A stretch of 64,000 bases of DNA, taken from Acidobacteriaceae bacterium KBS 83. GTDB taxonomy: Bacteria > Acidobacteriota > Terriglobia > Terriglobales > Acidobacteriaceae. The stretch is from NCBI GenBank assembly GCA_000381585.1, contig KB906737.1, positions 124,001 to 188,000 of the forward strand. Reading direction: 5' to 3'. Within the stretch, counting starts at the first letter, position 1. Each line of letters begins with the position of its first letter. Below, piece by piece: positions 1-64,000 of this stretch. Position numbers and translations under genes: made by a program. The notes under the pieces are model-generated. The model was not told where the DNA came from. It did no database searches and saw nothing but the letters and a program-made list of their open reading frames with translations.

Positions 1-50
1 CGGTACTTCTCCCCGTTGGCCCCATGTTTCAGATCGTAGGTCGCTGCCAT
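1..50 (-). CDS. 5' end of an unidentified leftward gene (partial)
   Basis: An ATG on the minus strand at position 50 is preceded by AAAGGAG with a 6-base spacer, a near-ideal ribosome binding site. It opens a frame (MAATYDLKHGANGEKY) that runs off the left edge. Only 16 residues are visible, too few to name a family. It is divergent from the Mla-type operon beginning at 186, so the 135 bases between would hold both promoters. The call rests on the start codon and Shine-Dalgarno alone. Confidence 0.5.
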   Translation of the reverse strand, partial: MAATYDLKHGANGEKY

Positions 51-185
51 ATCGGGCTCCTTTCGGGTCCCACCGCGAAGAATGCCACACGATCGTACAC
101 CGCCGGGTTCCCCCTGCAAACGAATGTTTGCATTGATCCATCTCGCTCTGCGGTTCGTATTCCCGTCTGCCGTTACAATTCCCCC

Positions 186-965
186 ATGCCCTTCGCTACG
201 CTGGACAGCTTTGCCAGGAAAAGCGTCCGCTCCGTACAGGACTACGCAATCCTCTCCGGCCGCGCGATCTCAAACCTCTTCCGGCAACCCCGTTACGTCA
301 GCGACATCTTTACCCAGGCCGACATCATTGGCGTGGGCTCCATCCCGATTGTGATCCTCACGGGCTTCTTCACCGGCGCGGTGCTCGCACTGCAGTCGGC
401 CGCTTCGCTGGCCACCTTCGGCGCCACAGCGCTCACTGGCACGCTTGTCTCGCTCTCGATGATCAAAGAGCTCGGCCCGGTGCTCACCTCGCTGATGATC
501 TCCGGACGAAACGCATCCGGTATGGCATCGGAGCTGGGTTCGATGGTAGTGACCGAACAGATCGACGCGATGCGCGCGTTGGGCACGGACCCGATGAAGA
601 AGCTGGTAGTGCCTCGCATGGTGGCCACCGTGATCATGAACTTTTTCCTGACCATCATCTCGGACACAGTCGGGATATTGGGCGGGGCGTGGGTGGCCGT
701 CCAGTTGCTGGGCCAGAGCGGCTCGCAGTACTTCCATAACGCATACCAGTCCTTACGATACCCTGACGTTTTCCAGGGCCTTGTCAAGCCGGTCTTCTTC
801 GGTTTCGTCATCGCCTCGGTAGGCTGTTACTTCGGCATGTCCACGCGCGGCGGCACGCAGGGCGTCGGCCGGTCCACGACACAGGCCGTTGTTGTGGCGT
901 CGGTCCTCATCATCATCATCGATTTTCTGATCAGCCAGTTCATGATCGGTATTTTCGGACGCTGA
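186..965 (+). CDS. MlaE-type ABC transporter permease
   Basis: Integral membrane permease of the MlaE family, which with an ATPase and an MCE-domain protein moves phospholipids between the inner and outer membranes. The 259-residue product has hydrophobic segments at about 48-75, 80-100, 150-175, 200-220 and 232-256. It carries the family signature EQIDAMRALGTDP (about 124-136) after a GRNASGMASELG stretch. The frame is open further upstream, but the ATG at 186 gives the usual family length and N-terminus. The ATPase gene begins 4 bases after the stop, so the two are an operon. No MCE-domain (MlaD) gene follows in the window. The mlaE name is withheld because Mla-, Tgd- and Yrb-type systems cannot be separated here. 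Confidence 0.9.
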   Translation: MPFATLDSFARKSVRSVQDYAILSGRAISNLFRQPRYVSDIFTQADIIGVGSIPIVILTGFFTGAVLALQSAASLATFGATALTGTLVSLSMIKELGPVLTSLMISGRNASGMASELGSMVVTEQIDAMRALGTDPMKKLVVPRMVATVIMNFFLTIISDTVGILGGAWVAVQLLGQSGSQYFHNAYQSLRYPDVFQGLVKPVFFGFVIASVGCYFGMSTRGGTQGVGRSTTQAVVVASVLIIIIDFLISQFMIGIFGR

Positions 966-969
966 ACCG

Positions 970-1809
970 ATGCCCACTGCCCTCCAGGAAAACGCAACCA
1001 GCCGCTTTCAGCCGAAAGAGGGCGAGCTGCCCGTTGTCTTCGAGGATGTCTCGATCGCCTTTGATCAGAATGAGGTTCTCAAAGACATCTCGTTTCAGGT
1101 GAAGCACGGCGAGACACGCCTGCTGCTGGGACCGGCGGGCGGCGGCAAAAGTGTGCTGCTGAAGCTGGCAAACGGACTCCTCCGTCCGGACAGCGGGCGC
1201 ATCTTCATCTTCGGCCACGAGATCACCGCGATGCACGAGAACGAGATCTTCGAATTGCGCTCGTCGGTCGGCATGGTCTTTCAGGAGGGCGCGCTCTTCG
1301 ACTCCATGAACATTCGCGATAACGTCGGCTTTCAGTTAATGGAGCACCATGTCCCCGATGACGAAGTCGACAGCCGTGTAGAAGAAGCCCTGAAGTTCGT
1401 GGAACTGGATAAGACGATGGAGAAGTTTCCGTCGCAGCTCTCCGGCGGCATGCGGCGCCGCGTCGCCATTGCGCGCGCCATCATCGCCAAGCCCAGCCTG
1501 CTGCTCTACGATTCACCTACAGGCGGCCTCGACCCCATTACATCAACCAACATCATCGCGTTGACCATGAAGCAGCGCGACGTCTATCACACCAGTTCCA
1601 TCCTGATTACGCACCGTCTGCAGGACGCCTTCCTGTTGGCCACCCACTACTTCGACCGGGACAAGAACACAATGGTGGCGCTACCCAGCGGCGAGGCCGA
1701 CCGCGATACCAGCTTCATGGTCTTGCACGAAGGCCGGCTGGTATTCGACGGATCGACGCACGACCTCGTCCACTCGGACGACCCATTCCTGAAGGAATAT
1801 CTCTCCTAG
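970..1809 (+). CDS. MlaF-type ABC transporter ATP-binding protein
   Basis: ATPase partner of the preceding permease, acting at the cytoplasmic face. Walker A is GPAGGGKS (54-61), the Q-loop lies in MVFQEG (about 103-108), the signature is LSGGM (157-161) followed by RRRVAIARAI, and the H-loop histidine is at 215. The Walker B segment reads LLLYDSPTGGLDP: the aspartate (181) is present, but the position normally held by the catalytic glutamate is serine 182. The product is 279 residues. It may be a slow ATPase, or may use another base. Next downstream is a convergent lactonase gene, so the operon visible here is two genes. Confidence 0.9.
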   Translation: MPTALQENATSRFQPKEGELPVVFEDVSIAFDQNEVLKDISFQVKHGETRLLLGPAGGGKSVLLKLANGLLRPDSGRIFIFGHEITAMHENEIFELRSSVGMVFQEGALFDSMNIRDNVGFQLMEHHVPDDEVDSRVEEALKFVELDKTMEKFPSQLSGGMRRRVAIARAIIAKPSLLLYDSPTGGLDPITSTNIIALTMKQRDVYHTSSILITHRLQDAFLLATHYFDRDKNTMVALPSGEADRDTSFMVLHEGRLVFDGSTHDLVHSDDPFLKEYLS

Positions 1810-1824
1810 TTCTTTCCGGCGGCA

Positions 1825-3006
1825 CTAAGCGAAGAGCACGGCAACCGGCGCGCCCACGTGATAGCTCCGGTCTGTTGCGGTCAGCTTGCCGCTGTGCGTA
1901 TCGCGCGCGAAGACCGCGACGTTCTGCGTGTCCTGATTGGAGACCACGAGCCACTTCTCTGAAGGATCGAGCGTGAAGTCACGCGGATTCTTGCCTCCGG
2001 ATCCGATCCGCTGCACAAAGTGCAACGATCCGCTTGCCGCCTCAATGGCGAAGACAACGATCACATCTTCCCCCCGGTTGGAGGCATAGAGAAATCGGCC
2101 TGTGCGATCGATCGCCAGCTCTGCGGCATCGCTCTGCCCCTTGTACGCAGAGTCGCGAAGCGGCACCTGCGAATGCCATGTCAAGGTGCCGGCCTTCGCG
2201 TTCCACCCCAGCGCGTCTACCGTCGATGTGAGCTCGTTGATGGAATAGACCCATCTGCCGTTCGGATGAAAGTGCGTGTGACGCGGTCCCGAGCCTGGCT
2301 TCGCCTGCCAGGGAGCTCCGGTCTCCTTGAGTTCAGCCGTATTCGGATCCACGTGAAAGATCCAGATGTGGTCGGTGCCGAGATCGCATACAAGCAGGAA
2401 CCGCTCGTCGCTGGAAAGCTCTGTGCAGTGAAGATGCGGCCCCTTTTGCCGTTCTTTGTTTGGGCCACTGCCGTGCGCAGCGAAGACCGTGACAGGCCCT
2501 TTCAGCCCCTGCGGCGTGATGCGAAACGAAGCGAGGGTACCGTTGTTGTAGTTCGCGACAAATGCGGCCCGCCCGGCGCGATTGACCGTGATGTAGCAGG
2601 GGCCGGCACCACCCGAGGGCACGAGGTTCTGCTCTGTGAGCTTGCCACTCGCCGGGTCACGCCGGAATGCGGTGACAGAACCACCCTTGCCACCGTGCGG
2701 TTGCGGATAATCCTCACCTTCATTCACCGCGTACAGCGCATCCCGTTTTGGCGGGATCGCGAGAAACGAAGGGTCCGCTGACTTCGCCGCAAGCTGGAGC
2801 GAACTGGCCACGCCCTTGCCTGCGTCCCACTCCGCCGAGTAGATACCGTCTGCCTTGCCGGCCACCCCCACATCGTGCGTGTAGGTGCCAACATAAAGTC
2901 GAGCCCCGTGGCCATTATGCTGGCCAAACGATGACCGGATGAGGTAAGGAGCGAATGGAACCAGTGGGGCAGCAGACAGAACAACGCGACGAGAGATGCG
3001 AGCCAT
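1825..3006 (-). CDS. Secreted lactonase-family seven-bladed beta-propeller protein
   Basis: Member of the lactonase/YbhE-like propeller family (the fold of 6-phosphogluconolactonase Pgl). The N-terminus MARISRRVVLSA followed by a hydrophobic run looks like a twin-arginine signal, so the mature protein is probably periplasmic. Family motifs include YVGTYT near the N-terminus, GGAGPCYITVNRAGR and HCTELSSDERFLLVCDLGTD mid-protein, and SGPRHTHFHPNGR. The length (about 393 residues) fits the family. An ATG three codons upstream (3015) is an alternative start. A periplasmic location makes a role in the pentose phosphate route unlikely; the substrate is unknown. Confidence 0.8.
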   Translation of the reverse strand: MARISRRVVLSAAPLVPFAPYLIRSSFGQHNGHGARLYVGTYTHDVGVAGKADGIYSAEWDAGKGVASSLQLAAKSADPSFLAIPPKRDALYAVNEGEDYPQPHGGKGGSVTAFRRDPASGKLTEQNLVPSGGAGPCYITVNRAGRAAFVANYNNGTLASFRITPQGLKGPVTVFAAHGSGPNKERQKGPHLHCTELSSDERFLLVCDLGTDHIWIFHVDPNTAELKETGAPWQAKPGSGPRHTHFHPNGRWVYSINELTSTVDALGWNAKAGTLTWHSQVPLRDSAYKGQSDAAELAIDRTGRFLYASNRGEDVIVVFAIEAASGSLHFVQRIGSGGKNPRDFTLDPSEKWLVVSNQDTQNVAVFARDTHSGKLTATDRSYHVGAPVAVLFA

Positions 3007-3111
3007 GCCGCCCATGCTAACTCAGACGCGCCTTCCCTAATTGCAGGCTCTTCGATTTACACGGCAAGCTCCGGAGTGTCGGGCCGCCCCCGCACGCCAT
3101 ACTCTCTAGCC

Positions 3112-3807
3112 ATGTTGACCAAAACCAATCCTGCAATCCTCTACTTCGGCACGCCCGTGGTGCTCGTCAGCTCGCTGAACACGGACGGTAGCGCGAATCT
3201 GGCGCCGATGTCGTCCGCATGGTGGCTGGGCTGGCGCTGCATGCTTGGCTTCGGCGCACGCTCCGCGACGCCGCAGAACATCCTGCGTACCGGTGAGTGC
3301 GTGCTGAACCTGCCGTCAGCGGCAATGGCGCCTGCCGTCGACCGTCTCGCACTCACCACGGCCAGCGATCCCGTGCCCGAATCCAAACAGAAACGCGGAT
3401 ATCGCCACGAGGAGCACAAGTTCGCGCGCGCAAACCTCACGCCGGTTCCGTCTGAAGTGGTAGCGCCGCCCCGCGCGCTGGAATGTCCAATCCAGCTGGA
3501 GGCGCGACTCGCTGGTTCGCATCAGATAGGGGAAGACAATGTCGCAATTCGCGGCAAGCTTATCGCCCTTGAGGTCGAGATTGTTCGCGTGCATGCTGAT
3601 AGCTCGTTGCTGGTGTCGGGTGCGCCAGACCGCATCGATCCAGACCAATGGCGTCCCCTCATCATGAGCTTTCAGCAGTTCTATGGCCTTACGCCGCGAC
3701 TGCAGAAATCGACGCTGGCCACGATTCCAGAATCTGCCTACAAGATGCAGCCCGTACCTCTGGTCGAAGAGACGGTGAAATGCGGATTGGTGAATGCGGA
3801 CCAATGA
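3112..3807 (+). CDS. Flavin reductase-like (FMN-binding) protein
   Basis: Resembles the flavin reductase/FMN-binding split-barrel family. The N-terminal stretch PVVLVSSLNTDGSANLAPMS is the typical first strand pair and phosphate-contact region, followed by ARSATPQNILRTGECVLNLP. The product from the ATG at 3112 is 231 residues. A GTG 12 codons upstream (3076) is in frame, but the extra residues do not look like family sequence. It may reduce or bind flavin; the partner enzyme is not evident nearby. It lies 35 bases before the SIMPL-domain gene on the same strand, so co-transcription is possible. Confidence 0.75.
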   Translation: MLTKTNPAILYFGTPVVLVSSLNTDGSANLAPMSSAWWLGWRCMLGFGARSATPQNILRTGECVLNLPSAAMAPAVDRLALTTASDPVPESKQKRGYRHEEHKFARANLTPVPSEVVAPPRALECPIQLEARLAGSHQIGEDNVAIRGKLIALEVEIVRVHADSSLLVSGAPDRIDPDQWRPLIMSFQQFYGLTPRLQKSTLATIPESAYKMQPVPLVEETVKCGLVNADQ

Positions 3808-3842
3808 GTCACGCTTCAGCCGGATAGGGTAAAGTGCCAAGC

Positions 3843-4598
3843 ATGAACCCCAGCCCGAATCACAAACAACCTGCCATGCTCTCGGCGCTGCTTCTCTTCT
3901 CGCTAGCTCTGCTGCCTGGCAGGTCTGCTCTCGCGCAGCAAGGAAACGAGTTGACGCTGCCGGTCAATGCCGGCATCGTCGCCACAAGTGCCACCGCGCA
4001 TCGCCGCATTCCGAACACTGTTGCAGATATCTCCGTCGGAATTCAGACGCAGGGCTCAGACGCGGCCACTGTGTCGCGTGACCTCGCTGAGCGCTCACAG
4101 ACATTGTTGAGTTGGCTGCGCGGACAGGGTGCCGAGCGGCTGGCTACGGACCAGATCTCCTTTCAACCGCAGACGCATGAAGAAAAGAACGGCCAGCAGA
4201 AGATCGTCGGCTACACGGGCACGACCTCTGTAAGCTTTCGCACTACTCCGGAGAAGGCCGGCGCAATCCTTTCCGGAGTCCTCGACCATGGTGCGAACAC
4301 CATCCAGCAGACCAGCTACGGCCCTAAGGAGGAAGAAGCAGACACGGTCCGCAAAGAGCTGGCGCAGGAGGCGACCCGCACCGCTGTGGCGCAAGGAACC
4401 GCTGTGGCGGACTCCGCCGGAACGCACGTGATTGGTGTGCGCGAAGTGAACGTCGAGGGAGGCGGCATCATCCGGCCCATGCCCATGATGCGCATGTCCG
4501 CCATGGAAATGAAGGCGCCGACCCCGCCCATGGATACACAGGCAGGCGAGCAGGATATCTCGGTAACCGTTTCGGTAAGGCTCACCGTCAGCCGCTGA
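3843..4598 (+). CDS. Secreted SIMPL-domain (DUF541) protein
   Basis: Periplasmic protein of the SIMPL/DUF541 family. The first 30 or so residues are a signal peptide ending at SALAQQG. The body has the family pattern: IPNTVADISVGIQTQG, paired alternation, then GYTGTTSVSFRTTPEKAGAIL and a C-terminal helix with KELAQEATRTAVAQG. Length is 251 residues from the ATG at 3843; a GTG at 3834 is also possible. Family members are linked loosely to stress tolerance, with no defined reaction. It ends 6 bases from the stop of the convergent metallo-hydrolase gene. Confidence 0.8.
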   Translation: MNPSPNHKQPAMLSALLLFSLALLPGRSALAQQGNELTLPVNAGIVATSATAHRRIPNTVADISVGIQTQGSDAATVSRDLAERSQTLLSWLRGQGAERLATDQISFQPQTHEEKNGQQKIVGYTGTTSVSFRTTPEKAGAILSGVLDHGANTIQQTSYGPKEEEADTVRKELAQEATRTAVAQGTAVADSAGTHVIGVREVNVEGGGIIRPMPMMRMSAMEMKAPTPPMDTQAGEQDISVTVSVRLTVSR

Positions 4599-4604
4599 TC
4601 GCCT

Positions 4605-5369
4605 TCACCCAATTACGACCGGCTCGCCCGCTTCGAGCCAGATCAGCCGATCGCTCATTCCGGCATTGGCAAACGCCTGCTCGATGACCTCGCGTCCTTC
4701 CGTGAAGTGCGCCCATCCTTCGTAATGAATGGGCACAATGCGCGCATCTGTTGCCACGCGGGCGAAAGCCACCGCGTCCTCCGCAGTCATCGTTAGTGGC
4801 TCTGGCCCAGCCTGCTCTACCCGCGCCGCCCCTAGGTGCAGCACAGCAATATGCGGATGAGATCGTTCGACGACCTCGCGGACCCCCTCGTAGAGCACGG
4901 TGTCACCCGAGACGTAGATCCCGCCGAAAGCATCCAGCAGAAAACCGACGACGGCCACGGAGGCGCGCTCAGGCGGCCCGTGCCGTGCTGGTGTTGCCGT
5001 AATGCGCATTGTTCTATTGTGCTGTCCCTCGATCTCCGCAGTCTGCCAAGGCGCCAGGCCAAAGGCGTTGCCGCCAAGCGCAATCGAGCCCTCGACCGTC
5101 GTGACAACGCGCGTCGCCTTCTTCAGCATCGCCTCGCCGGCTGTATCTAAATTGTCCGCATGCTGATGATGACTCAGCAGCACCGCGTCAATGTGCCCCA
5201 GCGCAGAGGCGGGGATGGCGGGCCCGGTCAGCTTGTGCAGAGTGGATGTCCGCACATAGCTTCCCCCGGCATCATCGAACGTCGGGTCGGTCAGCAGCCG
5301 CATCCCCGCCGCATCGATCAGCACCGTGGGACCGCCGATGTAAGTCATGCTCAGAGACGGCTCGCTCAT
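4605..5369 (-). CDS. UlaG-like metallo-beta-lactamase-fold hydrolase
   Basis: A 254-residue protein of the metallo-beta-lactamase fold, closest in layout to the UlaG/YycJ-type zinc-dependent hydrolases. The N-terminus MTYIGGPTVLIDAAGMRLL is the typical first hairpin. The metal site reads SHHQHADNLD (a HxHxD motif, with Asn in place of the last His of HxHxDH), followed by PARHGP, SGDT and PIHYEGW. It lacks a signal peptide and is probably cytosolic. The substrate is unknown. It is divergent from the YdeI-like gene at 5441. Confidence 0.78.
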   Translation of the reverse strand: MSEPSLSMTYIGGPTVLIDAAGMRLLTDPTFDDAGGSYVRTSTLHKLTGPAIPASALGHIDAVLLSHHQHADNLDTAGEAMLKKATRVVTTVEGSIALGGNAFGLAPWQTAEIEGQHNRTMRITATPARHGPPERASVAVVGFLLDAFGGIYVSGDTVLYEGVREVVERSHPHIAVLHLGAARVEQAGPEPLTMTAEDAVAFARVATDARIVPIHYEGWAHFTEGREVIEQAFANAGMSDRLIWLEAGEPVVIG

Positions 5370-5440
5370 CTCACACCCTCTTCTCTCAAAGATGCTTCAT
5401 CGCAGTTCAACGATGCAGGGCGCATGCTACGCTTGCCCGC

Positions 5441-6136
5441 ATGAGCACGCGGCAACGCTTCCGTTCCCTGCTGAAGCCGGACGGCACCAACCTCAAGTGG
5501 GTCATCGCGCAGGTGCCTTTCTCTCCCGCAAAGGTGTGGAAGACGCGTCAGGGCATGCGTGTCAAGGGAACCATCAACGGCTTTGCTTTCCGCACCTCGC
5601 TCTTCGGATCGGCGGAAAAAGGGTACGTGGTGCTGGTAAACAAGACCATGCAGAAGGGCGCCCAGGCCTACGCAGGAGAGATGGCCGAGTTCACAGTGGA
5701 GCCCGATCTCGAAGAACGCAAAGCAACCGTGCCGCCCGAGTTGGCCAAGCTGCTGAAGCAAGACCGCGCGGTCGCGCGATGGTTCGCAGCACTCAGCTAC
5801 TCGTATCGCAAGGCCTTCTGTGATCTCGTAAACCAGCCGAAAAGCACGGAAGCAAGGCGGCGGCGCGCTGAGCAGTTGGCCGAACAAATGATGCTGGCAA
5901 TGGAGGGCGAGCACACGCTGCCTCCTATTTTGCAAGTAACCTTCCGGCGCACGCCGGGGGCCCAAGCCGCCTGGGAGGCGATGACACCCGTGCAGCGCCG
6001 CGCGCAGTTGCTTGGCATCTTCTACTACCAGAGCCCGGAAGCGCGGGAACGGCGCGCGCAAAAAGCCGTGGAAGAAGCCCTGCGCCTTCTGAAAGCCAAG
6101 TCCGGGAAGAATGCAGATTCGTTACGGGACCGGTGA
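5441..6136 (+). CDS. YdeI/OmdA-like DUF1905 protein
   Basis: A 231-residue soluble protein with an N-terminal DUF1905-type small barrel (about 20-90, including RVKGTINGFAF and a Gly/Lys-rich strand) and a C-terminal YdeI/OmpD-associated helical region (about 95-150, PPELAKLLKQDRAVARWFAA then YRKAFCDLV). The frame is open 65 codons upstream, but that part overlaps the divergent gene's start; the ATG at 5441 is the sensible start. The last 15 bases overlap the 3' end of the convergent WYL regulator gene. The biochemical role of the family is undefined. Confidence 0.78.
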   Translation: MSTRQRFRSLLKPDGTNLKWVIAQVPFSPAKVWKTRQGMRVKGTINGFAFRTSLFGSAEKGYVVLVNKTMQKGAQAYAGEMAEFTVEPDLEERKATVPPELAKLLKQDRAVARWFAALSYSYRKAFCDLVNQPKSTEARRRRAEQLAEQMMLAMEGEHTLPPILQVTFRRTPGAQAAWEAMTPVQRRAQLLGIFYYQSPEARERRAQKAVEEALRLLKAKSGKNADSLRDR

Positions 6137-7138
6137 CGTATCCTCTTCCCTCGATTGCCGGCCGCGCTCCGCCACCTCTGCCATGATCATCGCCTCCCCT
6201 GCGACGCGGGCGAGCAGCGCGGCGGGCTCCAGCACCCGCGCGCGAACTCCCATTCCCAGCGCCACAAACAGCGCCTGCTCTTCGCTCTCAAAATCAACAT
6301 CCATCGCGATCCATCCCGCCGGAGCATCCTTTGAGACCGGTGTTGCTGACGGTGTTGCAACACACCAGCGAATCAGCGATTCCGCGGCCTGCGGAGACAA
6401 AAGCAGCGTAGCTTTGTAGCGTCGCCGCTGGGCTTCCAGTTCGCTGACGGACTTTTTCCAGTGCTTTGCCAGATCGAAACGCGCAGGCCGCTGGAATGCG
6501 ATAGCTAGTGGCGTAACAGCGCGCATACGTGAGACGCGGTATGTCCGCATGCCGCGTGGCGTACGCGCCACCAGATACCAGCTCATGCCCTTCACAACCA
6601 GCCCGAGAGGATCCACCACTCGCGGTCCCCCCTCGCCATCGGCGCGCGTGTAGTCAAAGCTCAGCCGGCAATCGCGTGCCACCGCATCCTGCACCGCCGG
6701 CAACATGGACAGGTCCTCGCTCACCGGCCGCCAATCGTTCGCATCCACATGCAGTCGCTCGCGCATTGCGATCGCCTGTTCCCGCATGCTGCCCGGCAAT
6801 GACGCCATCAGCTTGCCCAGCGCCCGCTCCGCTGCCGCTGCCAGTCGTGGTTCGCTGAGTGCTCGCGGCTGGGCCATCAGCAACGCACGCAGTTCGGCGG
6901 CGTCGAGCCCCGGGACTTGCGTCCGCCAGCCCTTCTCCAGCTGCCAGCCGCCCTGGGCACCCCGAAGCGCCGTGACCGGTACGCCCGCAGCGCTCAGCGC
7001 CTCCATATCGCGATGCATGGTTCTTTGGGAGACCTCGAGACGCTCAGCTAGGGCGCGGCCTGTCATGCGGCCATGGGCCTGCAGCAGAAGAAGCGCGGAG
7101 AGCAGCCGGTCGGATTTCAGGGTCCCACCTCGTTTCAC
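6122..7138 (-). CDS. YafY-family WYL-domain transcriptional regulator
   Basis: A 338-residue DNA-binding regulator. The N-terminal helix-turn-helix (about 8-65: LKSDRLLSALLLLQAHGRMT, ALAERLEVSQRTMHRDMEAL) is of the HTH_11/DeoR type and is followed by GVPVTALRGAQGGWQL. The middle holds a WYL domain (about 140-220, including DPLGLVVKGMSWYLVARTPR and RTYRVSRM) and a WCX tail. Such proteins often sense a small ligand or nucleic acid through WYL. It is divergent from a dinB-like gene, and a strong palindrome lies between them, which suggests it controls both. Confidence 0.88.
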   Translation of the reverse strand: MKRGGTLKSDRLLSALLLLQAHGRMTGRALAERLEVSQRTMHRDMEALSAAGVPVTALRGAQGGWQLEKGWRTQVPGLDAAELRALLMAQPRALSEPRLAAAAERALGKLMASLPGSMREQAIAMRERLHVDANDWRPVSEDLSMLPAVQDAVARDCRLSFDYTRADGEGGPRVVDPLGLVVKGMSWYLVARTPRGMRTYRVSRMRAVTPLAIAFQRPARFDLAKHWKKSVSELEAQRRRYKATLLLSPQAAESLIRWCVATPSATPVSKDAPAGWIAMDVDFESEEQALFVALGMGVRARVLEPAALLARVAGEAMIMAEVAERGRQSREEDTSPVP

Positions 7139-7156
7139 CTCGAATTCTTTTTTTAA

Positions 7157-7177
7157 TTATGCCATTCTCTGTCATAA
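7157..7177. promoter_or_regulatory. Palindromic operator candidate between the WYL regulator and dinB-like genes
   Basis: Two 8-bp arms, TTATGCCA and TGTCATAA, form an inverted repeat with one mismatch around a 5-base spacer. It sits in the AT-rich 90-bp divergent intergenic region, 18 bases from the regulator start and 51 from the dinB-like start. Position and symmetry fit a binding site for the dimeric WYL regulator. This is inferred from sequence only. Confidence 0.65.
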
Positions 7178-7228
7178 ATGATTTTCTACCATTTCTTCTG
7201 TAAACAAGACGCTTCGGAGGAAAGACAC

Positions 7229-7735
7229 ATGGAACTCAAGGATTACTTCCTGATGCAGCTGGAGCAGGAGACCACGCTGACCCGCAAGGTGATCGAGCGC
7301 GTGCCTGAGGGGAACAACGACTGGAAGCCTCACCAGAAGTCAATGGCGCTCGGGTATCTGGCTGCGCTCGTTGCCACGATGCCGGGCTGGGTGGCATTCA
7401 TGATCGAGAGCGATCAATTGGACTTTGAAAACCCAGCCAGCGACAAGTTCCGCACCCGCGCGGTAGAGACGCGTGCTGAGCTCCTGCAACTGTTGGCCGA
7501 CGGCTCGGCCAAGGCGAAGCGTGCCCTGGAAGGCACCGACGAGAAGCACCTGCATGACCGCTGGCGGCTGGTCTCCGGCACTCGTGTCCTTTCAGAGGGC
7601 GCGCGCTACGCCATGATCTCCGACGCAGTGTTCAGCCACTTGGCCCACCACCGCGGACAGTTGACCGTGTATCTGCGGCTGAATGAAGCCGCAGTGCCGG
7701 CCCTGTATGGGCCATCTGCCGACGAGAAAATCTAA
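7229..7735 (+). CDS. DinB-family protein
   Basis: A 168-residue four-helix-bundle protein of the DinB/DfsB superfamily. Visible features are LKDYFLMQLEQETTLTRKVI at the N-terminus and the C-terminal metal-site helix SHLAHHRGQLTVYLRLN (H-x3-HH pattern typical of the family). The ATG at 7229 has CGGAGG eight bases upstream; the 17 codons of open frame before it overlap the operator candidate and are rejected. Some family members are metal-dependent thiol transferases acting with bacillithiol or mycothiol, so a detoxification role is possible. It is divergent from, and probably regulated by, the WYL regulator. Confidence 0.85.
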   Translation: MELKDYFLMQLEQETTLTRKVIERVPEGNNDWKPHQKSMALGYLAALVATMPGWVAFMIESDQLDFENPASDKFRTRAVETRAELLQLLADGSAKAKRALEGTDEKHLHDRWRLVSGTRVLSEGARYAMISDAVFSHLAHHRGQLTVYLRLNEAAVPALYGPSADEKI

Positions 7736-7747
7736 GCGGGCGCCAAC

Positions 7748-8989
7748 CTATGGCAGCGGGTGCAATGTGGTGTTGAAGAGGTAGGGATCGTTGAACTCCG
7801 TGCGGTCTCCCGCCTTCTTGCCGGGAATCGGCTGCAGCCGAGCAGACAGCGGCTTATTCCATTTGATCGCAACGGAAGCCACGTCGGAGTAGATCCGCTC
7901 CATCTGCTCGATACTTACATCCCCGGGTAATGGCACCGTATCCAGCCCGGTTCCGCACACCGCGGAGTATGCGAGCAGCGAGTCGATGTTGTATGTGCCC
8001 TCCGCCCAGCGTTGCGCCAGCAACTTGTCTTCCATCACCGGCACCATCAAGCCTGAATAGCCGGTCTGGTGCTGCGGCACGGCTTTTACTGCCGCAGTGA
8101 TAATGCGTGCCGCCGTGAGCGTTCCGCTCGAGCCAAATCTGGCGCCGGTGAATGCTTCGATAGCCGCGCCGATCGAAACATCGCCCAATGGCGCCGGGGT
8201 TGGATCGACTCCGACGTAGGTCCAGCCTGTCTCCGCAGCAACCTTGCGCCCGATCGTATCGGCGACTGCCGTGTGTTTCTCGAGCGCCGCAGTTAGATCG
8301 GCAGTCGCTGCGTCGGCATTTCCCTTGTCTTTCGCGAAGACATCGCGAACCACGTTCGCGCCTTCGAATCCTATGGCGAACTGCCGTCCGGCACCCGTGT
8401 GATACGAGCCGGGAAAAAATGGCGACAACGGCTTCAGCATGGCGATCGCGGTGAAGTTGAATGTGCCCTGACTATGCGGACTGTGCTCGCTCACGAACCG
8501 AACCAGTTCTGCAGTGCGATGGATCGTCTTCCAGTGAATCCCTTCGTCATCCGCAATGACCGCATTACTCTCGATATTCGGCAGCGTTGACAACGCGCGC
8601 TCCAGCAGGTGCATGGTCGCCGGGTCATCGCTGTCGTGCAGCATGGCAGGCCCTACGTCCGGCAGGAAGCTCTCCTTCACGGACAAATCATCGAGATCCC
8701 TAAGAAACGCCAGGGCCTTGTCCTCGGGCATTCCTGCCACCAGTTCCGCCAGGGGCTGCGTGGTGATTCGCATGGTCTCCACCTGGTATCCCGATGACAC
8801 AAACTCGGCCTTCGCCTTCACCAGGACAGCAAGGGCTTCGTCGATCTGCTTTCGATATTGATCCCGGTCCAGCCGCACGAATGCGGTGATCGCCCTGACC
8901 TTCGGATTCTGTTGCTGAGCCGCAGCCGTACGGGTTTGCGCAAGCAGCCCGATCGAGCCAACGACGATAACGGCGAGGCAAAGTCGCAT
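7748..8989 (-). CDS. Secreted DUF711-family protein
   Basis: A DUF711 (UPF0210-like) protein with an added signal peptide. The ATG at 8989 gives a hydrophobic leader ending TAAAQQQ; an in-frame ATG 51 codons upstream would put non-family sequence before the leader and overlap the divergent gene's start region. Family motifs include FNFTAIAMLKP, FFPGSYHTG, FAIGFEGANVV, YVGVDPTPAPLGDVSIGAAI and YSGLMVPVMED. Members resemble glycyl-radical enzymes only in fold and have no firm reaction. The mature part is about 390 residues. The function is unknown. Confidence 0.75.
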   Translation of the reverse strand: MRLCLAVIVVGSIGLLAQTRTAAAQQQNPKVRAITAFVRLDRDQYRKQIDEALAVLVKAKAEFVSSGYQVETMRITTQPLAELVAGMPEDKALAFLRDLDDLSVKESFLPDVGPAMLHDSDDPATMHLLERALSTLPNIESNAVIADDEGIHWKTIHRTAELVRFVSEHSPHSQGTFNFTAIAMLKPLSPFFPGSYHTGAGRQFAIGFEGANVVRDVFAKDKGNADAATADLTAALEKHTAVADTIGRKVAAETGWTYVGVDPTPAPLGDVSIGAAIEAFTGARFGSSGTLTAARIITAAVKAVPQHQTGYSGLMVPVMEDKLLAQRWAEGTYNIDSLLAYSAVCGTGLDTVPLPGDVSIEQMERIYSDVASVAIKWNKPLSARLQPIPGKKAGDRTEFNDPYLFNTTLHPLP

Positions 8990-9140
8990 TCGGTGTCTCC
9001 GATGAAACGCGGGGCGGGAGACGCAGTATAGCGTACCCACCATCCGTTGCTGTCCGGAATGCTGCTTCCGCACTTTTCGTTTGAATCCGGGAACCCATTT
9101 TGATCCGCGTCCGTAAATGACAGGATCGGCGGGTGACAGC

Positions 9141-11591
9141 ATGGCAACTTTGCGGCAGGACTTTACCTACACGCTTCGGCGGCTTTCCTCAGCACCTGGA
9201 TTCGTACTGGCGGTAGTGCTCTCGATCGGCATCGGCATCGCCACGAACGCCACCATCTTCTCCATCGTCAGTCGCTTCGTGCTGAAGCCCCCGCCTGTCG
9301 GTAACCCCAGTACGCTTTTGGCCTTGTACACCACACACGATGGGGAGCAATGCTGCAACAACTTCTCCATGCCGACCTATGTGGATGTGCGCGATCAGGC
9401 CAAATCCTTTTCCGGCGTCGCGGCCAACGATGAATTGGTCCCGGCATCCATCGGCGGAAAAGGCGAGCCCGAGCGTGTCTGGGGACAGGCGGCAACCGCA
9501 AATTACTTCGACGTCGCGCGCGTCGGCATGACCTTCGGCCGCGGATTCCTGCCGTCGGAAGAACATCAGCCGGTTATCGTCCTCGGCCATCGCCTCTGGC
9601 AGCGCCACTTCGCCTCCGACCCCAACATCATCGGCAAACCCATCACGCTCTCCGGCCATCCTTACACCGTGGTAGGCGTCGCCCCACCCGGCTTCCGGGG
9701 ACTCGACATCATCCTCGATCCGGAGTTCTGGGTACCTCTCGGCAATGTCGCTCAGCTTGCTCCGATGGGCGACATTGGGAAGGTGGACACAGAGATCGAT
9801 CGCGGAAATCACTGGCTGGCCGTGATCGGCCGCCTCAAACCGGGCGTCACCTCGTCGCAGGCTGCGGCGGAACTGCACACGCTGGCGGGCCACTACGCGA
9901 CTGCCTATCCGAAGACCGACAAAGGCGGCGGATTCCTTCTGTCGCAGGCCGGTTCCGTGCGGCCTGGCCGTGATCACTCCACGATTCTGATGTTTTTTGG
10001 AATCCTCTCCGTTGCTGTCCTGCTGGTGCTCTGCATCGCCTGCGCGAACGTCGCCAATCTTCTGCTCGCCAAAGGAGTGGCACGTCAGCGGGAGATGGCC
10101 ATCCGCCTCGCGCTCGGCGCTGCTCGCACAAAATTGCTTCGCCAGATGATCATGGAAAGCGTCCTGATGGCGCTGGGCGGCGGCCTCGTCGGCATTCTGC
10201 TGGCTCTCTGGGCAACCGGCGCTCTCTCTACTTTCCGTATTCCCGCACCTGTGCCACTCGATGTCAGCGTTGCCGTGGACTGGCGCGTCCTGCTCTACGC
10301 CTTCGCCCTCAGCGTGGCGACCGGGCTGTTTCTCGGCCTCGTTCCGGCATGGATCGCGTCGCGTCCGGTCCTTACCAGCGCTCTCAAAGGCGAGGACGCA
10401 ATGGCTCGCCCCGGTCGTCGAGTGAATCTGCGCAGCATCCTGGTCGTGGCCCAGATCGCTATGTCCCTTGTCTTGCTCTGCGGCACTGGATTGCTCCTGC
10501 GCAGCCTGCAGAATGCATCGAGCATCGACATCGGCTTCCGCTCCCGTGGACTGCTGATGATGTCGGTCGACCCACGCGTGCACGGCTACACCCCGGAGAG
10601 AACGACGCAGTTCCTTACGCAACTGACGGAACGAGCGGCAGCTTTGCCAGGAGTCTTGTCAGTTGCGGCCACCGACTCCGTTCCTCTTTACGGTGGGAAT
10701 CGCAGCGACGGGTTCTCAGTTGTAGGTCAGCCGGCGGAGCGAGATGTACCGATCGTCGATCTCTTCATGGCTACGCCCGGCTACTTCGAGACTCTGGGCA
10801 TTCCCCGAATCCTCGGTCGCGACTTCGCACAGGAGTCTGCCACCGGGGAAAAGGTCGGCGTCGTGAATCAGGCGTTCGTCGAGCAGCTCTTCCACGGACA
10901 AAATCCCATCGGACGGCATGTGAGCGGAGCCGGTGTCGACTACCAGATCATCGGTGTCGTCAAAAACATCAAGTCGCGCACCATCGGCGAAAATACGAGG
11001 CCCATTCTCTTCCGCGCGCTTGCGCAGAGCACCGTCAGTGACCCGTCCTTCCTCGGATATCAGCTGATCGTCCACTACCAGGGCGACTCCGCGGCAGTCG
11101 CGAACGAAGTCCGGAGCCAGATCCATGCTCTCGACTCCGCGATGGCCGTATATAACGCCGAGACGATCGAGGAGCATCTCCGCAGCGCGCTCTTCCTTCC
11201 ACGCCTCGGTGGTACGCTCTTCGGCGTCTTCGGTATTACTGGCTTGATGCTCGCCGTGATCGGCCTCTACGGCATCATGAGCTATTCGGTCAGCCGTCGC
11301 ACGCGCGAAATAGGCATACGCCTGGCGCTGGGAGCACAGATCGGATCTGTCCAGCGGCTCATCGTGCGCCAGGGCATGCTGCTTACGGCCATCGCTGTGG
11401 GCCTCGGCCTGCCAACGGCACTGATAGCGGCAAAGTTCTCCAGCAGCTTTCTCTATGGCGTACGCCCGCACGATCTGGTGACATTCCTCACCGTACCGTT
11501 GCTACTGCTTGGCATCGCGCTCGTGGCTTGCTGGATCCCGGCGCGACGTGCATCGCGGATCGATCCGCAAGCCGCGCTTCGATACGAATAG
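9141..11591 (+). CDS. ADOP-type (MacB/FtsX-like) ABC permease
   Basis: A permease of 816 residues in which the MacB-like periplasmic domain and FtsX domain occur twice in one chain, the 'acidobacterial duplicated orphan permease' layout. The N-terminal helix (RRLSSAPGFVLAVVLSIGIG) is followed by the first periplasmic domain (about 50-270) and FtsX block with REMAIRLALGAARTKLLRQM. Then come a second periplasmic domain (about 470-660) and second FtsX block with REIGIRLALGAQIGS. There is no ATPase gene next door, as is usual for this group. Substrate unknown; export of peptides, lipoproteins or antimicrobials are options. An ATG at 9117 is an alternative start. Confidence 0.92.
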   Translation: MATLRQDFTYTLRRLSSAPGFVLAVVLSIGIGIATNATIFSIVSRFVLKPPPVGNPSTLLALYTTHDGEQCCNNFSMPTYVDVRDQAKSFSGVAANDELVPASIGGKGEPERVWGQAATANYFDVARVGMTFGRGFLPSEEHQPVIVLGHRLWQRHFASDPNIIGKPITLSGHPYTVVGVAPPGFRGLDIILDPEFWVPLGNVAQLAPMGDIGKVDTEIDRGNHWLAVIGRLKPGVTSSQAAAELHTLAGHYATAYPKTDKGGGFLLSQAGSVRPGRDHSTILMFFGILSVAVLLVLCIACANVANLLLAKGVARQREMAIRLALGAARTKLLRQMIMESVLMALGGGLVGILLALWATGALSTFRIPAPVPLDVSVAVDWRVLLYAFALSVATGLFLGLVPAWIASRPVLTSALKGEDAMARPGRRVNLRSILVVAQIAMSLVLLCGTGLLLRSLQNASSIDIGFRSRGLLMMSVDPRVHGYTPERTTQFLTQLTERAAALPGVLSVAATDSVPLYGGNRSDGFSVVGQPAERDVPIVDLFMATPGYFETLGIPRILGRDFAQESATGEKVGVVNQAFVEQLFHGQNPIGRHVSGAGVDYQIIGVVKNIKSRTIGENTRPILFRALAQSTVSDPSFLGYQLIVHYQGDSAAVANEVRSQIHALDSAMAVYNAETIEEHLRSALFLPRLGGTLFGVFGITGLMLAVIGLYGIMSYSVSRRTREIGIRLALGAQIGSVQRLIVRQGMLLTAIAVGLGLPTALIAAKFSSSFLYGVRPHDLVTFLTVPLLLLGIALVACWIPARRASRIDPQAALRYE

Positions 11592-11722
11592 CCGGTAGTG
11601 GTCATTTTGAATTGCCGCTCTGGCTGGTTTCCGGCCCTCCGCTTTGGGCTACACTCAGCGAATCTCGGCGCGGCCGTCAGGCGCCGAACGCTCGTTCGAG
11701 CGCGCCCGGAGGAAAATCACGA

Positions 11723-12280
11723 ATGGCGAATGATGATCGCACGCGGATAATTCTCAGGAGTACGCCGGAATCCGCTGCCATGTTGGCAAGCGTCAAAAGA
11801 GCGATGGCGATCACCGCCACTCTCAACCGCTTGACGTTCAACGATGCGGATGAAGTTCGGGCCTTGTTGAGCAATCTCATCGGCAAGAAGGTGGATGACA
11901 GCTTTGTGTTGATACCGCCCTTCTACACCGCCGGCGGCTTCGATATCAGAGTCGGGCGCAACGTCTTCGTAAATCAGAACTGCACCTTCTATGACCTTGG
12001 CGGACTCGAAATTGCCGACGATGTGATGATCGGGCCGAACGTCAGCATCATCACGACGGGCCATCCCATTGAACCTTCCCAGCGGCGCGCTTTCGTAATA
12101 GGAAAGCCCATCGTGATTGAGAGAAACGTCTGGATTGCAGCCGACGCGACCATCATCGGTGGAGTAACAGTAGGCGAGAACTCGGTCGTCGCGGCGGGTT
12201 CGGTCGTCACCAGGGACGTTCAGCCGAATGCCCTTGTTGGAGGAAATCCGGCGAGAGTCATTCGTTCTATTGCCGACTGA
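11723..12280 (+). CDS. Hexapeptide-repeat O-acetyltransferase (maltose/galactoside type)
   Basis: A 185-residue left-handed beta-helix acetyltransferase of the LacA/NodL/Maa group. A short N-terminal helical region leads to the helix core with FVNQNCTFYD, IADDVMIGPNVSIITTGHPI and IERNVWIAADATIIGGVTVG. The histidine in TTGHPI corresponds to the catalytic base, and the tail VGGNPARVI is the usual loop over the acetyl-CoA site. The ATG at 11723 has GGAGGA about ten bases upstream, deciding it against 65 codons of upstream open frame. It likely acetylates a sugar or small hydroxyl compound. Confidence 0.87.
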   Translation: MANDDRTRIILRSTPESAAMLASVKRAMAITATLNRLTFNDADEVRALLSNLIGKKVDDSFVLIPPFYTAGGFDIRVGRNVFVNQNCTFYDLGGLEIADDVMIGPNVSIITTGHPIEPSQRRAFVIGKPIVIERNVWIAADATIIGGVTVGENSVVAAGSVVTRDVQPNALVGGNPARVIRSIAD

Positions 12281-12371
12281 GGAGCCTCCGCAAGCCGCAG
12301 GTTCGTCGGCAATGCTGCTGCTCTGCTAGGCTTTATGGTTTGGACATCCGCTCTAAAGGACACAGCGCGCA

Positions 12372-13550
12372 ATGGCTTTCAAGTTCAAGAACGTCGACTT
12401 CATCGGATTCGACGCCATACTTTCCGAAGATGAGCGGCTCGTCCGCGACACGGCTCGCCGGTTCATCGACGACAATCTGATCCCCATTATCGAAGAGTGC
12501 AATCGCGAAGGCCGCTTTCCGCGCGAGTTGGTGAAGCCGATGGGCGAGATGGGCTTCTTCGGCGCCAATCTGCACGGCTACGGTTGCGCCGGTATGTCTA
12601 ACGTCGAGTACGGCCTGGTCACGCAGGAGATGGAGCGTGGCGACTCCGGTATCCGTTCGTTCGTCAGCGTACAATCCGCGCTCGTCATGTATCCCATCTA
12701 CACCTTCGGATCCGACGAGCAGAAGGATGAGTGGCTGCCCGCCATGGCGAAGGGCGAAAAACTCGGATGCTTTGGGCTGACAGAACCGGATTTCGGTTCC
12801 AATCCCGGCGGCATGCGGACACGCGCGCGACGCGACGGAACAGACTACATTCTGAATGGCGAAAAGATGTGGATCACCTCCGGCTCGATCGCCGATGTCG
12901 CCGTGATCTGGGCCAAAATGGAAGACGAAAACGACCTTGTCCGCGGCTTCCTGGTGCCCACGAAAACTCCGGGCTTCCGTGCCTATGACGTCCACGGCAA
13001 ATGGTCACTCCGCGCTTCGGTCACCTCGGGGCTCTCTCTGCAGGACGTTCGGCTGCCCGCTTCTGCACTGCTGCCCGGCTCAGGCGGTCTGAAATCACCA
13101 CTTATGTGTCTGAATCAGGCGCGCTACGGCATCGGCTGGGGCGCCCTGGGGGCTGCCATGTCCTGCTACGACACAGCCCTGCAGTATTCGCTTATGCGCA
13201 AGCAGTTTCGCGACCAGCCGATCGCCAGCCATCAACTGGTACAGGAAAAGCTCGCATGGATGATCACCGAAATCACCAAGGGCCAGTTACTTTCCTTGCA
13301 GGTGGGTCGATTGAAAGACTCTGGCAAGGTGAGCCACGAACACATCTCCATGGCCAAGCGGAATAACGTCGCCATTGCGCTCGAATGTGCGCGAATGGCT
13401 CGCGACGTTCTGGGCGCCAACGGCATCAGCGATGACTACCCTGTCATGCGCCACATGATGAATCTCGAGTCCGTCAAGACATACGAGGGCACCCAGGATA
13501 TCCATACGCTCATCATCGGGCAGGCGATTACGGGCATCGCCGCCTTCTGA
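12372..13550 (+). CDS. Glutaryl-CoA dehydrogenase-like acyl-CoA dehydrogenase
   Basis: FAD enzyme of 392 residues in the acyl-CoA dehydrogenase family. The fit is best to glutaryl-CoA dehydrogenase (lysine and tryptophan breakdown; glutaryl-CoA to crotonyl-CoA with decarboxylation). Motifs include FGANLHGYGCAGMSNVEYGL, LGCFGLTEPDFGSNPGGM, LNGEKMWITSG (FAD contacts) and RKQFRDQPIASHQLVQEKLA. The C-terminal YEGTQDIHTLIIGQAITG holds the catalytic glutamate. AAAGGA lies 10 bases before the ATG. No electron-transfer flavoprotein gene is nearby. Other short-chain dehydrogenases are possible but less likely. Confidence 0.88.
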   Translation: MAFKFKNVDFIGFDAILSEDERLVRDTARRFIDDNLIPIIEECNREGRFPRELVKPMGEMGFFGANLHGYGCAGMSNVEYGLVTQEMERGDSGIRSFVSVQSALVMYPIYTFGSDEQKDEWLPAMAKGEKLGCFGLTEPDFGSNPGGMRTRARRDGTDYILNGEKMWITSGSIADVAVIWAKMEDENDLVRGFLVPTKTPGFRAYDVHGKWSLRASVTSGLSLQDVRLPASALLPGSGGLKSPLMCLNQARYGIGWGALGAAMSCYDTALQYSLMRKQFRDQPIASHQLVQEKLAWMITEITKGQLLSLQVGRLKDSGKVSHEHISMAKRNNVAIALECARMARDVLGANGISDDYPVMRHMMNLESVKTYEGTQDIHTLIIGQAITGIAAF

Positions 13551-13656
13551 CCGCTGGCGATGCGTCTAGCCCTGTTCCGTTGCAGGAATTTGGACTAGAT
13601 TAAAGAGCAACTAGCTCACCGAAGAACCGTCTAAGCCCTTAAGGGGGACGTGTTTC

Positions 13657-14841
13657 TTGACGCTGAAGACCACTTCCGCCGCTGTAGTAAAAAGCATGCA
13701 ACTCCCGCGTAAGCCGGAGTTTGATGCGCTGCGCGGCTTGTTTCTTGTTTGGATGACTCTGACGCACCTGCCCACGCGGTTGAGCGATCTGGTCAATCAG
13801 CCATTTGGCTTCGTTTCTTCGGCGGAGGGATTCGTCTTCCTGTCCGCCCTTCTAGTTGGACGTGTCTACATGCGGCAGGCGTTGGAGAACGCCGGCAGGC
13901 TCCGCGGCAAGCTATGGAAGCGAGCGCTTCGCGTCTATGCCTATCACGTCTCGCTGTTGCTGCTCGCTTTCACCTTCGCCGCGGCCTTCGCGGTATACCG
14001 CCATCATGCGGCGCTAGAGCATCTGCTGGATTTCTACATCGCTCATCCGGCGGTCGCCATCGTCGGCTCGCTCCTGCTCATTTATTGCCCGCCGCTGCTG
14101 GACATCCTCCCTATGTACGTCATCTTCCTGCTGGCATCGCCGTTTGCATTCTCGATCGCGGTGAAGCGCAACTGGGGACCGGTCCTCCTTGGCAGCACCA
14201 CTATCTGGCTGCTGGCGCAATTCGGCCTCCGCGCTTTTGTCCAGCACTACGTCGTGAGCGTCACGCATCTGCCCATTCCCCTACAGGAATGGGGCGCCTT
14301 CAATCTCTTCGCCTGGCAATGGATATGGATAATGGGTATGTGGATGGGCGCGCGCTCCGTTGAAGGCGAGCTCCCGCTGCATGTCATCCCCAAATGGGGA
14401 ATCGGCGTTGCTGGGGCCGTTTGCGTCTTCTTTGTCGGCGTGCGGCATCTGTGGTGGGGCCCGCGATGGACACAGGACAGCCTCGGCCTGCTGCTCGACA
14501 AATGGCAGCTCGGGCCGTTGCGCGTGCTGAACATCATCGCCTTTGTCTGTGTGCTCTACAGCCTGCGTGGTGCGGTGGGCTGGCTCATCTCACGCGAACC
14601 CTTCATTACGCTCGGACGTGCCTCCATCGAAGTCTTCTGTGCGCACCTGCTCTTTGTCTTTGTGGGTCTGGCGCTGCTCTATGGCGAAGTGCCAGAGCTC
14701 CATGGCATCTACGCCCTGTCACTGCTGACTGCAACCTTCATTGGCCTTCTATATGTTGCGCAACGCCAGGTGCGTCGAAAGCATGCGGAAAAGACACCTA
14801 CAGCTCCAGCTCCATCGCCCATAGCCGATACTGCGATCTGA
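13657..14841 (+). CDS. OpgC-family membrane protein
   Basis: A polytopic membrane protein of about 394 residues matching the OpgC/acyltransferase-3-like family (succinylation of periplasmic glucans in the founding member). The N-terminus EFDALRGLFLVWMTLTHLP has the family R/H motif, followed by QPFGFVSSAEGFVFLSALLV and about nine further hydrophobic segments. The start shown is a TTG with AGGGGG nine bases upstream; an ATG at 13696 (MQLPRKPEF) is equally possible and loses nothing of the domain. Substrate unknown. It stands alone between gcdH-like and mqnE. Confidence 0.8.
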   Translation: MTLKTTSAAVVKSMQLPRKPEFDALRGLFLVWMTLTHLPTRLSDLVNQPFGFVSSAEGFVFLSALLVGRVYMRQALENAGRLRGKLWKRALRVYAYHVSLLLLAFTFAAAFAVYRHHAALEHLLDFYIAHPAVAIVGSLLLIYCPPLLDILPMYVIFLLASPFAFSIAVKRNWGPVLLGSTTIWLLAQFGLRAFVQHYVVSVTHLPIPLQEWGAFNLFAWQWIWIMGMWMGARSVEGELPLHVIPKWGIGVAGAVCVFFVGVRHLWWGPRWTQDSLGLLLDKWQLGPLRVLNIIAFVCVLYSLRGAVGWLISREPFITLGRASIEVFCAHLLFVFVGLALLYGEVPELHGIYALSLLTATFIGLLYVAQRQVRRKHAEKTPTAPAPSPIADTAI

Positions 14842-14868
14842 TGGTATGTCTCTATTCGCCGACGGCAA

Positions 14869-16032
14869 TCAGACCGCGACGGTAAAACTGTCTTCGGTGC
14901 GAATGACCGGGCGATAGAGAGTATCGCGCTCAAACGGCTCGCGGCCCGCCTCGCGAATGAGCCGGATCAGGTCGCTGCGGCGCATCCCCTGCGGCGTGCT
15001 TGCGCCTGCGTCGTGGTAGATCTTCTCCTCGATCACAGTGCCGTCGATATCGTCCGCACCAAAGCGGAGCGCGACCTGCGCGATGCCGGCCGTCATCATC
15101 TGCCAGTAGGCCTTGATATGCGCGAAGTTGTCGAGCAGCAGGCGGCCCACGGCAATCTGCCGCAGGTCGGTAAGGCCGGTCGTGCGCGGCAGATGCTGCA
15201 GCGGCGTATTGTCCGGGTGAAACGCCAGTGGAATAAACGTCTGGAAGCCGCCGGTATCGTCCTGCACCTCACGCAGCCGGAGCATGTGATCCACGCGGTC
15301 TTCGTCATTCTCCACGTGGCCGTAAAGCATGGTGGCGTTCGATCGCAGCCCGAGTTTGTGTGCCGCCCGCGCCGTCTCCAGCCATTCTCCGCCATCGATC
15401 TTGTGATCGCAGATGATGTGCCGCACGCGGTCGGAGAAAATCTCCGCGCCGCCGCCGGGCATGGAATCCACTCCCGCATCCTTGAGCTTCACCAGAACCT
15501 CAGGAATCGAAATCTTCGCCCGCCGCGCCAGAAACGACACCTCCACCATGGTGAAGGCCTTGATATGCACCTTCGGGAACCGCTCTTTGAGCCCACGGAC
15601 CAGGTCAAGGAAGTACTCGAGCGGCAGGTCCGGATGCAGGCCACCCACAATGTGAAATTCGGTGACTGCCTCGTGATAGCCGGTCGCCGCAGCGGTCCAG
15701 GCCTCTTCCAGAGCCATCGTGTATGCGCCGACGTCATCCTTCTTGCGGCCAAATGCGCATAAGCGGCATGCCGCCACGCATACATTCGTCGGATTGATGT
15801 GGCGGTTCACATTGAAATACGTGATATCGCCATGCAGCGACTCGCGCACCCAATTCGCTAGCCAGCCGACCGCGAGGATGTCCGAGCTGCCATAGAGCGT
15901 CAGCCCATCCTCAAAGTCCAGGCGCTGCTTCGCAAAGACCTTGTCGGCGATGGAACGAAGCCGCTCGTCATCAGTGCGAAAGCCGCGACTCGACTCGATC
16001 TGTGCTTCAGACAGGCTCACAGACTCCATCAT
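14869..16032 (-). CDS. mqnE: Aminofutalosine synthase (radical SAM), menaquinone biosynthesis
   Basis: Radical SAM enzyme of the MqnE/CofH group, 387 residues. The cluster motif is CVAACRLC (C85, C89, C92), preceded by NVNRHINPTNV. Other family segments are FHIVGGLHPDLPLEYFLDL, SMPGGGAEIF, GLRSNATMLYGHVE and FIPLAFHPDNTPL. MqnE joins dehydrochorismate with SAM to give aminofutalosine in the futalosine pathway. A second gene of that pathway (mqnD) lies at 25568, which supports MqnE over the closely related MqnC and CofH. It is divergent from the gene at 16146, with about 110 bases of shared promoter region. Confidence 0.9.
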   Translation of the reverse strand: MMESVSLSEAQIESSRGFRTDDERLRSIADKVFAKQRLDFEDGLTLYGSSDILAVGWLANWVRESLHGDITYFNVNRHINPTNVCVAACRLCAFGRKKDDVGAYTMALEEAWTAAATGYHEAVTEFHIVGGLHPDLPLEYFLDLVRGLKERFPKVHIKAFTMVEVSFLARRAKISIPEVLVKLKDAGVDSMPGGGAEIFSDRVRHIICDHKIDGGEWLETARAAHKLGLRSNATMLYGHVENDEDRVDHMLRLREVQDDTGGFQTFIPLAFHPDNTPLQHLPRTTGLTDLRQIAVGRLLLDNFAHIKAYWQMMTAGIAQVALRFGADDIDGTVIEEKIYHDAGASTPQGMRRSDLIRLIREAGREPFERDTLYRPVIRTEDSFTVAV

Positions 16033-16145
16033 AACGCCACAGAATGCGGTGTGGTCGCACGGCCAATCTCACCTGCTGATACCATGCAGTGCAGCGCACC
16101 ACAGTTCTCCCGGTACCTTCACTCAAACCAAGACGTCGGCGAAAG

Positions 16146-16721
16146 ATGCGTTCCCTGACAGCCCGGATTCTTCTGCTCACTCTCTTCGCCGCGATGGCTG
16201 CACGCGCGGCCGAACCTGTCGTTCTGCCGACCATCAGCTTCTACACTCTCAGCAAAGACCACCTCACGCTGCCGGCAGACTTCCGCAGCGACCGCAATCT
16301 CCTGCTGCTCTACTTTGATCTGACGCAGGAGCGAGACATCAACGACTGGAACGCGGTCATTGACGGATGGCGCGGAGGCGATCCCTCGCTCATGTCGTAC
16401 ACCGTTCTCGTCTCGCCGCAGAAGAATTTTCTCTCTCGCTGGTGGCAAAACGCTTCCATGCGCAGCGCCTCTCCGGACCACAGCCACTGGCCGTCCACAC
16501 TGCCCATATACGTGGACAAGCATGCGTTTGAGCAGAAACTCGGCATTTCGACAGAAAAACAGGTGCTGCTGCTGCTAACGGATCGCAAAGGCCGCGTTCT
16601 CGGCAGGGTGGGCGGCCCGCCGACGGACAGCAGCCGCACTGCCCTCAAGTCCGCTTTGAACGCCGCCGGCTCGCCACTCGGGACTATCGCTGCACCCGCA
16701 GCCGCTACGCCTTCCCACTGA
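16146..16721 (+). CDS. Secreted protein of unknown function, possibly thioredoxin-like
   Basis: A 191-residue protein with a clear signal peptide (MRSLTARILLLTLFAAMAARA). The body (RNLLLLYFDLTQERDINDWN, then a strand-helix alternation and LLLLTDRKGRVLGRVGGPP) resembles a thioredoxin-like or DUF4174-like fold, but there is no CxxC and no cysteine in the mature chain. It is unlikely to be a redox enzyme. The ATG at 16146 starts exactly at the leader; 19 codons of open frame before it are ignored. It is divergent from mqnE and has no obvious operon partner. Confidence 0.6.
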   Translation: MRSLTARILLLTLFAAMAARAAEPVVLPTISFYTLSKDHLTLPADFRSDRNLLLLYFDLTQERDINDWNAVIDGWRGGDPSLMSYTVLVSPQKNFLSRWWQNASMRSASPDHSHWPSTLPIYVDKHAFEQKLGISTEKQVLLLLTDRKGRVLGRVGGPPTDSSRTALKSALNAAGSPLGTIAAPAAATPSH

Positions 16722-16740
16722 ATGCTGCTGTTCGTTCGTC

Positions 16741-17295
16741 TCAGCCCGCGGCGTTTAGTCGCTTGCGGAGGACAAAGGCATCTGTTCCATCTGCGTAGTA
16801 GCCGGGAATGCGACCAGTGGCCTGATATCCGAGCCGGTCATAGAACACCAGGGCGCCCGCGTTGTTGGTCGCCACCTCGAGCGTGATTGCGATCGCACCC
16901 ATCGCGGCGAGGTCCGCCTCACCGGCTTGCATCAGCAGGCGTCCAAGACCTTTGCGGCGCAGCTCCGGCGAAACATCGATAGTGATGAAATGGCCAACTT
17001 TCCGGCCGGACTCCAGCCTCCAATCGACGACGCAGAAACCCGCAATCTGGCCGTCAGTTTCTGCAATTGTCGTAGTGCTGCGGGGATGCCGCACAAAAAA
17101 CTCGAGCTCTGCGCGCGAATAGGAGATTCGTGGCGGAAAGCAGCGTGCGTCTAGACGCAAAAGCGCAGGGAGATCTTGCGCCTCAAGCGGACGCAATCTC
17201 ACTTGTGAAAGCTCTGGAGCGTCTTTCCTGGAGGCATCGGGAAGCAAGCTATCGCTCTTGTGGCCTCTTCTGATGGAGAGGCCACGCTGGTGCAT
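16741..17295 (-). CDS. GNAT-family N-acetyltransferase (RimI-like)
   Basis: A 184-residue GNAT acetyltransferase. The domain spans about 32-180: VRLRPLEAQDLPALLRLDAR, then GHFITIDVSPELRRKGLGRL (the R/Q-x-x-G-x-G/A acetyl-CoA loop is RRKGLG) and a C-terminal NAGALVFYDRLGYQATGRIP typical of RimI. About 30 unusual residues precede the domain; a GTG at 17202 would start right at it, so the true start is unsettled. The substrate could be a ribosomal protein N-terminus or a small molecule. Confidence 0.8.
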   Translation of the reverse strand: MHQRGLSIRRGHKSDSLLPDASRKDAPELSQVRLRPLEAQDLPALLRLDARCFPPRISYSRAELEFFVRHPRSTTTIAETDGQIAGFCVVDWRLESGRKVGHFITIDVSPELRRKGLGRLLMQAGEADLAAMGAIAITLEVATNNAGALVFYDRLGYQATGRIPGYYADGTDAFVLRKRLNAAG

Positions 17296-17324
17296 TCTGC
17301 GCTCACACTAGCAGGAAATGAGCT

Positions 17325-19340
17325 CTACTGCGCTCCTCCAACCCCAACGCCCTGTTTGGGGGTACTCCCTTGCGGCTGAACGACAACACCGTTGTACAGA
17401 GAAGCTGCCAGCAGGTGACCGCCATTGGAACGTACGCCCCGCACATGCCAGCCCGCATCCCACCATTTCCAGCTCCTGTCGGCTTCATTCACGCCCATCA
17501 CCCAGGTGGAACTCCACGAAGTGATCACAATCCGCTTCAGATCGCCCTCGTATTCAATTCCATTGATGTCGGAGATTGGCAAACTCGACATGAACTTCCA
17601 GTTGGCGCCGTTGTCCGTGCTGTAGTACACGCCTTCGCGTCCGCCCAGCCACATGCTTCCGCCAGGTGCAATCGTGCTGGTGCGTATCGTGGTGAGTTGG
17701 CCGGGCAGTGGCTCGTCCTGCCATGTCTTGCCGCCATCCTGAGAGATCGCGATGCCAGTGCGACGAGTGGCCAAAACGATAGACCCCATCGTGTGCACGT
17801 TGCGGAAATCAGCCTGCCCCATGACTGGGCCGCCCGTCCACGTCTTGCCCTGATCGGCGCTCTGATATACGCCTGCGGTAGTCGCTGCATACCAGGTGCT
17901 GTGAGTCAGGTCGAACTCGTTCACGCGTCCGTCGATCTCGCCTGCAGGCTTCGTGATCGTCTTCGTCGTCTTCACAAGTTTGCCTTTGCGCCGCACCGAA
18001 GTTGTCTTCTCCACCATCTGGACGACGTGCCCTGCAGCCTGCCAGCGCCCATCCTGCCAGACAAATATGCCGTGACCGGTCCCAGCCAGCAGGGCGCCGT
18101 CCGGGCTCTCCGCAAGGCTGAAAACATCGCGTCCATCGAGTCCCTGGCTCTGCTGCTGCCAGCTCCGGCCGCCGTCTGCTGAGGTGAAGACACCGCCATA
18201 CATCTTGTCGTTCACGACGCCGGCATAGAGGCGATTCGGGTCCTTGACGTCCTTCGCCAGCGCCACTACCTGCCGCTGCGAGAAGCCCTGGTTGGAGGCG
18301 CTAAAAGTCGTCGCCTGATCGTTGCTCAGCAGCACGCCACTGCGATCGGTAGCCAGCAGCACGTGCTTCGGATTCTTTGGGTCGACGTAGACGTCGTTGA
18401 TGATCACATCCGGACCGGTCAAACGCGTCCAGTTGGTTCCAGCCGAGCTTGTGCGGTAAAGACCTTCTGTAGTCCCGGCGTAGACCATCGAGCGATCCAC
18501 CGGATCCTGCATCAACACGCGGGTGCGGCGTGCCGTAGACGGGATCCCCTGGATCTTGTGGTAAAGCTCTCCGCCATTGTCACTCTTGTAGATACCTGAA
18601 CAGGCGCTGGTATAGACCGTCTGAGGTGCCGTGGGGTCGATGATGATCGAGAAAACGTCTGAATCGTCGATCAGCCCTTGCTTGATGTTGCGCCAGTTCG
18701 CTCCACCGTCCGTAGTCTTCCAGGGAAGGTGCCAGGTGCCCGCGTAAATCGTCTTCGGGTCCTTGGGATCGATCGCGATCGATTCGACTTCATGCAGCTC
18801 CGCGCTGTTCGCCGGGCTGATCTGGTCCCAATGCTGGCCGCTGTCCTCACTGCGGAAAACGCCCTTCAGAGTGCCGACAACAAGCATCCTCGGGTTCGAG
18901 GCTGCCTGTGCCAGCGCACGAATCGACTGGCCGTCCATCCCCGGGTTCTTCGTCCAGGTCTTTCCTGAATCATGGCTGATGAAGAGTCCTCCATCAGGGT
19001 GGTCCACCACCCAGGCAGCCGTGTAGATCGTCTTGGGATCAGACTCATCCACTACTGTGTTGTCCAGGATCAGGTCATCTTTCGGCGAAAGCTTGGCGAG
19101 TCGGTGCCAGGAGACGCCGGAGTCCCGGCTCTCGTAAATCCAACTGTTGGTCGTTCCCAGATAAATGTGCCTGCTGTCGGAAGGATCAGGGGCGAAGCTG
19201 CGGGCGTCCCCGCCATCCGGCCCTACCGGGACCCACGCGGTCGCCACTGGATTCGCATTCGTTGCCGCCTGCGGGGGTAGAGCTGAAAGTGGAAGAGAGA
19301 CGGCAGAGAGCAGGAATAGAGATGCAAGACAGCGATTCAT
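17325..19340 (-). CDS. Secreted BNR/Asp-box beta-propeller protein
   Basis: A 671-residue exported protein with a signal peptide (first 19 or so residues) and a long series of BNR/sortilin-like repeats. Asp-box motifs recur, for example SRDSGVSW, SHDSGKTW, SEDSGQHW, SADGGRSW and SQDGGKTW, spaced about 45-60 residues apart across the chain. This gives probably two propellers. There is no glycosidase catalytic constellation I can identify, so it is more likely a binding or scaffold protein than a sialidase. Such proteins are abundant in acidobacteria. No partner gene is evident. Confidence 0.78.
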   Translation of the reverse strand: MNRCLASLFLLSAVSLPLSALPPQAATNANPVATAWVPVGPDGGDARSFAPDPSDSRHIYLGTTNSWIYESRDSGVSWHRLAKLSPKDDLILDNTVVDESDPKTIYTAAWVVDHPDGGLFISHDSGKTWTKNPGMDGQSIRALAQAASNPRMLVVGTLKGVFRSEDSGQHWDQISPANSAELHEVESIAIDPKDPKTIYAGTWHLPWKTTDGGANWRNIKQGLIDDSDVFSIIIDPTAPQTVYTSACSGIYKSDNGGELYHKIQGIPSTARRTRVLMQDPVDRSMVYAGTTEGLYRTSSAGTNWTRLTGPDVIINDVYVDPKNPKHVLLATDRSGVLLSNDQATTFSASNQGFSQRQVVALAKDVKDPNRLYAGVVNDKMYGGVFTSADGGRSWQQQSQGLDGRDVFSLAESPDGALLAGTGHGIFVWQDGRWQAAGHVVQMVEKTTSVRRKGKLVKTTKTITKPAGEIDGRVNEFDLTHSTWYAATTAGVYQSADQGKTWTGGPVMGQADFRNVHTMGSIVLATRRTGIAISQDGGKTWQDEPLPGQLTTIRTSTIAPGGSMWLGGREGVYYSTDNGANWKFMSSLPISDINGIEYEGDLKRIVITSWSSTWVMGVNEADRSWKWWDAGWHVRGVRSNGGHLLAASLYNGVVVQPQGSTPKQGVGVGGAQ

Positions 19341-19482
19341 CGGAACGGAAAGACCTCTTCAGGGGAGAGTTAATGCAAGAGTAACGATCGGGATAGGAAC
19401 TGGCAATCACACGAAGGGGCCCGTACCAAGCTGAGCATATGCCCTAGGACTCCGTTCCGGCAAAGCTCCTGCGGCGAAGAAC

Positions 19483-19514
19483 AAAGGGCTGACCGGAGAA
19501 CCGGTCAGCCCTTT
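19483..19514 (-). terminator. Intrinsic terminator after the OmpA-like gene
   Basis: A perfect 14-bp stem (AAAGGGCTGACCGG and its complement) with a 4-base loop lies 18 bases past the stop of the minus-strand OmpA-like gene. On the minus strand the stem is followed by a T-rich run (TTTGTTCTTC). It could also work in the other direction because the stem ends in AAA/TTT. Confidence 0.82.
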
Positions 19515-19532
19515 GCTGGTGTGGAGAGACGC

Positions 19533-21290
19533 CTACTGTGCGGCGGCCTTCTTCTTGTGATGCGGCTTGGCGGGGGCAGTGCGGGCTTGTGGCTTCACAC
19601 TGTCCTCGTTCACCTGGGTTGTGCCCTGCACGTCGCTGTCGAAGTTGGCACCGGACGGAACCAGGTAGTTCTGCGCCTGCTTGCCGGCCTCGTTGCCAGT
19701 CCGAACCTGGATACGGGAGGCGTCAATGCCCTTCTCCTTGACCAGGTAGTCCTTGGTGTTGACGGCGCGCTGCGCTGCCAGCTTCGGACCCTGTTTCTCG
19801 CCGGTTGCCGAGCTGCCAACCACAACAGCAGTCGCATCCGACTGACGCTGCAGGTTGAGGGCTACGTCATCCAGGCAGGCCTTGGCTTCGTTGTCGACGC
19901 GGGCCGGACGGCGCTTGTCGCGATCGAAGTTGATCGTGCAGAGCGTCTGCGTCTTGGGCTGCGGCGGCGGTGGCGGTTGCTCGACGTTGACCGTGGTCGT
20001 AGTCGAAGCCGTCTGACCCTTGTCATCTGCCACGTTGCAGGTCACGGTAATCGGACCGGCCGGCGCGCCAGCGGTGTTCAGGGTCGCAGTGTTGTTGGTG
20101 CCGTTAACCTGACCGGCAGAGGTCGAATATGTGTAGGTCAGCGGGCGATTCTGCGGGCTTACGCCTTGTGCAGTGATCGTCGCGCTATCACCCGGCTTGA
20201 GAGTGGTCGGGCTCGCCGAGCAGCTGATGGTCGGCGGCTCAAACTGTTTGACCTCGAAGTTCGCCGTGCAATCGGCGAACTGCCCAGCCTTCTGCCCCTG
20301 CGTGATATGACCCGTAACCGAGTAGCTGCCCGGGTTCAGGCCGTTAGTGTCTACGTTGCCGGTTGTGTTGTCGCCGGTGACCTTGACGCCGTTATTCCCC
20401 GTCCAGGAGTACGTCGGAGTCTTCTTGGGGTTCAGGTTGGTCGGGGTTCCGGTAATGGTGACAGGGTCGCCGGGATAGACCGACGCCGGACTCGCCGCGC
20501 ACTGGTAGGCGATTGGCGGAGGCGGCGTGATGTTGCCCATGCGATAGACCAGACCGGCGCTCAGCCGAGCCACGTTCAGATTGGCGCGCCCGCCCGTTGG
20601 ATACGGGTTCTGCGGGCCAAAATTGACGTGGTAGTACTGATAATCGGCCTGGAAGACGCGAAGGGCAAAGTGGTGGCCGATCCCGTAATCGAGACCGCCG
20701 CCGGCCGTGAGCGACGGACCCCAGGTGTATGGCTGCTTGAAGGGCCCACCGAGTTTGACTGCGCCGGCCTCGAAGTGCACGAAGGGCGTGACGTCCTGGG
20801 TCGGATAGCGGAACACAATGCCGCCCGAAAGAACTTGGGCGCCGTCGTTGTTCCCGTCCGGGTGAACGCTGTACTCAATCTGAGCACCTACCCAGCGATC
20901 GAAGTAACGAGTGGCACTTGCAATCGCGCCGTAGTTAATGGCCGAGTATGTAATTGGTCCAGTAAGACCGACCGAAGCGCCGCCAGGTATCGTGACCGAG
21001 CCGTGTGGCGCTAAATACGAATAGCCCACAAAGATATCGGTCCGCGAGGCAAATGGGACCTCCGGAGCGTTGGTTGATGCAGGGGCTGGGGCTTGAGCGG
21101 CAGGCGCAGCCGCCGGAGCGCTGCTCGACGACTGGTCTTGAGTGGGCTGAGGCGGAGTCTGCGTTGAATTCGGAGTCGGCGTCGACGGCGAACTCGTCGT
21201 GTCCCGCGCGAGAAGAGCCGTTGTTCCCAGGCCTACCGCGCAAGTTACGAGCAGAATCCGGCTCAGAGAATGCAACGGACGTAAATGCAT
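19533..21290 (-). CDS. OmpA-like outer membrane protein with Ig-like repeats
   Basis: A 585-residue envelope protein. Order: signal peptide (about 1-30); Pro/Ser/Ala/Gln-rich linker (about 30-80); a beta-barrel-like region (about 85-255, starting ASRTDIFVGYSYLAPHGS); two Ig-like/PKD-like repeats (about 265-430, each beginning CxASPxxxxPGD); a proline run; and a C-terminal OmpA-like domain (about 445-560). In that domain the usual GHTD is replaced by GSSAT, while the QRAVNTKDYLV helix with its arginine remains, so peptidoglycan binding may be altered. The tail is Lys/His-rich. It is followed by a strong terminator and preceded by a 322-bp intergenic region. Confidence 0.8.
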   Translation of the reverse strand: MHLRPLHSLSRILLVTCAVGLGTTALLARDTTSSPSTPTPNSTQTPPQPTQDQSSSSAPAAAPAAQAPAPASTNAPEVPFASRTDIFVGYSYLAPHGSVTIPGGASVGLTGPITYSAINYGAIASATRYFDRWVGAQIEYSVHPDGNNDGAQVLSGGIVFRYPTQDVTPFVHFEAGAVKLGGPFKQPYTWGPSLTAGGGLDYGIGHHFALRVFQADYQYYHVNFGPQNPYPTGGRANLNVARLSAGLVYRMGNITPPPPIAYQCAASPASVYPGDPVTITGTPTNLNPKKTPTYSWTGNNGVKVTGDNTTGNVDTNGLNPGSYSVTGHITQGQKAGQFADCTANFEVKQFEPPTISCSASPTTLKPGDSATITAQGVSPQNRPLTYTYSTSAGQVNGTNNTATLNTAGAPAGPITVTCNVADDKGQTASTTTTVNVEQPPPPPQPKTQTLCTINFDRDKRRPARVDNEAKACLDDVALNLQRQSDATAVVVGSSATGEKQGPKLAAQRAVNTKDYLVKEKGIDASRIQVRTGNEAGKQAQNYLVPSGANFDSDVQGTTQVNEDSVKPQARTAPAKPHHKKKAAAQ

Positions 21291-21340
21291 GCGTCTATCC
21301 TCCGCAACCGTACTGAAAGTCATACAAATCAATTACGAAT

Positions 21341-21354
21341 GACACTTGAGTGTC
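21341..21354. promoter_or_regulatory. Palindrome in the OmpA-like gene leader
   Basis: GACACT and AGTGTC form perfect 6-bp arms around a 2-base centre, about 50 bases upstream of the ATG at 21290. It may be a repressor site or a small mRNA hairpin. No regulator gene is adjacent to suggest which. Confidence 0.4.
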
Positions 21355-21425
21355 CCATCATACCCCAGAACCCTCTCGCCATTCGGAAGGACAACGAGCA
21401 GGCAGCGCAAGGAAAGCTACCACAC

Positions 21426-21468
21426 GTTGCCTAGATTAGTGCACATTTTATTAGGTGAGTTGCCTAGA
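21426..21468. promoter_or_regulatory. Direct repeats GTTGCCTAGA upstream of the OmpA-like gene
   Basis: The 10-mer GTTGCCTAGA occurs at 21426-21435 and 21459-21468, 33 bases apart start to start, or about three helical turns. Spacing on one face of the helix is what an activator binding as two dimers or a tandem array would need. The repeats are about 140-175 bases from the OmpA-like start. Confidence 0.4.
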
Positions 21469-21535
21469 ATTTTCAATAACTTATCCAGAGCATCACTAGA
21501 GTAACCCATCCTATAACCGCTAGGCCCGTCGCCCT

Positions 21536-21577
21536 AAAAAAGGTGCACCCCATCCGGAACAAATTCCGGACTGCACC
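21536..21577 (-). terminator. Intrinsic terminator after nuoB
   Basis: On the minus strand GGTGCA and TCCGGAA-type arms pair (GGTGCA..CCGGAA, loop, TTCCGG..TGCACC) and are followed directly by six T. It begins 36 bases past the nuoB stop. This is the clearest rho-independent terminator in the window and marks the end of the pgm-ftsB-nuoB transcript. Confidence 0.9.
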
Positions 21578-21612
21578 ATCCTAATGGCATCTCTCCGCAA
21601 TTCAAGCACTAT

Positions 21613-22188
21613 TTAGCTCAAATTGAGGGCCTTTTTCAGGCTGCCCCGCTCCCGCAGAATCTTCTCTTGCAATAGCGTAATCGCATAAATGAGTTGTTCC
21701 GGGCGCGGAGGGCATCCGGGAACGTATACGTCCACTGGAATGATCTGGTTTACGCCCTGCACCAGCGCGTAGTTGTTGAAAACGCCGCCTGACGTAGCGC
21801 ATGCGCCCATGGAGATGACCCACTTGGGCTCTGGCATCTGCTCCCAGAGCCGTCGGATCACCGGCGCCATCTTCTGCGAGACGCGCCCTGCGATCACCAT
21901 AAGATCCGATTGACGCGGCGAGGGACGGAACACCTCCGCGCCGAAACGAGCGACGTCGAAGCGGGCCGCACCCATCGACATCATCTCGATCGCGCAGCAT
22001 GCGAGACCAAATGTCATGGGCCACACGGAGCTCTTGCGAATCCAGTTCACCGCAAAATCAAGCGATGTGAGGATGATCCCCTCCGGCTGCTCTTCGCCGA
22101 AATTCGCCTCCTGCACCTTCATCTGGTTCTTGGCGCTGCTCTCGAGTGAGCCGAAGAGATAGCGATCGCGCGGCGCTGCTGTGCTCAT
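21613..22188 (-). CDS. nuoB: NADH-quinone oxidoreductase subunit B
   Basis: Complex I subunit carrying the terminal N2 [4Fe-4S] cluster, 191 residues. The ligands are the tandem C64-C65, C130 (MGACATSGG) and C159 ([10 protein letters not shown]). Family segments [11 protein letters not shown] and [20 protein letters not shown] are intact. The gene is not in a nuo cluster: it is the last gene of a minus-strand run after pgm and the ftsB-like gene (31-base gap) and ends at a strong terminator. Another lone complex I gene, nuoI, lies at 38254. The rest of complex I must be encoded elsewhere. Confidence 0.95.
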
Positions 22189-22219
22189 GGCCTCAGTATA
22201 AACCGCGTTGCAGCAGCAC

Positions 22220-22711
22220 TCAGTGCGACGGCTTTGTTCCGTCGGCCGGCACAGCGCTATTCGTCGCAGGCGTAGCGGTGTTCGGGGTAGGCCTAGCGGT
22301 GTTCGGAGTAGGCGTAGCGGTGTTCGGAGTGTTGTTCAGCACGATCACCTGGTCCGGCCGCGTATAGCGAAGCCGTGTGTGCGCTTCGAATTCAATGGCA
22401 TCCGGATCGGTCTTCAAGTGCTCGACATGCGCCTTGAGCCGGCTGTTCTCCGACTTTATTTTTTCGAGTTGTTGCGTAAGGGCGTGATCCTCGCTGCGCT
22501 TGACGCTGTAGGCCACCACTCCATTCGTTCCGAAAAACGCGTGATACCCGAGCAGGGCTGCAATCGCGATGGCAAAGACGGTCGCTATGCGGCGACGCTG
22601 TGCGTAGGCGGCGGTCGCGACCGAGAAGCGTCGCGCAAGCCTGCCTCGCTGCGTGTGGAGTGGCATATTTGCTTGCGTATGTCCCGGCGCCGGATGTGCT
22701 GCTCGATTCAC
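22220..22711 (-). CDS. FtsB/DivIC-like septum formation initiator
   Basis: A small bitopic protein: N-terminal basic segment, one membrane helix (about 43-60, [18 protein letters not shown]), then a coiled coil (about 72-100) with the family end [18 protein letters not shown] and RPDQVIVL. This is the FtsB/DivIC pattern of cell-division proteins that work with FtsL and FtsQ. The C-terminus is a low-complexity tail made of a repeated TPNTATP unit, encoded by a 21-bp tandem repeat. Starts at 22711 or 22666 are both plausible. It lies 16 bases after pgm and 31 before nuoB. Confidence 0.82.
22270..22332. repeat. Three 21-bp tandem repeats inside the ftsB-like gene
   Basis: Units at 22270-22290, 22291-22311 and 22312-22332, based on GCGTAGCGGTGTTCGG plus GGTAG or AGTAG, differ at one or two bases each. 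The 21-bp period keeps the frame and encodes repeated TPNTATP in the C-terminal tail, so copy number could vary without a frameshift. Confidence 0.85.
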
Positions 22712-22727
22712 GCTGCTTCCCTTCTCT

Positions 22728-24128
22728 TTACTGCAGGACCCAGTCCTTCGCAGCCTCTGTCAGTGTGGCGCTCTCCTGCTGGTCACGCGCTTCGGTATAG
22801 ACGCGTACCACAGGCTCCGTCCCGGAGAGCCGATAGCATACCCACGAGCCATCACCGAAGATCAGTTTCAGGCCATCGGTGCGCACCACCTGCTTCACCT
22901 TCTGTCCCGCAAGCTCCTGGGGATCCTTCTTTACCTTTTCAGTGAACTTCTGCTTCACCTCGTCGGTCAAGCGGAAGTTCTCTCGCACCGGGTAGAAGGA
23001 ACCATATCTGCCAAACAGGTCCTTCAGTTGCTCGCCGATGCTGCGTCCGCGCCGCGCAACCATCTCCGCCATCAGCAACCCGGCGATCACCCCATCCTTC
23101 TCCGGTACGTGGCCGCGAATGGTGAGCCCGGCACTCTCTTCGCCGCCGATAGCAATCTCGTCCTTGATGATCAACTCGCCGATGTACTTAAATCCCACCG
23201 GCGTCTCGTACAGTTGGACGCCCTGCTTCTCTGCAATCGCATTGATCAGATTGGTTGTCGCCACCGATTTCGCAACACCGTTCTTCCAGCCCCGGGTCTC
23301 GATCAGGTATTCGAACAGCAGCGCGATCACGTAGTTCGGCTGGATGAAGGTGCCATCGGCATCGACGACGCCGAAGCGGTCCGCATCGCCATCGGTTGCA
23401 ATGCCGATGTGCGCGCCAATCTCCTTCATCTTTTTCTTCGCATCGCCCAGCAGGTGATCATCCGGTTCGGGCGCATGACCGCCGAAGAGCACATCGCGGT
23501 AATCATGCACGCAGTGGACGTCAATGCCGTGGCTGCGCAGCACGTCGGAGGTGTATCCGCGCGCCGCTCCCCAGAAAGGATCGAAGACAATCTTGATCTT
23601 CGCCGACCGGATCGTCTTGAAATCCACCAGCTCACCGAGCCGCCTCAGATAATCCGGCTTCACATCCAGCTTCTGGAGATTCTCGAGTGGCTTTGCCTGC
23701 GCTACCGGCGCATCCCCCAACGCGCGAATCGCCGCCTCGATCTGGCTGGTCGTCTCCGGCAGTGCCGGCGCGCCATCGGGCGTGGAAAATTTGATTCCGT
23801 TATACTCCGGTGGATTGTGCGACGCCGTGAAATTGATGCCGCCGCTCGCCTTCTGCTCCCGTATCCCGTACGCGATCGCTGGAGTAGGTGCAGCATCCGG
23901 AATCACGACCGGCGTCACGCCATGCTGCGCCAGCAGTCGGGCCGCTTCGTCGACAAACATCTCGCCAAGAAAACGGGGGTCGCGGCCCACCAGCACGCGA
24001 TGACTGCCCGGCTGGCCGGCAACATACTTGGCGATGCCGGTTACAGCGCGGCGCACATTGGCAAGCGTAAACTCCTCCGCAACGATGGCTCGCCAGCCCG
24101 AGGTTCCGAACTTGATCTCTGTGGCCAT
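22728..24128 (-). CDS. Phosphoglucomutase/phosphomannomutase family protein
   Basis: An alpha-D-phosphohexomutase of 466 residues. The four sites are present in order: the phosphoserine loop FTASHNPPEYNG (Ser103), the metal loop ATDGDADRFG, the sugar loop GGEESAGLT and the phosphate site RLSGTEPVVRVYTEA. It interconverts hexose 1- and 6-phosphates for polysaccharide or glycogen metabolism. The ATG at 24128 has AGGAGA six to seven bases upstream, which fixes the start. The minus-strand frame continues 125 codons further, but that part is not family sequence and lies over cutA. First gene of the run with ftsB-like and nuoB. Confidence 0.92.
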   Translation of the reverse strand: MATEIKFGTSGWRAIVAEEFTLANVRRAVTGIAKYVAGQPGSHRVLVGRDPRFLGEMFVDEAARLLAQHGVTPVVIPDAAPTPAIAYGIREQKASGGINFTASHNPPEYNGIKFSTPDGAPALPETTSQIEAAIRALGDAPVAQAKPLENLQKLDVKPDYLRRLGELVDFKTIRSAKIKIVFDPFWGAARGYTSDVLRSHGIDVHCVHDYRDVLFGGHAPEPDDHLLGDAKKKMKEIGAHIGIATDGDADRFGVVDADGTFIQPNYVIALLFEYLIETRGWKNGVAKSVATTNLINAIAEKQGVQLYETPVGFKYIGELIIKDEIAIGGEESAGLTIRGHVPEKDGVIAGLLMAEMVARRGRSIGEQLKDLFGRYGSFYPVRENFRLTDEVKQKFTEKVKKDPQELAGQKVKQVVRTDGLKLIFGDGSWVCYRLSGTEPVVRVYTEARDQQESATLTEAAKDWVLQ

Positions 24129-24272
24129 ATCTCTCCTGTCCTTCCGCGCACCGGCAGCATGCGAGCGCCGCCGCATCGTTTTGTCACTAACTACACTCTC
24201 GCATGGGATGCTGCCCGGCGAGGATTGTATGGCAGAGCGCGCGTTCTTCGCACAGTCTTCTGCGAGCCTCGC

Positions 24273-24590
24273 ATGACCGACACACGCCTCATCCTCGTCA
24301 CAACCTCGCCGCGTGCGGAAGCAAAGCGCATCGCGCATGCATTGGTCGAGGAGCGGCTCGCCGCCTGCGTGAACCTCATCGGCGGAGTGCACTCTGTCTA
24401 TCGATGGGAAGGCGCGATAGAAACGGCAGACGAGGTGTTGTTGGTGATCAAGACCCGTCAGGACAAGGTCGAGGCAGTGCGCACGCGTGTTCACCAGCTC
24501 CACACCTATGAACTCCCCGAGTTTCTGGTGCTGGATGTTGCCGATGGCAGCCAGGCCTACCTGGAGTGGATCGCCTCCTGCATTGGCTGA
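24273..24590 (+). CDS. cutA: CutA1 divalent-cation tolerance protein
   Basis: A 105-residue trimeric CutA1-type protein with the family sequence almost throughout: VTTSPRAEAKRIAHALVEER, LAACVNLIGGVHSVYRWEG, ADEVLLVIKTRQDKVEAV and HTYELPEFLVLDV. The conserved cysteine in AACVN is present. The family is linked to copper tolerance in E. coli, though direct function is still debated. The plus-strand frame is open 540 codons upstream, antisense to pgm; only the part from the ATG at 24273 is real. It is divergent from pgm with 144 bases between. Confidence 0.93.
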   Translation: MTDTRLILVTTSPRAEAKRIAHALVEERLAACVNLIGGVHSVYRWEGAIETADEVLLVIKTRQDKVEAVRTRVHQLHTYELPEFLVLDVADGSQAYLEWIASCIG

Positions 24591-24653
24591 CGACCTCTAA
24601 CCAACGGCGGGTTTGTTATCCTGAGACCATCCGGAAGGACTGATCCCTCACGC

Positions 24654-24803
24654 ATGCGCTGGTTGTTTGTCGTGTTCGTCGCGAGTCTATGCGCGCTGCT
24701 GTGGGCGGCGATATCCGTGGCCCGGCACGTCCGGCGCGATCGAACGCAACTATCTCAAGAGCCAGTAGCCAGTGAAACGGAAGTGGGGCAGGATAGGCAC
24801 TGA
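24654..24803 (+). CDS. Small single-pass membrane protein (49 residues)
   Basis: A short frame beginning MRWLFVVFVASLCALLWAAI, one membrane helix followed by a basic stretch (RHVRRDR) and an acidic/polar tail ending TEVGQDRH. GGAAGGA lies about 13 bases upstream of the ATG. It sits in the 265-base gap between cutA and bioY on the same strand. The topology (short, basic residues after the helix) is coherent, but I recognise no family and there is no second line of evidence, so it could be chance. Confidence 0.45.
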   Translation: MRWLFVVFVASLCALLWAAISVARHVRRDRTQLSQEPVASETEVGQDRH

Positions 24804-24855
24804 TCGCACCTGAGTTGTTGCAAGGACCCGGATGAAACACGAGGAGAAGAGAACG

Positions 24856-25533
24856 ATGATGCGCCAGACAGCTATACAAGAGACCGGCCACGCAAGCCAG
24901 GACGGCAGCATCGCAGACCATACCATCGCGGCCCGCAGCATTGCCGATCGCAGCCAACGTGCTGGTCGCGCCCGCTATCTGGCCCTTCAGGGCGGCATTG
25001 CGATCGCAGCCACCGCCCTGGTAGCGCTTTGTGCACACATCTCCATCCCGCTCGGGTTCACGCCTGTGCCCATCACGCTGCAACCTTTCGCGGTGCTGAT
25101 GCTGGGACTGCTGTTAGCCCCTGAGGTCAGTTTTGCCGCTCTCTCGCTCTATCTGCTGGAAGGCACCGTAGGCCTCCCCGTCTTCAGCCCGCACGGGGCG
25201 GGCGGCATCGCACAGCTCCTCGGTCCCACCGGCGGATATCTGCTCGCCGCGCCCTTCGCCGCAGCGGTGGCGGGTCTCGTATACCGCGACGGCAAGCGCA
25301 GGTTTCTCTCTGCCTTGGCGGCCGCGGCGCTCGGCGATCTCATTCTGCTATCCATCGGGGCCCTGTGGCTTGGAGCGCTCGTACATACCAGTTTTTCCGC
25401 ACTGCTGAGTCAGGCGGTTGTTCCCTTCCTGGCCAGCGATGCCGTAAAAGTCCTCGCGGCAGCGACCTGCGCTCAGATTTTTGCCTCGTTCTCCGGCGCC
25501 CCGTCCGCCAAGCACTCCTCGCAAGCGGAATAG
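24856..25533 (+). CDS. bioY: BioY-family biotin transporter
   Basis: S-component type biotin importer of the BioY family. The core has about six membrane helices and the family motifs SIPLGFTPVPITLQPFAV, SPHGAGGIAQLLGPTGGYLL and the C-terminal SDAVKVLAAA. The ATG at 24856 has GAGGAG nine bases upstream; an ATG at 24832 would add eight residues. The first 45 or so residues are an unusual polar extension ahead of the domain. No ecfA/ecfT genes are nearby, so it may work alone or with a shared energizing module. It lies 34 bases before mqnD. Confidence 0.88.
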   Translation: MMRQTAIQETGHASQDGSIADHTIAARSIADRSQRAGRARYLALQGGIAIAATALVALCAHISIPLGFTPVPITLQPFAVLMLGLLLAPEVSFAALSLYLLEGTVGLPVFSPHGAGGIAQLLGPTGGYLLAAPFAAAVAGLVYRDGKRRFLSALAAAALGDLILLSIGALWLGALVHTSFSALLSQAVVPFLASDAVKVLAAATCAQIFASFSGAPSAKHSSQAE

Positions 25534-25567
25534 AACGACTTGCTCCACCCGGCTTCGCGGCCGGCGT

Positions 25568-26461
25568 ATGGAAAGGATCCTCAGTACCGTGAGCACCACC
25601 CCTCAGTTGGAACACACCCCTGCCGGTGTCCGCGAGATCACCATCGCGCACTCGCCGGATTCCGATGACGCATTCATGTTTTACGGCCTAGCCACCAATA
25701 AGGTGCGCGTTCCCGGCCTGAAGTTCACCCACACGCTGACCGACATCGAGACGCTGAACCAGAAGGCGATCCACGAAGCTTTCTACGATGTGACGGCGAT
25801 CTCCTTCCATGCCTATCCCTATCTGCAGGACAATTACGCCCTGATGGCGTGCGGCGGCAGTGTAGGAGAGGGCTATGGGCCGATGATCGTCTCGAGCCGC
25901 CAATTCTCGCTCGATGAGATCAAGCATGTGCGCATCGCCATTCCCGGTGAGCTCACGACGGCGGCGCTCTCTCTGAAGCTCTTCGCACCCCATGTGCAGA
26001 CCACCCTCGTCCCCTTCGACCAGATCATTCCCCAGGTGCTCGCAGGCAAGCACGAAGCCGGCCTCATCATTCACGAAGGCCAGCTCACCTATGCCGCCAG
26101 CGGCCTTCATAAGGTGCTCGATCTTGGCCAGTGGTGGCGCGAGGAGACCGGGCTTCCGCTGCCTCTGGGCGGCAACGCGATCCGCCGCAGTCTTGGCGAG
26201 GAGACGATGCGTGTCGTCACCAAGGCGCTCCGCGAAAGCATCCAGCACGCACTCGATCATCGCGAAGAGGCGCTGGCCTATGCCATGCAGTTCGCCCGCG
26301 ATCTCGACGCGCAACTGGCAAACCGGTTCGTCAGCATGTACGTAAATGAGCGCACGCTGAACTACGGCGAAGACGGCAAGCAGGCAATCCGCAAACTGCT
26401 CGAACTCGGCCACGAGCGCGGCATTATTCCGCACCCGGTGAAGGTGGACTTCGTCGGCTAA
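25568..26461 (+). CDS. mqnD: 1,4-dihydroxy-6-naphthoate synthase (futalosine pathway)
   Basis: MqnD-type enzyme, about 297 residues, with the solute-binding-protein fold. Key segments are AHSPDSDDAFMFYGLA at the N-terminus, YDVTAISFHAYPYL, YGPMIVSSR, IAIPGELTTAALSLKLF, GLIIHEGQLTYA (the conserved histidine HEGQ) and PLPLGGNAIRRSLG. MqnD converts cyclic de-hypoxanthine futalosine to dihydroxynaphthoate. With mqnE at 14869 this shows the organism makes menaquinone by the futalosine route. The start is the ATG at 25568 or the GTG at 25589. It shares a strand and a short gap with bioY. Confidence 0.92.
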   Translation: MERILSTVSTTPQLEHTPAGVREITIAHSPDSDDAFMFYGLATNKVRVPGLKFTHTLTDIETLNQKAIHEAFYDVTAISFHAYPYLQDNYALMACGGSVGEGYGPMIVSSRQFSLDEIKHVRIAIPGELTTAALSLKLFAPHVQTTLVPFDQIIPQVLAGKHEAGLIIHEGQLTYAASGLHKVLDLGQWWREETGLPLPLGGNAIRRSLGEETMRVVTKALRESIQHALDHREEALAYAMQFARDLDAQLANRFVSMYVNERTLNYGEDGKQAIRKLLELGHERGIIPHPVKVDFVG

Positions 26462-26505
26462 GAGCCGGTCAGCGACTCATCGGCGGAGAAGCCGCTTTCA
26501 GCCGC

Positions 26506-29295
26506 CTAGTCGTCGTCATCCTTGTGACGTTTCACCGGCACTAGCAGCATCGCCGGCACCGGAGCATTGCCCTTCGCGTCCTTCCACAGGATGACGTTCA
26601 GCTTCTGAGGATCGGCGCGATCCTCATGCCGGAAGTCCATCTTTCCGGACTCCTTCGCGCCCGGCGCGGATGGCTTGTTCGCCGTATAGATCAGTCCGTT
26701 GTCACGGTTCGAATAGTCCGCGTCGAAGGGCGGCTGATCGCCGGCGCCTGCAAATACCGTCGCAATCGGCGGAGCGAACGCATCGTTGTTGTTCATCGGC
26801 GGCAGACCCAGCAGGTCCTCCATCGTCCGGATCATGCTGACAGTCGTGTAAAAGCGGTGATCGACGATCGGGGTCGTCTGCCGGGGCGCGTACTTGCTGA
26901 TGATCAGCGCCGTACTGCGGTGCGCATCCACGTGGTCGGCGCCATTCTGCGCATCATCTTCCAAGATGAAGAAGGCCGTGTCATCCCAGTACGGACTGTG
27001 CGACACCGCCTCCACCGCTCGCCCCACCGCCAGATCGTTGTCCGCCACCGAAGCGTTCGGCGTCGGGCTCCCCACGCGCGTTCCCGCCGTGTGGTCGTTA
27101 GGGAAGCGCAGCATCACAAAATTCGGCATCGTGTCGTGCCCTTGCTTGCGGTCCGCCACCCACTTCTGGAAATAGGAATTGAACTCCTCGAAACGCATCT
27201 GGTCTGGAAACGAGAGCTCGAAGTCTGGATACTCTGGATCGAAGTGCCCCACCAGCTCCGGTTTCGTCGCCACATTCTGCGCAATCAGCGGAATCGCCCA
27301 CGGATATTTGCTCGTGCCCCCGCCATAGTTCTCAGGGACCGGAGTTCCATGCAGAATCTCCTGTCTCGCGCAGGGCTGCCGCTCCGGCTCCGGCGTGCCT
27401 GCCGTCGGGCTCTGCCGCGGCCCGGGTTCGTCTTCACCGCAGAAGTGGGTCGCAATGAACTCAGCGAAATGGAAATAGGTCTTATGCTGCCGCGCTAGGT
27501 TGGTCCACAGATAGCTGCTCTGCGGCTCATTCACGTCGGGAATCTTCTCCGTCAGCGGAAAGCCGTTCTCGACCACGCCTTCGTAGTCGTAAACGCGCTC
27601 GTTGCCGCGATACGACTGCTGCCAGGTCTTCTCCGTGTAGTCGCTCGTGATTGCCGCGGTTGACCAGACATGGCCGTCGCCCGACACCTCCCCCGAATCG
27701 TAAAAGTTGTCGAGAATGCCGAACCGCTCCGCCAGCTTATGTTGATTCGGCGTAATCCTTCTGCCATAGATGGTCAGACTGGGATCGTTATCGCCCGCCG
27801 GCAGATCGCCGAAGATCTGATCGTATGTCCGGTTCTCCTTGATGATGTAGATCACATGCCGGATGGGATTCGCGCCGCCCTGAAACCGGATGTGCACGGC
27901 AGCCGCGTTCTGCATGTTGCTCGTCACCGTCTGCTTGGTCAGCTCAGGTAGCTGTGCATCGAGCTGCGAAAGGTCCACCGCCGACACCGAACCGTACAGC
28001 AGAGTCGCAATATAGGTCGAGGATCGGTGGGAGCGCGCCAGACCCGCTATAGGCGGCCGCGGCCGCTTGTTGGGACCGGTGCCCTTCCCCTTGCCGGTTG
28101 CGACATAGAGATGACCTGACTCCACCACAAGGCCGGTAGGCAGCCACTCCGTCGGCACGAATCCATCAGCCTCCTTCGGCTTGCCTGCGTGCAACCCGTG
28201 CGTGCGAAAGATCGCAACCGAATCCGTCCCCGCATTCGCGGCATAGAGATGCCGGCCATCGCTCGAGAGCGCGAGCGCATTTGGCTCACCGCCGAAATAC
28301 CTCTGGCCGGGCAGGCGCGTGTCAAAAACGCCCGCAAGCTTCATACGAGCGCCGCGCACCGACACGGCGGCAACAGCGTCGCGGTTGGCGAGCGCCACGT
28401 AGAGCGTCTTCTGATTCGGCGATAGCGCAAGCGCCGTTGGATGTGAGCTGGGCGAGGTCGCATCCGATCCCGGCATCAACGGCAGCGTGCCAACAACTTT
28501 TCCGGATTGCAGATCCAGTTCGGCGACAGCCGATCCATTCCACAACGCCACAAAACCGCGCTTGCCATCGTGCGTCGCGGCAACCGCAATGGGATAAGCG
28601 GAAGGTACGACTGCACCCGTCGACAGATCGAAGCGGTAGCGTACTGCCCCGCCCGCCGCATCGATCAGCAAAACGTCGTCGGAAAGTACATCTGCCACCA
28701 GCAGTTGCTCCGCCCCGCCGCTTCCTTTCACCACCGCCAGTCCCGCTGGCGCTGGGATCGCCTTGCCCGCGGACACCGGCGTATCAAGATGGTTCTGCGT
28801 GCGGCCCGGGGCCAGCGTCTGCAGCGGAATCGGCATGAGCCGCTCCGGCGTGACATGTCCGGCGTCCACGCGATAGACCGCGATTGCATTGCCCGTCTCG
28901 TTCGGTTTCCTTGCCACTGGAGCCGATAGGGAGTCGAACGATGCATAGAGATGCGTACCGTCGCTGCTGAACGCGAGTCCCTGGTACAACGTTTGGGGCA
29001 TCTGCGGAGCGGTGCGTGCCTCCGGAAAATCCGTCACTTTGCCCGAACTCGTGTCCACCAGCGCAATGGACTGCTGATACTCCGACTCATACGTCCCGTA
29101 GCCCGCATTCAGCAGCGCCAGATAATGCCCGTCGGGCGAAGCGGCAATCGCCATCGGCAGGCTGTTCGTGCGTTGCGGCGTACCCGGCACCGGCATCAAC
29201 TGCTTGCTGGTCGGCAGATCGATCGCTGTCTGTTGCGCAGTGGCGCAGTTTGCGGCAATTGCCAGTGCAAGGCTTACACAAATCCCGTGCTTCAT
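26506..29295 (-). CDS. Secreted propeller-phosphoesterase fusion (YncE-like plus phospholipase C/phosphatase type)
   Basis: A 929-residue exported protein with a 20-residue signal peptide. The first half (about 40-450) is a YncE-like beta-propeller with recurring DG-x-LYxAN/VAL blades such as SSDGRHLYAANAGTDSVAIF. The second half (about 480-880) is the phosphoesterase family domain related to bacterial phospholipase C/acid phosphatase: IYIIKENRTYDQIFGDL (metal and nucleophile region), FYDSGEVSGDGH, NDHTAG, and FILEDDAQNGADHVDAHRS. The tail is Asp-rich. The likely role is periplasmic or extracellular phosphate-ester hydrolysis; substrate unknown. This domain pairing is known from related bacteria. 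It is divergent from the desaturase gene. Confidence 0.85.
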   Translation of the reverse strand: MKHGICVSLALAIAANCATAQQTAIDLPTSKQLMPVPGTPQRTNSLPMAIAASPDGHYLALLNAGYGTYESEYQQSIALVDTSSGKVTDFPEARTAPQMPQTLYQGLAFSSDGTHLYASFDSLSAPVARKPNETGNAIAVYRVDAGHVTPERLMPIPLQTLAPGRTQNHLDTPVSAGKAIPAPAGLAVVKGSGGAEQLLVADVLSDDVLLIDAAGGAVRYRFDLSTGAVVPSAYPIAVAATHDGKRGFVALWNGSAVAELDLQSGKVVGTLPLMPGSDATSPSSHPTALALSPNQKTLYVALANRDAVAAVSVRGARMKLAGVFDTRLPGQRYFGGEPNALALSSDGRHLYAANAGTDSVAIFRTHGLHAGKPKEADGFVPTEWLPTGLVVESGHLYVATGKGKGTGPNKRPRPPIAGLARSHRSSTYIATLLYGSVSAVDLSQLDAQLPELTKQTVTSNMQNAAAVHIRFQGGANPIRHVIYIIKENRTYDQIFGDLPAGDNDPSLTIYGRRITPNQHKLAERFGILDNFYDSGEVSGDGHVWSTAAITSDYTEKTWQQSYRGNERVYDYEGVVENGFPLTEKIPDVNEPQSSYLWTNLARQHKTYFHFAEFIATHFCGEDEPGPRQSPTAGTPEPERQPCARQEILHGTPVPENYGGGTSKYPWAIPLIAQNVATKPELVGHFDPEYPDFELSFPDQMRFEEFNSYFQKWVADRKQGHDTMPNFVMLRFPNDHTAGTRVGSPTPNASVADNDLAVGRAVEAVSHSPYWDDTAFFILEDDAQNGADHVDAHRSTALIISKYAPRQTTPIVDHRFYTTVSMIRTMEDLLGLPPMNNNDAFAPPIATVFAGAGDQPPFDADYSNRDNGLIYTANKPSAPGAKESGKMDFRHEDRADPQKLNVILWKDAKGNAPVPAMLLVPVKRHKDDDD

Positions 29296-29433
29296 TTCTG
29301 TAAAAACTCCCGTCCCAGTTGTCTCATGCTTACGACCGTACTGCGATTACAAAACTGTTACGCAGGCTGTCGCTTGTGGCTGTTAGCTTCAAAGCAGACC
29401 ACCTCACAATTGAAGCAAAGGTTCCCCTACATC

Positions 29434-30369
29434 ATGTTGGTAGAAACGCCTCCCAAGACTATCCCCGCGATTGCCTCTGCGCCATCTGCAGCCCGTACGC
29501 GCAGCAAGCAGGACGTGCCGGTGCTCGGCCGCGCCGGTCAGAACTTCCGCCGCAACTGGGTGACGACGAGCTTCATGCTTGCCTTCCATGTCGGCGCAGT
29601 GGCCGCCCTCTTCTTTTTCAGCTGGACGGCGCTCATTGCCGCTGTTGTTCTTTACATCCTGTCCATCAATGTCGGCGTTGGCATGTGCTACCACCGGCTA
29701 TTGACGCACCGTGGATACAAGGTGCCCAAGTGGCTGGAGTATGCGATGACGGTCTGCGCCACACTCTCGCTTGAAGGCGGACCGGTCTTCTGGGTAGCCA
29801 CGCATCGCGTACACCACCAGCTCAGCGATCACGAAGGTGACCCGCACACTCCGCACGATGGCGGATGGTGGGCGCACGTCGACTGGATCCTGAAGGGCGA
29901 TGCGCTGCACCATGAGACCGCTCTGCTGTCTCGTTACGCGCCCGACCTTGCAAAGGACCCCGTGCACCGCTGGCTCAGCCGCTACCACTGGCTGCCCATC
30001 GTCGTCGCGGGCGTCATCCTGCTCGCGATCGGCGGATGGCCCGCCGTTCTGTGGGGCATCTTCCTGCGCACCACCATTGGCCTGCACTCTACCTGGCTCG
30101 TAAACTCCGCGACCCACATGTGGGGTTCGCGCCGCTTCGAGACGCGCGATGAGTCGCGCAATCTCTGGTGGGTCGCGCTCGTCACCGGCGGTGAAGGATG
30201 GCACAACAACCATCACGCGCATCCCGTCTCCGCTCGCCACGGCTTCGCCTGGTACGAGGTCGACCCCAACTACTACGGCATCTGGCTGCTAAAGAAGGTT
30301 GGTTTGGCGAAGCAGGTAAAGATCGCGCAGTACGATCCCGCAGACCCGCGCCCTGCCGGCGTCGCCTGA
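29434..30369 (+). CDS. Membrane fatty acid (acyl-CoA/acyl-lipid) desaturase
   Basis: A 311-residue di-iron membrane desaturase. The three histidine boxes are present: HRLLTHRG (H-x4-H), HRVHHQLSDHEGDPHTP, and HNNHHAHP near the C-terminus. Hydrophobic segments at about 45-85 and 185-215 bracket them. It would introduce a cis double bond, probably delta-9, into membrane fatty acids. The plus-strand frame is open far upstream, but the ATG at 29434 starts at a sensible cytosolic N-terminus with AAAGG about 12 bases before. A terminator follows the stop. Electron donor unknown; a ferredoxin lies elsewhere in the window. Confidence 0.9.
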   Translation: MLVETPPKTIPAIASAPSAARTRSKQDVPVLGRAGQNFRRNWVTTSFMLAFHVGAVAALFFFSWTALIAAVVLYILSINVGVGMCYHRLLTHRGYKVPKWLEYAMTVCATLSLEGGPVFWVATHRVHHQLSDHEGDPHTPHDGGWWAHVDWILKGDALHHETALLSRYAPDLAKDPVHRWLSRYHWLPIVVAGVILLAIGGWPAVLWGIFLRTTIGLHSTWLVNSATHMWGSRRFETRDESRNLWWVALVTGGEGWHNNHHAHPVSARHGFAWYEVDPNYYGIWLLKKVGLAKQVKIAQYDPADPRPAGVA

Positions 30370-30390
30370 TATCACATCCCCGCACCACAT

Positions 30391-30421
30391 AGCGGCGCCA
30401 CTCGCGCCGCTATACTTTTTT
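30391..30421 (+). terminator. Intrinsic terminator after the desaturase gene
   Basis: An 8-bp perfect stem, AGCGGCGC and GCGCCGCT, with a 5-base loop, is followed by ATAC and six T. It starts 22 bases past the desaturase stop. The bases TATACT at 30411-30416 overlap the stem end and could also serve as a -10 box for the histidine kinase gene, which starts 31 bases later. Confidence 0.82.
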
Positions 30422-30446
30422 GAGCCGCCGGCTCACACTCAGTCCT

Positions 30447-31391
30447 ATGCGGATCACGCGGCGCGGCCGGGCAATGTTCTTCTTCATCGCCCTCGGTGTC
30501 TGCCTCGTCGGCGTCGCCCTCACGCTCAATGTTGGCTGGATCATCCTCAACTGGCGTCGGCTCGCCCCGATGATCATCGGCATTCCCTTCTTCGGGCTGC
30601 TGATCGTCGGATTGATCCTCAACACCGTCTTTCTCGTACGGGAAGTGCGCCGGAATGAGCAGCAGGACAGCTTCCTGAATGCCGTGACGCACGAACTGAA
30701 GACACCCATCACCTCCATCCGTCTTTATCTCGACACCATGCGCCGCCGCGAGATTCCCCACCAACAGCAGCAGGAGTTTTTCGCCGTAATGAGCGAGGAC
30801 ACCGACCGCCTGATGGCGACCGTGGAGCAGGTGTTGAAAGCCGGCGAGTTGGGTCAGCGTGTGCGCAGCCAGGTGCGCGTGCGCGTGGATATGGATCAGT
30901 TGGTGGAGGAAGCAGTCGCCACCGCGATGCTCCGCTATCATCTCGACCCGGACGCCATTCAACTGGAGCGCAGACAGTTGCAAACCGGATCCAGCTTCGC
31001 TGTGGCCGGCAATCCGGAGGAGCTGCGCACCGCGGTGCTCAATGTAATCGACAATGCAGTGAAATACTCACCCGACGGCGCGCGCCTCACCATCGTGCTT
31101 TCCGTGGAAAGCGATGCATGGGTTATGGTCAGCGTCGCAGACCAGGGCCTCGGTATCCCGCAGCCACAGCTCAAACGCATCTTTCGCCGCTTCTACCGTG
31201 TGCCCAATCGCAGCATCCTCCGCGTCAAGGGCACCGGGCTCGGTCTCTTCCTGGTGCGCTCGATCGCACGGCAACATGGCGGCGATGCATTCGCCGAGAG
31301 TGCAGGCGAGGGTCGGGGCTCCACCATTCATCTGCAACTGCCGCGCATCCTCACCTCCGGCGAGCCGGTCGAAGGCCGGGCCACCGTATGA
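30447..31391 (+). CDS. Sensor histidine kinase with minimal periplasmic part
   Basis: A 314-residue kinase. Two membrane helices (about 10-33 and 42-63) are joined by only eight or so residues, so it has almost no external sensor domain. The dimerisation/phosphoacceptor helix holds FLNAVTHELKTPITSIRLYL (His82). The ATPase domain has NVIDNAVKYSP (N box), VADQGLGIP (G1), FYRVPN (F box) and GTGLGLFLVRSIARQHGG (G2). The ATG at 30447 is chosen over a TTG at 30420. Its stop overlaps the response regulator start by 4 bases, so they are a translationally coupled pair. The copper operon follows 39 bases after the pair. Confidence 0.9.
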   Translation: MRITRRGRAMFFFIALGVCLVGVALTLNVGWIILNWRRLAPMIIGIPFFGLLIVGLILNTVFLVREVRRNEQQDSFLNAVTHELKTPITSIRLYLDTMRRREIPHQQQQEFFAVMSEDTDRLMATVEQVLKAGELGQRVRSQVRVRVDMDQLVEEAVATAMLRYHLDPDAIQLERRQLQTGSSFAVAGNPEELRTAVLNVIDNAVKYSPDGARLTIVLSVESDAWVMVSVADQGLGIPQPQLKRIFRRFYRVPNRSILRVKGTGLGLFLVRSIARQHGGDAFAESAGEGRGSTIHLQLPRILTSGEPVEGRATV

Positions 31392-32149
31392 ATGCCGCAG
31401 CACATGTACTCATCGTCGAAGACGAAGACCATCTGGCCCAGGGCCTGAAGTTCAACCTGGAAGCCGAGGGGTATCGCGCCAGCATTGCGCGTGATGGCGA
31501 GACGGCGCTCGAGATCACTAGCGCGCCCGATGCCGGCATCGATGTCATCTTGCTCGATGTGATGCTGCCCGGCTGCGACGGCTTCTCTGTCGTCGAACAG
31601 TTGCGCGAACGCGACGATCGCACACCGGTCCTGATGCTGACCGCGCGTGGCCGCTCCGAGGATGTGTTGCGCGGCTTCGCCGCCGGCGCCGACGATTACC
31701 TTCCCAAACCATTCGACCTCTCCATTCTGCTGGCCAGGCTGCACGGCCTCTTGCGCCGCTGGGCCTGGCAGAAGCGCGAGCCCGGCGCTGCGATGCCCGC
31801 GGAGGCAGAGGCATCCTTCACCTTTGCCGGCCGCACCATCGACTACGACAACCTCGAGTTGCGCGTGAACGGCCGCAGCATCCGTCTTACCGTCATGGAG
31901 GCCGATCTGCTGCGCTACCTGGTGCGTCATCAGGGTCGCAGCATCTCCCGCAAGGAACTGCTTGAGCAGGTATGGCGTATGCGCGAAGACACGGACACCC
32001 GCGCCATCGACAACTTCATCGTGCGCCTGCGTCGTTACATCGAGATCGATCCCGCAAATCCCGTCTTTCTCAGGACCGTGCGCGGCATCGGCTATCGATT
32101 CGACCCACAAAGCAAGTCGGCTCCCGCCACTGAGGATTTGCATCCCTAG
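31388..32149 (+). CDS. OmpR/PhoB-family response regulator
   Basis: A 253-residue regulator. The receiver (about 5-120) has the acidic pocket E11-D12, phosphoacceptor D57 in ILLDVMLPGCDGF, and the lysine in YLPKPFD. The C-terminal winged helix (about 145-240) has LTVMEADLLRYLVRHQGRSI and the recognition-helix region AIDNFIVRLRRYIE. The ATG overlaps the kinase stop (ATGA). It should bind tandem direct repeats at promoters. copZ starts 39 bases after its stop, so the copper operon may be co-transcribed with this pair or controlled by it, but CsoR offers a second control. Confidence 0.92.
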   Translation: MNAAAHVLIVEDEDHLAQGLKFNLEAEGYRASIARDGETALEITSAPDAGIDVILLDVMLPGCDGFSVVEQLRERDDRTPVLMLTARGRSEDVLRGFAAGADDYLPKPFDLSILLARLHGLLRRWAWQKREPGAAMPAEAEASFTFAGRTIDYDNLELRVNGRSIRLTVMEADLLRYLVRHQGRSISRKELLEQVWRMREDTDTRAIDNFIVRLRRYIEIDPANPVFLRTVRGIGYRFDPQSKSAPATEDLHP

Positions 32150-32171
32150 CCTCAATCCGGCATCCTATTTG

Positions 32172-32188
32172 ATAGGGGGTGGGGGTAT
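32172..32188 (+). promoter_or_regulatory. CsoR/RcnR-type operator candidate ahead of copZ
   Basis: Two G5 runs separated by one T are flanked by ATA on the left and TAT on the right, giving inverted AT ends around a G-tract. This is the general shape of operators for the CsoR/RcnR repressor family. It abuts the copZ ATG at 32189, so the same G-run probably also acts as the ribosome binding site. The csoR gene is the third gene of this operon, which suggests autoregulation by copper. Confidence 0.6.
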
Positions 32189-32392
32189 ATGGCCGAGCTG
32201 ACGTTCCAGATCGATGGCATGCACTGCGGGGCATGCGTGCAGCGCGTCACTCGAGTGCTGAACCAGGTGCCAGGAACGCACGTGGACGAGGTGCGCGTCG
32301 GCGCGGCCCGCCTTCATGCAGACTCGCCCACGCCGGACACATATCTGGCCGCCATTCGTAAAGCCGGCTTCGAGGCACACCTTGTCGAATAG
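32189..32392 (+). CDS. copZ: Copper chaperone-like heavy-metal-associated domain protein
   Basis: A 67-residue single HMA domain. The metal loop is GMHCGACV (a CxxC with the usual preceding Met and His), followed by the betaalpha-beta pattern RVTRVLNQVPGTHVDEVRVG and the closing KAGFEAHLVE. It would carry Cu(I) to the ATPase encoded next. The ATPase reading frame begins within its last codons. The name copZ rests on the domain and on the copA/csoR context. Confidence 0.85.
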   Translation: MAELTFQIDGMHCGACVQRVTRVLNQVPGTHVDEVRVGAARLHADSPTPDTYLAAIRKAGFEAHLVE

Positions 32393-34625
32393 CTCCTCCG
32401 CGGCAGTGGCGGCAAACCAGCCGGTCGAGCCTGCCGTCGAGACGGTCGTCCTGCCGATTCACGGCATGACCTGTGCGGCCTGCCAGGCGCACGTCGAGCG
32501 TTCGCTGCGCGCTGCTCCCGGTGTGCTCGAGGCCACGGTCAATCTGTTGGCCCACTCCGCACGTGTGATGTACGAGCCAAGACTCTCCTCGCTGCGCGAC
32601 CTGGTCGGAGTGGTCGACGACGCGGGCTATCAGGCCAGCCTTCCCTCCCACGCAGGCGCCACTGTTCCGCAGCCGGACAACGCTGCCTCTGAAGCGGCAT
32701 CGCGCCGCCTGCTCGCGACCGCACTGCTGACCATCGCCGCCGCCATCGCGGTCATGTTCGCGAGCATGCATCCGGTGGTCCACAGCACTGGGCTTGCAAT
32801 CACGTTGGGCACCGTCACCTTGCTCGGCATGTTGACCGCCGGTGCGCCCGTGTATCAGCGCGCCTGGCGAGCGGCGCGTCACGGCAGCACAAACATGCAT
32901 ACGCTGGTCGCGCTCGGCACGCTTGCGGCCTTCGGCTACTCTGCGGTCGCCACGCTCTGGCCAGCGTTGCTCACGCGCCATCACATCCGTCCCGATCTTT
33001 ACTACGACTCCGTACTCTTCATCCTTGGCTTCCTGCTGCTCGGCAACTGGCTGGAGACGCGTGCACGCAAGCGCGCGTTGAATGCAGTCCGCACGCTCGC
33101 GGAGCTCGAGCCGTCGCAGGCACGCATCCTCAAAGATGGCCGCGAGTTGAGTGTGCCCACAGCCACCGTCCTTCCCGATGACATCGTCGTCCTTCGTCCC
33201 GGAGAGCGTGTCCCCGTTGACGGAATTGTCCTCCGCGGCTCCACCAGCGTCGACGAATCGTTGCTGACGGGCGAATCGCAACCGGTCGCGAAGTCCGTCG
33301 GCGACACACTCATCGCCGGCTCCTTGAATTACGACGGAGCGCTGGAATACCGGGCTACGGCCATAGGCGCGGAGAGCCGTCTGGGTCAGATCCTGCGGCT
33401 CGTCGAGCAGGCTCAGTCCTCTCGCGCTCCAATGCAGCAGCTCGCGGATCGCGTTAGCGCCATCTTCGTGCCCGCCATCATCGCGCTGGCGGTCGCCACC
33501 TTCATTGCATGGTCGTTCTTTGATGTCAGCCGCGCCTTCGCCATCGCGGTCGCGGTACTGGTCGTCGCCTGTCCCTGCGCCATGGGTCTTGCAGTACCGG
33601 CAGCGCTCACGGTCGCTATCGGCCGCGGCGCGCAACTGGGGGTGCTCTTCAAGGGCGGTGAGGCCCTGGAGCGATTGGCCCACGTAGACACCGTATTGCT
33701 GGACAAGACCGGCACCCTCACCGAGGGCAAGCCGAGCGTCGTCGCCGTGCAGCCGGCTGCGAACTGGACGGAGAATCGCTTGTTGCAACTCGCCGCGTCT
33801 GCGGAACAACGCTCGGAGCACCCGCTCGGCCGCGCTGTGCTTCGCGCTGCAGAAGCGCGCGGACTGCCACTGCTGCCGGTCGAGGAGTTCCAAGCCAGGC
33901 CAGGTATGGGGCTTGAGGCAACGGTCAATGGCGCTGAGGTACTCGCCGGCAATGCGCGTCTCTTCAAAGCGCATGGGGTTTCGCTCCCAGAGAATTCCCT
34001 CCCAGCTGGCACGACACCGCTGCATATCGCCCAATCCGGCGCCTATGTGGGCACTCTTCTATGCCGCGATGCTGTCCGCGAAGACGCCGCCAGAGCCCTG
34101 CAAGCGCTCCGCGAACTCGACCTGCAACCCATCATGTTGACTGGCGACACAGTCGCAGCCGCGCAGCCACTCGCGGATGCTCTCGGCATCCGCGAGGTGT
34201 ACGCCGGGCTCTCCCCGGAACAGAAGCTCGATCAAATTCGTGAACTTCAGCGGCGCGGTGCCCGCGTCCTCATGGTTGGCGACGGCGTCAACGACGCGGC
34301 CGCCATCGCGCAGGCAGACTCTGGCATCGGCATGGGAACCGGCACTGAGCTGGCACGCGAGGCTGGCGATGCCATCCTGCTGCACGGCGACCTCGGTGCC
34401 ATGGTGGCCGCTCTGAAGCTGGCCCGCGCCACACGCCGCATCATGAAGCAGAACCTCGGTTGGGCCGCCGGCTACAACCTGCTCGCTGTGCCGATTGCCG
34501 CAGGCGCGCTCTGGGCTGCTTTCGGCATCCTGCTCTCGCCCGCGGTGGCCAGCGCGGCGATGGCACTAAGTTCCGTCAGTGTCCTGCTGAATAGTCTGCG
34601 GTTGCGTCGCTGGAGGACAACATGA
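32382..34625 (+). CDS. copA: Copper-translocating P1B-type ATPase
   Basis: P1B-1 ATPase of about 747 residues. An N-terminal HMA domain has GMTCAACQAHVE (about 28-39). Family motifs follow in order: SLLTGES (actuator), ACPCAMGLAVPAAL (CPC metal site), LLDKTGTLTEGKP (phosphorylated Asp), SEHPLG (HP), MLTGDT and MVGDGVNDAAAIAQAD. It exports Cu(I) across the inner membrane. An in-frame ATG at 32316 would lie deep inside copZ; the TTG at 32382, overlapping the copZ stop and preceded by GAGG six bases away, fits translational coupling better, with a GTG at 32406 as a third option. Its stop overlaps the csoR ATG by 4 bases. Confidence 0.93.
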   Translation: MSNSSSAAVAANQPVEPAVETVVLPIHGMTCAACQAHVERSLRAAPGVLEATVNLLAHSARVMYEPRLSSLRDLVGVVDDAGYQASLPSHAGATVPQPDNAASEAASRRLLATALLTIAAAIAVMFASMHPVVHSTGLAITLGTVTLLGMLTAGAPVYQRAWRAARHGSTNMHTLVALGTLAAFGYSAVATLWPALLTRHHIRPDLYYDSVLFILGFLLLGNWLETRARKRALNAVRTLAELEPSQARILKDGRELSVPTATVLPDDIVVLRPGERVPVDGIVLRGSTSVDESLLTGESQPVAKSVGDTLIAGSLNYDGALEYRATAIGAESRLGQILRLVEQAQSSRAPMQQLADRVSAIFVPAIIALAVATFIAWSFFDVSRAFAIAVAVLVVACPCAMGLAVPAALTVAIGRGAQLGVLFKGGEALERLAHVDTVLLDKTGTLTEGKPSVVAVQPAANWTENRLLQLAASAEQRSEHPLGRAVLRAAEARGLPLLPVEEFQARPGMGLEATVNGAEVLAGNARLFKAHGVSLPENSLPAGTTPLHIAQSGAYVGTLLCRDAVREDAARALQALRELDLQPIMLTGDTVAAAQPLADALGIREVYAGLSPEQKLDQIRELQRRGARVLMVGDGVNDAAAIAQADSGIGMGTGTELAREAGDAILLHGDLGAMVAALKLARATRRIMKQNLGWAAGYNLLAVPIAAGALWAAFGILLSPAVASAAMALSSVSVLLNSLRLRRWRTT

Positions 34626-34984
34626 AGCAGAGCAAGACGAGCAACGCACCCAAGCCGTTGGCACCGGAGTCCGCAGCCGCCTGCGTTACAGACGAAAAGC
34701 TCGCGATCGCCGTCGATCCCGAGCTCAAGGCCGCGGCCGTCCGGCGGCTTCGCCGTATCGCCGGACAGGTGCGCGGGCTCGAATCCATGGTCGACCAGGA
34801 ACGCTACTGCGCGGACATCCTGGTACAAATCGCGTCCGTCCAGGAGGCGCTGAGGGGCGTGAGCCGCCTGCTGATGCGCAATCATCTGGAACACTGCGCC
34901 ACCATGGCGATTCGCGACGGCGGCGAGAGTGCCAGCGCCATGTATGACGAGCTCCTAGATCTCGTATACCGGCACGCGCGCTAA
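34622..34984 (+). CDS. csoR: CsoR-family copper-sensing repressor
   Basis: A 120-residue all-helical repressor of the CsoR/RcnR family. The core begins at about 37 (AAAVRRLRRIAGQVRGLESM). The Cu(I) ligand set reads C63 (RYCADILVQI), H88 and C92 (RNHLEHC), the Cys-His-Cys arrangement of true CsoR rather than the nickel-sensing RcnR or sulfide-sensing CstR types. A 30-residue polar N-terminal extension carries one more cysteine (C21). The ATG overlaps the copA stop (ATGA). It likely represses copZ-copA-csoR through the G-tract site at 32172. Confidence 0.92.
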   Translation: MKQSKTSNAPKPLAPESAAACVTDEKLAIAVDPELKAAAVRRLRRIAGQVRGLESMVDQERYCADILVQIASVQEALRGVSRLLMRNHLEHCATMAIRDGGESASAMYDELLDLVYRHAR

Positions 34985-34987
34985 ATG

Positions 34988-35046
34988 CCGAAGGTGGCGT
35001 GAGGTATCCGCTGTACCTTGCTTTCAATATCGGCGCGTAGCGGCGT
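34988..35046. repeat. Dispersed intergenic repeat, family B (partial copy)
   Basis: The stretch CGAAGGTGGCGTGAGG, then a TATCCGCTGTACC-like part, and the ending CGGCGCGTAGCGGCG match, with scattered differences, the longer copy at 48493-48580. The 5' third of the element is missing because the csoR stop lies there. The final part can form a short GC hairpin. Confidence 0.6.
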
Positions 35047-35101
35047 CGGCCAAAATCCGCAGCGCGATGTGTCCCTGTAAACTAACCGCAGGCTGGGTCC
35101 A

Positions 35102-37417
35102 GTGCGCATCCTGAGACGCTACATCCTGAGCGAAGTGATCTCGCACGCCCTCATCGGTGGCGCGCTGTTCACATTCATTCTCTTCATGCGCCCGCTTGCG
35201 GACATTCTGGGCGTGATCGTTCGGGAGAGCGCATCTCTGGCCAGCATGGGCCAGATCTTCCTCTTCACTCTGCCCAACACCTTCACCATGACGATCCCGA
35301 TGGCGGTGTTGGTCGGCGTGCTGCTAGGCCTCAGCCGCATGGCCGCGGACAGCGAAATCACCGCCATGCGCGCCGCCGGCATCGGCGTCTGGCGGTTCGT
35401 CGGTATCGTCTCGCTCGTCGCCATCCTTGGCTGGGGCGTCTCGCTCCTCAACGCTCTTTATCTCGCTCCGAAAGCTGCCGAAGCGCTGCTCGAGTTGGAG
35501 AACGCGTTGAAAACATCCCAGGCTTCGTTTGAGATTCAGCCTCGCGTCTTCTACGAAGACTTCAAGAACTATGTGCTCTACGTGCAGAACGTGCGCGGCT
35601 CGGTAGGCGCATCTCAGTGGCAGCACGTCTTTCTCGCCGACCTCTCCAACCCAGCCTCGCCTCTCATCATCACCGCTGCCCAGGCCACGGTAGTGAATGG
35701 CGGCAACGGCGAGCTCCGCATGCGGCTCCGCAACGGCACGCGACACGAGTTCGCCGCCAACGACCCAAATCAATACACCGTATCCACCTTCGCCGAGGCA
35801 GATCTTCCGCTGCAGATCGGCAACCAGGAAGATACGCACATCAGTCACGCCGACGCGCCTGTACTGGCGATGTCGACAGCCGAGCTCTACCGGAAATCGG
35901 AGCAGCCCGGCGCCTACTGGTATCGCATTGAGTTCTACAAACGCATTGCCTTTCCGGCCTCCTGCCTTGTGCTGATGCTGGTAGGGGTGCCGCTTGGTCT
36001 CTCCTCCCGCCGAGGCGGCAAGAGTGCCGGCTTCGTCCTCACCATCGCGCTGGTCTTCGTCTACTACTTCTTCTCGTTAACAGGCGTATCCCTGGCAAGA
36101 CAGGGAAAGATCAGTCCATTTCTCGGGGTCTGGGCGGCAAACTTTATCTTCGCCGCCTTTGGCCTCATCCTTCTGCGGCAGCTCGGCCGCGGCGGCGTGG
36201 CTCCTTTTGCATTCAACTTCGGCGGGACACGTGCCGCCGGCAAAGTTGCGATCCCCCGCCTGCCCCTCCTGGACTCGACCCGTCTCCGCGACCGCTCCGG
36301 CCGTCGCAGCTTTCCGCTCATCCTGGATGACTACGTCCTGCGCGAATTTCTCTCCACCTTCGCTATGGTGCTGGTCAGCTTCGTGCTGATCATGCTTGTC
36401 TTCACCTTCTTCGAGCGGCTCGGCGACATCATCCGCAACCGCACACCTCTGGTGACGGTCGGCGCGTATCTCTTCAATCTCATTCCCAGCATGGTCTACA
36501 CGCTGATGCCGCTGGGGGTGCTCGTCGCAGTACTGGTTACATTTGGGATACTGAACCGCTCGAGCGAGCTGATCGCCATGAAGGCCACCGGCATCAGCAT
36601 CTATCGCGTCATCGTGCCCGTGTTGGTGATTGCCGCCGTTCTCGCCGCCGGCTTGTTCCTGTTTGACGAGAGCTATCTCCCCGGAGCCAATCGCCGCCAG
36701 GAGGCCCTGCTCAGCGTCATCAAAGGCAAACCGGCGCAAACCTTCTTGCGTCCGGACCAGAAATGGATCTTTGGCCTGCAGGAGCCCGGAAGGCCGGGTC
36801 TCATTTACTACTATCAGTTCTTCGATCCGGACCACGACCGCTTCGCCAATATCTCTGTCTTCGAATTCGACCCCGACACCTTCTCCCTCACCCGGCGCAT
36901 CTTCGCCGACACCGCGCACTGGGACCCGCACCTGAATCGGTGGATCTTCGAAGACGGCTGGGACCGGCACTTTCAAGGAGAAGCCATCAGCAGCTACGAT
37001 CGCTTCTCCCTCAGCACGTTCGCCGCCCTGACCGAACAGCCTTCCTACTTCAAGAAGGAAAACCGCCAGTCATCGGAGATGAGCTTCATCGAGCTCTCGC
37101 GCTATATCCACGATCTCCGCCAGAGCGGCTTCGACACCATGCGGCTGCGCGTGCAGCTCGATCACAAGATCGCTTATCCCCTGATCACGCTCATCATGGC
37201 CGTGCTGGCGGTTCCCTTTGCACTGTCGATGGGCAGGCGAGGCTCGCTCACCGGTATCGCCGCAGCTATCGCTGTGGCGATCGCGTACTGGGTCGTCGCC
37301 GGCACCTTCGAGGCCATGGGCAACGTCAACATGCTGCCTGCATTCCTCGCCGCTTGGTCACCCGATCTGCTCTTCGGTCTCGCCGGCGGCTACCTGCTGC
37401 TCAAAACACCAACCTAA
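35102..37417 (+). CDS. Fused LptF-LptG lipopolysaccharide export permease
   Basis: A 771-residue chain with two complete YjgP/YjgQ-type permease units in tandem. Unit 1 (about 1-370) starts RILRRYILSEVISHALIGGA, has three helices, a periplasmic beta-jellyroll-like part (about 120-260) and three more helices ending FGLILLRQLG. Unit 2 (about 405-771) starts DDYVLREFLSTFAMVLVSF and repeats the plan, with SSELIAMKATGISIYRVIVP and LDHKIAYPLITLIMAVLAVP. LptF and LptG normally form a heterodimer with LptB2 in LPS export. Here one protein would supply both halves. The start is a GTG. No lptB, lptA or lptC gene is visible here. Confidence 0.9.
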   Translation: MRILRRYILSEVISHALIGGALFTFILFMRPLADILGVIVRESASLASMGQIFLFTLPNTFTMTIPMAVLVGVLLGLSRMAADSEITAMRAAGIGVWRFVGIVSLVAILGWGVSLLNALYLAPKAAEALLELENALKTSQASFEIQPRVFYEDFKNYVLYVQNVRGSVGASQWQHVFLADLSNPASPLIITAAQATVVNGGNGELRMRLRNGTRHEFAANDPNQYTVSTFAEADLPLQIGNQEDTHISHADAPVLAMSTAELYRKSEQPGAYWYRIEFYKRIAFPASCLVLMLVGVPLGLSSRRGGKSAGFVLTIALVFVYYFFSLTGVSLARQGKISPFLGVWAANFIFAAFGLILLRQLGRGGVAPFAFNFGGTRAAGKVAIPRLPLLDSTRLRDRSGRRSFPLILDDYVLREFLSTFAMVLVSFVLIMLVFTFFERLGDIIRNRTPLVTVGAYLFNLIPSMVYTLMPLGVLVAVLVTFGILNRSSELIAMKATGISIYRVIVPVLVIAAVLAAGLFLFDESYLPGANRRQEALLSVIKGKPAQTFLRPDQKWIFGLQEPGRPGLIYYYQFFDPDHDRFANISVFEFDPDTFSLTRRIFADTAHWDPHLNRWIFEDGWDRHFQGEAISSYDRFSLSTFAALTEQPSYFKKENRQSSEMSFIELSRYIHDLRQSGFDTMRLRVQLDHKIAYPLITLIMAVLAVPFALSMGRRGSLTGIAAAIAVAIAYWVVAGTFEAMGNVNMLPAFLAAWSPDLLFGLAGGYLLLKTPT

Positions 37418-37496
37418 ACAGCCATTCCGAAATGGCCCGAAGGATCTTGTAGGTGGATTCGCCTCGGTGGCGTTCGGATTGCATGGAGACACTCTT

Positions 37497-37952
37497 ATGA
37501 TTCGCAGTTCACTCGCCGCACTCGCTGCCATTGTCGCCATGGTTCCAACCTGCACCTACGCGCAAAGTCAGCCGGATACAGTTGCAACCGCACAAGGGAA
37601 GGTCTTGCTCCAGACCGACAAATCCTGGAATGGCAACTCGTACACCCACTACCCGACGGGCCGTCCGGAACTCACCATGCTCAAGCTGACCATCGCCCCA
37701 CACACGGCATTGCCGTGGCACACCCATCCATTCCCGAACGCCGCCTACATACTTTCAGGTACGCTCACGATTCGCGATAAGGAAAGCGGCAAAACCAAAG
37801 TGGTTCATGCGGGCGAGGCATTTGCCGAAACCGTAGACGACATTCACCGCGGCGAATCCGGGGACGAACCCGTCGTCTTAATCGTCACCTATGCGGGCAC
37901 TCCCGGCGTTCCAACTTCGATCCCGGCCAAAGGGCAGCAGGCGGAATACTAA
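37497..37952 (+). CDS. Secreted cupin-domain protein
   Basis: A 151-residue protein with a signal peptide (first 22 or so residues, ending TYAQ) and one cupin domain. Motif 1 is LPWHTHPFPNAAYILSGTLT (metal ligands H-x-H and, weakly, the following residues), motif 2 is GDIH-like: AETVDDIHRGESGDEP. GGAG lies nine bases before the ATG, choosing it over 93 codons of upstream frame that overlap the LptFG gene. The reaction is unknown; small secreted cupins often bind a metal and a small acid or sugar. Confidence 0.8.
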   Translation: MIRSSLAALAAIVAMVPTCTYAQSQPDTVATAQGKVLLQTDKSWNGNSYTHYPTGRPELTMLKLTIAPHTALPWHTHPFPNAAYILSGTLTIRDKESGKTKVVHAGEAFAETVDDIHRGESGDEPVVLIVTYAGTPGVPTSIPAKGQQAEY

Positions 37953-37964
37953 ATTGGATCGCAC

Positions 37965-38252
37965 CTAAACCACGAAGTACTTCGCCTGAGGGTGATGCAC
38001 GATCAGCGCGTTTGTGTTCTGCTACGGCTCTAAGTGGAATCCCTCGGCTAGCCGCACGCCGATCGTCTTCTCCGGATGCAGCAGGTCGAAGATCTTCGTC
38101 TGGACTTCCAGATTCGGGCATGCCGGATTGCCGAAGCTGGGCGCGAGCCCTGGTACTTCTGGTGAAACAGGTCCTCCACCAGTGGCGCATCTTCACCCGC
38201 GATGCCCAGCTCTTCCCGGATATGTTGTGTGCCAGTTCGGCCCGTCCGCCCT
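37965..38252 (-). pseudogene. Decayed 3' remnant of B12-dependent methionine synthase (metH)
   Basis: Read on the minus strand, three pieces in order match the C-terminal AdoMet-binding (reactivation) domain of MetH. First comes REELGIAGEDAPLVEDLFH and QKYQGSRP. After a frame change near 38137-38147 comes FGNPACPNLEVQTKIFDLL and HPEKTIGVRLAEGFHLEP. After an in-frame TAG (38022-38024) comes NALIVHHPQAKYFVV with a final TAG at 37965. Functional MetH ends in a similar HPxAKYF motif. There is at least one frameshift and one stop, and the upstream 1,100 or so residues are absent: nuoI lies where they would be. It cannot make a working enzyme. Confidence 0.75.
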
Positions 38253-38253
38253 G

Positions 38254-38748
38254 CTACTTGGTCGAATCCGAATGCGGCTGGGTCTCGCTGGGCAATCCGA
38301 TCTGCGGCACCAGCATGTCTTCCTTGCGATAGATCAGATTGGTGGCGTTCAGTGTCGCCAGTTCGAAGCCGTGCCCATGCGTGATCGCATCCGTGGGGCA
38401 GGCCTCAACGCAATATCCGCAAAAGATACAGCGGTTGTAGTCGATGTTATAAACCTTCGCGTAGCGCTCCGCGCTCGAGATCCGCTTCTCCTCGGTGTTC
38501 TCGGCCGCCTCGATGTAAATGCAGTTCGAGGGACAGGCCGCTGCGCATAAAAAACACGCCACGCACTTCTCCAGGCCATTCTCATCGCGCTGCAGCACGT
38601 GCGCGCCGCGGAACCGGTCCTGAAAATGCGCACCCCGGTTCGGCCCCGGTCCGTCCGGATAGTTCTCCACCTCGGTCGGCTGGAACATCTCGCCGAAGGT
38701 GATCGACATGCCCTTGGCGACGCCGGCAATATTGCGCACGATAGACAT
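38254..38748 (-). CDS. nuoI: NADH-quinone oxidoreductase subunit I
   Basis: Complex I subunit with two [4Fe-4S] clusters (N6a/N6b), 164 residues. The ligands are C62, C65, C68 with C117, and C107, C110, C113 with C72, within EKCVACFLCAAACPSNCIYI and CIFCGYCVEACPTDAI. The N-terminus GMSITFGEMF is the usual membrane-facing amphipathic helix. There is no clear Shine-Dalgarno, but TATACT lies 12 to 7 bases before the ATG, so the transcript may have a very short leader. It is separated from other nuo genes and lies immediately upstream of the metH remnant. Confidence 0.93.
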   Translation of the reverse strand: MSIVRNIAGVAKGMSITFGEMFQPTEVENYPDGPGPNRGAHFQDRFRGAHVLQRDENGLEKCVACFLCAAACPSNCIYIEAAENTEEKRISSAERYAKVYNIDYNRCIFCGYCVEACPTDAITHGHGFELATLNATNLIYRKEDMLVPQIGLPSETQPHSDSTK

Positions 38749-38792
38749 ACAAAAAGTATACGCGGAGCCCGCGTCGGAGCCGAAACCTGCGC

Positions 38793-39686
38793 TCAGTGTG
38801 CTGTGGTTGCGGGCTTCTGAATCCCCTGTTTGCGGCCTTGAGCAGCTGCCTTCTCGTTCAACTCCGTCTCTGACTCATCGAGATACGCCTTGTATCCAGC
38901 CGGATCGACGAAAGGATTCGGTCCATCCGGATGCTTCTTCAATTCCGCCAGCTTGCGATTCATCCCGAACTGCTCCGGATGTGCCGCCAGAAAAATGTCG
39001 CACGGCAGTCCGCGCATCGTCGCAATGCTCGTCTTGTAGTCCTGCAGCATTCCGGGATACTTCGGATTGTTCACCACCTGATAGCCCGGCGTGGACAGGC
39101 TGCACGCGAAAACCACATGCCTCTCCTGTCCCCGGTCGCGCACTGTCGTCGTCCATGTGGTGCAGCCCTTGGTGTGTCCCGGAGTAAAGTGCGGCGTCAT
39201 CTCCACTCCATCCAATCGCACCGGCACTCCATTCTGCAGCAAGCCATCCGGCTTCACTGGCGGAAACCGCGCCCTGTCGCCGAAAGCAAAATCATCTCTG
39301 CCCCCGCGCTCCAGCAGCGGAGCGTCGCCGGGGCTCGCCAGCAGCCGCGCATGTGTCGCCGACTTCATCGCCGCCAGGCCGCCGGCATGGTCAAAGTGCG
39401 CATGGCTTAGCAGCAGAATGTGCACATCCCCAACGTGAAAGCCGAGCTTGCGGATACTCGCCTCCACCAGCGGGACAGTCTCACGGAAACCGATGTCGAG
39501 CAGCATGTCTCCCTGCGGAGTGACGATCAGGTACGCCGCCACTCCCTTCACGCCCACGTAATACAGGTTGTCGGCAATGCGAAACGGGGGCATAGGCCGA
39601 TTCCAGTCCGCATTGGCAGGCGCGTACTGTGCCAGCGCGGGAAAAGAAGCTAAAGCCATGCAAAGAAAAACAAAGATGCGGCGCAT
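38793..39686 (-). CDS. Subclass B3-type metallo-beta-lactamase
   Basis: A 297-residue exported protein with a 20-residue signal peptide. The sequence fits subclass B3: ADWNRPMPPFRIADNLYYVG near the N-terminus, then SHAHFDHAGG with zinc ligands H95, H97, D99 and H100, H171 in FTPGHTKG and H236 in AAHPEQF. All six usual B3 ligands are thus present. The C-terminal 30 residues are a charged extension. B3 enzymes hydrolyse beta-lactams including carbapenems; environmental homologues vary widely in activity, so resistance is not shown. It is divergent from a MarR-type regulator, and the operator candidate at 39742 lies in their 78-bp shared region. Confidence 0.85.
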   Translation of the reverse strand: MRRIFVFLCMALASFPALAQYAPANADWNRPMPPFRIADNLYYVGVKGVAAYLIVTPQGDMLLDIGFRETVPLVEASIRKLGFHVGDVHILLLSHAHFDHAGGLAAMKSATHARLLASPGDAPLLERGGRDDFAFGDRARFPPVKPDGLLQNGVPVRLDGVEMTPHFTPGHTKGCTTWTTTVRDRGQERHVVFACSLSTPGYQVVNNPKYPGMLQDYKTSIATMRGLPCDIFLAAHPEQFGMNRKLAELKKHPDGPNPFVDPAGYKAYLDESETELNEKAAAQGRKQGIQKPATTAH

Positions 39687-39741
39687 GCCGAAACGCTAGC
39701 AGAACATCGCCGGTGTAACGCGACGGGGCATCCAAAGGCTA

Positions 39742-39762
39742 ATATATCGTGATACGATATAT
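39742..39762. promoter_or_regulatory. Perfect palindromic MarR operator candidate
   Basis: Arms ATATATCGT and ACGATATAT are perfectly complementary around a 3-base centre. The site lies two bases before the marR-type ATG and 56 bases before the divergent B3 lactamase start. Length and AT-rich symmetry are typical of MarR-family sites. It occupies the place of the ribosome binding site, so bound repressor would block marR translation-start DNA directly. Confidence 0.72.
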
Positions 39763-39764
39763 CC

Positions 39765-40244
39765 ATGAAAGAGGTAAGACCTTCCTCGGATAGCCTGATC
39801 GAGCGGCTGGCCGAATTTCGCTATCGCCTTCGCACGTTTCTCCAGTTCAGTGAGCAAGCCGCGCACGCCGCGGGCCTGCAGCCCCAGCAACATCAGTTGC
39901 TGTTGCAGATCGCCGGGGCGCCTGCCGACGCACTTCCCACCATCGCCTACGCGGCCGAGCGCCTCGGCCTCCGGCACAACAGTGTGGTAGAGCTCGCAAA
40001 CCGCTCCGTAGAAGAAGGTCTGCTCGAGCGCACCAGCGATGAAGCCGACGCTCGCCGTGTCCTGCTGCGCGTCACATCCCGGGGCGCACGGCTGCTCCAG
40101 AAACTGGCCGCGGACCACCGCAGCGAACTCGAAGTGATGGGCCCTGCGCTGATCGAGGCGCTTACCCGAATCGAACATTATGAGCCGGACCACGCGCCGG
40201 CAGCGCTGCCTGTAATGCGGACCGCGGTGCGAGGTGCACGATGA
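39765..40244 (+). CDS. MarR-family transcriptional regulator
   Basis: A 159-residue winged-helix regulator. The DNA-binding part (about 55-110) has LPTIAYAAERLGLRHNSVVE, then the wing LLERTSDEADARRVLLRVT, and flanking dimerisation helices. No Shine-Dalgarno is visible before the ATG because the palindrome at 39742-39762 fills the space; a leaderless or very short-leader transcript is possible. Its stop overlaps the ClC gene start by 4 bases. It probably represses its own operon and perhaps the divergent lactamase gene. The ligand is unknown. Confidence 0.88.
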   Translation: MKEVRPSSDSLIERLAEFRYRLRTFLQFSEQAAHAAGLQPQQHQLLLQIAGAPADALPTIAYAAERLGLRHNSVVELANRSVEEGLLERTSDEADARRVLLRVTSRGARLLQKLAADHRSELEVMGPALIEALTRIEHYEPDHAPAALPVMRTAVRGAR

Positions 40245-41899
40245 AGAGCCACGCCTCCACACTTCGCGACTTCACAGTCGATCGCCGCGTCTGGCTGATC
40301 TCCGGCCTCGCCATCATCGTAGGCATCGGTGGTGCTGCGCTGGCTGTCCTGCTCCTGCGCGCTATCGCCTTCTTCACCAATCTCTTCTATTACCACCGCT
40401 TCAGCCTGGCGATGGTCGGCCCGGCCGGTTCTTCGCTCGGCTACTGGATGGTGCTGGTGCCCATCGTCGGCGGCATCATCGTCGGCATCATGGCCCGCTA
40501 CGGCTCTGACAAGATTCGCGGCCACGGCATTCCCGAAGCCATCGAAGCGATCCTGCTGAACGGCGCGCGCGTTGAGCCGCGCGTTGCCGTACTCAAACCG
40601 ATCTCAGCGGCTATCACCATCGGATCCGGTGGTCCCTTCGGCGCCGAAGGTCCGATCATCATGACTGGCGGCGCCTTCGGATCGTTGCTGGCGCAGTGGG
40701 TCAAGCTTACCGACGCCGAGCGCACCACACTGCTCGTCGCCGGCGCCGCGGCAGGCATGTCCGCCACCTTCGCCGCGCCCTTCGCAGCCGTGTTGCTTGC
40801 GGTGGAATTGCTGCTCTTCGAATGGCGCCCTCGATCGCTCGTCCCTGTCGCCTTCGCCAGCGTCACTGCCGCCGTGCTTCGCGTCGTCTGGCTCGGTGCC
40901 GGGCCGCTCTTTCCGCTCTCCGCCGAAGCCATTCCGGGTGGCGTACGTTTCGCCGTCCTCGCCGCACTTCTAGGCGCGCTCATCGGCCTCGCGGCATCCG
41001 CACTCAGCCGCATGATGTACGGCTTTGAAGACCTCTTCGGCAAACTCCCTGTGCACTGGATGTGGTGGCCCGCCATCGGCGGCCTCGGCGTCGGACTCGG
41101 CGGCCTCTTCTTCCCCCGCGGCCTTGGCGTCGGTTATGACAACATCGCTATCCTGCTCGCTGGTCATGCCACACTCGCGCTCATCTTCGGCGTCATCGTC
41201 TTCAAATCGCCGATGTGGGCCTTCTCCCTCGGCTCCGGCACATCGGGTGGCGTGCTCGCCCCGCTGCTCATGATAGGCGCCTCCCTCGGCGCACTCTCAG
41301 CTCACCTGCTGCACATGCCGGAAGGAACTCTGGCGCTGCTGGGCATGGGCGCCATGCTCGCCGGCGCGCTCGGCTCGCCGCTCACCGCCATCGTCTTCTC
41401 CATCGAGCTCACCCACGCCCTGCCCGCTCTGCTGCCGCTGGTCGTCGCCTGCATCGCGGCGTACACCATCACGTCGCTCATCATGCCGCGCTCCATCCTC
41501 ACCGAGAAGCTCGGCCGCCGCGGACATCACCTCACCCGCGAGTACGGCGTCGATCCGCTCGAGATGGTCAGCGTCGAGGACGCCATGACCGACGTTGCCG
41601 ATGTGACTGCCGCGCCTGTGGCAGAGCTGCCCGCGGTCTACACCTTCAGCGACGAGACCTGCCGCAGTGCGGCGGAGCGCATGGCGACCACCGGCCATAT
41701 ACGGCTCGCAGTCGTCGACCGCGAAACGATGCAGCCGCTCGGCTATGTCTCGCTGCAGGACCTGCTGATCGGCCGTCGCCGCTTCGTCAAACGCGAAGAA
41801 GCCCGCGAGCGCGTCTTCCGCCTCGCTTCGTCGCGCGCCACCGAACAGGATCCGGTGGTCACCCGGGAGGAACGTTCAGTCGAACACGCCGAACCCTAA
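40241..41899 (+). CDS. ClC-family chloride channel/transporter with CBS domains
   Basis: A 552-residue ClC protein. The anion-path motifs are GHGIPEAIEAILL (GSGIP site, with His replacing the usual Ser), GSGGPFGAEGPIIMTGG (gating glutamate in GAEGP retained) and GTSGGVLAPLLMIGASLGAL. A glutamate in LLLFEWRPRS matches the internal proton-transfer position of CLC exchangers, suggesting a Cl-/H+ antiporter or related anion exchanger. The C-terminal 130 residues have CBS-like sequence (VSVEDAMTDVADVTAAP, GYVSLQDLLIG). Translation is coupled to the marR-type gene (ATGA overlap). Confidence 0.88.
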   Translation: MKSHASTLRDFTVDRRVWLISGLAIIVGIGGAALAVLLLRAIAFFTNLFYYHRFSLAMVGPAGSSLGYWMVLVPIVGGIIVGIMARYGSDKIRGHGIPEAIEAILLNGARVEPRVAVLKPISAAITIGSGGPFGAEGPIIMTGGAFGSLLAQWVKLTDAERTTLLVAGAAAGMSATFAAPFAAVLLAVELLLFEWRPRSLVPVAFASVTAAVLRVVWLGAGPLFPLSAEAIPGGVRFAVLAALLGALIGLAASALSRMMYGFEDLFGKLPVHWMWWPAIGGLGVGLGGLFFPRGLGVGYDNIAILLAGHATLALIFGVIVFKSPMWAFSLGSGTSGGVLAPLLMIGASLGALSAHLLHMPEGTLALLGMGAMLAGALGSPLTAIVFSIELTHALPALLPLVVACIAAYTITSLIMPRSILTEKLGRRGHHLTREYGVDPLEMVSVEDAMTDVADVTAAPVAELPAVYTFSDETCRSAAERMATTGHIRLAVVDRETMQPLGYVSLQDLLIGRRRFVKREEARERVFRLASSRATEQDPVVTREERSVEHAEP

Positions 41900-41906
41900 A
41901 AAGGAT

Positions 41907-41999
41907 CGTCATCTCGACCGGAGCGAAGCCTCTACCAATTCGTCATCTCGACCGGAGCCATCACGCAAAGCGTGATCGGCAAAGTGAAGAGATCTGCTG
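41907..41999. repeat. Dispersed intergenic repeat, family A (two heads)
   Basis: CGTCATCTCGACCGGAGC occurs at 41907-41924 and 41941-41958. The second is followed by a hairpin (ATCACGC, 3-base loop, GCGTGAT at 41960-41976) and the tail AAGTGAAGAGATCTGCTGC. Related copies lie at 55562 and 56185. The element sits between the convergent ends of the ClC and recO genes. Confidence 0.75.
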
Positions 42000-42003
42000 C
42001 ACC

Positions 42004-42738
42004 TCAACCGCCCAGCTTCACCAGCGCCGCCGCGCTGGTCAGCCTGCGCTCCAGGTGCCGCTCCAGCGTCTGGACGGAAAATCGCCGCAGGTCGCGCGCA
42101 CGCTCCCGCGGCCACGGATCATCGAGCAACGCGCCAGCCGGCGCGTGAAAGATCTGCGCCGCCAGCCTCTGCGACTCCGCGCTCAACGTTCCGGAAGCCA
42201 GCCGCTTGTGGTGCACGCACACCAGGCCGTCGGACAGTGCATGAAAATACGCAGGCGCCCCATCCAACGCTTCCCCGCACAACATGCAGCGCCGCAACTC
42301 CGGCAGCCAGCCCATCAGCCGCGTCATCCACAGCGCAAAATAGGTCACCGGCATCCACACACTGCCTGTCTCTGCTGCTTCGAGAACCGTCAACAGCAGG
42401 CGGAAGACCGCATCATTCGGATCGTGATCCGGCTGCGTCTCGTCGATCACTTCGGCAAAGAAGGCGAGCGCGCTCAGCCGCGTATAGTCCACCGCGACCG
42501 ACAGCGGCGAGCGCACGATCTCAAAGTAGTCCAGCCGCACCAGATCCTGTCGCGGCCTCTCGACAAAGCTGGCGCGCACATGCGTCATCGGTTCCAGCGC
42601 TCCGCCAAAGCGGCGGCGGCTCTTCGCGGCCGACTTCGCCACGCCCTTCAGCTTCCCGAATTCGCGCGTGAAAAGCGTGACAATCTGGTCCGCCTCGCGG
42701 ATCGGCCACGTCCGCAGCACAATGGCTTCAGCGTTCAT
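42004..42738 (-). CDS. recO: DNA repair protein RecO
   Basis: A 244-residue RecO. The N-terminal OB fold has EAIVLRTWPIREADQIVTLF and GKLKGVAKSAAKSRRRFGGA. The C-terminal helical part has the zinc-site region RRCMLCGEALDG with a later cysteine in GLVCVHH. RecO loads RecA onto single-stranded gaps with RecR (and RecF). The start MNAEAIVL matches family N-termini. A ferredoxin gene follows upstream on the same strand, with its own terminator between, so recO probably has a separate promoter. Confidence 0.93.
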   Translation of the reverse strand: MNAEAIVLRTWPIREADQIVTLFTREFGKLKGVAKSAAKSRRRFGGALEPMTHVRASFVERPRQDLVRLDYFEIVRSPLSVAVDYTRLSALAFFAEVIDETQPDHDPNDAVFRLLLTVLEAAETGSVWMPVTYFALWMTRLMGWLPELRRCMLCGEALDGAPAYFHALSDGLVCVHHKRLASGTLSAESQRLAAQIFHAPAGALLDDPWPRERARDLRRFSVQTLERHLERRLTSAAALVKLGG

Positions 42739-42792
42739 CTTCTGTCACACACATTGTGAGCACTTACGCCGCTTCCGCTACAGAAACAGCAA

Positions 42793-42814
42793 CGCGCAAC
42801 CCGAAGGCTGCGCG
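42793..42814 (-). terminator. Intrinsic terminator after the ferredoxin gene
   Basis: On the minus strand a 9-bp stem (one G-T pair) closes a TTCG tetraloop, an unusually stable hairpin, followed by TTGCTGTTTCTG. It begins 21 bases past the ferredoxin stop and 55 bases before the recO start. Confidence 0.78.
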
Positions 42815-42835
42815 CTGGGAAAAATTCTGTGACGG

Positions 42836-43096
42836 TTAACGTCCAAAGTGCGCGGCGTTCTTCTCCGTATAGCTCGACCACTTCTCCGGCAGGTCGTCGC
42901 CGGCGAAGATGGCTGAAACCGGGCATACCGGGACGCAGGCGCCGCAGTCGATGCATTCCACCGGATCGATGTACAGCTGCTCCGCTTCGGCATGGTCGCC
43001 TTCATCCTTCTTGGGATGAATGCAGTCGACGGGGCAGGCATCGACGCAAGCCGAGTCCTTGGTACCGATGCAGGGTTCTGCGATTACGTAAGCCAT
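42836..43096 (-). CDS. 7Fe/8Fe-type ferredoxin
   Basis: An 86-residue ferredoxin. Cysteines C9, C17, C21 and C25 (motif C-x7-C-x3-C-x3-C) and C48, C51, C54 and C58 (CIDCGACVPVCP) match the 3Fe-4S/4Fe-4S or double 4Fe-4S ferredoxins with the spacing of the FdxA type. The start is the ATG at 43096 (MAYVIAEPC) with GGAG about 9-10 bases upstream; the frame is open 24 codons further but without family sequence. It could donate electrons to the desaturase or radical SAM enzymes, but no direct link is visible. Confidence 0.92.
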   Translation of the reverse strand: MAYVIAEPCIGTKDSACVDACPVDCIHPKKDEGDHAEAEQLYIDPVECIDCGACVPVCPVSAIFAGDDLPEKWSSYTEKNAAHFGR

Positions 43097-43186
43097 GAAA
43101 CCAATCTCCAGTGCGGGTGCGTTGCTCTCGATTGTAACAGCTAAGCGGAGGCGGAAAGTGGTCCCCACAACGCGCAGATCCCACTC

Positions 43187-44077
43187 TTAAAAGCTAGCCC
43201 GCCGCGCTGCAAACTCCGCCGGCGTCGGCACCGGTTCGATATCGCGGCCGGCAAACATATCCTCGAAAAATTGGCTCAGTTCAGACAGCAGCAGCCCGTT
43301 CGTGGCCAGGATCTCACGGCTCTCCAGCTTGAATGGCGTGCCCTCAAATCCGGTCATCGTCCCGCCCGACTCGGTCACCATCAGCACGCCTGCCGCCGTA
43401 TCCCACGGATTCAGATTGAACTCCCAGTACGCATCGAAGCGGCCGGCGGCCGTGTAGGCAAGATCGAGCGCGGCTGCCCCCGCGCGCCGTACTCCATGCG
43501 AGCGCAACGTGAGCTGCTGATAAAAGTGGATGTTCGGATTCTCGTGCCGCTTGTGACTGGGAAAGCCCGTCGCCAGCAGCGCCTCCTGCAGATGCGCCGT
43601 CTTCGACACATGCAGTTGCCGCCCGTTCAGGTAAGCGCCACTCCCCTTCTCCGCCACGAAGAGCTCGTTGTGCACCGGCTGATAGATCACGCCTGCGATG
43701 ATCTCGCCGTCCTCATCCGGCTTGAGCCCCGGCGGCCGATGCTCCAACCCCAGCGACACGCAGAAATACGGAAAGCCATGCGCGAAGTTCGTCGTGCCGT
43801 CCAGCGGATCGACATACCAGCGATACTCCGCCTCGAGCCGCGCGCGCGTCCCCTCCTCGCCGTAGATGCCATGATTCGGAAAGGTCTCGCGCAGCTTCTC
43901 CACGATCAGCTTTTCGCTCGCGCGGTCCGCCTCCGTCACCAGGTCGACATCGCCCTTGTACTCGGTGCGCACTCCGCGCTCATGGAAATCGTGGAGCAGC
44001 AGCCCCGCCTCAAGCGCAATCGCCGCCGCCGGCACGGCTAGTCCAAGGTTCAGCGAGTCAGGCAACTGGCTAATCAC
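43187..44077 (-). CDS. Inositol monophosphatase-family protein (SuhB-like)
   Basis: A 296-residue Mg-dependent phosphatase. Motifs are VTEADRASEKLI, YGEEGT (metal-binding Glu pair), YVDPLDGTTNFAHGFP (the signature) and NPWDTAAGVLMVTESGG. Substrates could be inositol phosphate, a sugar phosphate or PAP. Start choice: a GTG at 44077 has GGGAG seven bases upstream and overlaps the end of the Hfq-like gene by 8 bases; the ATG at 44116 would lie 47 bases inside that gene and lacks a site. The GTG start implies coupling with the Hfq-like gene. Confidence 0.88.
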   Translation of the reverse strand: MISQLPDSLNLGLAVPAAAIALEAGLLLHDFHERGVRTEYKGDVDLVTEADRASEKLIVEKLRETFPNHGIYGEEGTRARLEAEYRWYVDPLDGTTNFAHGFPYFCVSLGLEHRPPGLKPDEDGEIIAGVIYQPVHNELFVAEKGSGAYLNGRQLHVSKTAHLQEALLATGFPSHKRHENPNIHFYQQLTLRSHGVRRAGAAALDLAYTAAGRFDAYWEFNLNPWDTAAGVLMVTESGGTMTGFEGTPFKLESREILATNGLLLSELSQFFEDMFAGRDIEPVPTPAEFAARRASF

Positions 44078-44393
44078 GGCGCATCTCCCTTGTGTCCCTT
44101 GCTTCATCAGATGCATTCCGTGCGACGTCGTTCTTCGGCGCGCGCCGTCCCTGCTCCGTAATTGTGCGGATCTGCTGCTTGTAGATGAACAGGTTCGGCT
44201 GTCCCTCGCGCGTCAGCCGGATCATGCGGTCATCGAAGTATTCGATCCAGCCCGAGACGCTCTCACCATCGCGCAGCTTCACTGTCACCGGCACCTGCTT
44301 GTCCGAAAGGAAGCGCAGATAGGCCGCCTCCTGTCCCGTATCCCCAGGCGGCGGTGATTTGCGGCTCCGGCGCGATGCACTCTCACTCGCCAT
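44070..44393 (-). CDS. Hfq-like Sm-fold protein
   Basis: A 107-residue protein with an Sm/Hfq-like core (about 25-77): YLRFLSDKQVPVTVKLRDGE, SVSGWIEYFDDRMIRLTREG and NLFIYKQQIRTI. The Sm1 part matches Hfq well (VPVTV-x-L-x-x-G). The Sm2 YKHAI motif of Hfq is YKQQI here, so the proximal-face RNA pocket is changed. The N-terminus (SRRSRKSPPPGD) and the C-terminus are polar and charged. The role may be sRNA or mRNA binding, but the changed motif makes that uncertain. It is coupled to the downstream phosphatase gene. Confidence 0.72.
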   Translation of the reverse strand: MASESASRRSRKSPPPGDTGQEAAYLRFLSDKQVPVTVKLRDGESVSGWIEYFDDRMIRLTREGQPNLFIYKQQIRTITEQGRRAPKNDVARNASDEARDTREMRRD

Positions 44394-44413
44394 GCCGCGA
44401 TTGTAGCCGACCG

Positions 44414-45322
44414 TCAGGGCGCGGCGGATGCGTAATATCCCGGCCGATTGCGCACGCTGTACTTCGCGCTGTTGGCAGGGTTTGTCATCTTTACCGCGAT
44501 AGAGCGAAATGCTCCCTGCTCTTCCGGCGCAGGTTTGCGCGCATAATAGCCCAACAGATACTGCGTCCGCAGATCGTCCGCAATACGACGGAAGATCTGG
44601 TCGATCGATGCCTGATCGGCATAGTACGCGCGCCCTCCGGTCTGCTCCGCCAGCGTAATCATCGCGTGCTCCCCTGCCAGGTCGCGCCCGGCGCTCGATG
44701 CCACCGGCACATCGATGATGCTGTAAATCATCACCTCGTCGCGCACCGCCTCATCCAGCGCGTCCTGGTAGCTCACGCCATTCACTGTATTGTCGCCGTC
44801 CGAGATCATCAGCAGCACCCGTCGTCCATGCTCCGGCCGCAGCAGATCTGAAGCCAGCGAAACGGTGCTATAGAACGCGGTGCCCCCTGAACCGGGACGC
44901 AATTCGCCAAGCCCTGCGCCGATCCGCTTCGCATCCCCGGTAAAACCCGTCACCTCGCGCGTGCCATCCGAGAATGCGACAACATTGGCACGGTCCTGCT
45001 TGCGCAGCACAGCTTTCGCAAAGTGCTGCGCGGCCTGCTGTTCCGCCGCAAAGTCCTTGTACACGCTACCGCTCAGGTCGACGGCGAGCACGATCGCCAG
45101 CGGCGCCGAAGTGTCCCGCTCAAAAACCGCGATGTTCTGCGCCTTGCCGTTCTCGAAGAGCTGAAAATCCTCTTTCGTCAGTCCTCCGATCGGCGCGCCC
45201 GCCTTATCTGTCACACTGGCGAATACATTCACCAGCGGCACGTCCACATGGAAGGTGGGCTGCTTCTGGCCCACGCATACGGTGGCCAGAAGCAGAGCGG
45301 GTGACAGCAACGCGCATCTCAT
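44414..45322 (-). CDS. Secreted VWFA-related protein of acidobacterial type
   Basis: A 302-residue exported protein. A signal peptide (about 1-19) is followed by HVDVPLVNVFASVTDKAGAP and LTKEDFQLFENG, the characteristic lead-in of VWFA-related acidobacterial proteins. The VWA domain (about 75-260) has the metal-site motif VDLSGSVYKD (DxSxS), a TREVTGFT region and LLMISDGDNTV. It probably binds a partner protein or ligand in the periplasm. The ATG at 45322 overlaps the moaD-moaE stop (ATGA), an odd coupling for two unrelated functions. Confidence 0.85.
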   Translation of the reverse strand: MRCALLSPALLLATVCVGQKQPTFHVDVPLVNVFASVTDKAGAPIGGLTKEDFQLFENGKAQNIAVFERDTSAPLAIVLAVDLSGSVYKDFAAEQQAAQHFAKAVLRKQDRANVVAFSDGTREVTGFTGDAKRIGAGLGELRPGSGGTAFYSTVSLASDLLRPEHGRRVLLMISDGDNTVNGVSYQDALDEAVRDEVMIYSIIDVPVASSAGRDLAGEHAMITLAEQTGGRAYYADQASIDQIFRRIADDLRTQYLLGYYARKPAPEEQGAFRSIAVKMTNPANSAKYSVRNRPGYYASAAP

Positions 45323-46023
45323 GCTGACGACCCGGGCTGCAGTTCTGCCGGAAACGGCTCGCCGTCCGTCCACACCGCGCCGTCGGCGAAGTGCTCCTTC
45401 TTCCACACCGGCACAGTGCGCTTCAGCGTATCGATCAGCCATCGGCACGCATCGAAGGCAGCGCCGCGATGTGCCGAGGTCACGACGATCACAATGCTGC
45501 TTTCGCCGATCTCAAGTCTTCCCAGCCGGTGCATCACCCCCACACGGTCAATAGCAAACCGCTCCTGCGCCTCACGGGCGAGCTTCCGCATCTCCGCCAG
45601 CGCCATCTCCTCATACGCCTCGTAGTCGAGATACAGCGTCTTCCGTCCGCGCGTGTTGTCCCGCACGATGCCGTCGAAGACGACCACCGCCCCATCCGCC
45701 GGCTGCTTCAACGCCGCCACCAGCGCATCGCGATCAATCCTTTCGCGAACGAGAGCAACTACCGGCTCTCGAGCCGCGCCATCCACCCCGCCCGACACCG
45801 GAGGCAGCAACGCCACCTCATCCCCTTCGTTCAGCACCGTGGATGCCGGCGCATACTCCTGGTTCACCGCAACCGCCAGCGCCGACCACACCGGATGAGA
45901 CGCCCCATTGCGAAGCCGCTCCAGCAAGTGCGCCACCGTCGCAGCCTCCGGCAACATCACAGCTTCACCGCTCGACGAAAGAAGGTCCTTGAGCACACCG
46001 AAGAATAGGACGCGCACCTGCAT
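45319..46023 (-). CDS. MoaD-MoaE fusion, molybdopterin synthase
   Basis: A 234-residue fusion. Residues 1-79 are a MoaD ubiquitin-like domain (VRVLFFGVLKDLLSSSGEAV) ending LLPPVSGG with Gly78-Gly79. Residues about 85-230 are MoaE: DGIVRDNTRG, HRLGRLEIGE, SAHRGAAFDACRWLIDTLK and the catalytic lysine region PVWKKEHF. MoaD must carry a C-terminal glycine thiocarboxylate to donate sulfur to precursor Z. Here Gly79 is followed directly by more protein, so cleavage after GG or a separate MoaD is needed. The only other molybdenum-cofactor gene would be outside the window. Confidence 0.9.
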   Translation of the reverse strand: MQVRVLFFGVLKDLLSSSGEAVMLPEAATVAHLLERLRNGASHPVWSALAVAVNQEYAPASTVLNEGDEVALLPPVSGGVDGAAREPVVALVRERIDRDALVAALKQPADGAVVVFDGIVRDNTRGRKTLYLDYEAYEEMALAEMRKLAREAQERFAIDRVGVMHRLGRLEIGESSIVIVVTSAHRGAAFDACRWLIDTLKRTVPVWKKEHFADGAVWTDGEPFPAELQPGSSA

Positions 46024-46078
46024 GCTGTTCAGCTTAAGCGGAAGCAGGGTCTATGTCAGATAGACCTCGTCTCCCGTG

Positions 46079-46104
46079 GGGCTTTTTCTCCAAGTAAAAA
46101 GCCC
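46079..46104. repeat. Inverted repeat in the moaDE/HerA-like intergenic region
   Basis: GGGCTTTTT and AAAAAGCCC are perfect 9-bp arms around an 8-base loop, within the 223-bp divergent region between the MoaD-MoaE gene and the HerA-like gene. It lies upstream of both genes, so it is not an ordinary terminator for either. It could be a regulator site or an mRNA leader hairpin. I see nothing else clear in this gap. Confidence 0.5.
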
Positions 46105-46246
46105 ACATAGCGACTCCTGACTACGCCGCTTCCACCCTGCTTCGCTTTTAGACGGTCTGCATTCATGAAAGTAGTAGCGGCGTGCGCTCGCGCCTGCACC
46201 GGTGTACCTTCAGAACGACAGAAAACTTATCCATGGGAGCACAAGA

Positions 46247-47797
46247 ATGGCCCAGCCAATGCTGATCGCAAAAGAGACCACTTCCAAAGACGATCTCCTG
46301 CTGTTGCCCGGGCTCACCAATCGCCATGGCCTGGTGGCCGGCGCCACCGGCACCGGCAAAACCGTCACCCTGCAGGTCATCGCCGAGGCGCTCAGCCGCA
46401 ACGGCGTGCCGGTCTTCGCCGCAGACGTGAAGGGCGACCTCTCCGGCATCAGCCAGCCCGGACAGAACAGCCCTAAGTTCGCGCAGCGCCTCAAGACGAT
46501 GGGCATGGATGCGCCCGCCTTCGCCGGCTGCCCCGTCACCTTCTGGGATGTCTTCGGCGAACAGGGCCACCCCGTCCGCGCCACTGTTTCGGAGATGGGC
46601 CCGCTGCTACTCGGCCGCATCCTCAATCTCAACGACACGCAGGCCGGCGTCCTCACCCTGGTCTTCAAGATCGCCGACGACGAAGGCCTCCTGCTGCTCG
46701 ATCTCAAAGACCTGCGCACCATGCTGCAGCACGCCGGCGACAACGCCGCGCAGTACAAGACGCAATACGGCAACATCTCCGCCGCCAGCATCGGCGCCAT
46801 CCAGCGCAATCTCATCGCGCTCGAGCAGCAGGGTGGCGACAAATTCTTCGGCGAGCCCGCACTGAACATCGACGACCTGCTGCAGACCGGCCCCAATGGC
46901 CACGGCGTCGTCAACATCCTCACCGCAGACAAGCTCATGCAGTCGCCGCAGCTCTACGCCACCTTCCTGCTCTGGCTGCTAACGGAACTTTTCGAGCGCC
47001 TGCCCGAAGTGGGCGATCCTGAAAAGCCGAAGCTCGTCTTCTTCTTCGACGAGGCCCATCTGCTCTTCAACGATCTGCCTTCCTCCCTCGGCGCGCGCAT
47101 CGAGCAGGTCGTCCGCCTCATCCGCTCCAAAGGCATCGGCGTCTACTTCGTCACCCAGAACCCGAACGATGTCTCGCAGGTCGTCCTCAGCCAGCTCGGC
47201 AACCGCGTGCAGCACGCTCTCCGCGCCTTCACGCCCGCCGATCAGAAAGGCGTCAAGGCAGCCGCCGACACCTTCCGCACCAACCCCAAGCTCGACACCG
47301 CCAACGTCATCACCCAGCTCGCCGTTGGTGAGGCTTTGGTGTCCTTTTTAGACGAGGGCGGTACCCCAGGCATCGTCCAGCGCGCGCTCGTCTGCCCGCC
47401 CGCCAGCCAGATCGGCCCGATCACACCGGAGCAGCGTAAGCAGGTCATCGCCAGCTCACCCGTCGCCGGCGTCTACGAGAAAGCCGTTGACCGCGAGTCC
47501 GCCTACGAACGCCTCACCGGCAAGGCGCAGCAATCGCCCACCGACACCCAGATGCAGCAGCGCGAAAAAGTCCAGACCCAGGCGCAGACCACCATGCAGC
47601 AGCAAGGAACAGGCAGCGGCATGGGCGGAATGTTGAATGAGGCGATGGGCGCACTCTTCGGAAGCGGCAGCTCCCGCCGCATTTCCCCCGGCCAGGCGAT
47701 GGTGAACAGCGCCGCGCGAGCCATAGGCTCACAGGTAGGACGGGACCTGATTCGCGGCGCCCTGGGCACGCTGCTCGGAGGTTCGAAACGGCGGTAG
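46247..47797 (+). CDS. HerA-like DUF853 ATPase
   Basis: A 516-residue P-loop ATPase of the DUF853/HerA-VirB4-like superfamily. Walker A is GATGTGKT (about 30-37), Walker B is KLVFFFDEAHLLF (about 262-274), with a sensor region YFVTQNPNDVSQVVLSQLGN and an arginine-rich C-terminal glycine segment. The tail (about 415-515) is Gln/Met/Gly-rich low complexity. GGGAG lies seven bases before the ATG. The family's function is undefined; relatedness suggests DNA or protein translocation. It is not in a defence or conjugation neighbourhood here. Confidence 0.85.
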   Translation: MAQPMLIAKETTSKDDLLLLPGLTNRHGLVAGATGTGKTVTLQVIAEALSRNGVPVFAADVKGDLSGISQPGQNSPKFAQRLKTMGMDAPAFAGCPVTFWDVFGEQGHPVRATVSEMGPLLLGRILNLNDTQAGVLTLVFKIADDEGLLLLDLKDLRTMLQHAGDNAAQYKTQYGNISAASIGAIQRNLIALEQQGGDKFFGEPALNIDDLLQTGPNGHGVVNILTADKLMQSPQLYATFLLWLLTELFERLPEVGDPEKPKLVFFFDEAHLLFNDLPSSLGARIEQVVRLIRSKGIGVYFVTQNPNDVSQVVLSQLGNRVQHALRAFTPADQKGVKAAADTFRTNPKLDTANVITQLAVGEALVSFLDEGGTPGIVQRALVCPPASQIGPITPEQRKQVIASSPVAGVYEKAVDRESAYERLTGKAQQSPTDTQMQQREKVQTQAQTTMQQQGTGSGMGGMLNEAMGALFGSGSSRRISPGQAMVNSAARAIGSQVGRDLIRGALGTLLGGSKRR

Positions 47798-47868
47798 GTG
47801 ATCCGTATAGCTGACACGAAAGTCACATGCAGCGGAGCACGCTCTAAGCCGTATCTTGATACCTCAGC

Positions 47869-48405
47869 ATGAAGAAACAACGAAGCATTGCGGGACTCCT
47901 TTGGGCTGCCATTACGTTGCTGGGTGCCAACGCTGCCACAGCCCAACCGGCCACAAGCAATGCGACCGTGGTTTTCTATACCCACGGCAATCGGGCCACA
48001 TCGAGTCTACCTGGAACGAAAAATGGGATCTTTTGGGGAAAGCTCTATGATGGAAAAGATTTACTGCTCAACTTTCGACAAGGCTTTTTCGCAGAAAACA
48101 ATCTGATCATCGCTATTGCGTTTGAACCCGGTCCGCATACATTCTCAGCCGGCTACCCCACGATGCCCACCAAGCACGGTCAGTTGTCGTTGGCACTGGA
48201 GCCCAACAAGACCTATTTTGTCCGGGCTGAATCAGAATCGGAAGGGATTGTTCTCGTCGAATTCGAAAAAGGGCGTCTCGATCAAGTGTCCTGCGAGATC
48301 GCGCGTAAGGAAACACAAAAGGCAACGCTTCTCAGCAATAAGAAACTTGTTCCGAATCGGAGAGGCAGTATCGTTCCATTGCCGTTTCCGGTCACTTGCC
48401 CTTAG
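47869..48405 (+). CDS. Exported protein with DUF2846-like domain
   Basis: A 178-residue protein with a signal peptide (ending ATAQ at about residue 26). The body resembles DUF2846-type lipoprotein-like domains: a strand pair with LLNFRQGFFAENNLI, then EPGPHTFSAGYPTMPTK, LALEPNKTYFVRAESE and an amphipathic helix. There is no lipobox cysteine, so it is probably soluble in the periplasm. Base composition is less GC-rich than the neighbours. The function is unknown. Confidence 0.65.
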   Translation: MKKQRSIAGLLWAAITLLGANAATAQPATSNATVVFYTHGNRATSSLPGTKNGIFWGKLYDGKDLLLNFRQGFFAENNLIIAIAFEPGPHTFSAGYPTMPTKHGQLSLALEPNKTYFVRAESESEGIVLVEFEKGRLDQVSCEIARKETQKATLLSNKKLVPNRRGSIVPLPFPVTCP

Positions 48406-48492
48406 TCTTCCTCACCCTACCGCGGCACCAGCACCCCGGCATGTTCCGGAATCTTCTGATCCGTCCCCGAGCGCTCTTTCAACCCGCATCAC

Positions 48493-48580
48493 TCTGTCAA
48501 CCTGAGCGTAACCGAAGGTGGAGCGAAGGATCTGCTGTATCTAGCGTTCGATACCGGCGCGTAGCGCCGCTCAACCAAAC
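48493..48580. repeat. Dispersed intergenic repeat, family B (fullest copy)
   Basis: Begins CTGTCAACCTGAGCG, continues CGAAGGTGGAGCGAAGG and ATCTGCTGTAT, and ends with a perfect hairpin CGGCGC, GTA, GCGCCG. A partial copy lies at 34988-35046 and a related pair at 57329-57431. It fills the gap between the DUF2846-like gene and the convergent uppS end. Confidence 0.7.
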
Positions 48581-48602
48581 CTCAACACAGATCTCCAACT
48601 CC

Positions 48603-49427
48603 CTACCGCGACACCAAAACCTCAGCCTGCTCCGGAATCTCCTCATCCGTGTGCGTCTTCAACCCGCCATACCGCCGCTCCCGCCGCTGATACTCGGCAA
48701 TCGCCTCCAGCAGATGCAAACCACGAAAATCCGGCCAGAAGCGCTCCGTCACAAAAATCTCCGAGTAGGCAATCTGCCACAGCAGGAAGTTCGAAATCCG
48801 CATCTCGCCTGAAGTGCGGATCACCAGGTCAGGATCGGGCATGTGCGCCGTGTACAGGTGCCGGTGCAGGTCCGCTTCAGTAATGTGTTCCATGGTCTTG
48901 TGCTTCGCCGCGCGCTCCCGCGCCAGCGCTGCAAACGCGTCGATAATCTCCGACCGCGCTCCGTAGTTCAAAGCCAGCGTCAACACCGTGCCCGTGTTGC
49001 GCGCCGTCGCCTCGGCAGCCTGCTGCATCTGCTCCTGTACCTCGGCAGGCAGCTCATGCGTGCGGCCGATATACGCGATGCGCACGTTGTTGTCGTTCAT
49101 GCGCTGCACATTGTTGATCAGATACGAGCGCAAGAGGCGCATCAGGAAGTTGACTTCCGTCTTGGGCCGTTTCAGGTTGTTCTCAAGTGAAAAGGCGTAG
49201 AGCGTCAGCCACGGCAGATCGATGCGCGACGCGGTCTCTACAACGTACTGCACCGACTCGGCGCCCTGCTGGTGGCCCAGAAAGCGCTTCAGGCTGCGGC
49301 GACCGGCCCAGCGGCCGTTGCCGTCCATAATGATCGCGATGTGTGCTGGCATTCGCTCAGGATTGAGCGACCGGTAGATAGCCTGCTCCTCCGGCGAGAG
49401 CTCGTGGGCCCGGCTGGCTGACTTCAT
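48603..49427 (-). CDS. uppS: Isoprenyl (undecaprenyl) diphosphate synthase
   Basis: A cis-prenyltransferase of 274 residues from the ATG at 49427. Motifs are IIMDGNGRWAGRR (Asp35 metal site), GHQQGAESVQ, YAFSLENNLKRPKTEVNFLM, LNYGARSEIIDA, and the C-terminal DLVIRTSGEMRISNFLLWQ and EIFVTERFWPDF. It makes the C55 lipid carrier for peptidoglycan and O-antigen. The conserved SxENWKRP segment reads SLENNLKRP, with one extra residue and no tryptophan. An upstream in-frame start at 49484 would add 19 residues without family match. Confidence 0.92.
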   Translation of the reverse strand: MKSASRAHELSPEEQAIYRSLNPERMPAHIAIIMDGNGRWAGRRSLKRFLGHQQGAESVQYVVETASRIDLPWLTLYAFSLENNLKRPKTEVNFLMRLLRSYLINNVQRMNDNNVRIAYIGRTHELPAEVQEQMQQAAEATARNTGTVLTLALNYGARSEIIDAFAALARERAAKHKTMEHITEADLHRHLYTAHMPDPDLVIRTSGEMRISNFLLWQIAYSEIFVTERFWPDFRGLHLLEAIAEYQRRERRYGGLKTHTDEEIPEQAEVLVSR

Positions 49428-49550
49428 TTGAGAACGCCCTTCCCTCTCAGCCTCGACCGTAGCACACGGCGGAGCGCCTCGCAATGCGCACGGGCCGTCT
49501 GGAGAAAACGCCCGTGCGCGCTGCGTTAAGGCGAGATGAAGGACCCGCGA

Positions 49551-50093
49551 CTACGCTACTGCGGTGCGCCGGCGGCCCATTGCCATATCGCGCACCTGGT
49601 TCAGGAACATCGAACGCTGCAGTGCATCCAGCTTCGAGATCAGCGGCGCAATCTCCGACAGGAAGGGATCGGCCAGCATCGCATACGCGTCGTCATGCTG
49701 CCGGTTCCGCGCATCATGCAACAGGTTGCACATGTCCACCTCGAGCGCCGTCGCCAGCCGCTCTAGCGAAGACAAGGTCGGCATCGCCTTCCCGTTTTCG
49801 ATCTTCGAGATGTAAGTGCGGGGCACCTGCATGCGCCCTGCGAGCTGCCGCTGCGACAAGTTGCGGCCGCGCCGGGCGTCGCGCACCGCGCGCGCCACCT
49901 GAAGACCGCCCTCTTCCGCCTCGGGTTCACGAGACGCAGAGGTCGCGGCCGGCATAACCGGTTCAGGCTCTTCCATCTCCAGGGATTTGCGGCACCTTCT
50001 GCAGAGTGCATTCATCGTGCGGAATTGCACGAGACTGCAGTGGGTGCAACGTAGTACCTCGCGCGCCTCAGGGGTTGCTAAGGTTGTTGCCAT
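49551..50093 (-). CDS. Zinc-ribbon plus XRE-type helix-turn-helix regulator
   Basis: A 180-residue protein with two parts. The N-terminus has a CxxC...CxxC pair (C16, C19, C31, C34) of zinc-ribbon form. After an acidic linker, residues about 66-125 are a cro/XRE helix-turn-helix: RNLSQRQLAGRMQVPRTYIS and KIENGKAMPTLSSLERLATA. The last 50 residues are helical (LADPFLSEIAPLISKLD). It would bind DNA; the metal site may sense redox or zinc, or serve only structure. It ends near the uppS start on the same strand and has no evident target gene. Confidence 0.82.
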   Translation of the reverse strand: MATTLATPEAREVLRCTHCSLVQFRTMNALCRRCRKSLEMEEPEPVMPAATSASREPEAEEGGLQVARAVRDARRGRNLSQRQLAGRMQVPRTYISKIENGKAMPTLSSLERLATALEVDMCNLLHDARNRQHDDAYAMLADPFLSEIAPLISKLDALQRSMFLNQVRDMAMGRRRTAVA

Positions 50094-50287
50094 AAGTTGT
50101 ACGGAGGCCAGAGCGGGCTTCCCTCGCCGCAGAACCGAAGTCCTGCCAGCGCATAGCTACAGTGCAGCAGCGTTGATTTTTATGTCAAGTGGAAATATCG
50201 TCGAAAGCCATTGGACACTCGAAAAAGTCGGTATGAAACCCGAAGAAACCAAGAACAATGCCGATTCACAACTAACGCGGAGGTGGA

Positions 50288-50908
50288 ATGACTAACCAGA
50301 TACCCGGCGCTTCGCCTTCAAGAGACGCGGCATGGAGCCTCCTCACCGAGTTCACCCAGAGTCCCAGCCTGCTCAAGCACGCACTCGCTGTCGAGAGCTG
50401 CGTCCGCGCCTACGGCGAGCAGGAGGCGAACCGTCGGGGACTGGTCGGTGATGATGCCTCGCGCCTGATTGATCTCTACAGCGCCACCGGCCTGCTGCAC
50501 GATTTCGACTACGAGCGCTATCCCTCGCCCAACGAGCATCCGTGGATCGGCGTCCGCGTACTAGAGGAGCGTGGCTGGCCTGAGGAGATCCGCCATGCCA
50601 TCCTCGGCCACGCCGAATACACCAACACTCCTCGCGTCTCCCACCTGGACAAGACTCTCTTCGCCTGTGACGAGCTCGCGGGCTTTCTCACCGCTTGCGC
50701 CCTCATCAAGCCCAGCAAGTCCATCCGCGATGTCGAAGTCGCCGGCGTCCGGAAAAAGCTCAAGGACAAAGCCTTCGCCCGCGGCGTGAACCGCGACGAT
50801 GTCTTCAATGGAGCAAAGGAGTTGGATGTTGACCTCGATCAACACATCGCCTTCTGTCTGGCAGCGATGCAGCGCGACTCTGAAGCTCTGGGGTTAGCGG
50901 GCTGCTGA
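50288..50908 (+). CDS. HD-domain hydrolase
   Basis: A 206-residue HD-domain protein. The metal ligands appear as H31 (LLKHALAVE), H71-D72 (GLLHDFDYERYP), further histidines at H84 and H108 (AILGHAEY), and D128 (FACDELAGF). This is the pattern of small HD phosphohydrolases predicted for nucleotides or related phosphates. GGAGG lies four bases before the ATG. The substrate is unknown. It is divergent from the zinc-ribbon regulator across a 194-base gap in which I see no clear site. Confidence 0.82.
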   Translation: MTNQIPGASPSRDAAWSLLTEFTQSPSLLKHALAVESCVRAYGEQEANRRGLVGDDASRLIDLYSATGLLHDFDYERYPSPNEHPWIGVRVLEERGWPEEIRHAILGHAEYTNTPRVSHLDKTLFACDELAGFLTACALIKPSKSIRDVEVAGVRKKLKDKAFARGVNRDDVFNGAKELDVDLDQHIAFCLAAMQRDSEALGLAGC

Positions 50909-51049
50909 AGGTATACGGGGCCAACGACAGATTTTGTGGCCTTTCCGTTAAGAAAGACCAGTCTAAGCATCAGTCGACGAATCAGTCGGCGGTTCATAGT
51001 ATTAGCGAAATGGAGTAGCCAGGGCCCCGTCAGTTCAACAGACACCCTG

Positions 51050-53041
51050 ATGCATCGAAGCGCCATTTGCGTCGGCCTGCTCGTGGCGATTGCCGCGCTT
51101 GAACTGCTTTGCGCTCCGGCCATCGCCCAGCAGGGCGCGGTCACAGCCCATGTGCTTGGGCGCATCGACAGCAAACGAACGGTGGAAGGTGCCTCCTTCT
51201 TCGTAAAGACCGCCTCAGGTTGGAAGGAGGGCCGGTGCAGCATCCCGGCCGGCGCGACGCTCGAAGGTCGCATCGCTAAGGTGCAGCGAAAGGGCGCCGG
51301 GGTAAAGCGTGAGGAGTTGGATCTCCGCTTCCTGCCGGTTCCCTGCCCCGGCGACGAAGCTCAGGACATCATCCCGATTCTGGTCGCCATGCAGAGTCCC
51401 CACCACGATCCCGCTGAGGACTTCGTGATGCAGCAGGAGCTGGTCAGCATCTTCTCCCACGTTCGCAAGGCCCCCGCCTCATCATCGAATGGCCCAGGCG
51501 GAGGATCCGTAGGCGGAGGAGCGCCCAGTTCTCCCATTGGGGGAAATGCCGCAGGAACAGCAGGAAGCCTAGGCAACTATTCTCCAACCTCTTCGACCGA
51601 GCAGCCATATCGCGCAGCGGAGGCGCTCGGCTTCCCCGGCGTCAGGCTCACGCTGCCGATCCTGACCACCGATCCAACCGGAATCTCCTCCTCGCACCAG
51701 GTGCTCATCGATCCGGACACCCGATTTCGCCTTGTTCTCCAACCCGCCCCCCGCCCCGTAGATCCGGCATCGCCGGATCCCGCAAGGGCCGCGGTTGGCA
51801 TCCCTCCTGTCGAGGAGCCAAAACCGCTCCCTGCCGCACCCCCGGTCAGAGAAGATGTTGAGATTGAAAACTGTGTCGAGACCGGCTGCGCCTTCGCTGA
51901 CAGCCCCGCCGCCATGGTCGACAGTCAGCTCGAGCGAACGCTGTCCCTCCATGCCTTCGGATTCAAGGTGCGCGGGAACCGGGTGCTGCGGTCGTTTGCG
52001 GAAGATGCTGCGGTCCGCTTTCTTGGAGAAGATCAACTCCTCATCACCTTCAACTCCCATCCGTTGATCGTGCGTTCAGAGGATGAATCGGCACGCCTCG
52101 CCAGTCCGCGCATCATCCGCGCTCTCCTCTTCTCCATCGCGACCGGCAAGATCATCCGCGCAGAAGACTGGCGCGTTCCGGATGAGGGTCCCTACCTGTG
52201 GCCCCTCGACCGCGGCCGCGTGCTCGCCAACGTCGGTGGCGTTTTGACCGTCTACGGCCGCGGGCTGAAAATCGAGCGCCAGTGGTCGCCCCTCGGCGAT
52301 CTGCGTTTCCTGCGCGTCTCCCCTTCGCGTCATCTCATCGTGGCCGTTGTCGCCCATGAGCTTCACACGCCCGAGCAGCATCAGCGTCTCGCCGATTTTG
52401 TCGGACCAGGGAAACCGATCGATGAGGACTTCGATCTCACCGTGCTCGACGGTCAGCTCAACGTCCAGAACACCCGGCAGCTCAACACCTGGCCGGAGTT
52501 GTCCGAAGTCCTCGATACAGGATTGATCCTGACCCAACGCGGATTGCGAGACAAATGGACCGTCAGCGAATCGGACTGGGACGGCAAACGCCGTCAGATT
52601 CTGCGCGTGGAATCAGGCTGTCCTCTTCGTGTCGAGACGCTCCCCACGAACCTTATCCTTCTCGTCGGCTGCAGTATGGATCAGAGCCGCGCCTGGTACA
52701 AGATTGTGGAGTCGAACGGCAAAACGCTGCTCAACGGCAACGTCCCCAGCAATGGGCTGCTCGAACAGGCCGACGCGCCCACAGACGCCGGAGTCTTCGC
52801 CATTGGCATCGCGCAGGCATCACACCCCGTTGATTTCGGACAGGGAATCGTAGCTTCGGATTTTCAGAACGTAGCCGTCTCCGTCTACCACATCGCGGAT
52901 GGCCGTCGCCTCTTCGCGACCCGCTCCGCCAGTGGCGCAATCAACCGCCAAAGCTTCGCGCTCAGCCAATCAGGAAACCGTCTCGCCATCCTGAGCGGCG
53001 ACGACGTCTCGCTCTATCGCATCGACGCGCCACGAAACTAA
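51050..53041 (+). CDS. Large secreted protein of unknown function
   Basis: A 663-residue protein with a clear signal peptide (MHRSAICVGLLVAIAALELL through about residue 26). The N-terminal third has beta-rich sequence (GAVTAHVLGRIDSKRTVEGA) resembling other secreted acidobacterial proteins and a Gly/Ser/Pro linker (about 145-180). The C-terminal two thirds alternate short strands with DG and SRH turns, suggesting a beta-propeller. I cannot assign a family. The ATG at 51050 begins exactly at the leader. It stands alone after the HD gene. Confidence 0.55.
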   Translation: MHRSAICVGLLVAIAALELLCAPAIAQQGAVTAHVLGRIDSKRTVEGASFFVKTASGWKEGRCSIPAGATLEGRIAKVQRKGAGVKREELDLRFLPVPCPGDEAQDIIPILVAMQSPHHDPAEDFVMQQELVSIFSHVRKAPASSSNGPGGGSVGGGAPSSPIGGNAAGTAGSLGNYSPTSSTEQPYRAAEALGFPGVRLTLPILTTDPTGISSSHQVLIDPDTRFRLVLQPAPRPVDPASPDPARAAVGIPPVEEPKPLPAAPPVREDVEIENCVETGCAFADSPAAMVDSQLERTLSLHAFGFKVRGNRVLRSFAEDAAVRFLGEDQLLITFNSHPLIVRSEDESARLASPRIIRALLFSIATGKIIRAEDWRVPDEGPYLWPLDRGRVLANVGGVLTVYGRGLKIERQWSPLGDLRFLRVSPSRHLIVAVVAHELHTPEQHQRLADFVGPGKPIDEDFDLTVLDGQLNVQNTRQLNTWPELSEVLDTGLILTQRGLRDKWTVSESDWDGKRRQILRVESGCPLRVETLPTNLILLVGCSMDQSRAWYKIVESNGKTLLNGNVPSNGLLEQADAPTDAGVFAIGIAQASHPVDFGQGIVASDFQNVAVSVYHIADGRRLFATRSASGAINRQSFALSQSGNRLAILSGDDVSLYRIDAPRN

Positions 53042-53058
53042 GGCCGGCACGGTTTTGA

Positions 53059-53074
53059 AGTGTTATGGCACACT
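53059..53074. promoter_or_regulatory. Inverted repeat upstream of the vapBC pair
   Basis: AGTGT and ACACT are perfect 5-bp arms with a 6-base spacer, 16 bases before the antitoxin ATG at 53091. VapBC pairs usually repress their own operon through such sites. A second, wider pair (GAAGT at 53057 and ACTTC at 53084) surrounds it. Confidence 0.4.
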
Positions 53075-53090
53075 ATTAGTGGGACTTCAT

Positions 53091-53375
53091 ATGCACACTC
53101 AACGAACACACGTCATCCTTCCTCAGGATCTGATCGCGGAGATCGATGCGCTCGTGGGGCCTCGAGGCCGCAGCGCATTTCTGGTCGAAACGGCGCGGTC
53201 AGAACTGAAGCGGCGTCAGTTGCTCGAGTTCCTACGCAGTGATGAGCCCGTCTGGCGCGACGAGGATCATCCTGAGCTTGCCGGCGGCAGCGAAGCCTGG
53301 GTCCGTTCGTTGCGTTGCGAAGGTCGCGGTGCGAAACCAGTAAAAGCGAAATCGGCCCACAAGCGTACGAAATGA
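53091..53375 (+). CDS. VapB-type ribbon-helix-helix antitoxin
   Basis: A 94-residue protein. The N-terminus RTHVILPQDLIAEIDALVG and RSAFLVETARSELKRRQ is a ribbon-helix-helix DNA-binding domain of the kind found in type II antitoxins. The C-terminal half (FLRSDEPVWRDEDHPEL and beyond) is likely the toxin-neutralising tail. Its stop overlaps the ATG of the toxin gene by 4 bases. It should both bind toxin and autorepress the operon. Confidence 0.82.
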   Translation: MHTQRTHVILPQDLIAEIDALVGPRGRSAFLVETARSELKRRQLLEFLRSDEPVWRDEDHPELAGGSEAWVRSLRCEGRGAKPVKAKSAHKRTK

Positions 53376-53755
53376 TCCTGCTCCTGGATTCCAGCGTCAT
53401 CATCGATGTGCTTCGCGGTCGGAATGACCGGCGTCGAAAACTAGCCAATCTAATCGAGCGCGGCTACTTTCCAGCTACCTCCAGCCTTAACATCGCGGAA
53501 ATCTACGCGGGAGTGCGCACCGGTGAAGAGCGTCGTACCACCGCCTTTCTCGATTCGCTGCGCTGCTATCCCGTGACGAAATCGATCGCGCGGCTGGCGG
53601 GCAATCTGAAAGCGCAGTGGTCCGCAAAAGGTCAAACGCTCACTCTCGACGACATGATGGTGGCCGCTACAGCCGTCGAACACAATCTGCCACTCGTGAC
53701 AGACAACCGCAAACATTTCCCGGTCGATGGCCTGCGCTTCCACCCGTTGCACTAA
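53372..53755 (+). CDS. VapC-type PIN-domain ribonuclease toxin
   Basis: A 127-residue PIN-domain RNase. The acidic active-site residues are D6 (LLLDSSVIIDVL), E43 (NIAEIYAG), D93 (LDDMMVAATA) and D111 (VTDNRKHF), all in the expected spacing. VapC toxins cut specific tRNAs or rRNA and slow translation. The gene is translationally coupled to the antitoxin. The pair lies between a secreted protein gene and the leucine-catabolism genes, with no phage or transposase remnants seen. Confidence 0.87.
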   Translation: MILLLDSSVIIDVLRGRNDRRRKLANLIERGYFPATSSLNIAEIYAGVRTGEERRTTAFLDSLRCYPVTKSIARLAGNLKAQWSAKGQTLTLDDMMVAATAVEHNLPLVTDNRKHFPVDGLRFHPLH

Positions 53756-53783
53756 CCCCACCTGCTATGCTGGCCAGTCTCCC

Positions 53784-55535
53784 ATGCCCGGCACCGATAA
53801 TCCATCCACGTCGCCCCAATCGACCGTCCTCAACACCACGCTCGCCTCCAAACTCGACCCCAAAGCCAAACGTCAGCAATCCAACGCCGCCGACATGCTC
53901 GCCCTGCTCTCGACACTGCGCCAGCAGGAAGCCACCATCCGCAAAGGTGGCGGCGCAAAAGCCATCGATGCGCAGCATGCCAAGCAGCGCCTCACCGCCC
54001 GCGAGCGCATCGCGCTCCTTCTCGATCCCGGCACCGATCTTTTCGAACTCGCCGCGTTCGCCGCTTTTGAGATGTATGCCGAATGGGGTGGCGCGCCTGC
54101 CGCCGGCGTCGTCTGCGGTCTCGGCCGCGTCTGCGGCCGTCTCTCGATGATCGTCGCCAACGACGCCACCGTGAAGGCCGGCGCCTTCTTCCCCATGACC
54201 GCCAAGAAGGTTCTCCGCGCCCAGCACATCGCGATGGAGAACCGCCTCCCCACCCTCTACCTCGTCGACTCCGCAGGGATCTTCCTTCCGCTCCAGGAAG
54301 ACGTCTTCCCCGACCAGGACGACTTCGGCCGCATCTTCCGCAACAACGCACGCATGTCCGCCATGGGCATCCCGCAGATCACCGCCATCATGGGCATGTG
54401 TGTCGCCGGCGGCGCCTATCTCCCCGTCATGACCGACCACGTCCTCATGACCGAGGGCAGCGGCCTCTTCCTCGCCGGCCCCGCGCTCGTCGAAGCTGCC
54501 ATCGGGCAGAAATACTCTGCCGAAGAGTTAGGCGGCGCCACCATGCACGCTGAGATCTCCGGCACCGTCGACTTCAAAGAGCCGAACGACCACCTCTGTC
54601 TCGCGCGTCTGCGCTCGCTCGTCTCGAAGCTCGGTCATCCCGCGCGCGCGCCCTTCGATCGCGCCCACTACGACGCCGCAAAGGACGCCCCCAGGTATTC
54701 CGCCGAAGACCTCTACACCCTCATCGATCCCGACCCCACCCGTGCCTCTTCCAACACCTATGACATGCACGAGCTCATCGCCCGTCTCGTCGATCGCTCC
54801 GAGTTCGACGAGTACAAGCCCGGCTATGGCCGCACCGTCCTCTGCGGCTACGCCCGCATCGGCGGCTTCGCCGTCGGCATCGTCGCCAATCAGAAGCAGC
54901 ACCAGCCACAGATCAGCCACTCCGGCGAGAAGCGCATCGAGTTCGGCGGCGTCATCTACGCCGAGAGCGCCGACAAGGCCGCCCGCTTCATCCTCGATTG
55001 CAACCAGAACCTTATCCCGCTGATCTTCATCCACGACGTCAACGGCTTCATGGTCGGCCGCGACGCCGAGTGGACCGGCATCATCCGCTCCGGGGCAAAA
55101 ATGGTCGCCGCCGTCTCCAACTCCACCGTGCCCAAGATCACCGTCATCGTCGGTGGCTCCTTCGGCGCCGGCAACTACGCCATGTGTGGCAAGGCCTACG
55201 ATCCGCGCTTCATCTTCGCCTGGCCCACCGCACGCTACGCCGTCATGTCCGGAGCATCCGCCGCCGGCACCTTGCTGGAGATCCGCATCCGCGCTCTCGA
55301 ACGTGATCCGGACCGCGGCGGCCGCAAGCTCAGCGACCAGGAGAAGCAGGAGATTCGCGCGAGCATCCAGGCCAGCTACGACGCGCAAACCGACTGCCGC
55401 TACGCCGCCGCGCGCCTCTGGGTCGACGCCATCCTCGATCCCGCGAAGACTCGCGAATCCCTGCTGCTCGCGCTCGAAGCCGCCGCCCACAATCCGCAGA
55501 TCGAGCGCTTCCACCCCGGCGTCCTGCAGACCTGA
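53784..55535 (+). CDS. Methylcrotonyl-CoA carboxylase beta (carboxyltransferase) subunit
   Basis: A 583-residue biotin-dependent carboxyltransferase. The segment FLPLQEDVFPDQDDFGRIF, with VANDATVKAGAFFPMTAKK before it, is closest to methylcrotonyl-CoA carboxylase beta rather than propionyl- or acetyl-CoA types. Other motifs are MGMCVAGGAYLPVMTD, and in the second half NGFMVGRDAEWTGIIRSGAK and GGSFGAGNYAMCGKAYDPRF. The ATG at 53784 gives family-type sequence from about residue 35. HMG-CoA lyase and enoyl-CoA hydratase genes follow on the same strand, supporting leucine breakdown. The biotin-carrying alpha subunit is not in the window. No strong Shine-Dalgarno is visible. Confidence 0.85.
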   Translation: MPGTDNPSTSPQSTVLNTTLASKLDPKAKRQQSNAADMLALLSTLRQQEATIRKGGGAKAIDAQHAKQRLTARERIALLLDPGTDLFELAAFAAFEMYAEWGGAPAAGVVCGLGRVCGRLSMIVANDATVKAGAFFPMTAKKVLRAQHIAMENRLPTLYLVDSAGIFLPLQEDVFPDQDDFGRIFRNNARMSAMGIPQITAIMGMCVAGGAYLPVMTDHVLMTEGSGLFLAGPALVEAAIGQKYSAEELGGATMHAEISGTVDFKEPNDHLCLARLRSLVSKLGHPARAPFDRAHYDAAKDAPRYSAEDLYTLIDPDPTRASSNTYDMHELIARLVDRSEFDEYKPGYGRTVLCGYARIGGFAVGIVANQKQHQPQISHSGEKRIEFGGVIYAESADKAARFILDCNQNLIPLIFIHDVNGFMVGRDAEWTGIIRSGAKMVAAVSNSTVPKITVIVGGSFGAGNYAMCGKAYDPRFIFAWPTARYAVMSGASAAGTLLEIRIRALERDPDRGGRKLSDQEKQEIRASIQASYDAQTDCRYAAARLWVDAILDPAKTRESLLLALEAAAHNPQIERFHPGVLQT

Positions 55536-55561
55536 CAGCTCGCAACCGAATCTACTTGTCT

Positions 55562-55619
55562 CGTCATCTCGACCGAGCCGATCAAGCGAAGCGTGATCGG
55601 CGAAGTGGAGAGATCTCCT
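55562..55619. repeat. Dispersed intergenic repeat, family A (second copy)
   Basis: CGTCATCTCGACCGAGC is followed by a hairpin (GCCGATCA, 9-base loop, TGATCGGC at 55577-55601) and the tail GAAGTGGAGAGATCTCCTC. It lies 26 bases after the carboxyltransferase stop and resembles the copies at 41907 and 56185. Confidence 0.72.
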
Positions 55620-55750
55620 CTCTCGCGACCGGGAGGTGACCCCAATCTCGCGGAGATGTGGGGCACAGTGCAGTCGGCATCATTGACCATCGAGATGCGC
55701 GCTTTTGGATCGCATCCCGCACCGAGCTGCATCGCCGCTATTCTCAACCC

Positions 55751-56161
55751 ATGGCATCCCGAGCAGAAGCACTCCCCCGGCAAAGAACAGCCACTCGCAA
55801 AAAGACCAGCAGCAGAACTCCCCTCGCGTGGGGCATCGTCTGGGCGCTTGTCCTTGCCGGCATCGTCGCCGCGTACTTCGCCGTTCGCTATGCCGAGGTC
55901 GCTCCTCTGCTCGGTCCCGGAGGCCTCATCCGCCTCCGTCTCATCGCGCCGCTCGCCATGCTTGCTCACCAGCCCCAACTCGGCGTTCCGGAAGCCGCCG
56001 CAGACACCATCGCCCAGGTCCTCATGTACGCGCAATTCCCCCTCTACGGCCTGCTGCTCGGCATCCTCTGGCGCACCGCCGGATTCCTGCGCGCCGCCAG
56101 TGCCGTCGTGCTCCTCCACGTACTCGCTGTCGGCGCCGTCATGATCCTCGCCCAGCTCTAA
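55751..56161 (+). CDS. Small membrane protein, unknown function
   Basis: A 136-residue protein with a basic N-terminus (ASRAEALPRQRTATRKKTSS) and three hydrophobic segments at about 30-50, 85-108 and 113-134. It starts at an ATG within a longer open frame whose upstream part is Pro/Ser-rich and not membrane-like. I recognise no family. It sits between the carboxyltransferase and HMG-CoA lyase genes on the same strand, flanked by two dispersed repeats, so operon membership is uncertain. Confidence 0.55.
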   Translation: MASRAEALPRQRTATRKKTSSRTPLAWGIVWALVLAGIVAAYFAVRYAEVAPLLGPGGLIRLRLIAPLAMLAHQPQLGVPEAAADTIAQVLMYAQFPLYGLLLGILWRTAGFLRAASAVVLLHVLAVGAVMILAQL

Positions 56162-56184
56162 TCCAGTTCAGCGTCAGATAAATT

Positions 56185-56232
56185 CGTCTTCTCGACCGGA
56201 GCGGCGAAGCCGCGCAGTGGAGAGATCTGCTT
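56185..56232. repeat. Dispersed intergenic repeat, family A (third copy)
   Basis: CGTCTTCTCGACCGGAGC, a short GC hairpin (GCGGCGAAGCCGC) and the tail GCAGTGGAGAGATCTGCTTT match the other family A copies. It lies 23 bases after the small membrane protein stop. Confidence 0.72.
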
Positions 56233-56367
56233 TTATTCCCCTCACCTCCCCCTCATCATTGAAGAGCTGAGCGCCCCACATTTCAAGGAGATGTGTATTA
56301 GGCGCAATCGCCTGGCAGGGTCAGTCCCCCGCGCGGCCGCTCGTTTTGATACCCTCGTCTGTCCTCT

Positions 56368-57279
56368 ATGACCAACGCCGTCAAAATCATCGAGTGCCCC
56401 CGCGACGCATGGCAGGGCCTGCCCCTCACCATCCCCACCGAAGTGAAAGCTGAATACCTCCGCGCCCTCGTCACCGCCGGTTTCCGCCACATCGACGCCG
56501 TCTCCTTCGTCTCCCCCAAAGCCGTCCCGCAGATGGCCGACTCCGAGCAGGTCCTCGCCCTCGCCGACCTGCCTTCGCTCACCCCGCCCTCCTCCACCAC
56601 CGACCAGCTCGAAATCATCGGCATCGTCGTCAACGTCAAGGGCGCGGAGCGCGCCATCAATAGCGGTGGCGTCAACACGTTCGGCTTTCCCTACTCCATC
56701 TCCCCGAGCTTCCTCGAACGCAATCAGCACCAGACCCCCGAAGAAGCCATCGACGCGCTCGAGACCGTCGGTTCCCTCGCCTACAAAGCCGGCCTCGATG
56801 TCGTTGCTTACATCTCCATGGCGTTCGGCAATCCCTACGGAGACCCGTGGAGCGTCGATGAGGTCGTCGCCGCCTGCGATCTGCTCGCCGACTCCGGCAT
56901 CGAAACCATCTCGCTCGCCGATACCGTCGGCCTCGCCACGCCCGAGCTCGTCGAGGAAGTCGTCGCCGCAGTCGTCAACAGCCAGTCCGCAAACGGCCAA
57001 TCCATGGACCTCGGCGCCCATCTCCACGGCCGCCCGGACCAGGCAGCCGCAAAGATCTCCGCCGCGTATCGCGCCGGATGCCGTCGTTTCGACGCCGCCA
57101 TCGGCGGTCTCGGTGGCTGCCCCTTCGCGCAGGATGTTCTGGTCGGCAACGTCCCCACGGAAATTGCGCTCGAGGCACTCGGCAAACTCGGCGCAACGCT
57201 TCCGCCCCTCCAGGACCTCGCTCCCGTCCTCGCCGCCAACCGTGCCATTGCGGAAAAGTATGCCGGCGTGAAACAGTGA
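56368..57279 (+). CDS. Hydroxymethylglutaryl-CoA lyase
   Basis: A 303-residue TIM-barrel lyase. Active-site parts are ECPRDAWQG (the R-D pair), DTVGLATPELVEE, GAHLHGRPDQA (the two metal histidines, with Gly replacing the Asp often found after them), GGLGGCPFAQD (catalytic cysteine) and VGNVPTE (the metal-site Asn). It splits HMG-CoA to acetyl-CoA and acetoacetate, the last step of leucine breakdown. The N-terminus is slightly unusual (NAVKIIECPRD instead of V-x-DVGPRDG). Neighbouring carboxyltransferase and hydratase genes fit the same pathway. Confidence 0.87.
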   Translation: MTNAVKIIECPRDAWQGLPLTIPTEVKAEYLRALVTAGFRHIDAVSFVSPKAVPQMADSEQVLALADLPSLTPPSSTTDQLEIIGIVVNVKGAERAINSGGVNTFGFPYSISPSFLERNQHQTPEEAIDALETVGSLAYKAGLDVVAYISMAFGNPYGDPWSVDEVVAACDLLADSGIETISLADTVGLATPELVEEVVAAVVNSQSANGQSMDLGAHLHGRPDQAAAKISAAYRAGCRRFDAAIGGLGGCPFAQDVLVGNVPTEIALEALGKLGATLPPLQDLAPVLAANRAIAEKYAGVKQ

Positions 57280-57280
57280 G

Positions 57281-57312
57281 CGGTTCTTCGAACAACAGCT
57301 GAGGAAGAACCG
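57281..57312 (+). other. Hairpin after the HMG-CoA lyase gene
   Basis: CGGTTCTTC and GAAGAACCG form a perfect 9-bp stem with a 14-base loop, two bases past the lyase stop. No T-run follows, so it is not a standard rho-independent terminator. It may stabilise the mRNA end or act with Rho. Confidence 0.5.
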
Positions 57313-57328
57313 GGTTCAATCAACCGAT

Positions 57329-57431
57329 GTCATCCTGAGCGAATCGAAGGACCCTGCAGTTTGTCTGCATTGCAATGGGTCTCGGCCAACGAAGCGGCTC
57401 TCCAGTTCGCTCCGCTTTAGCCGAGGATGAC
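57329..57431. repeat. Inverted pair of family B-like repeat heads (BIME-like)
   Basis: The left end reads GTCATCCTGAGCG, and the right end is the near inverse (GCCGAGGATGAC), giving a 103-bp unit with terminal inverted repeats of about 10 bases. The inner sequence includes CGAATCGAAGGACC and CGGAGCGAACTG on the other strand. Such two-head units resemble REP pairs. It fills most of the 202-base gap between the lyase and hydratase genes. Confidence 0.65.
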
Positions 57432-57481
57432 GTTGAAGAAAAATTTAGAGGTCCGCTTAAGGAACCGAAGGACGGGCAGCC

Positions 57482-58282
57482 ATGGCGAACTACACAACAA
57501 TCCTGGTCGAAGAATCACAAACCGAAGCCGGCCGTATCCTCACCATTACGCTCAACCGTCCGGAACGCCGCAACGCGCTCACCTCCACCATGATCCAGGA
57601 GCTAACCCTCGCGCTGCGCGAGGCCGAGGACAGCGGCTGCGGCATCGTCGTCCTGCGCGGCGCGGGTGAGCACTTCTGTTCCGGCCTCGATCTCTCCGAG
57701 CTGCGTGCCATGTCGAGCCGGTCTTTGGAGCAGCACCGGCTCGACTCCATGAACGTCGCCGAGCTCTTTCGCACCCTCTACAGTCTGTCTCTGCCCTCCA
57801 TCGCGGAAGTGCGCGGATTTGCGCTCGCCGGCGGCATGGGCATGGCTACGCTCTGCGATTTCACCATCGCCAGTGAAGACGCGCGTTTAGGCTACTCCGA
57901 GGTGAAGATCGGCTTCGTCCCCGCCATCGTCTCGTCCTTCCTGCTGCTGCAGGTGGGCGAGAAGCAAGCGCGGGACCTCCTCCTCAGCGGCCGAGTCATC
58001 GACGCCGCAGAAGCACACACCCTCGGCCTGATCACCAGGGTCGTTCCAGGCGACCAGCTCGATGCGGCAATCACCGAACTATCCACGACGCTGCTGGCCA
58101 ACAGCCCCGTCGCCATGCGCGCCACCAAGCATCTCCTTCATCGGCAGGAGATCGAACGCCTCAGCCGCAACCTGCGCGCCGCCGTCAATACCAACGCCGA
58201 GCTGCGTGTCACCGATGACTTCCGCGAAGGCATCGCCGCCTTCCTCGAAAAGCGCAAGCCCGTCTGGCCTTCGCGCTGCTGA
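57482..58282 (+). CDS. Enoyl-CoA hydratase, probably methylglutaconyl-CoA hydratase (LiuC-like)
   Basis: A 266-residue crotonase-family protein. Oxyanion-hole segments are GAGEHFCSGLDLSEL and FALAGGMGMATLCDF. The acid in GYSEVKIGFVPA matches the second catalytic glutamate, but the first, usually in GGGxELA, is missing (GGMGMATL), so the exact reaction is unclear. Location after methylcrotonyl-CoA carboxylase beta and HMG-CoA lyase suggests hydration of methylglutaconyl-CoA. The ATG at 57482 has GGACGGGCAGCC before it. Its last 96 or so residues are copied at 59584-59874. Confidence 0.8.
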   Translation: MANYTTILVEESQTEAGRILTITLNRPERRNALTSTMIQELTLALREAEDSGCGIVVLRGAGEHFCSGLDLSELRAMSSRSLEQHRLDSMNVAELFRTLYSLSLPSIAEVRGFALAGGMGMATLCDFTIASEDARLGYSEVKIGFVPAIVSSFLLLQVGEKQARDLLLSGRVIDAAEAHTLGLITRVVPGDQLDAAITELSTTLLANSPVAMRATKHLLHRQEIERLSRNLRAAVNTNAELRVTDDFREGIAAFLEKRKPVWPSRC

Positions 58283-58380
58283 AACGCCGGCTGGTTTCGC
58301 TGTCGCGAGGGCAATCAGAGCGACCAGGCAACAACGCTCTTTGTTTGTGAGGTTGCTGCGCCAGACGGTATAACGGTCGC

Positions 58381-58575
58381 ATGAAGCGCAAGACTTTGTC
58401 AGAAAAAGCTCACGACCTGCGCCAGCAAATGGCGAACGAGCGTCTCCGGAAACGGATTGTGTATCTGCAGGTCATGGCAATAAAGGAGTCGAGCGCAGGC
58501 CGCCTTACACAGATGACTCGAGACGCGGTCCACGCAGCGCTGGATGCATGGCACGAGGAGATCAAAGCGCTGTAA
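58381..58575 (+). CDS. Small basic protein of unknown function
   Basis: A 64-residue frame, MKRKTLSEKAHDLRQQMANE to about residue 20, highly charged and predicted helical. There is no clear ribosome binding site and no family I recognise. It lies 98 bases after the hydratase gene. The low complexity of evidence means it could be non-coding. Confidence 0.4.
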   Translation: MKRKTLSEKAHDLRQQMANERLRKRIVYLQVMAIKESSAGRLTQMTRDAVHAALDAWHEEIKAL

Positions 58576-58854
58576 AGATGTTTCGGTTCGGAAGCAACCT
58601 GAGAGTCGGGTCAGCCTTCGGTTCGCCCGTAGTCTTCAACTGAGACACTTCCGGAATCTGAACAGTCTGGTGTTGCGCACTGTTCGGTGAGTGAGTTGGC
58701 GATTTATCACTCGCTGAGCTGAAAGCTTGAACCCTGTCTGTGAGCGCACCGGCGCCCTATGCACCAATTGAGACTATGAAAGTGACACCAACAGGCTGGC
58801 CCACATCCTCTCTGGTGCTGACACCGAAAGGAATGTGGGCACGGCCGCTATCGG
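58576..58854. other. 279-bp intergenic region downstream of the small basic protein
   Basis: No gene, hairpin terminator or known repeat is evident. A plus-strand frame from 58740 continues into the antisense of the Cys-rich peptide gene and lacks supporting features. Confidence 0.5.
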
Positions 58855-58983
58855 TTATTTGCAGCAACTGCTGCCGTCACAGCAGGCGGGAGTGCCGCAA
58901 CAAGTGGCGACAGTCGCTGCCCGGGCAGACAACGAAAGGACGAGGGCTGCCGCAAATGCGAATACGAGTGCTTTGAGTTTCAT
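58855..58983 (-). CDS. Very small cysteine-rich secreted peptide
   Basis: A 42-residue precursor. A signal peptide (MKLKALVFAFAAALVLSLSARA) leaves about 20 residues with three CC pairs, within TCCGTPACCDGSSCCK. AAGGAGAT stands five bases before the ATG, one of the best ribosome binding sites in the window, so translation is likely. Six cysteines in fifteen residues suggest metal binding or multiple disulfides. The upstream gene on the same strand (59076-59441) encodes another small Cys-containing exported protein. The role may be copper or other metal binding, or a redox or antimicrobial peptide; nothing decides. Confidence 0.7.
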   Translation of the reverse strand: MKLKALVFAFAAALVLSLSARAATVATCCGTPACCDGSSCCK

Positions 58984-59075
58984 AACGATCTCCTTTGAAC
59001 ATGGTGTTTGATACACATGCGCACATGCGCGTTTTCGACGCATTGCCTCTGGGGGATGTAGAGGAAGGAATTGAT

Positions 59076-59441
59076 CTAAATGCGGAGATCGTCTTTGAGA
59101 TTAAATACGGCGGCTCGGTAACGGAGACCGGAAGTTAGCTCACCCTGAGATGCAATGACCAGAGGGCCCGGCCGCAGACTAAAGACTTTTTGAGCACGCG
59201 GAAGAGGACTCGACCGCTCCTGTTCGCGGGTCTCTTTTGTCGCAGTCGTGACAGTGACATGGCAGGCTGGACAGGATTCGCTGGTATTGTTCGCGGGTAA
59301 CGGGCAGCAGGGTGATTGTACTGGCTGGCATAGCGGAAACTGCGCGGAGACGTGCTCTGCAAAAGAGGCCGTCGCGATCCACCCGCAGATTACGAGCAGG
59401 GAAAAGAACACGCGAAGGTGCCGGCCATGCTTCACACTCAA
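59076..59441 (-). CDS. Small exported protein with cysteine motifs
   Basis: A frame of 121 residues with a signal peptide (about 1-33). The mature N-terminus holds C38, C45-C46, C57 and C60-H61 (FPLCQPVQSPCCPLP and SESCPACHV), and the rest is polar with RAQKVFSLRPGPLVI. The start is not fixed: TTG at 59441 or GTG at 59435, neither with a good Shine-Dalgarno. It is followed, 92 bases later, by the Cys-rich 42-residue peptide gene on the same strand. A CxxCH-like element (CPACH) could bind heme or metal, but one motif is weak evidence. Confidence 0.55.
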   Translation of the reverse strand: MSVKHGRHLRVFFSLLVICGWIATASFAEHVSAQFPLCQPVQSPCCPLPANNTSESCPACHVTVTTATKETREQERSSPLPRAQKVFSLRPGPLVIASQGELTSGLRYRAAVFNLKDDLRI

Positions 59442-59583
59442 CTGTAACGCTTTCGCTATTGGAGGACAACCGCCTGCGCCATTTGAAGCTAGCCTCCCAT
59501 CGAACTATCGGGCGATCTCGCGCTTTATTCCTGTCGAAGCCCAGAGTTCCTGCGCCTGTTGAACTGTTGCCAACAGGGCAATG

Positions 59584-59874
59584 CGCGTCATCGACGCCGC
59601 AGAAGCCCACACCCTCGGCCTGATCACTAGGGTCATTCCGGGCGATCAGCTCGATGCCGCGATGAGCGAGCTAGCCACGACGCCGCTGGCCAACAGCCCC
59701 GTCGTCATGCGCGCCACCAAGCATCTCGTTCACCGGCAGGAGATCGAACGCCTTAGCCGCAACCTGCGCGCCCCTGTCAACGCCAAAGCCACGCGCCGCG
59801 CAACTGACGACTTCCGCGAGGACATCGCCGCCTTTCAAGAAATGCGCAAGCCAGTCTGGCCTTCGCACTGCTAA
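59584..59874 (+). pseudogene. Duplicated 3' fragment of the enoyl-CoA hydratase gene
   Basis: The 97-residue frame repeats the last part of the hydratase at 57482-58282, from RVIDAAEAHTLGLITRV to KPVWPS-HC, with 17 or so differences over 96 residues by eye. The DNA match starts at about 59584 and 57993. No ribosome binding site is visible and the oxyanion and active-site parts are missing, so it is a non-functional copy. Parent and copy are direct repeats separated by 1.3 kb that contains the two Cys-rich genes. Confidence 0.85.
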
Positions 59875-59875
59875 A

Positions 59876-60214
59876 TCATCGAAATTTCAGAAACAATCGG
59901 ATGTCATCCAGTGCATCTTGAACACTACTGCCAACTAATGGATCGTTCTTGAGTGGGGCGAGTTTCGACAAGACTAGCTCGACATCCAGCTCCTTGTGAA
60001 TGCGTGCGAGGTGCCCAAGGCAGGTCGCCGCAAAAGCGCGCTCCTCATGATCGGCATGGCTCAGAAAACCGAGGCATCGATTCTGAACCCACCTCCAGTC
60101 AGCGTCGTAATAGGTCGCGCTGAGCAGGGCATCGAGTCGATCCGTCTTCTCTGGACTACGCAACAGCAACTCGATCTCGTGTCGATCTCTCTTCTGAACC
60201 CCGCGGTATTGCAT
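59876..60214 (-). CDS. HEAT-like helical repeat protein
   Basis: A 112-residue helical protein. The region YYDADWRWVQNRCLGFLSHA, EERAFAATCLGHLARIHKEL and VGSSVQDALDDIRLFLKF has the antiparallel helix pairs and conserved WRWVQ and CLGHLARIH of small HEAT-type domain proteins that often occur beside toxins or as immunity factors. No partner toxin gene is adjacent. It ends two bases from the hydratase fragment stop on the opposite strand. Function unknown. Confidence 0.6.
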   Translation of the reverse strand: MQYRGVQKRDRHEIELLLRSPEKTDRLDALLSATYYDADWRWVQNRCLGFLSHADHEERAFAATCLGHLARIHKELDVELVLSKLAPLKNDPLVGSSVQDALDDIRLFLKFR

Positions 60215-60456
60215 GCAGTCCAGCCTATCCCTACCCGTTCACCAAATCCCACTTTGCTGCATCGGCTTTCTGCAGGCGCAAAATATGCCCTAACCTACTT
60301 GGCGCGGGGATGCCCCCACGCATCTCAATGCAATTAAATATGTCTAACGGACGGTTGTATCGACTTCAACTCGGGGACTAGTCTGAACGCGTTTCACCAA
60401 ACACATCAGCCAGCCATGAGGGACGGCAATCAGGAGATTGCAGATTCGGAGAACCC

Positions 60457-60708
60457 ATGCCGCAGATTTCTTTCGCAGCCGATATCAAACCATTGTTTCG
60501 CACCATTGACATCTCGCACATGACGCCGTTCGGCGTTGAGTTGGACGATTACACATACATGTCGAATCCGGACAACGCCAAGAGTGTCTACGAGACCCTT
60601 TCGCCGCACGGTGCCGAGCCGCCATCCATGCCGCCCGGCGGCCCCTATTGGACGCCGGCCCAACTCGCCTTGTTCGCCCAGTGGCAGAAGGATGGATACC
60701 AGCCATAG
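60457..60708 (+). CDS. Small conserved-domain protein (unknown function)
   Basis: An 83-residue protein. The pattern FAADIKPLFRTIDISHM, ELDDYTYMSNPDNAKSVYE, MPPGGPYWTPAQLALFAQW resembles a small domain often found near metallo-oxidases and in heme-peroxidase-like proteins (DIKPLF and SMPP-type elements). It has no signal peptide or cysteines. I cannot assign a function. The preceding 240-bp gap holds no clear feature beyond a GGAG-like site before the ATG. Confidence 0.55.
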   Translation: MPQISFAADIKPLFRTIDISHMTPFGVELDDYTYMSNPDNAKSVYETLSPHGAEPPSMPPGGPYWTPAQLALFAQWQKDGYQP

Positions 60709-60815
60709 ATCTTGATCCGCGTCAGCGGAGGGCAGGTGGTTTTCGGAAGGTGGTGGGTAATTCGCATCCCGGGAACAACCCGCCAAAATTCTGCCAGCGA
60801 CCAAAGGAAGCGAAC

Positions 60816-61841
60816 CTAACGGAACGCGCCGCCGGCGCCTTTGCCCGGGACGGCGAGTCCCCGTTCGTGGGCTCTGAGCTCCTCCACGATCGTCGCCGCT
60901 GCCTTGCGCGCCTCATCCGAGCGGTCAGGAGGAAACGAGATCGCTCCAACCCGCGCATGGCCGCCACCACCGTAGCTCTCGCAGATCGTCGCCAGGTTCA
61001 CCATCTCCTCCGGCGTCCGCTTCGTCCACGGATTCGAGCCCACCGCCACCTTGGTCCGGAAGCTCGACTTGCTCAGCCCGATGTTGTACGTCGCTTCCGG
61101 GTGCAGGAAGTACGGGATGAATTTGTTGTACCCCTCGAGCTGCCGATCGGTGATGTCGAAGTAGATCACGCCGTCTCTGTACTCGGCGCGCTCGCGGATC
61201 AGCTTGATCCCCTCCTCGTGCCGCTCGAGCAGTGGCGGCAGCAAAGGCGCAATGAACGGCTCCTTCAGCACGGCCGCCAGCGGCTCCTCTGTCAGCAGCG
61301 GAATCATCCGCGGGATGAGCGTCGGATCGGCGGTCGCTTCGATGATCAGTGTCAGTTTCATCGCCGGCTCTGCCATCTCCACCGCGGACTGCGGGCTCTC
61401 ATACAGCGCGCCGTCGACGATGTCTGCCCACTTCACCAGCTCCGCCACCGGCGCCGCGTTGAAGCCGAAGCGCGTCGCCGCGATATGCGTCAGAAAGCCG
61501 GCGCAAGAGGTATAAGTCGGGTCGTAGAAGCGCCGCATCGCATACCGGCCATCAGCCATCCCCCGGCGGTAGTCCTCATGGTCCTCCGGCGTCAAAAAGG
61601 CACTCAGGTGATGATCGAACCACCAGGTGATCTTCGGTGACGCGGAATATTTGAAGTCGACGATCGCGTTCTCGTCCCCGAGAAAATCCGCCTCATTGAA
61701 GAGCGCACCCGCGCGATGCACCAGCCCGTGGTAACTGTAGGTCGCCTTCGGCTCCACGCACTCGCGATGAAACCGGGTAAACAGCGCCGTGGAACAGGCC
61801 CCATCGAAACACTTGTCGTGATAGAAAACGCGAACCTTCAA
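60816..61841 (-). CDS. DHH-family phosphoesterase
   Basis: A 341-residue protein of the DHH/DHHA1 superfamily. Motifs are FYHDKCFDGACSTALF (metal-site Asp and family GxxD motif), AIVDFKYS, WWFDHHLSAF (the DHH triad) and, near the C-terminus, SYGGGGHARVGA (DHHA1 substrate loop). Members include RecJ, oligoribonuclease NrnA and cyclic-di-nucleotide phosphodiesterases; the compact length resembles NrnA-like enzymes. The gene is divergent from the penicillin acylase gene. Confidence 0.85.
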   Translation of the reverse strand: MKVRVFYHDKCFDGACSTALFTRFHRECVEPKATYSYHGLVHRAGALFNEADFLGDENAIVDFKYSASPKITWWFDHHLSAFLTPEDHEDYRRGMADGRYAMRRFYDPTYTSCAGFLTHIAATRFGFNAAPVAELVKWADIVDGALYESPQSAVEMAEPAMKLTLIIEATADPTLIPRMIPLLTEEPLAAVLKEPFIAPLLPPLLERHEEGIKLIRERAEYRDGVIYFDITDRQLEGYNKFIPYFLHPEATYNIGLSKSSFRTKVAVGSNPWTKRTPEEMVNLATICESYGGGGHARVGAISFPPDRSDEARKAAATIVEELRAHERGLAVPGKGAGGAFR

Positions 61842-61958
61842 TACAGCTCCTTACCGCCCAAACACAGGTTAGAGAGAATAATTAGGATTGCCGGGTCGCC
61901 TCCCGCTGTCAAGCCGCGGGGCTCCCGGCGCTTCCCGCGGTTACGATATGGTGTCGGA

Positions 61959-64000
61959 GTGACGGCACGGGATCCAGGCGCTGAGGACGCAAACCCTATC
62001 GTGTATGCAACACAACGAGAGACTAGTTTGAGAGGGCAACGCGGCTGGCTCTTCCGCCTGCTGCGCGTCGGCGTGGCGCTCATCATCCTGGTGGCTCTCG
62101 CCCTGGGTGCCGGGGCCCTCTGGCTTCGCCACGCTATGCAGGCTCAGCTTCCCCAACTCGATGGAGACCGCCGCACCTTCGCCGTCACCAAGCCCGTCAC
62201 CGTCCAGCGCGACCACCAGGGCGTCCCCCACATCTCAGCCACCTCCGTCGACGACCTCATCGCCGCGCAAGCCTACGTTACCGCGCAGGACCGCCTCTGG
62301 CAGATGGACATGATGCGCCGTGTCGCCGCCGGCGAGGTTGCTGAAGTCCTCGGCAGCAACTTCGTCGAGCACGACCGCATCCAGCGCGTCTTGCAGTTCC
62401 GCCAGACCGCCGAGCGGCTCACTGCCAGCCTCTCTCCCCAGGACCGACGCTTCTTCGAGGACTACGCCCGCGGCGTGAATGCCTACATCAACGAGGCCGA
62501 TGCCCTTCCCTCAGAGTTCCGCCTGCTCAACTACCAGCCCCGCCGCTGGCAGCCGGTCGACTCCGTCCTTATCGTCCTCAGCATGGTCCAGACCCTCGAC
62601 GAGCAATGGCCCACCAAACTCACCCGCGAGACCATCACCAGGAAGATTGGTTCCACGCTTGCCGCCGATCTCTACCCCACCGGCTCGTGGCGCGACCATC
62701 CGCCCACCCAGTCCACTCCTGATCTCACCCAGCCCCCGGTCAACGTGCCACCGCCACAACCGGACGAAGAGTCCTTCGACCGCATCGCGGACGACCTGCT
62801 GCGCCTGCGCGCCACCCTTGGGTTGGCCGACACCTGCCGCGGCTGCATCCCAGGCTCGAATGAGTGGGCTATCAGCGGCGCCCATACCGCCTCTGGCCAC
62901 CCAATGCTCTCGAACGACATGCACCTCAACCACTCCGTGCCAGGTATCTGGTACGAGATGGACCTTCGCGCCCCGACCTTCCACGCGGCCGGCGTCAGCC
63001 TGCCCGGGGTGCCCATGATCGTCGCCGGGCACAACGACCACATCGCCTGGGGTTACACCGCTCTCTACGGCGACACGCAGGACCTCTACGTGGAGCGTAC
63101 CAACGCCCAGGGTGAATACTGGGACGGCAGCGGGTGGCACGCGATGGAGCGGGACCATGAAACCATTCAGGTGCGCTTCGGTAAGAACCAGGAGCTTGAT
63201 GTCCTGCGCACCAGTCACGGGCCCGTCATCTCGGCGCTTGTGCCGCACGAGTCGCGCACCATCGCACTGCGCTGGATTGTCTATGATCCGCAGTTTGCCG
63301 GCGGCATGCCGGTCTACGCGCTGAATACCGCAACCAACTGGCAGGAGTTCGAGTCTGCCATGGTCCAGTGGTGGGCACCCACGCTCAATGTCGTCTATGC
63401 AGACGACCAGGGGCATATCGGCTATCAGGCCGTGGGCCACATCCCCCAGCGGCCCGGCGGGCTCGTCGGCGTCCCCATCACGGACCAGACCCATGAATGG
63501 CAAGGTGTGCTGCCCTTCGCATCACTACCCTCTTCCTTCGATCCGCCCGGCGGGATTCTCGCCACAGCCAACTCCCGCATCACCCCCGACGGCTACCCCA
63601 CGCCCCTCTCTCTCGAGTGGGCGTCGCCGTATCGCAACGAGCGCATCTGGAAGTGGCTCTCGAGTCACGAGAAGATGACCCGCATCGACATGCTCTCGCT
63701 GCAGACGGACATCGACTCCGAACTGGACCATGAGCTGGCGCAGCGTTTCGCCTATGCCATCGATCACGCTCATCATCCATCGACGCGCCTGCGCGCCGCC
63801 GCGGACATCCTCCGCTCCTGGAACGGCGTGATGCACACCACCGAGGCGGCACCGGCCATCGTGACTGCCGCGCGCGACGCACTGTGGCCGCTGCTGCTCG
63901 AACCCAAACTCGGCAAGGACTGGAAGCTCTACGAGTGGCCGGAAAGCGCCTATGTCGAAGAGCAGATGGTCACCGGCAAGCCCGCATCATGGCTCCCTGC
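61959..64000 (+). CDS. Penicillin acylase family protein (partial, 3' end outside window)
   Basis: A long open frame continues past the right edge with no stop. It begins at a GTG at 61959, with a GTG at 62001 and TTG at 62028 as alternatives. A membrane-anchor or signal segment (LLRVGVALIILVALALGAGA) is followed by the penicillin acylase domain: RDHQGVPHISATSVDDLIAA, AQDRLWQMDMMRR, then CIPGSNEWAISG, where Ser (about residue 300 from the GTG) is the N-terminal nucleophile freed by autocatalytic cleavage. Later segments include LPGVPMIVAGHNDHIAWGYT. It hydrolyses amide bonds, such as acyl-homoserine lactones or beta-lactam side chains. The divergent DHH gene lies 117 bases away. Confidence 0.9.
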   Translation, partial: MTARDPGAEDANPIVYATQRETSLRGQRGWLFRLLRVGVALIILVALALGAGALWLRHAMQAQLPQLDGDRRTFAVTKPVTVQRDHQGVPHISATSVDDLIAAQAYVTAQDRLWQMDMMRRVAAGEVAEVLGSNFVEHDRIQRVLQFRQTAERLTASLSPQDRRFFEDYARGVNAYINEADALPSEFRLLNYQPRRWQPVDSVLIVLSMVQTLDEQWPTKLTRETITRKIGSTLAADLYPTGSWRDHPPTQSTPDLTQPPVNVPPPQPDEESFDRIADDLLRLRATLGLADTCRGCIPGSNEWAISGAHTASGHPMLSNDMHLNHSVPGIWYEMDLRAPTFHAAGVSLPGVPMIVAGHNDHIAWGYTALYGDTQDLYVERTNAQGEYWDGSGWHAMERDHETIQVRFGKNQELDVLRTSHGPVISALVPHESRTIALRWIVYDPQFAGGMPVYALNTATNWQEFESAMVQWWAPTLNVVYADDQGHIGYQAVGHIPQRPGGLVGVPITDQTHEWQGVLPFASLPSSFDPPGGILATANSRITPDGYPTPLSLEWASPYRNERIWKWLSSHEKMTRIDMLSLQTDIDSELDHELAQRFAYAIDHAHHPSTRLRAAADILRSWNGVMHTTEAAPAIVTAARDALWPLLLEPKLGKDWKLYEWPESAYVEEQMVTGKPASWLP

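Follow-up and report, generated by a model that had tools for sequence, protein, structure and literature searches.

Two small, exported-looking open reading frames (ORFs), both bearing cysteines, lie in tandem on the minus strand of the window, by which we mean the whole 64,000-nucleotide stretch of DNA that was analysed. A sequence-only reading had described them as two cysteine-rich secreted proteins in a row; it missed that they appear to differ in kind, since the upstream ORF (P2) is built like a regulatory leader and P1, downstream, like the target of one. We posit, with a probability of about one half, that P2 is a nascent-chain metal sensor resembling CutF and CruR and that it would control P1, a putative exported metallothionein-like peptide. 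The elements of the locus, in order of transcription, are as follows.

59464..59469, minus strand: −35-like hexamer TTGTCC, 17 nt before TACAGT
59441..59446, minus strand: −10-like hexamer TACAGT, at −11..−6 of the P2 start
59076..59435, minus strand: P2 ORF, predicted leaderless, 119 aa from its GTG (from alignments, start choice, spacing and region identities); from N to C terminus a signal-peptide-like start, PCCP, CPAC, a variable linker and the conserved C-terminus GELTSGLRYRAAVFNLKDDLRI
59084..59093, minus strand: candidate anti-Shine-Dalgarno GACGATCTCC in the P2 Asp-Asp-Leu codons, complementary to the P1 ribosome-binding region GGAGATCGTT (from the minimum-energy fold and duplex)
58984..59075, minus strand: 92-nt gap between P2 and P1, containing hairpins and, behind the P2 stop, a pyrimidine tract
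58990..58996, minus strand: P1 Shine-Dalgarno AAAGGAG (from the sequence)
58855..58983, minus strand: P1 ORF, 42 aa, exported-looking, with three CC pairs (from the sequence and alignments)
58799..58840, minus strand: terminator-like hairpin GCCCACATTC...GGATGTGGGC 3′ of P1, without a T run (read from the sequence)

The P2-P1 unit and its distribution

The locus is much as it had been described. The two ORFs, whose signal peptides were judged by eye, are separated by exactly 92 nt; P2 carries CC (as PCCP) and CPACH; and P1, whose 42-residue product is MKLKALVFAFAAALVLSLSARAATVATCCGTPACCDGSSCCK, has six cysteines arranged as three CC pairs within its last 15 residues and a start codon preceded by a strong Shine-Dalgarno (SD) sequence, AAAGGAGATCGTT-ATG, with AGGA ahead of all 27 P1 starts examined. 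From the promoter-like site to the terminator-like hairpin the unit spans ~650 bp, and homology between loci ends near the hairpin 3′ of P1. That hairpin was not called by an intrinsic-terminator scan, nor was the P2 promoter-like site by a generic promoter scan at its thresholds, and Rfam gave a chance match only over 58300-59900. The view that neither protein is recognisable as a member of a named family also stands: Pfam, NCBIfam and PHROGs gave no convincing match for either, and P1 matched nothing in Pfam up to E 10, a search that very short cysteine-rich proteins can escape. An assignment of P2 to DUF7340, suggested by one of 15 members at E 0.0016, was unconvincing.

Twenty-eight copies of the pair were read, and their linkage is tight: P2 and a cysteine-rich P1 lie on the same strand 68-100 nt apart in 27 of the 28 loci, and in the 28th (G477) P1 has a GTG start 187 nt from P2. 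The 27 loci include L039 and G585, which are identical over 660 nt, and G478b, which is cut by a contig end and lacks the N-terminal half of P2; G477 and G445 lie outside this set. Copy counts are not independent because the copies are related. Being identical to L039, G585 was left out of the region-identity, flank and codon-position comparisons, the first and last of which used equal-length subsets; the alignment row sets held 5 P2 sequences (A1), 15/23 P2 (A3) and 18/27 P1 (A5). Third codon positions change most in both ORFs (changes at positions 1/2/3 of 2382/1865/3984 in P2 and 750/430/1356 in P1, 12 sequences each), a substitution pattern that bears out the earlier claim that both are translated.

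A lack of homologues with conserved cysteines, which the sequence-only reading had named as fatal to it, is not what profile searches found. Relatives with conserved cysteines exist, and P2 is present in 26 of 398 genomes of the family sample, spread over five of 79 genera; by group, it was found in 13 of 62 genomes of g35 (one of them broken), 9 of 12 of g34 and the single genome (1/1) of g36. The class sample yielded 16 of 399 genomes (11 strong matches, five weak) and the phylum sample 9 of 396, namely six already known and three weak, partial ones; the weak matches outside the family (five in the class sample, three in the phylum sample) are partial or contain stops and were not accepted. 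Plasmid and phage collections held no P2 match, and a single scan of a genome-contig collection confirmed 1 of 68 stretches. Absence from a genome is not proof, since only so many candidates are scored in each genome. In the samples searched the unit is confined to one family, the Acidobacteriaceae as judged from a Silvibacterium metagenome-assembled genome (L039), in which, as in relatives of the window's genome, P2 is followed by P1.

P1 lies directly behind P2 in 25 of the 26 P2-bearing family genomes. In the exception, G445, P1 is missing and a frameshift, possibly a sequencing error, divides P2; interruption of the frame in relatives, another weakness that had been foreseen, is seen in this one genome of the 26. 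A separate P1 profile search matched 24 of 396 genomes, 23 of them at P2 loci, and gave no convincing solo copy: the remaining match, in G693 (E 3.5e-4, stop inside), proved on reading to contain no such peptide. A second P1-like stretch in G036 (contig 8, L037, ~5569-5682, minus strand; E 2.1e-4) has CC pairs, an internal stop, no start for its cysteine-rich part and no P2 in view, and is perhaps a decayed solo copy. In G479 the unit occurs twice on a single contig (L070 and L078); these two copies have diverged, and their P1 peptides have 8 and 12 cysteines.

Conservation of P2 and its predicted start

Conservation in P2 is concentrated in PCCP, the second cysteine pair and the C-terminal ELTxGLRYxxxVFxLKDDLRI-stop, in which VFxLKDDLRI is near-invariant. 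Averaged over all pairs of 14 equal-spaced window-type copies, identity is 0.30 for the linker, 0.64 for the cysteine region, 0.77 for the last 22 residues and 0.84 for the last 11. The linker varies freely in sequence and is nearly fixed in length: the distance between the last cysteine of the pair and the C-terminus is exactly 62 residues in 14 of 17 window-type copies and 58-62 residues in the eight g34 copies measured, and the cysteine motifs as a whole lie ~62-76 residues from the end.

In each locus P2 was taken to start at whichever in-frame ATG or GTG comes first in the interval 330-385 nt ahead of the stop. Such a codon exists in 26 of 27 loci, as GTG in 23 and ATG in three, and in 22 of these 26 loci TAnnnT stands at exactly −12..−7 of it, against a background of 32 in 5071 before any GTG in the same loci. 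The four misses are the window itself, where TACAGT is shifted 1 nt closer to the start, G034, G479a and G479b. TTGnnn, as read from the upstream sequences, occurs at a similar position in 11 of 18 window-type loci, the window included. Because the position of TAnnnT is fixed relative to the start codon, transcription is expected to begin at or next to that codon, and the comparison suggests that the P2 mRNA is leaderless and begins at GTG 59435 rather than at TTG 59441. Of the P2 coordinates proposed earlier, the end of the stop codon at 59076 is kept, whereas the TTG start gives way to the GTG that locus comparison makes likelier. Near the −35 position four g34 copies (L071, L073, L078 and L077) show, by eye, a palindrome GTGAC-N4-GTCAC, a candidate operator.

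The gap RNA, P1 and the genomic surroundings

The gaps tend to fold: against mononucleotide shuffles the mean z is −1.43, with 21 of 27 below zero and the window's gap at −2.31. In the window the P2 codons GACGATCTCC are predicted to pair with the P1 region GGAGATCGTT; at −13.9 kcal/mol, no other of the 27 codon duplexes is as strong. In ten of the 27 copies the P1 SD is predicted to pair with the segment 3-16 nt from the base at which the P2 stop begins, in three with the last P2 codons and in 14 with sequence away from the P2 end. The post-stop duplex has a mean z of −1.38 in the window's group vs +0.51 mid-gap. In g34 shuffled sequences do about as well as this duplex (z −0.19), and swapping partners made no significant difference (p 0.055 and 0.17). 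GAT encodes the second Asp in 17 of 18 window-type P2 copies and five of nine g34 copies, a bias in the window-type copies that would be expected if this codon pairs with the window-type GGAGAT.

With shuffles that keep the P2 codons intact, predicted openness of the ribosome-free SD is 0.30 vs 0.35 in shuffled gaps over the 27 copies (0.33 vs 0.31 in the window), and it falls at or under 5% of 60 shuffles in just 5 of 27. Blocking the P2 stop region, as a ribosome might, raises it from 0.30 to 0.38, vs 0.35 to 0.36 in shuffled gaps. RNAalifold, run on 26 of the 27 gaps (G585 left out), returned the central hairpin as the sole consensus in each of three groups, in which 1, 1 and 2 base pairs show changes in both partners. 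An outer helix in g34, which joins CCTC and GTGTG behind the stop to CACAC and the SD, reaches 75.5% pairing, its covariation being reached by 3 of 500 shuffles and its percentage paired by 23 of 500; its cut and register were set by eye, with the G478b row out of register, and a slide of +2 still gives 61.8% paired. On these models, sequestration of the P1 SD by the 3′ end of P2 is plausible.

P1 itself is dense in cysteines. Among 18 window-type copies, 17 have six and G290 has seven (those of G261 counted over its first 42 residues); nine g34 copies have from 6 to 12, in a variable mature peptide. A signal-peptide-like start is present by eye in all 18 aligned copies, and vicinal cysteines in so short an exported-looking product suggest soft-metal binding. 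In G261 (L058) the usual P1 stop is missing, and the frame continues through the terminator-like hairpin, adding a long tail.

The unit had been placed between a gene and its partial copy, and this is real: the 292 nt that close a gene identified by eye as enoyl-CoA hydratase are repeated without gaps at 86% identity (57992-58283 and 59584-59875, plus strand), the partial copy having its own short ORF of 97 aa. The recent arrival that had been read from this placement is not supported: the unit occurs in five of 79 genera and keeps one neighbourhood in most g34 copies, and the partial gene copy does not date arrival. Pairwise blastn over ~1.5 kb either side, on one strand, placed homology in the window's group mostly between ~−375 and +275 around the P2 stop, mostly with no flank homology beyond the unit even at 76-84% identity; G243 and G443 (92.5%) are the sole pair to share a further downstream block, which resumes at an offset. 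Six of nine g34 copies have an upstream flank in common, with a secretin gene by Pfam in G471, and the neighbours of the g35 copies differ. In one of these, G290, Pfam places a histidine kinase on the left and a short-chain dehydrogenase on the right, flanks that are widely separated in G281 and fall on two different contigs in G460. Since they are unlinked in other genomes, a change of neighbours is not in itself a sign of mobility; the G290 flanks led to no clean empty site in G281 and G460, and from sequence we regard mobility of the unit as possible. By eye, no neighbour gene is constant across genera. An ArsR-family gene (PF01022, E 1.7e-11; L036, 3356-3838) with a CVC motif and extra C-terminal cysteines lies directly upstream of P2 in G034, alone among the copies read.

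Proposed mechanism, alternatives and known systems

We posit that transcription from a promoter begins at the P2 GTG and yields a leaderless mRNA, and that P2 would be exported during its synthesis. The CutF paper reckons that the ribosome conceals ~30 residues and that crossing the membrane takes ~17 (PMC9973294), and on these figures the P2 cysteines would have just emerged when the ribosome reaches the stop codon. The cysteines of PCCP...CPxC would then lie just outside the membrane, where they could encounter a soft metal, for example Cu(I), As(III) or Zn, and the conserved C-terminus, still in the ribosome tunnel, might slow or hold the ribosome depending on metal binding. A ribosome so placed would cover the 3′ sequence of P2 that can pair with the P1 SD, allowing P1 to be translated, a step for which the sequence support is mixed. 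P1 in turn would be exported and bind metal through its CC pairs as a periplasmic metallothionein-like sponge. More tentatively, the unit may represent a new metal-sensing class, in which a leaderless exported leader with a proline-free C-terminus, ELTxGLRYxxxVFxLKDDLRI-stop, holds the terminating ribosome upon contact of metal with cysteines at a fixed distance outside the membrane, its sole purpose being to switch on an exported metallothionein-like peptide.

Tight pairing and conserved cysteines and C-terminus in P2 would also be expected if the two products were structural partners, a stable periplasmic metallochaperone or receptor and a metal-binding peptide, with the gap hairpins just tuning translation; so would the decay of P2 in G445, where P1 is missing. 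We nevertheless consider this unlikely, since the P2 linker diverges freely at near-constant length, P2 has no recognised domain and its conservation peaks at the very C-terminus, right up to the stop. Less probable again is an antagonistic or signalling role, with P1 a disulfide-bonded, bacteriocin-like peptide that P2 would process or confer immunity against. A scattered occurrence (13 of 62 g35 genomes, one broken), differing neighbours in g35 and a variable g34 mature P1 with 6-12 cysteines would fit such a role, but no dedicated exporter, protease or immunity gene recurs, by eye, beside the copies read (transporter-like genes lie near some), P2 precedes P1 and is probably leaderless, and adjacent cysteines are a better match for soft-metal binding than for disulfide knots. 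Single ORFs of such size are common enough to arise by chance, yet functionless ORFs are refuted here by the codon-position bias, recurrence in 28 loci and shared promoter spacing.

A further reading is that P1 is modified: a multinuclear iron oxidase (MNIO, PF05114) is encoded in all 14 P1-bearing genomes tested, and P1 could be its substrate, a bufferin-type modified peptide. Bufferins are known to be encoded beside an MNIO gene, and in the 14 genomes the PF05114 matches lie away from P1, on another contig or >160 kb off on the same one. PF05114 is also found in 10 of 20 genomes without a P2 match (one only partial), among them eight of the nine that come from the P2-bearing genera g34, g35 and g89, so that it follows genus, P2-less genomes of these genera mostly carrying it. 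P1 moreover lacks a CKGK repeat, and in the window's genome (G000) the PF05114 gene lies on another contig beside, by eye, its own CKGK-repeat cysteine-rich precursor. As the enzyme follows genus and has its own neighbouring precursor, its presence is no evidence that P1 is modified, and we hold this reading to be very improbable. The locus in question (contig 10, L127, 24-2747) is bufferin-like, with an exported-looking CKGK-repeat precursor, the PF05114 enzyme, a further gene and a DoxX-like gene, all names except PF05114 being given by eye.

How does the unit compare with known systems? P1 is short and very cysteine-rich, as bacterial metallothioneins and bufferins are; it differs from this group in its signal-peptide-like start, its lack of a Pfam match, its CC pairs in place of CKGK-type repeats and the absence of a linked PF05114 gene in the 14 genomes. 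For a P2 that senses metal as a nascent chain, the closest parallels are CutF of Rhodobacter capsulatus (PMC9973294) and CruR of Bordetella pertussis (PMC9426467), upstream ORFs whose nascent chains sense copper and control the genes behind them. Like CutF, P2 is small and exported-looking, has a cysteine motif and a conserved C-terminus and lies on the same strand upstream of a candidate metal gene (PMC9973294). Set against the features used there to find CutF-like proteins, the window P2, at 119 aa from its GTG, is under the 150-aa length limit, its start is signal-peptide-like by eye, and PCCP with the second cysteine pair is, by sequence, a candidate for the Cys/His metal-binding motif, whereas PP is absent from the last 15 residues in all 27 P2 copies (PMC9973294). 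The cysteine motif lies 62-76 residues from the C-terminus in P2 vs 45 in CutF, P2 is predicted to be leaderless unlike CutF, and the downstream target is a cysteine-rich peptide instead of the multicopper oxidase or transporter-type genes of CutF-like proteins; CutF has a short intergenic stem-loop near the downstream SD, and P2-P1 gaps tend to fold, with weak or mixed signs of SD shielding (PMC9973294). The string 'Acidobacteri' is absent from the main text of that paper. The likeness to CruR, which acts on the genes behind it, is that of an upstream ORF with a cysteine pair and a conserved C-terminal end; the difference is that none of 15 P2 members matches DUF2946 in Pfam and none of 23 aligned copies contains RAPP (PMC9426467).

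P2 thus shares the anatomy of CutF and CruR, falls outside both families by two of their defining tests, and may work alike without being a member of either. The open-access literature yielded nothing on the P2-P1 unit among the matches listed. If our reading is correct, nascent-chain metal sensing would extend to the Acidobacteriaceae, to a C-terminus without the known proline arrest motif, to a probably leaderless mRNA, and to an output in the form of an exported, rapidly varying metallothionein-like peptide; and because the unit is self-contained within ~650 bp, the proposed mechanism is directly testable by reporters.
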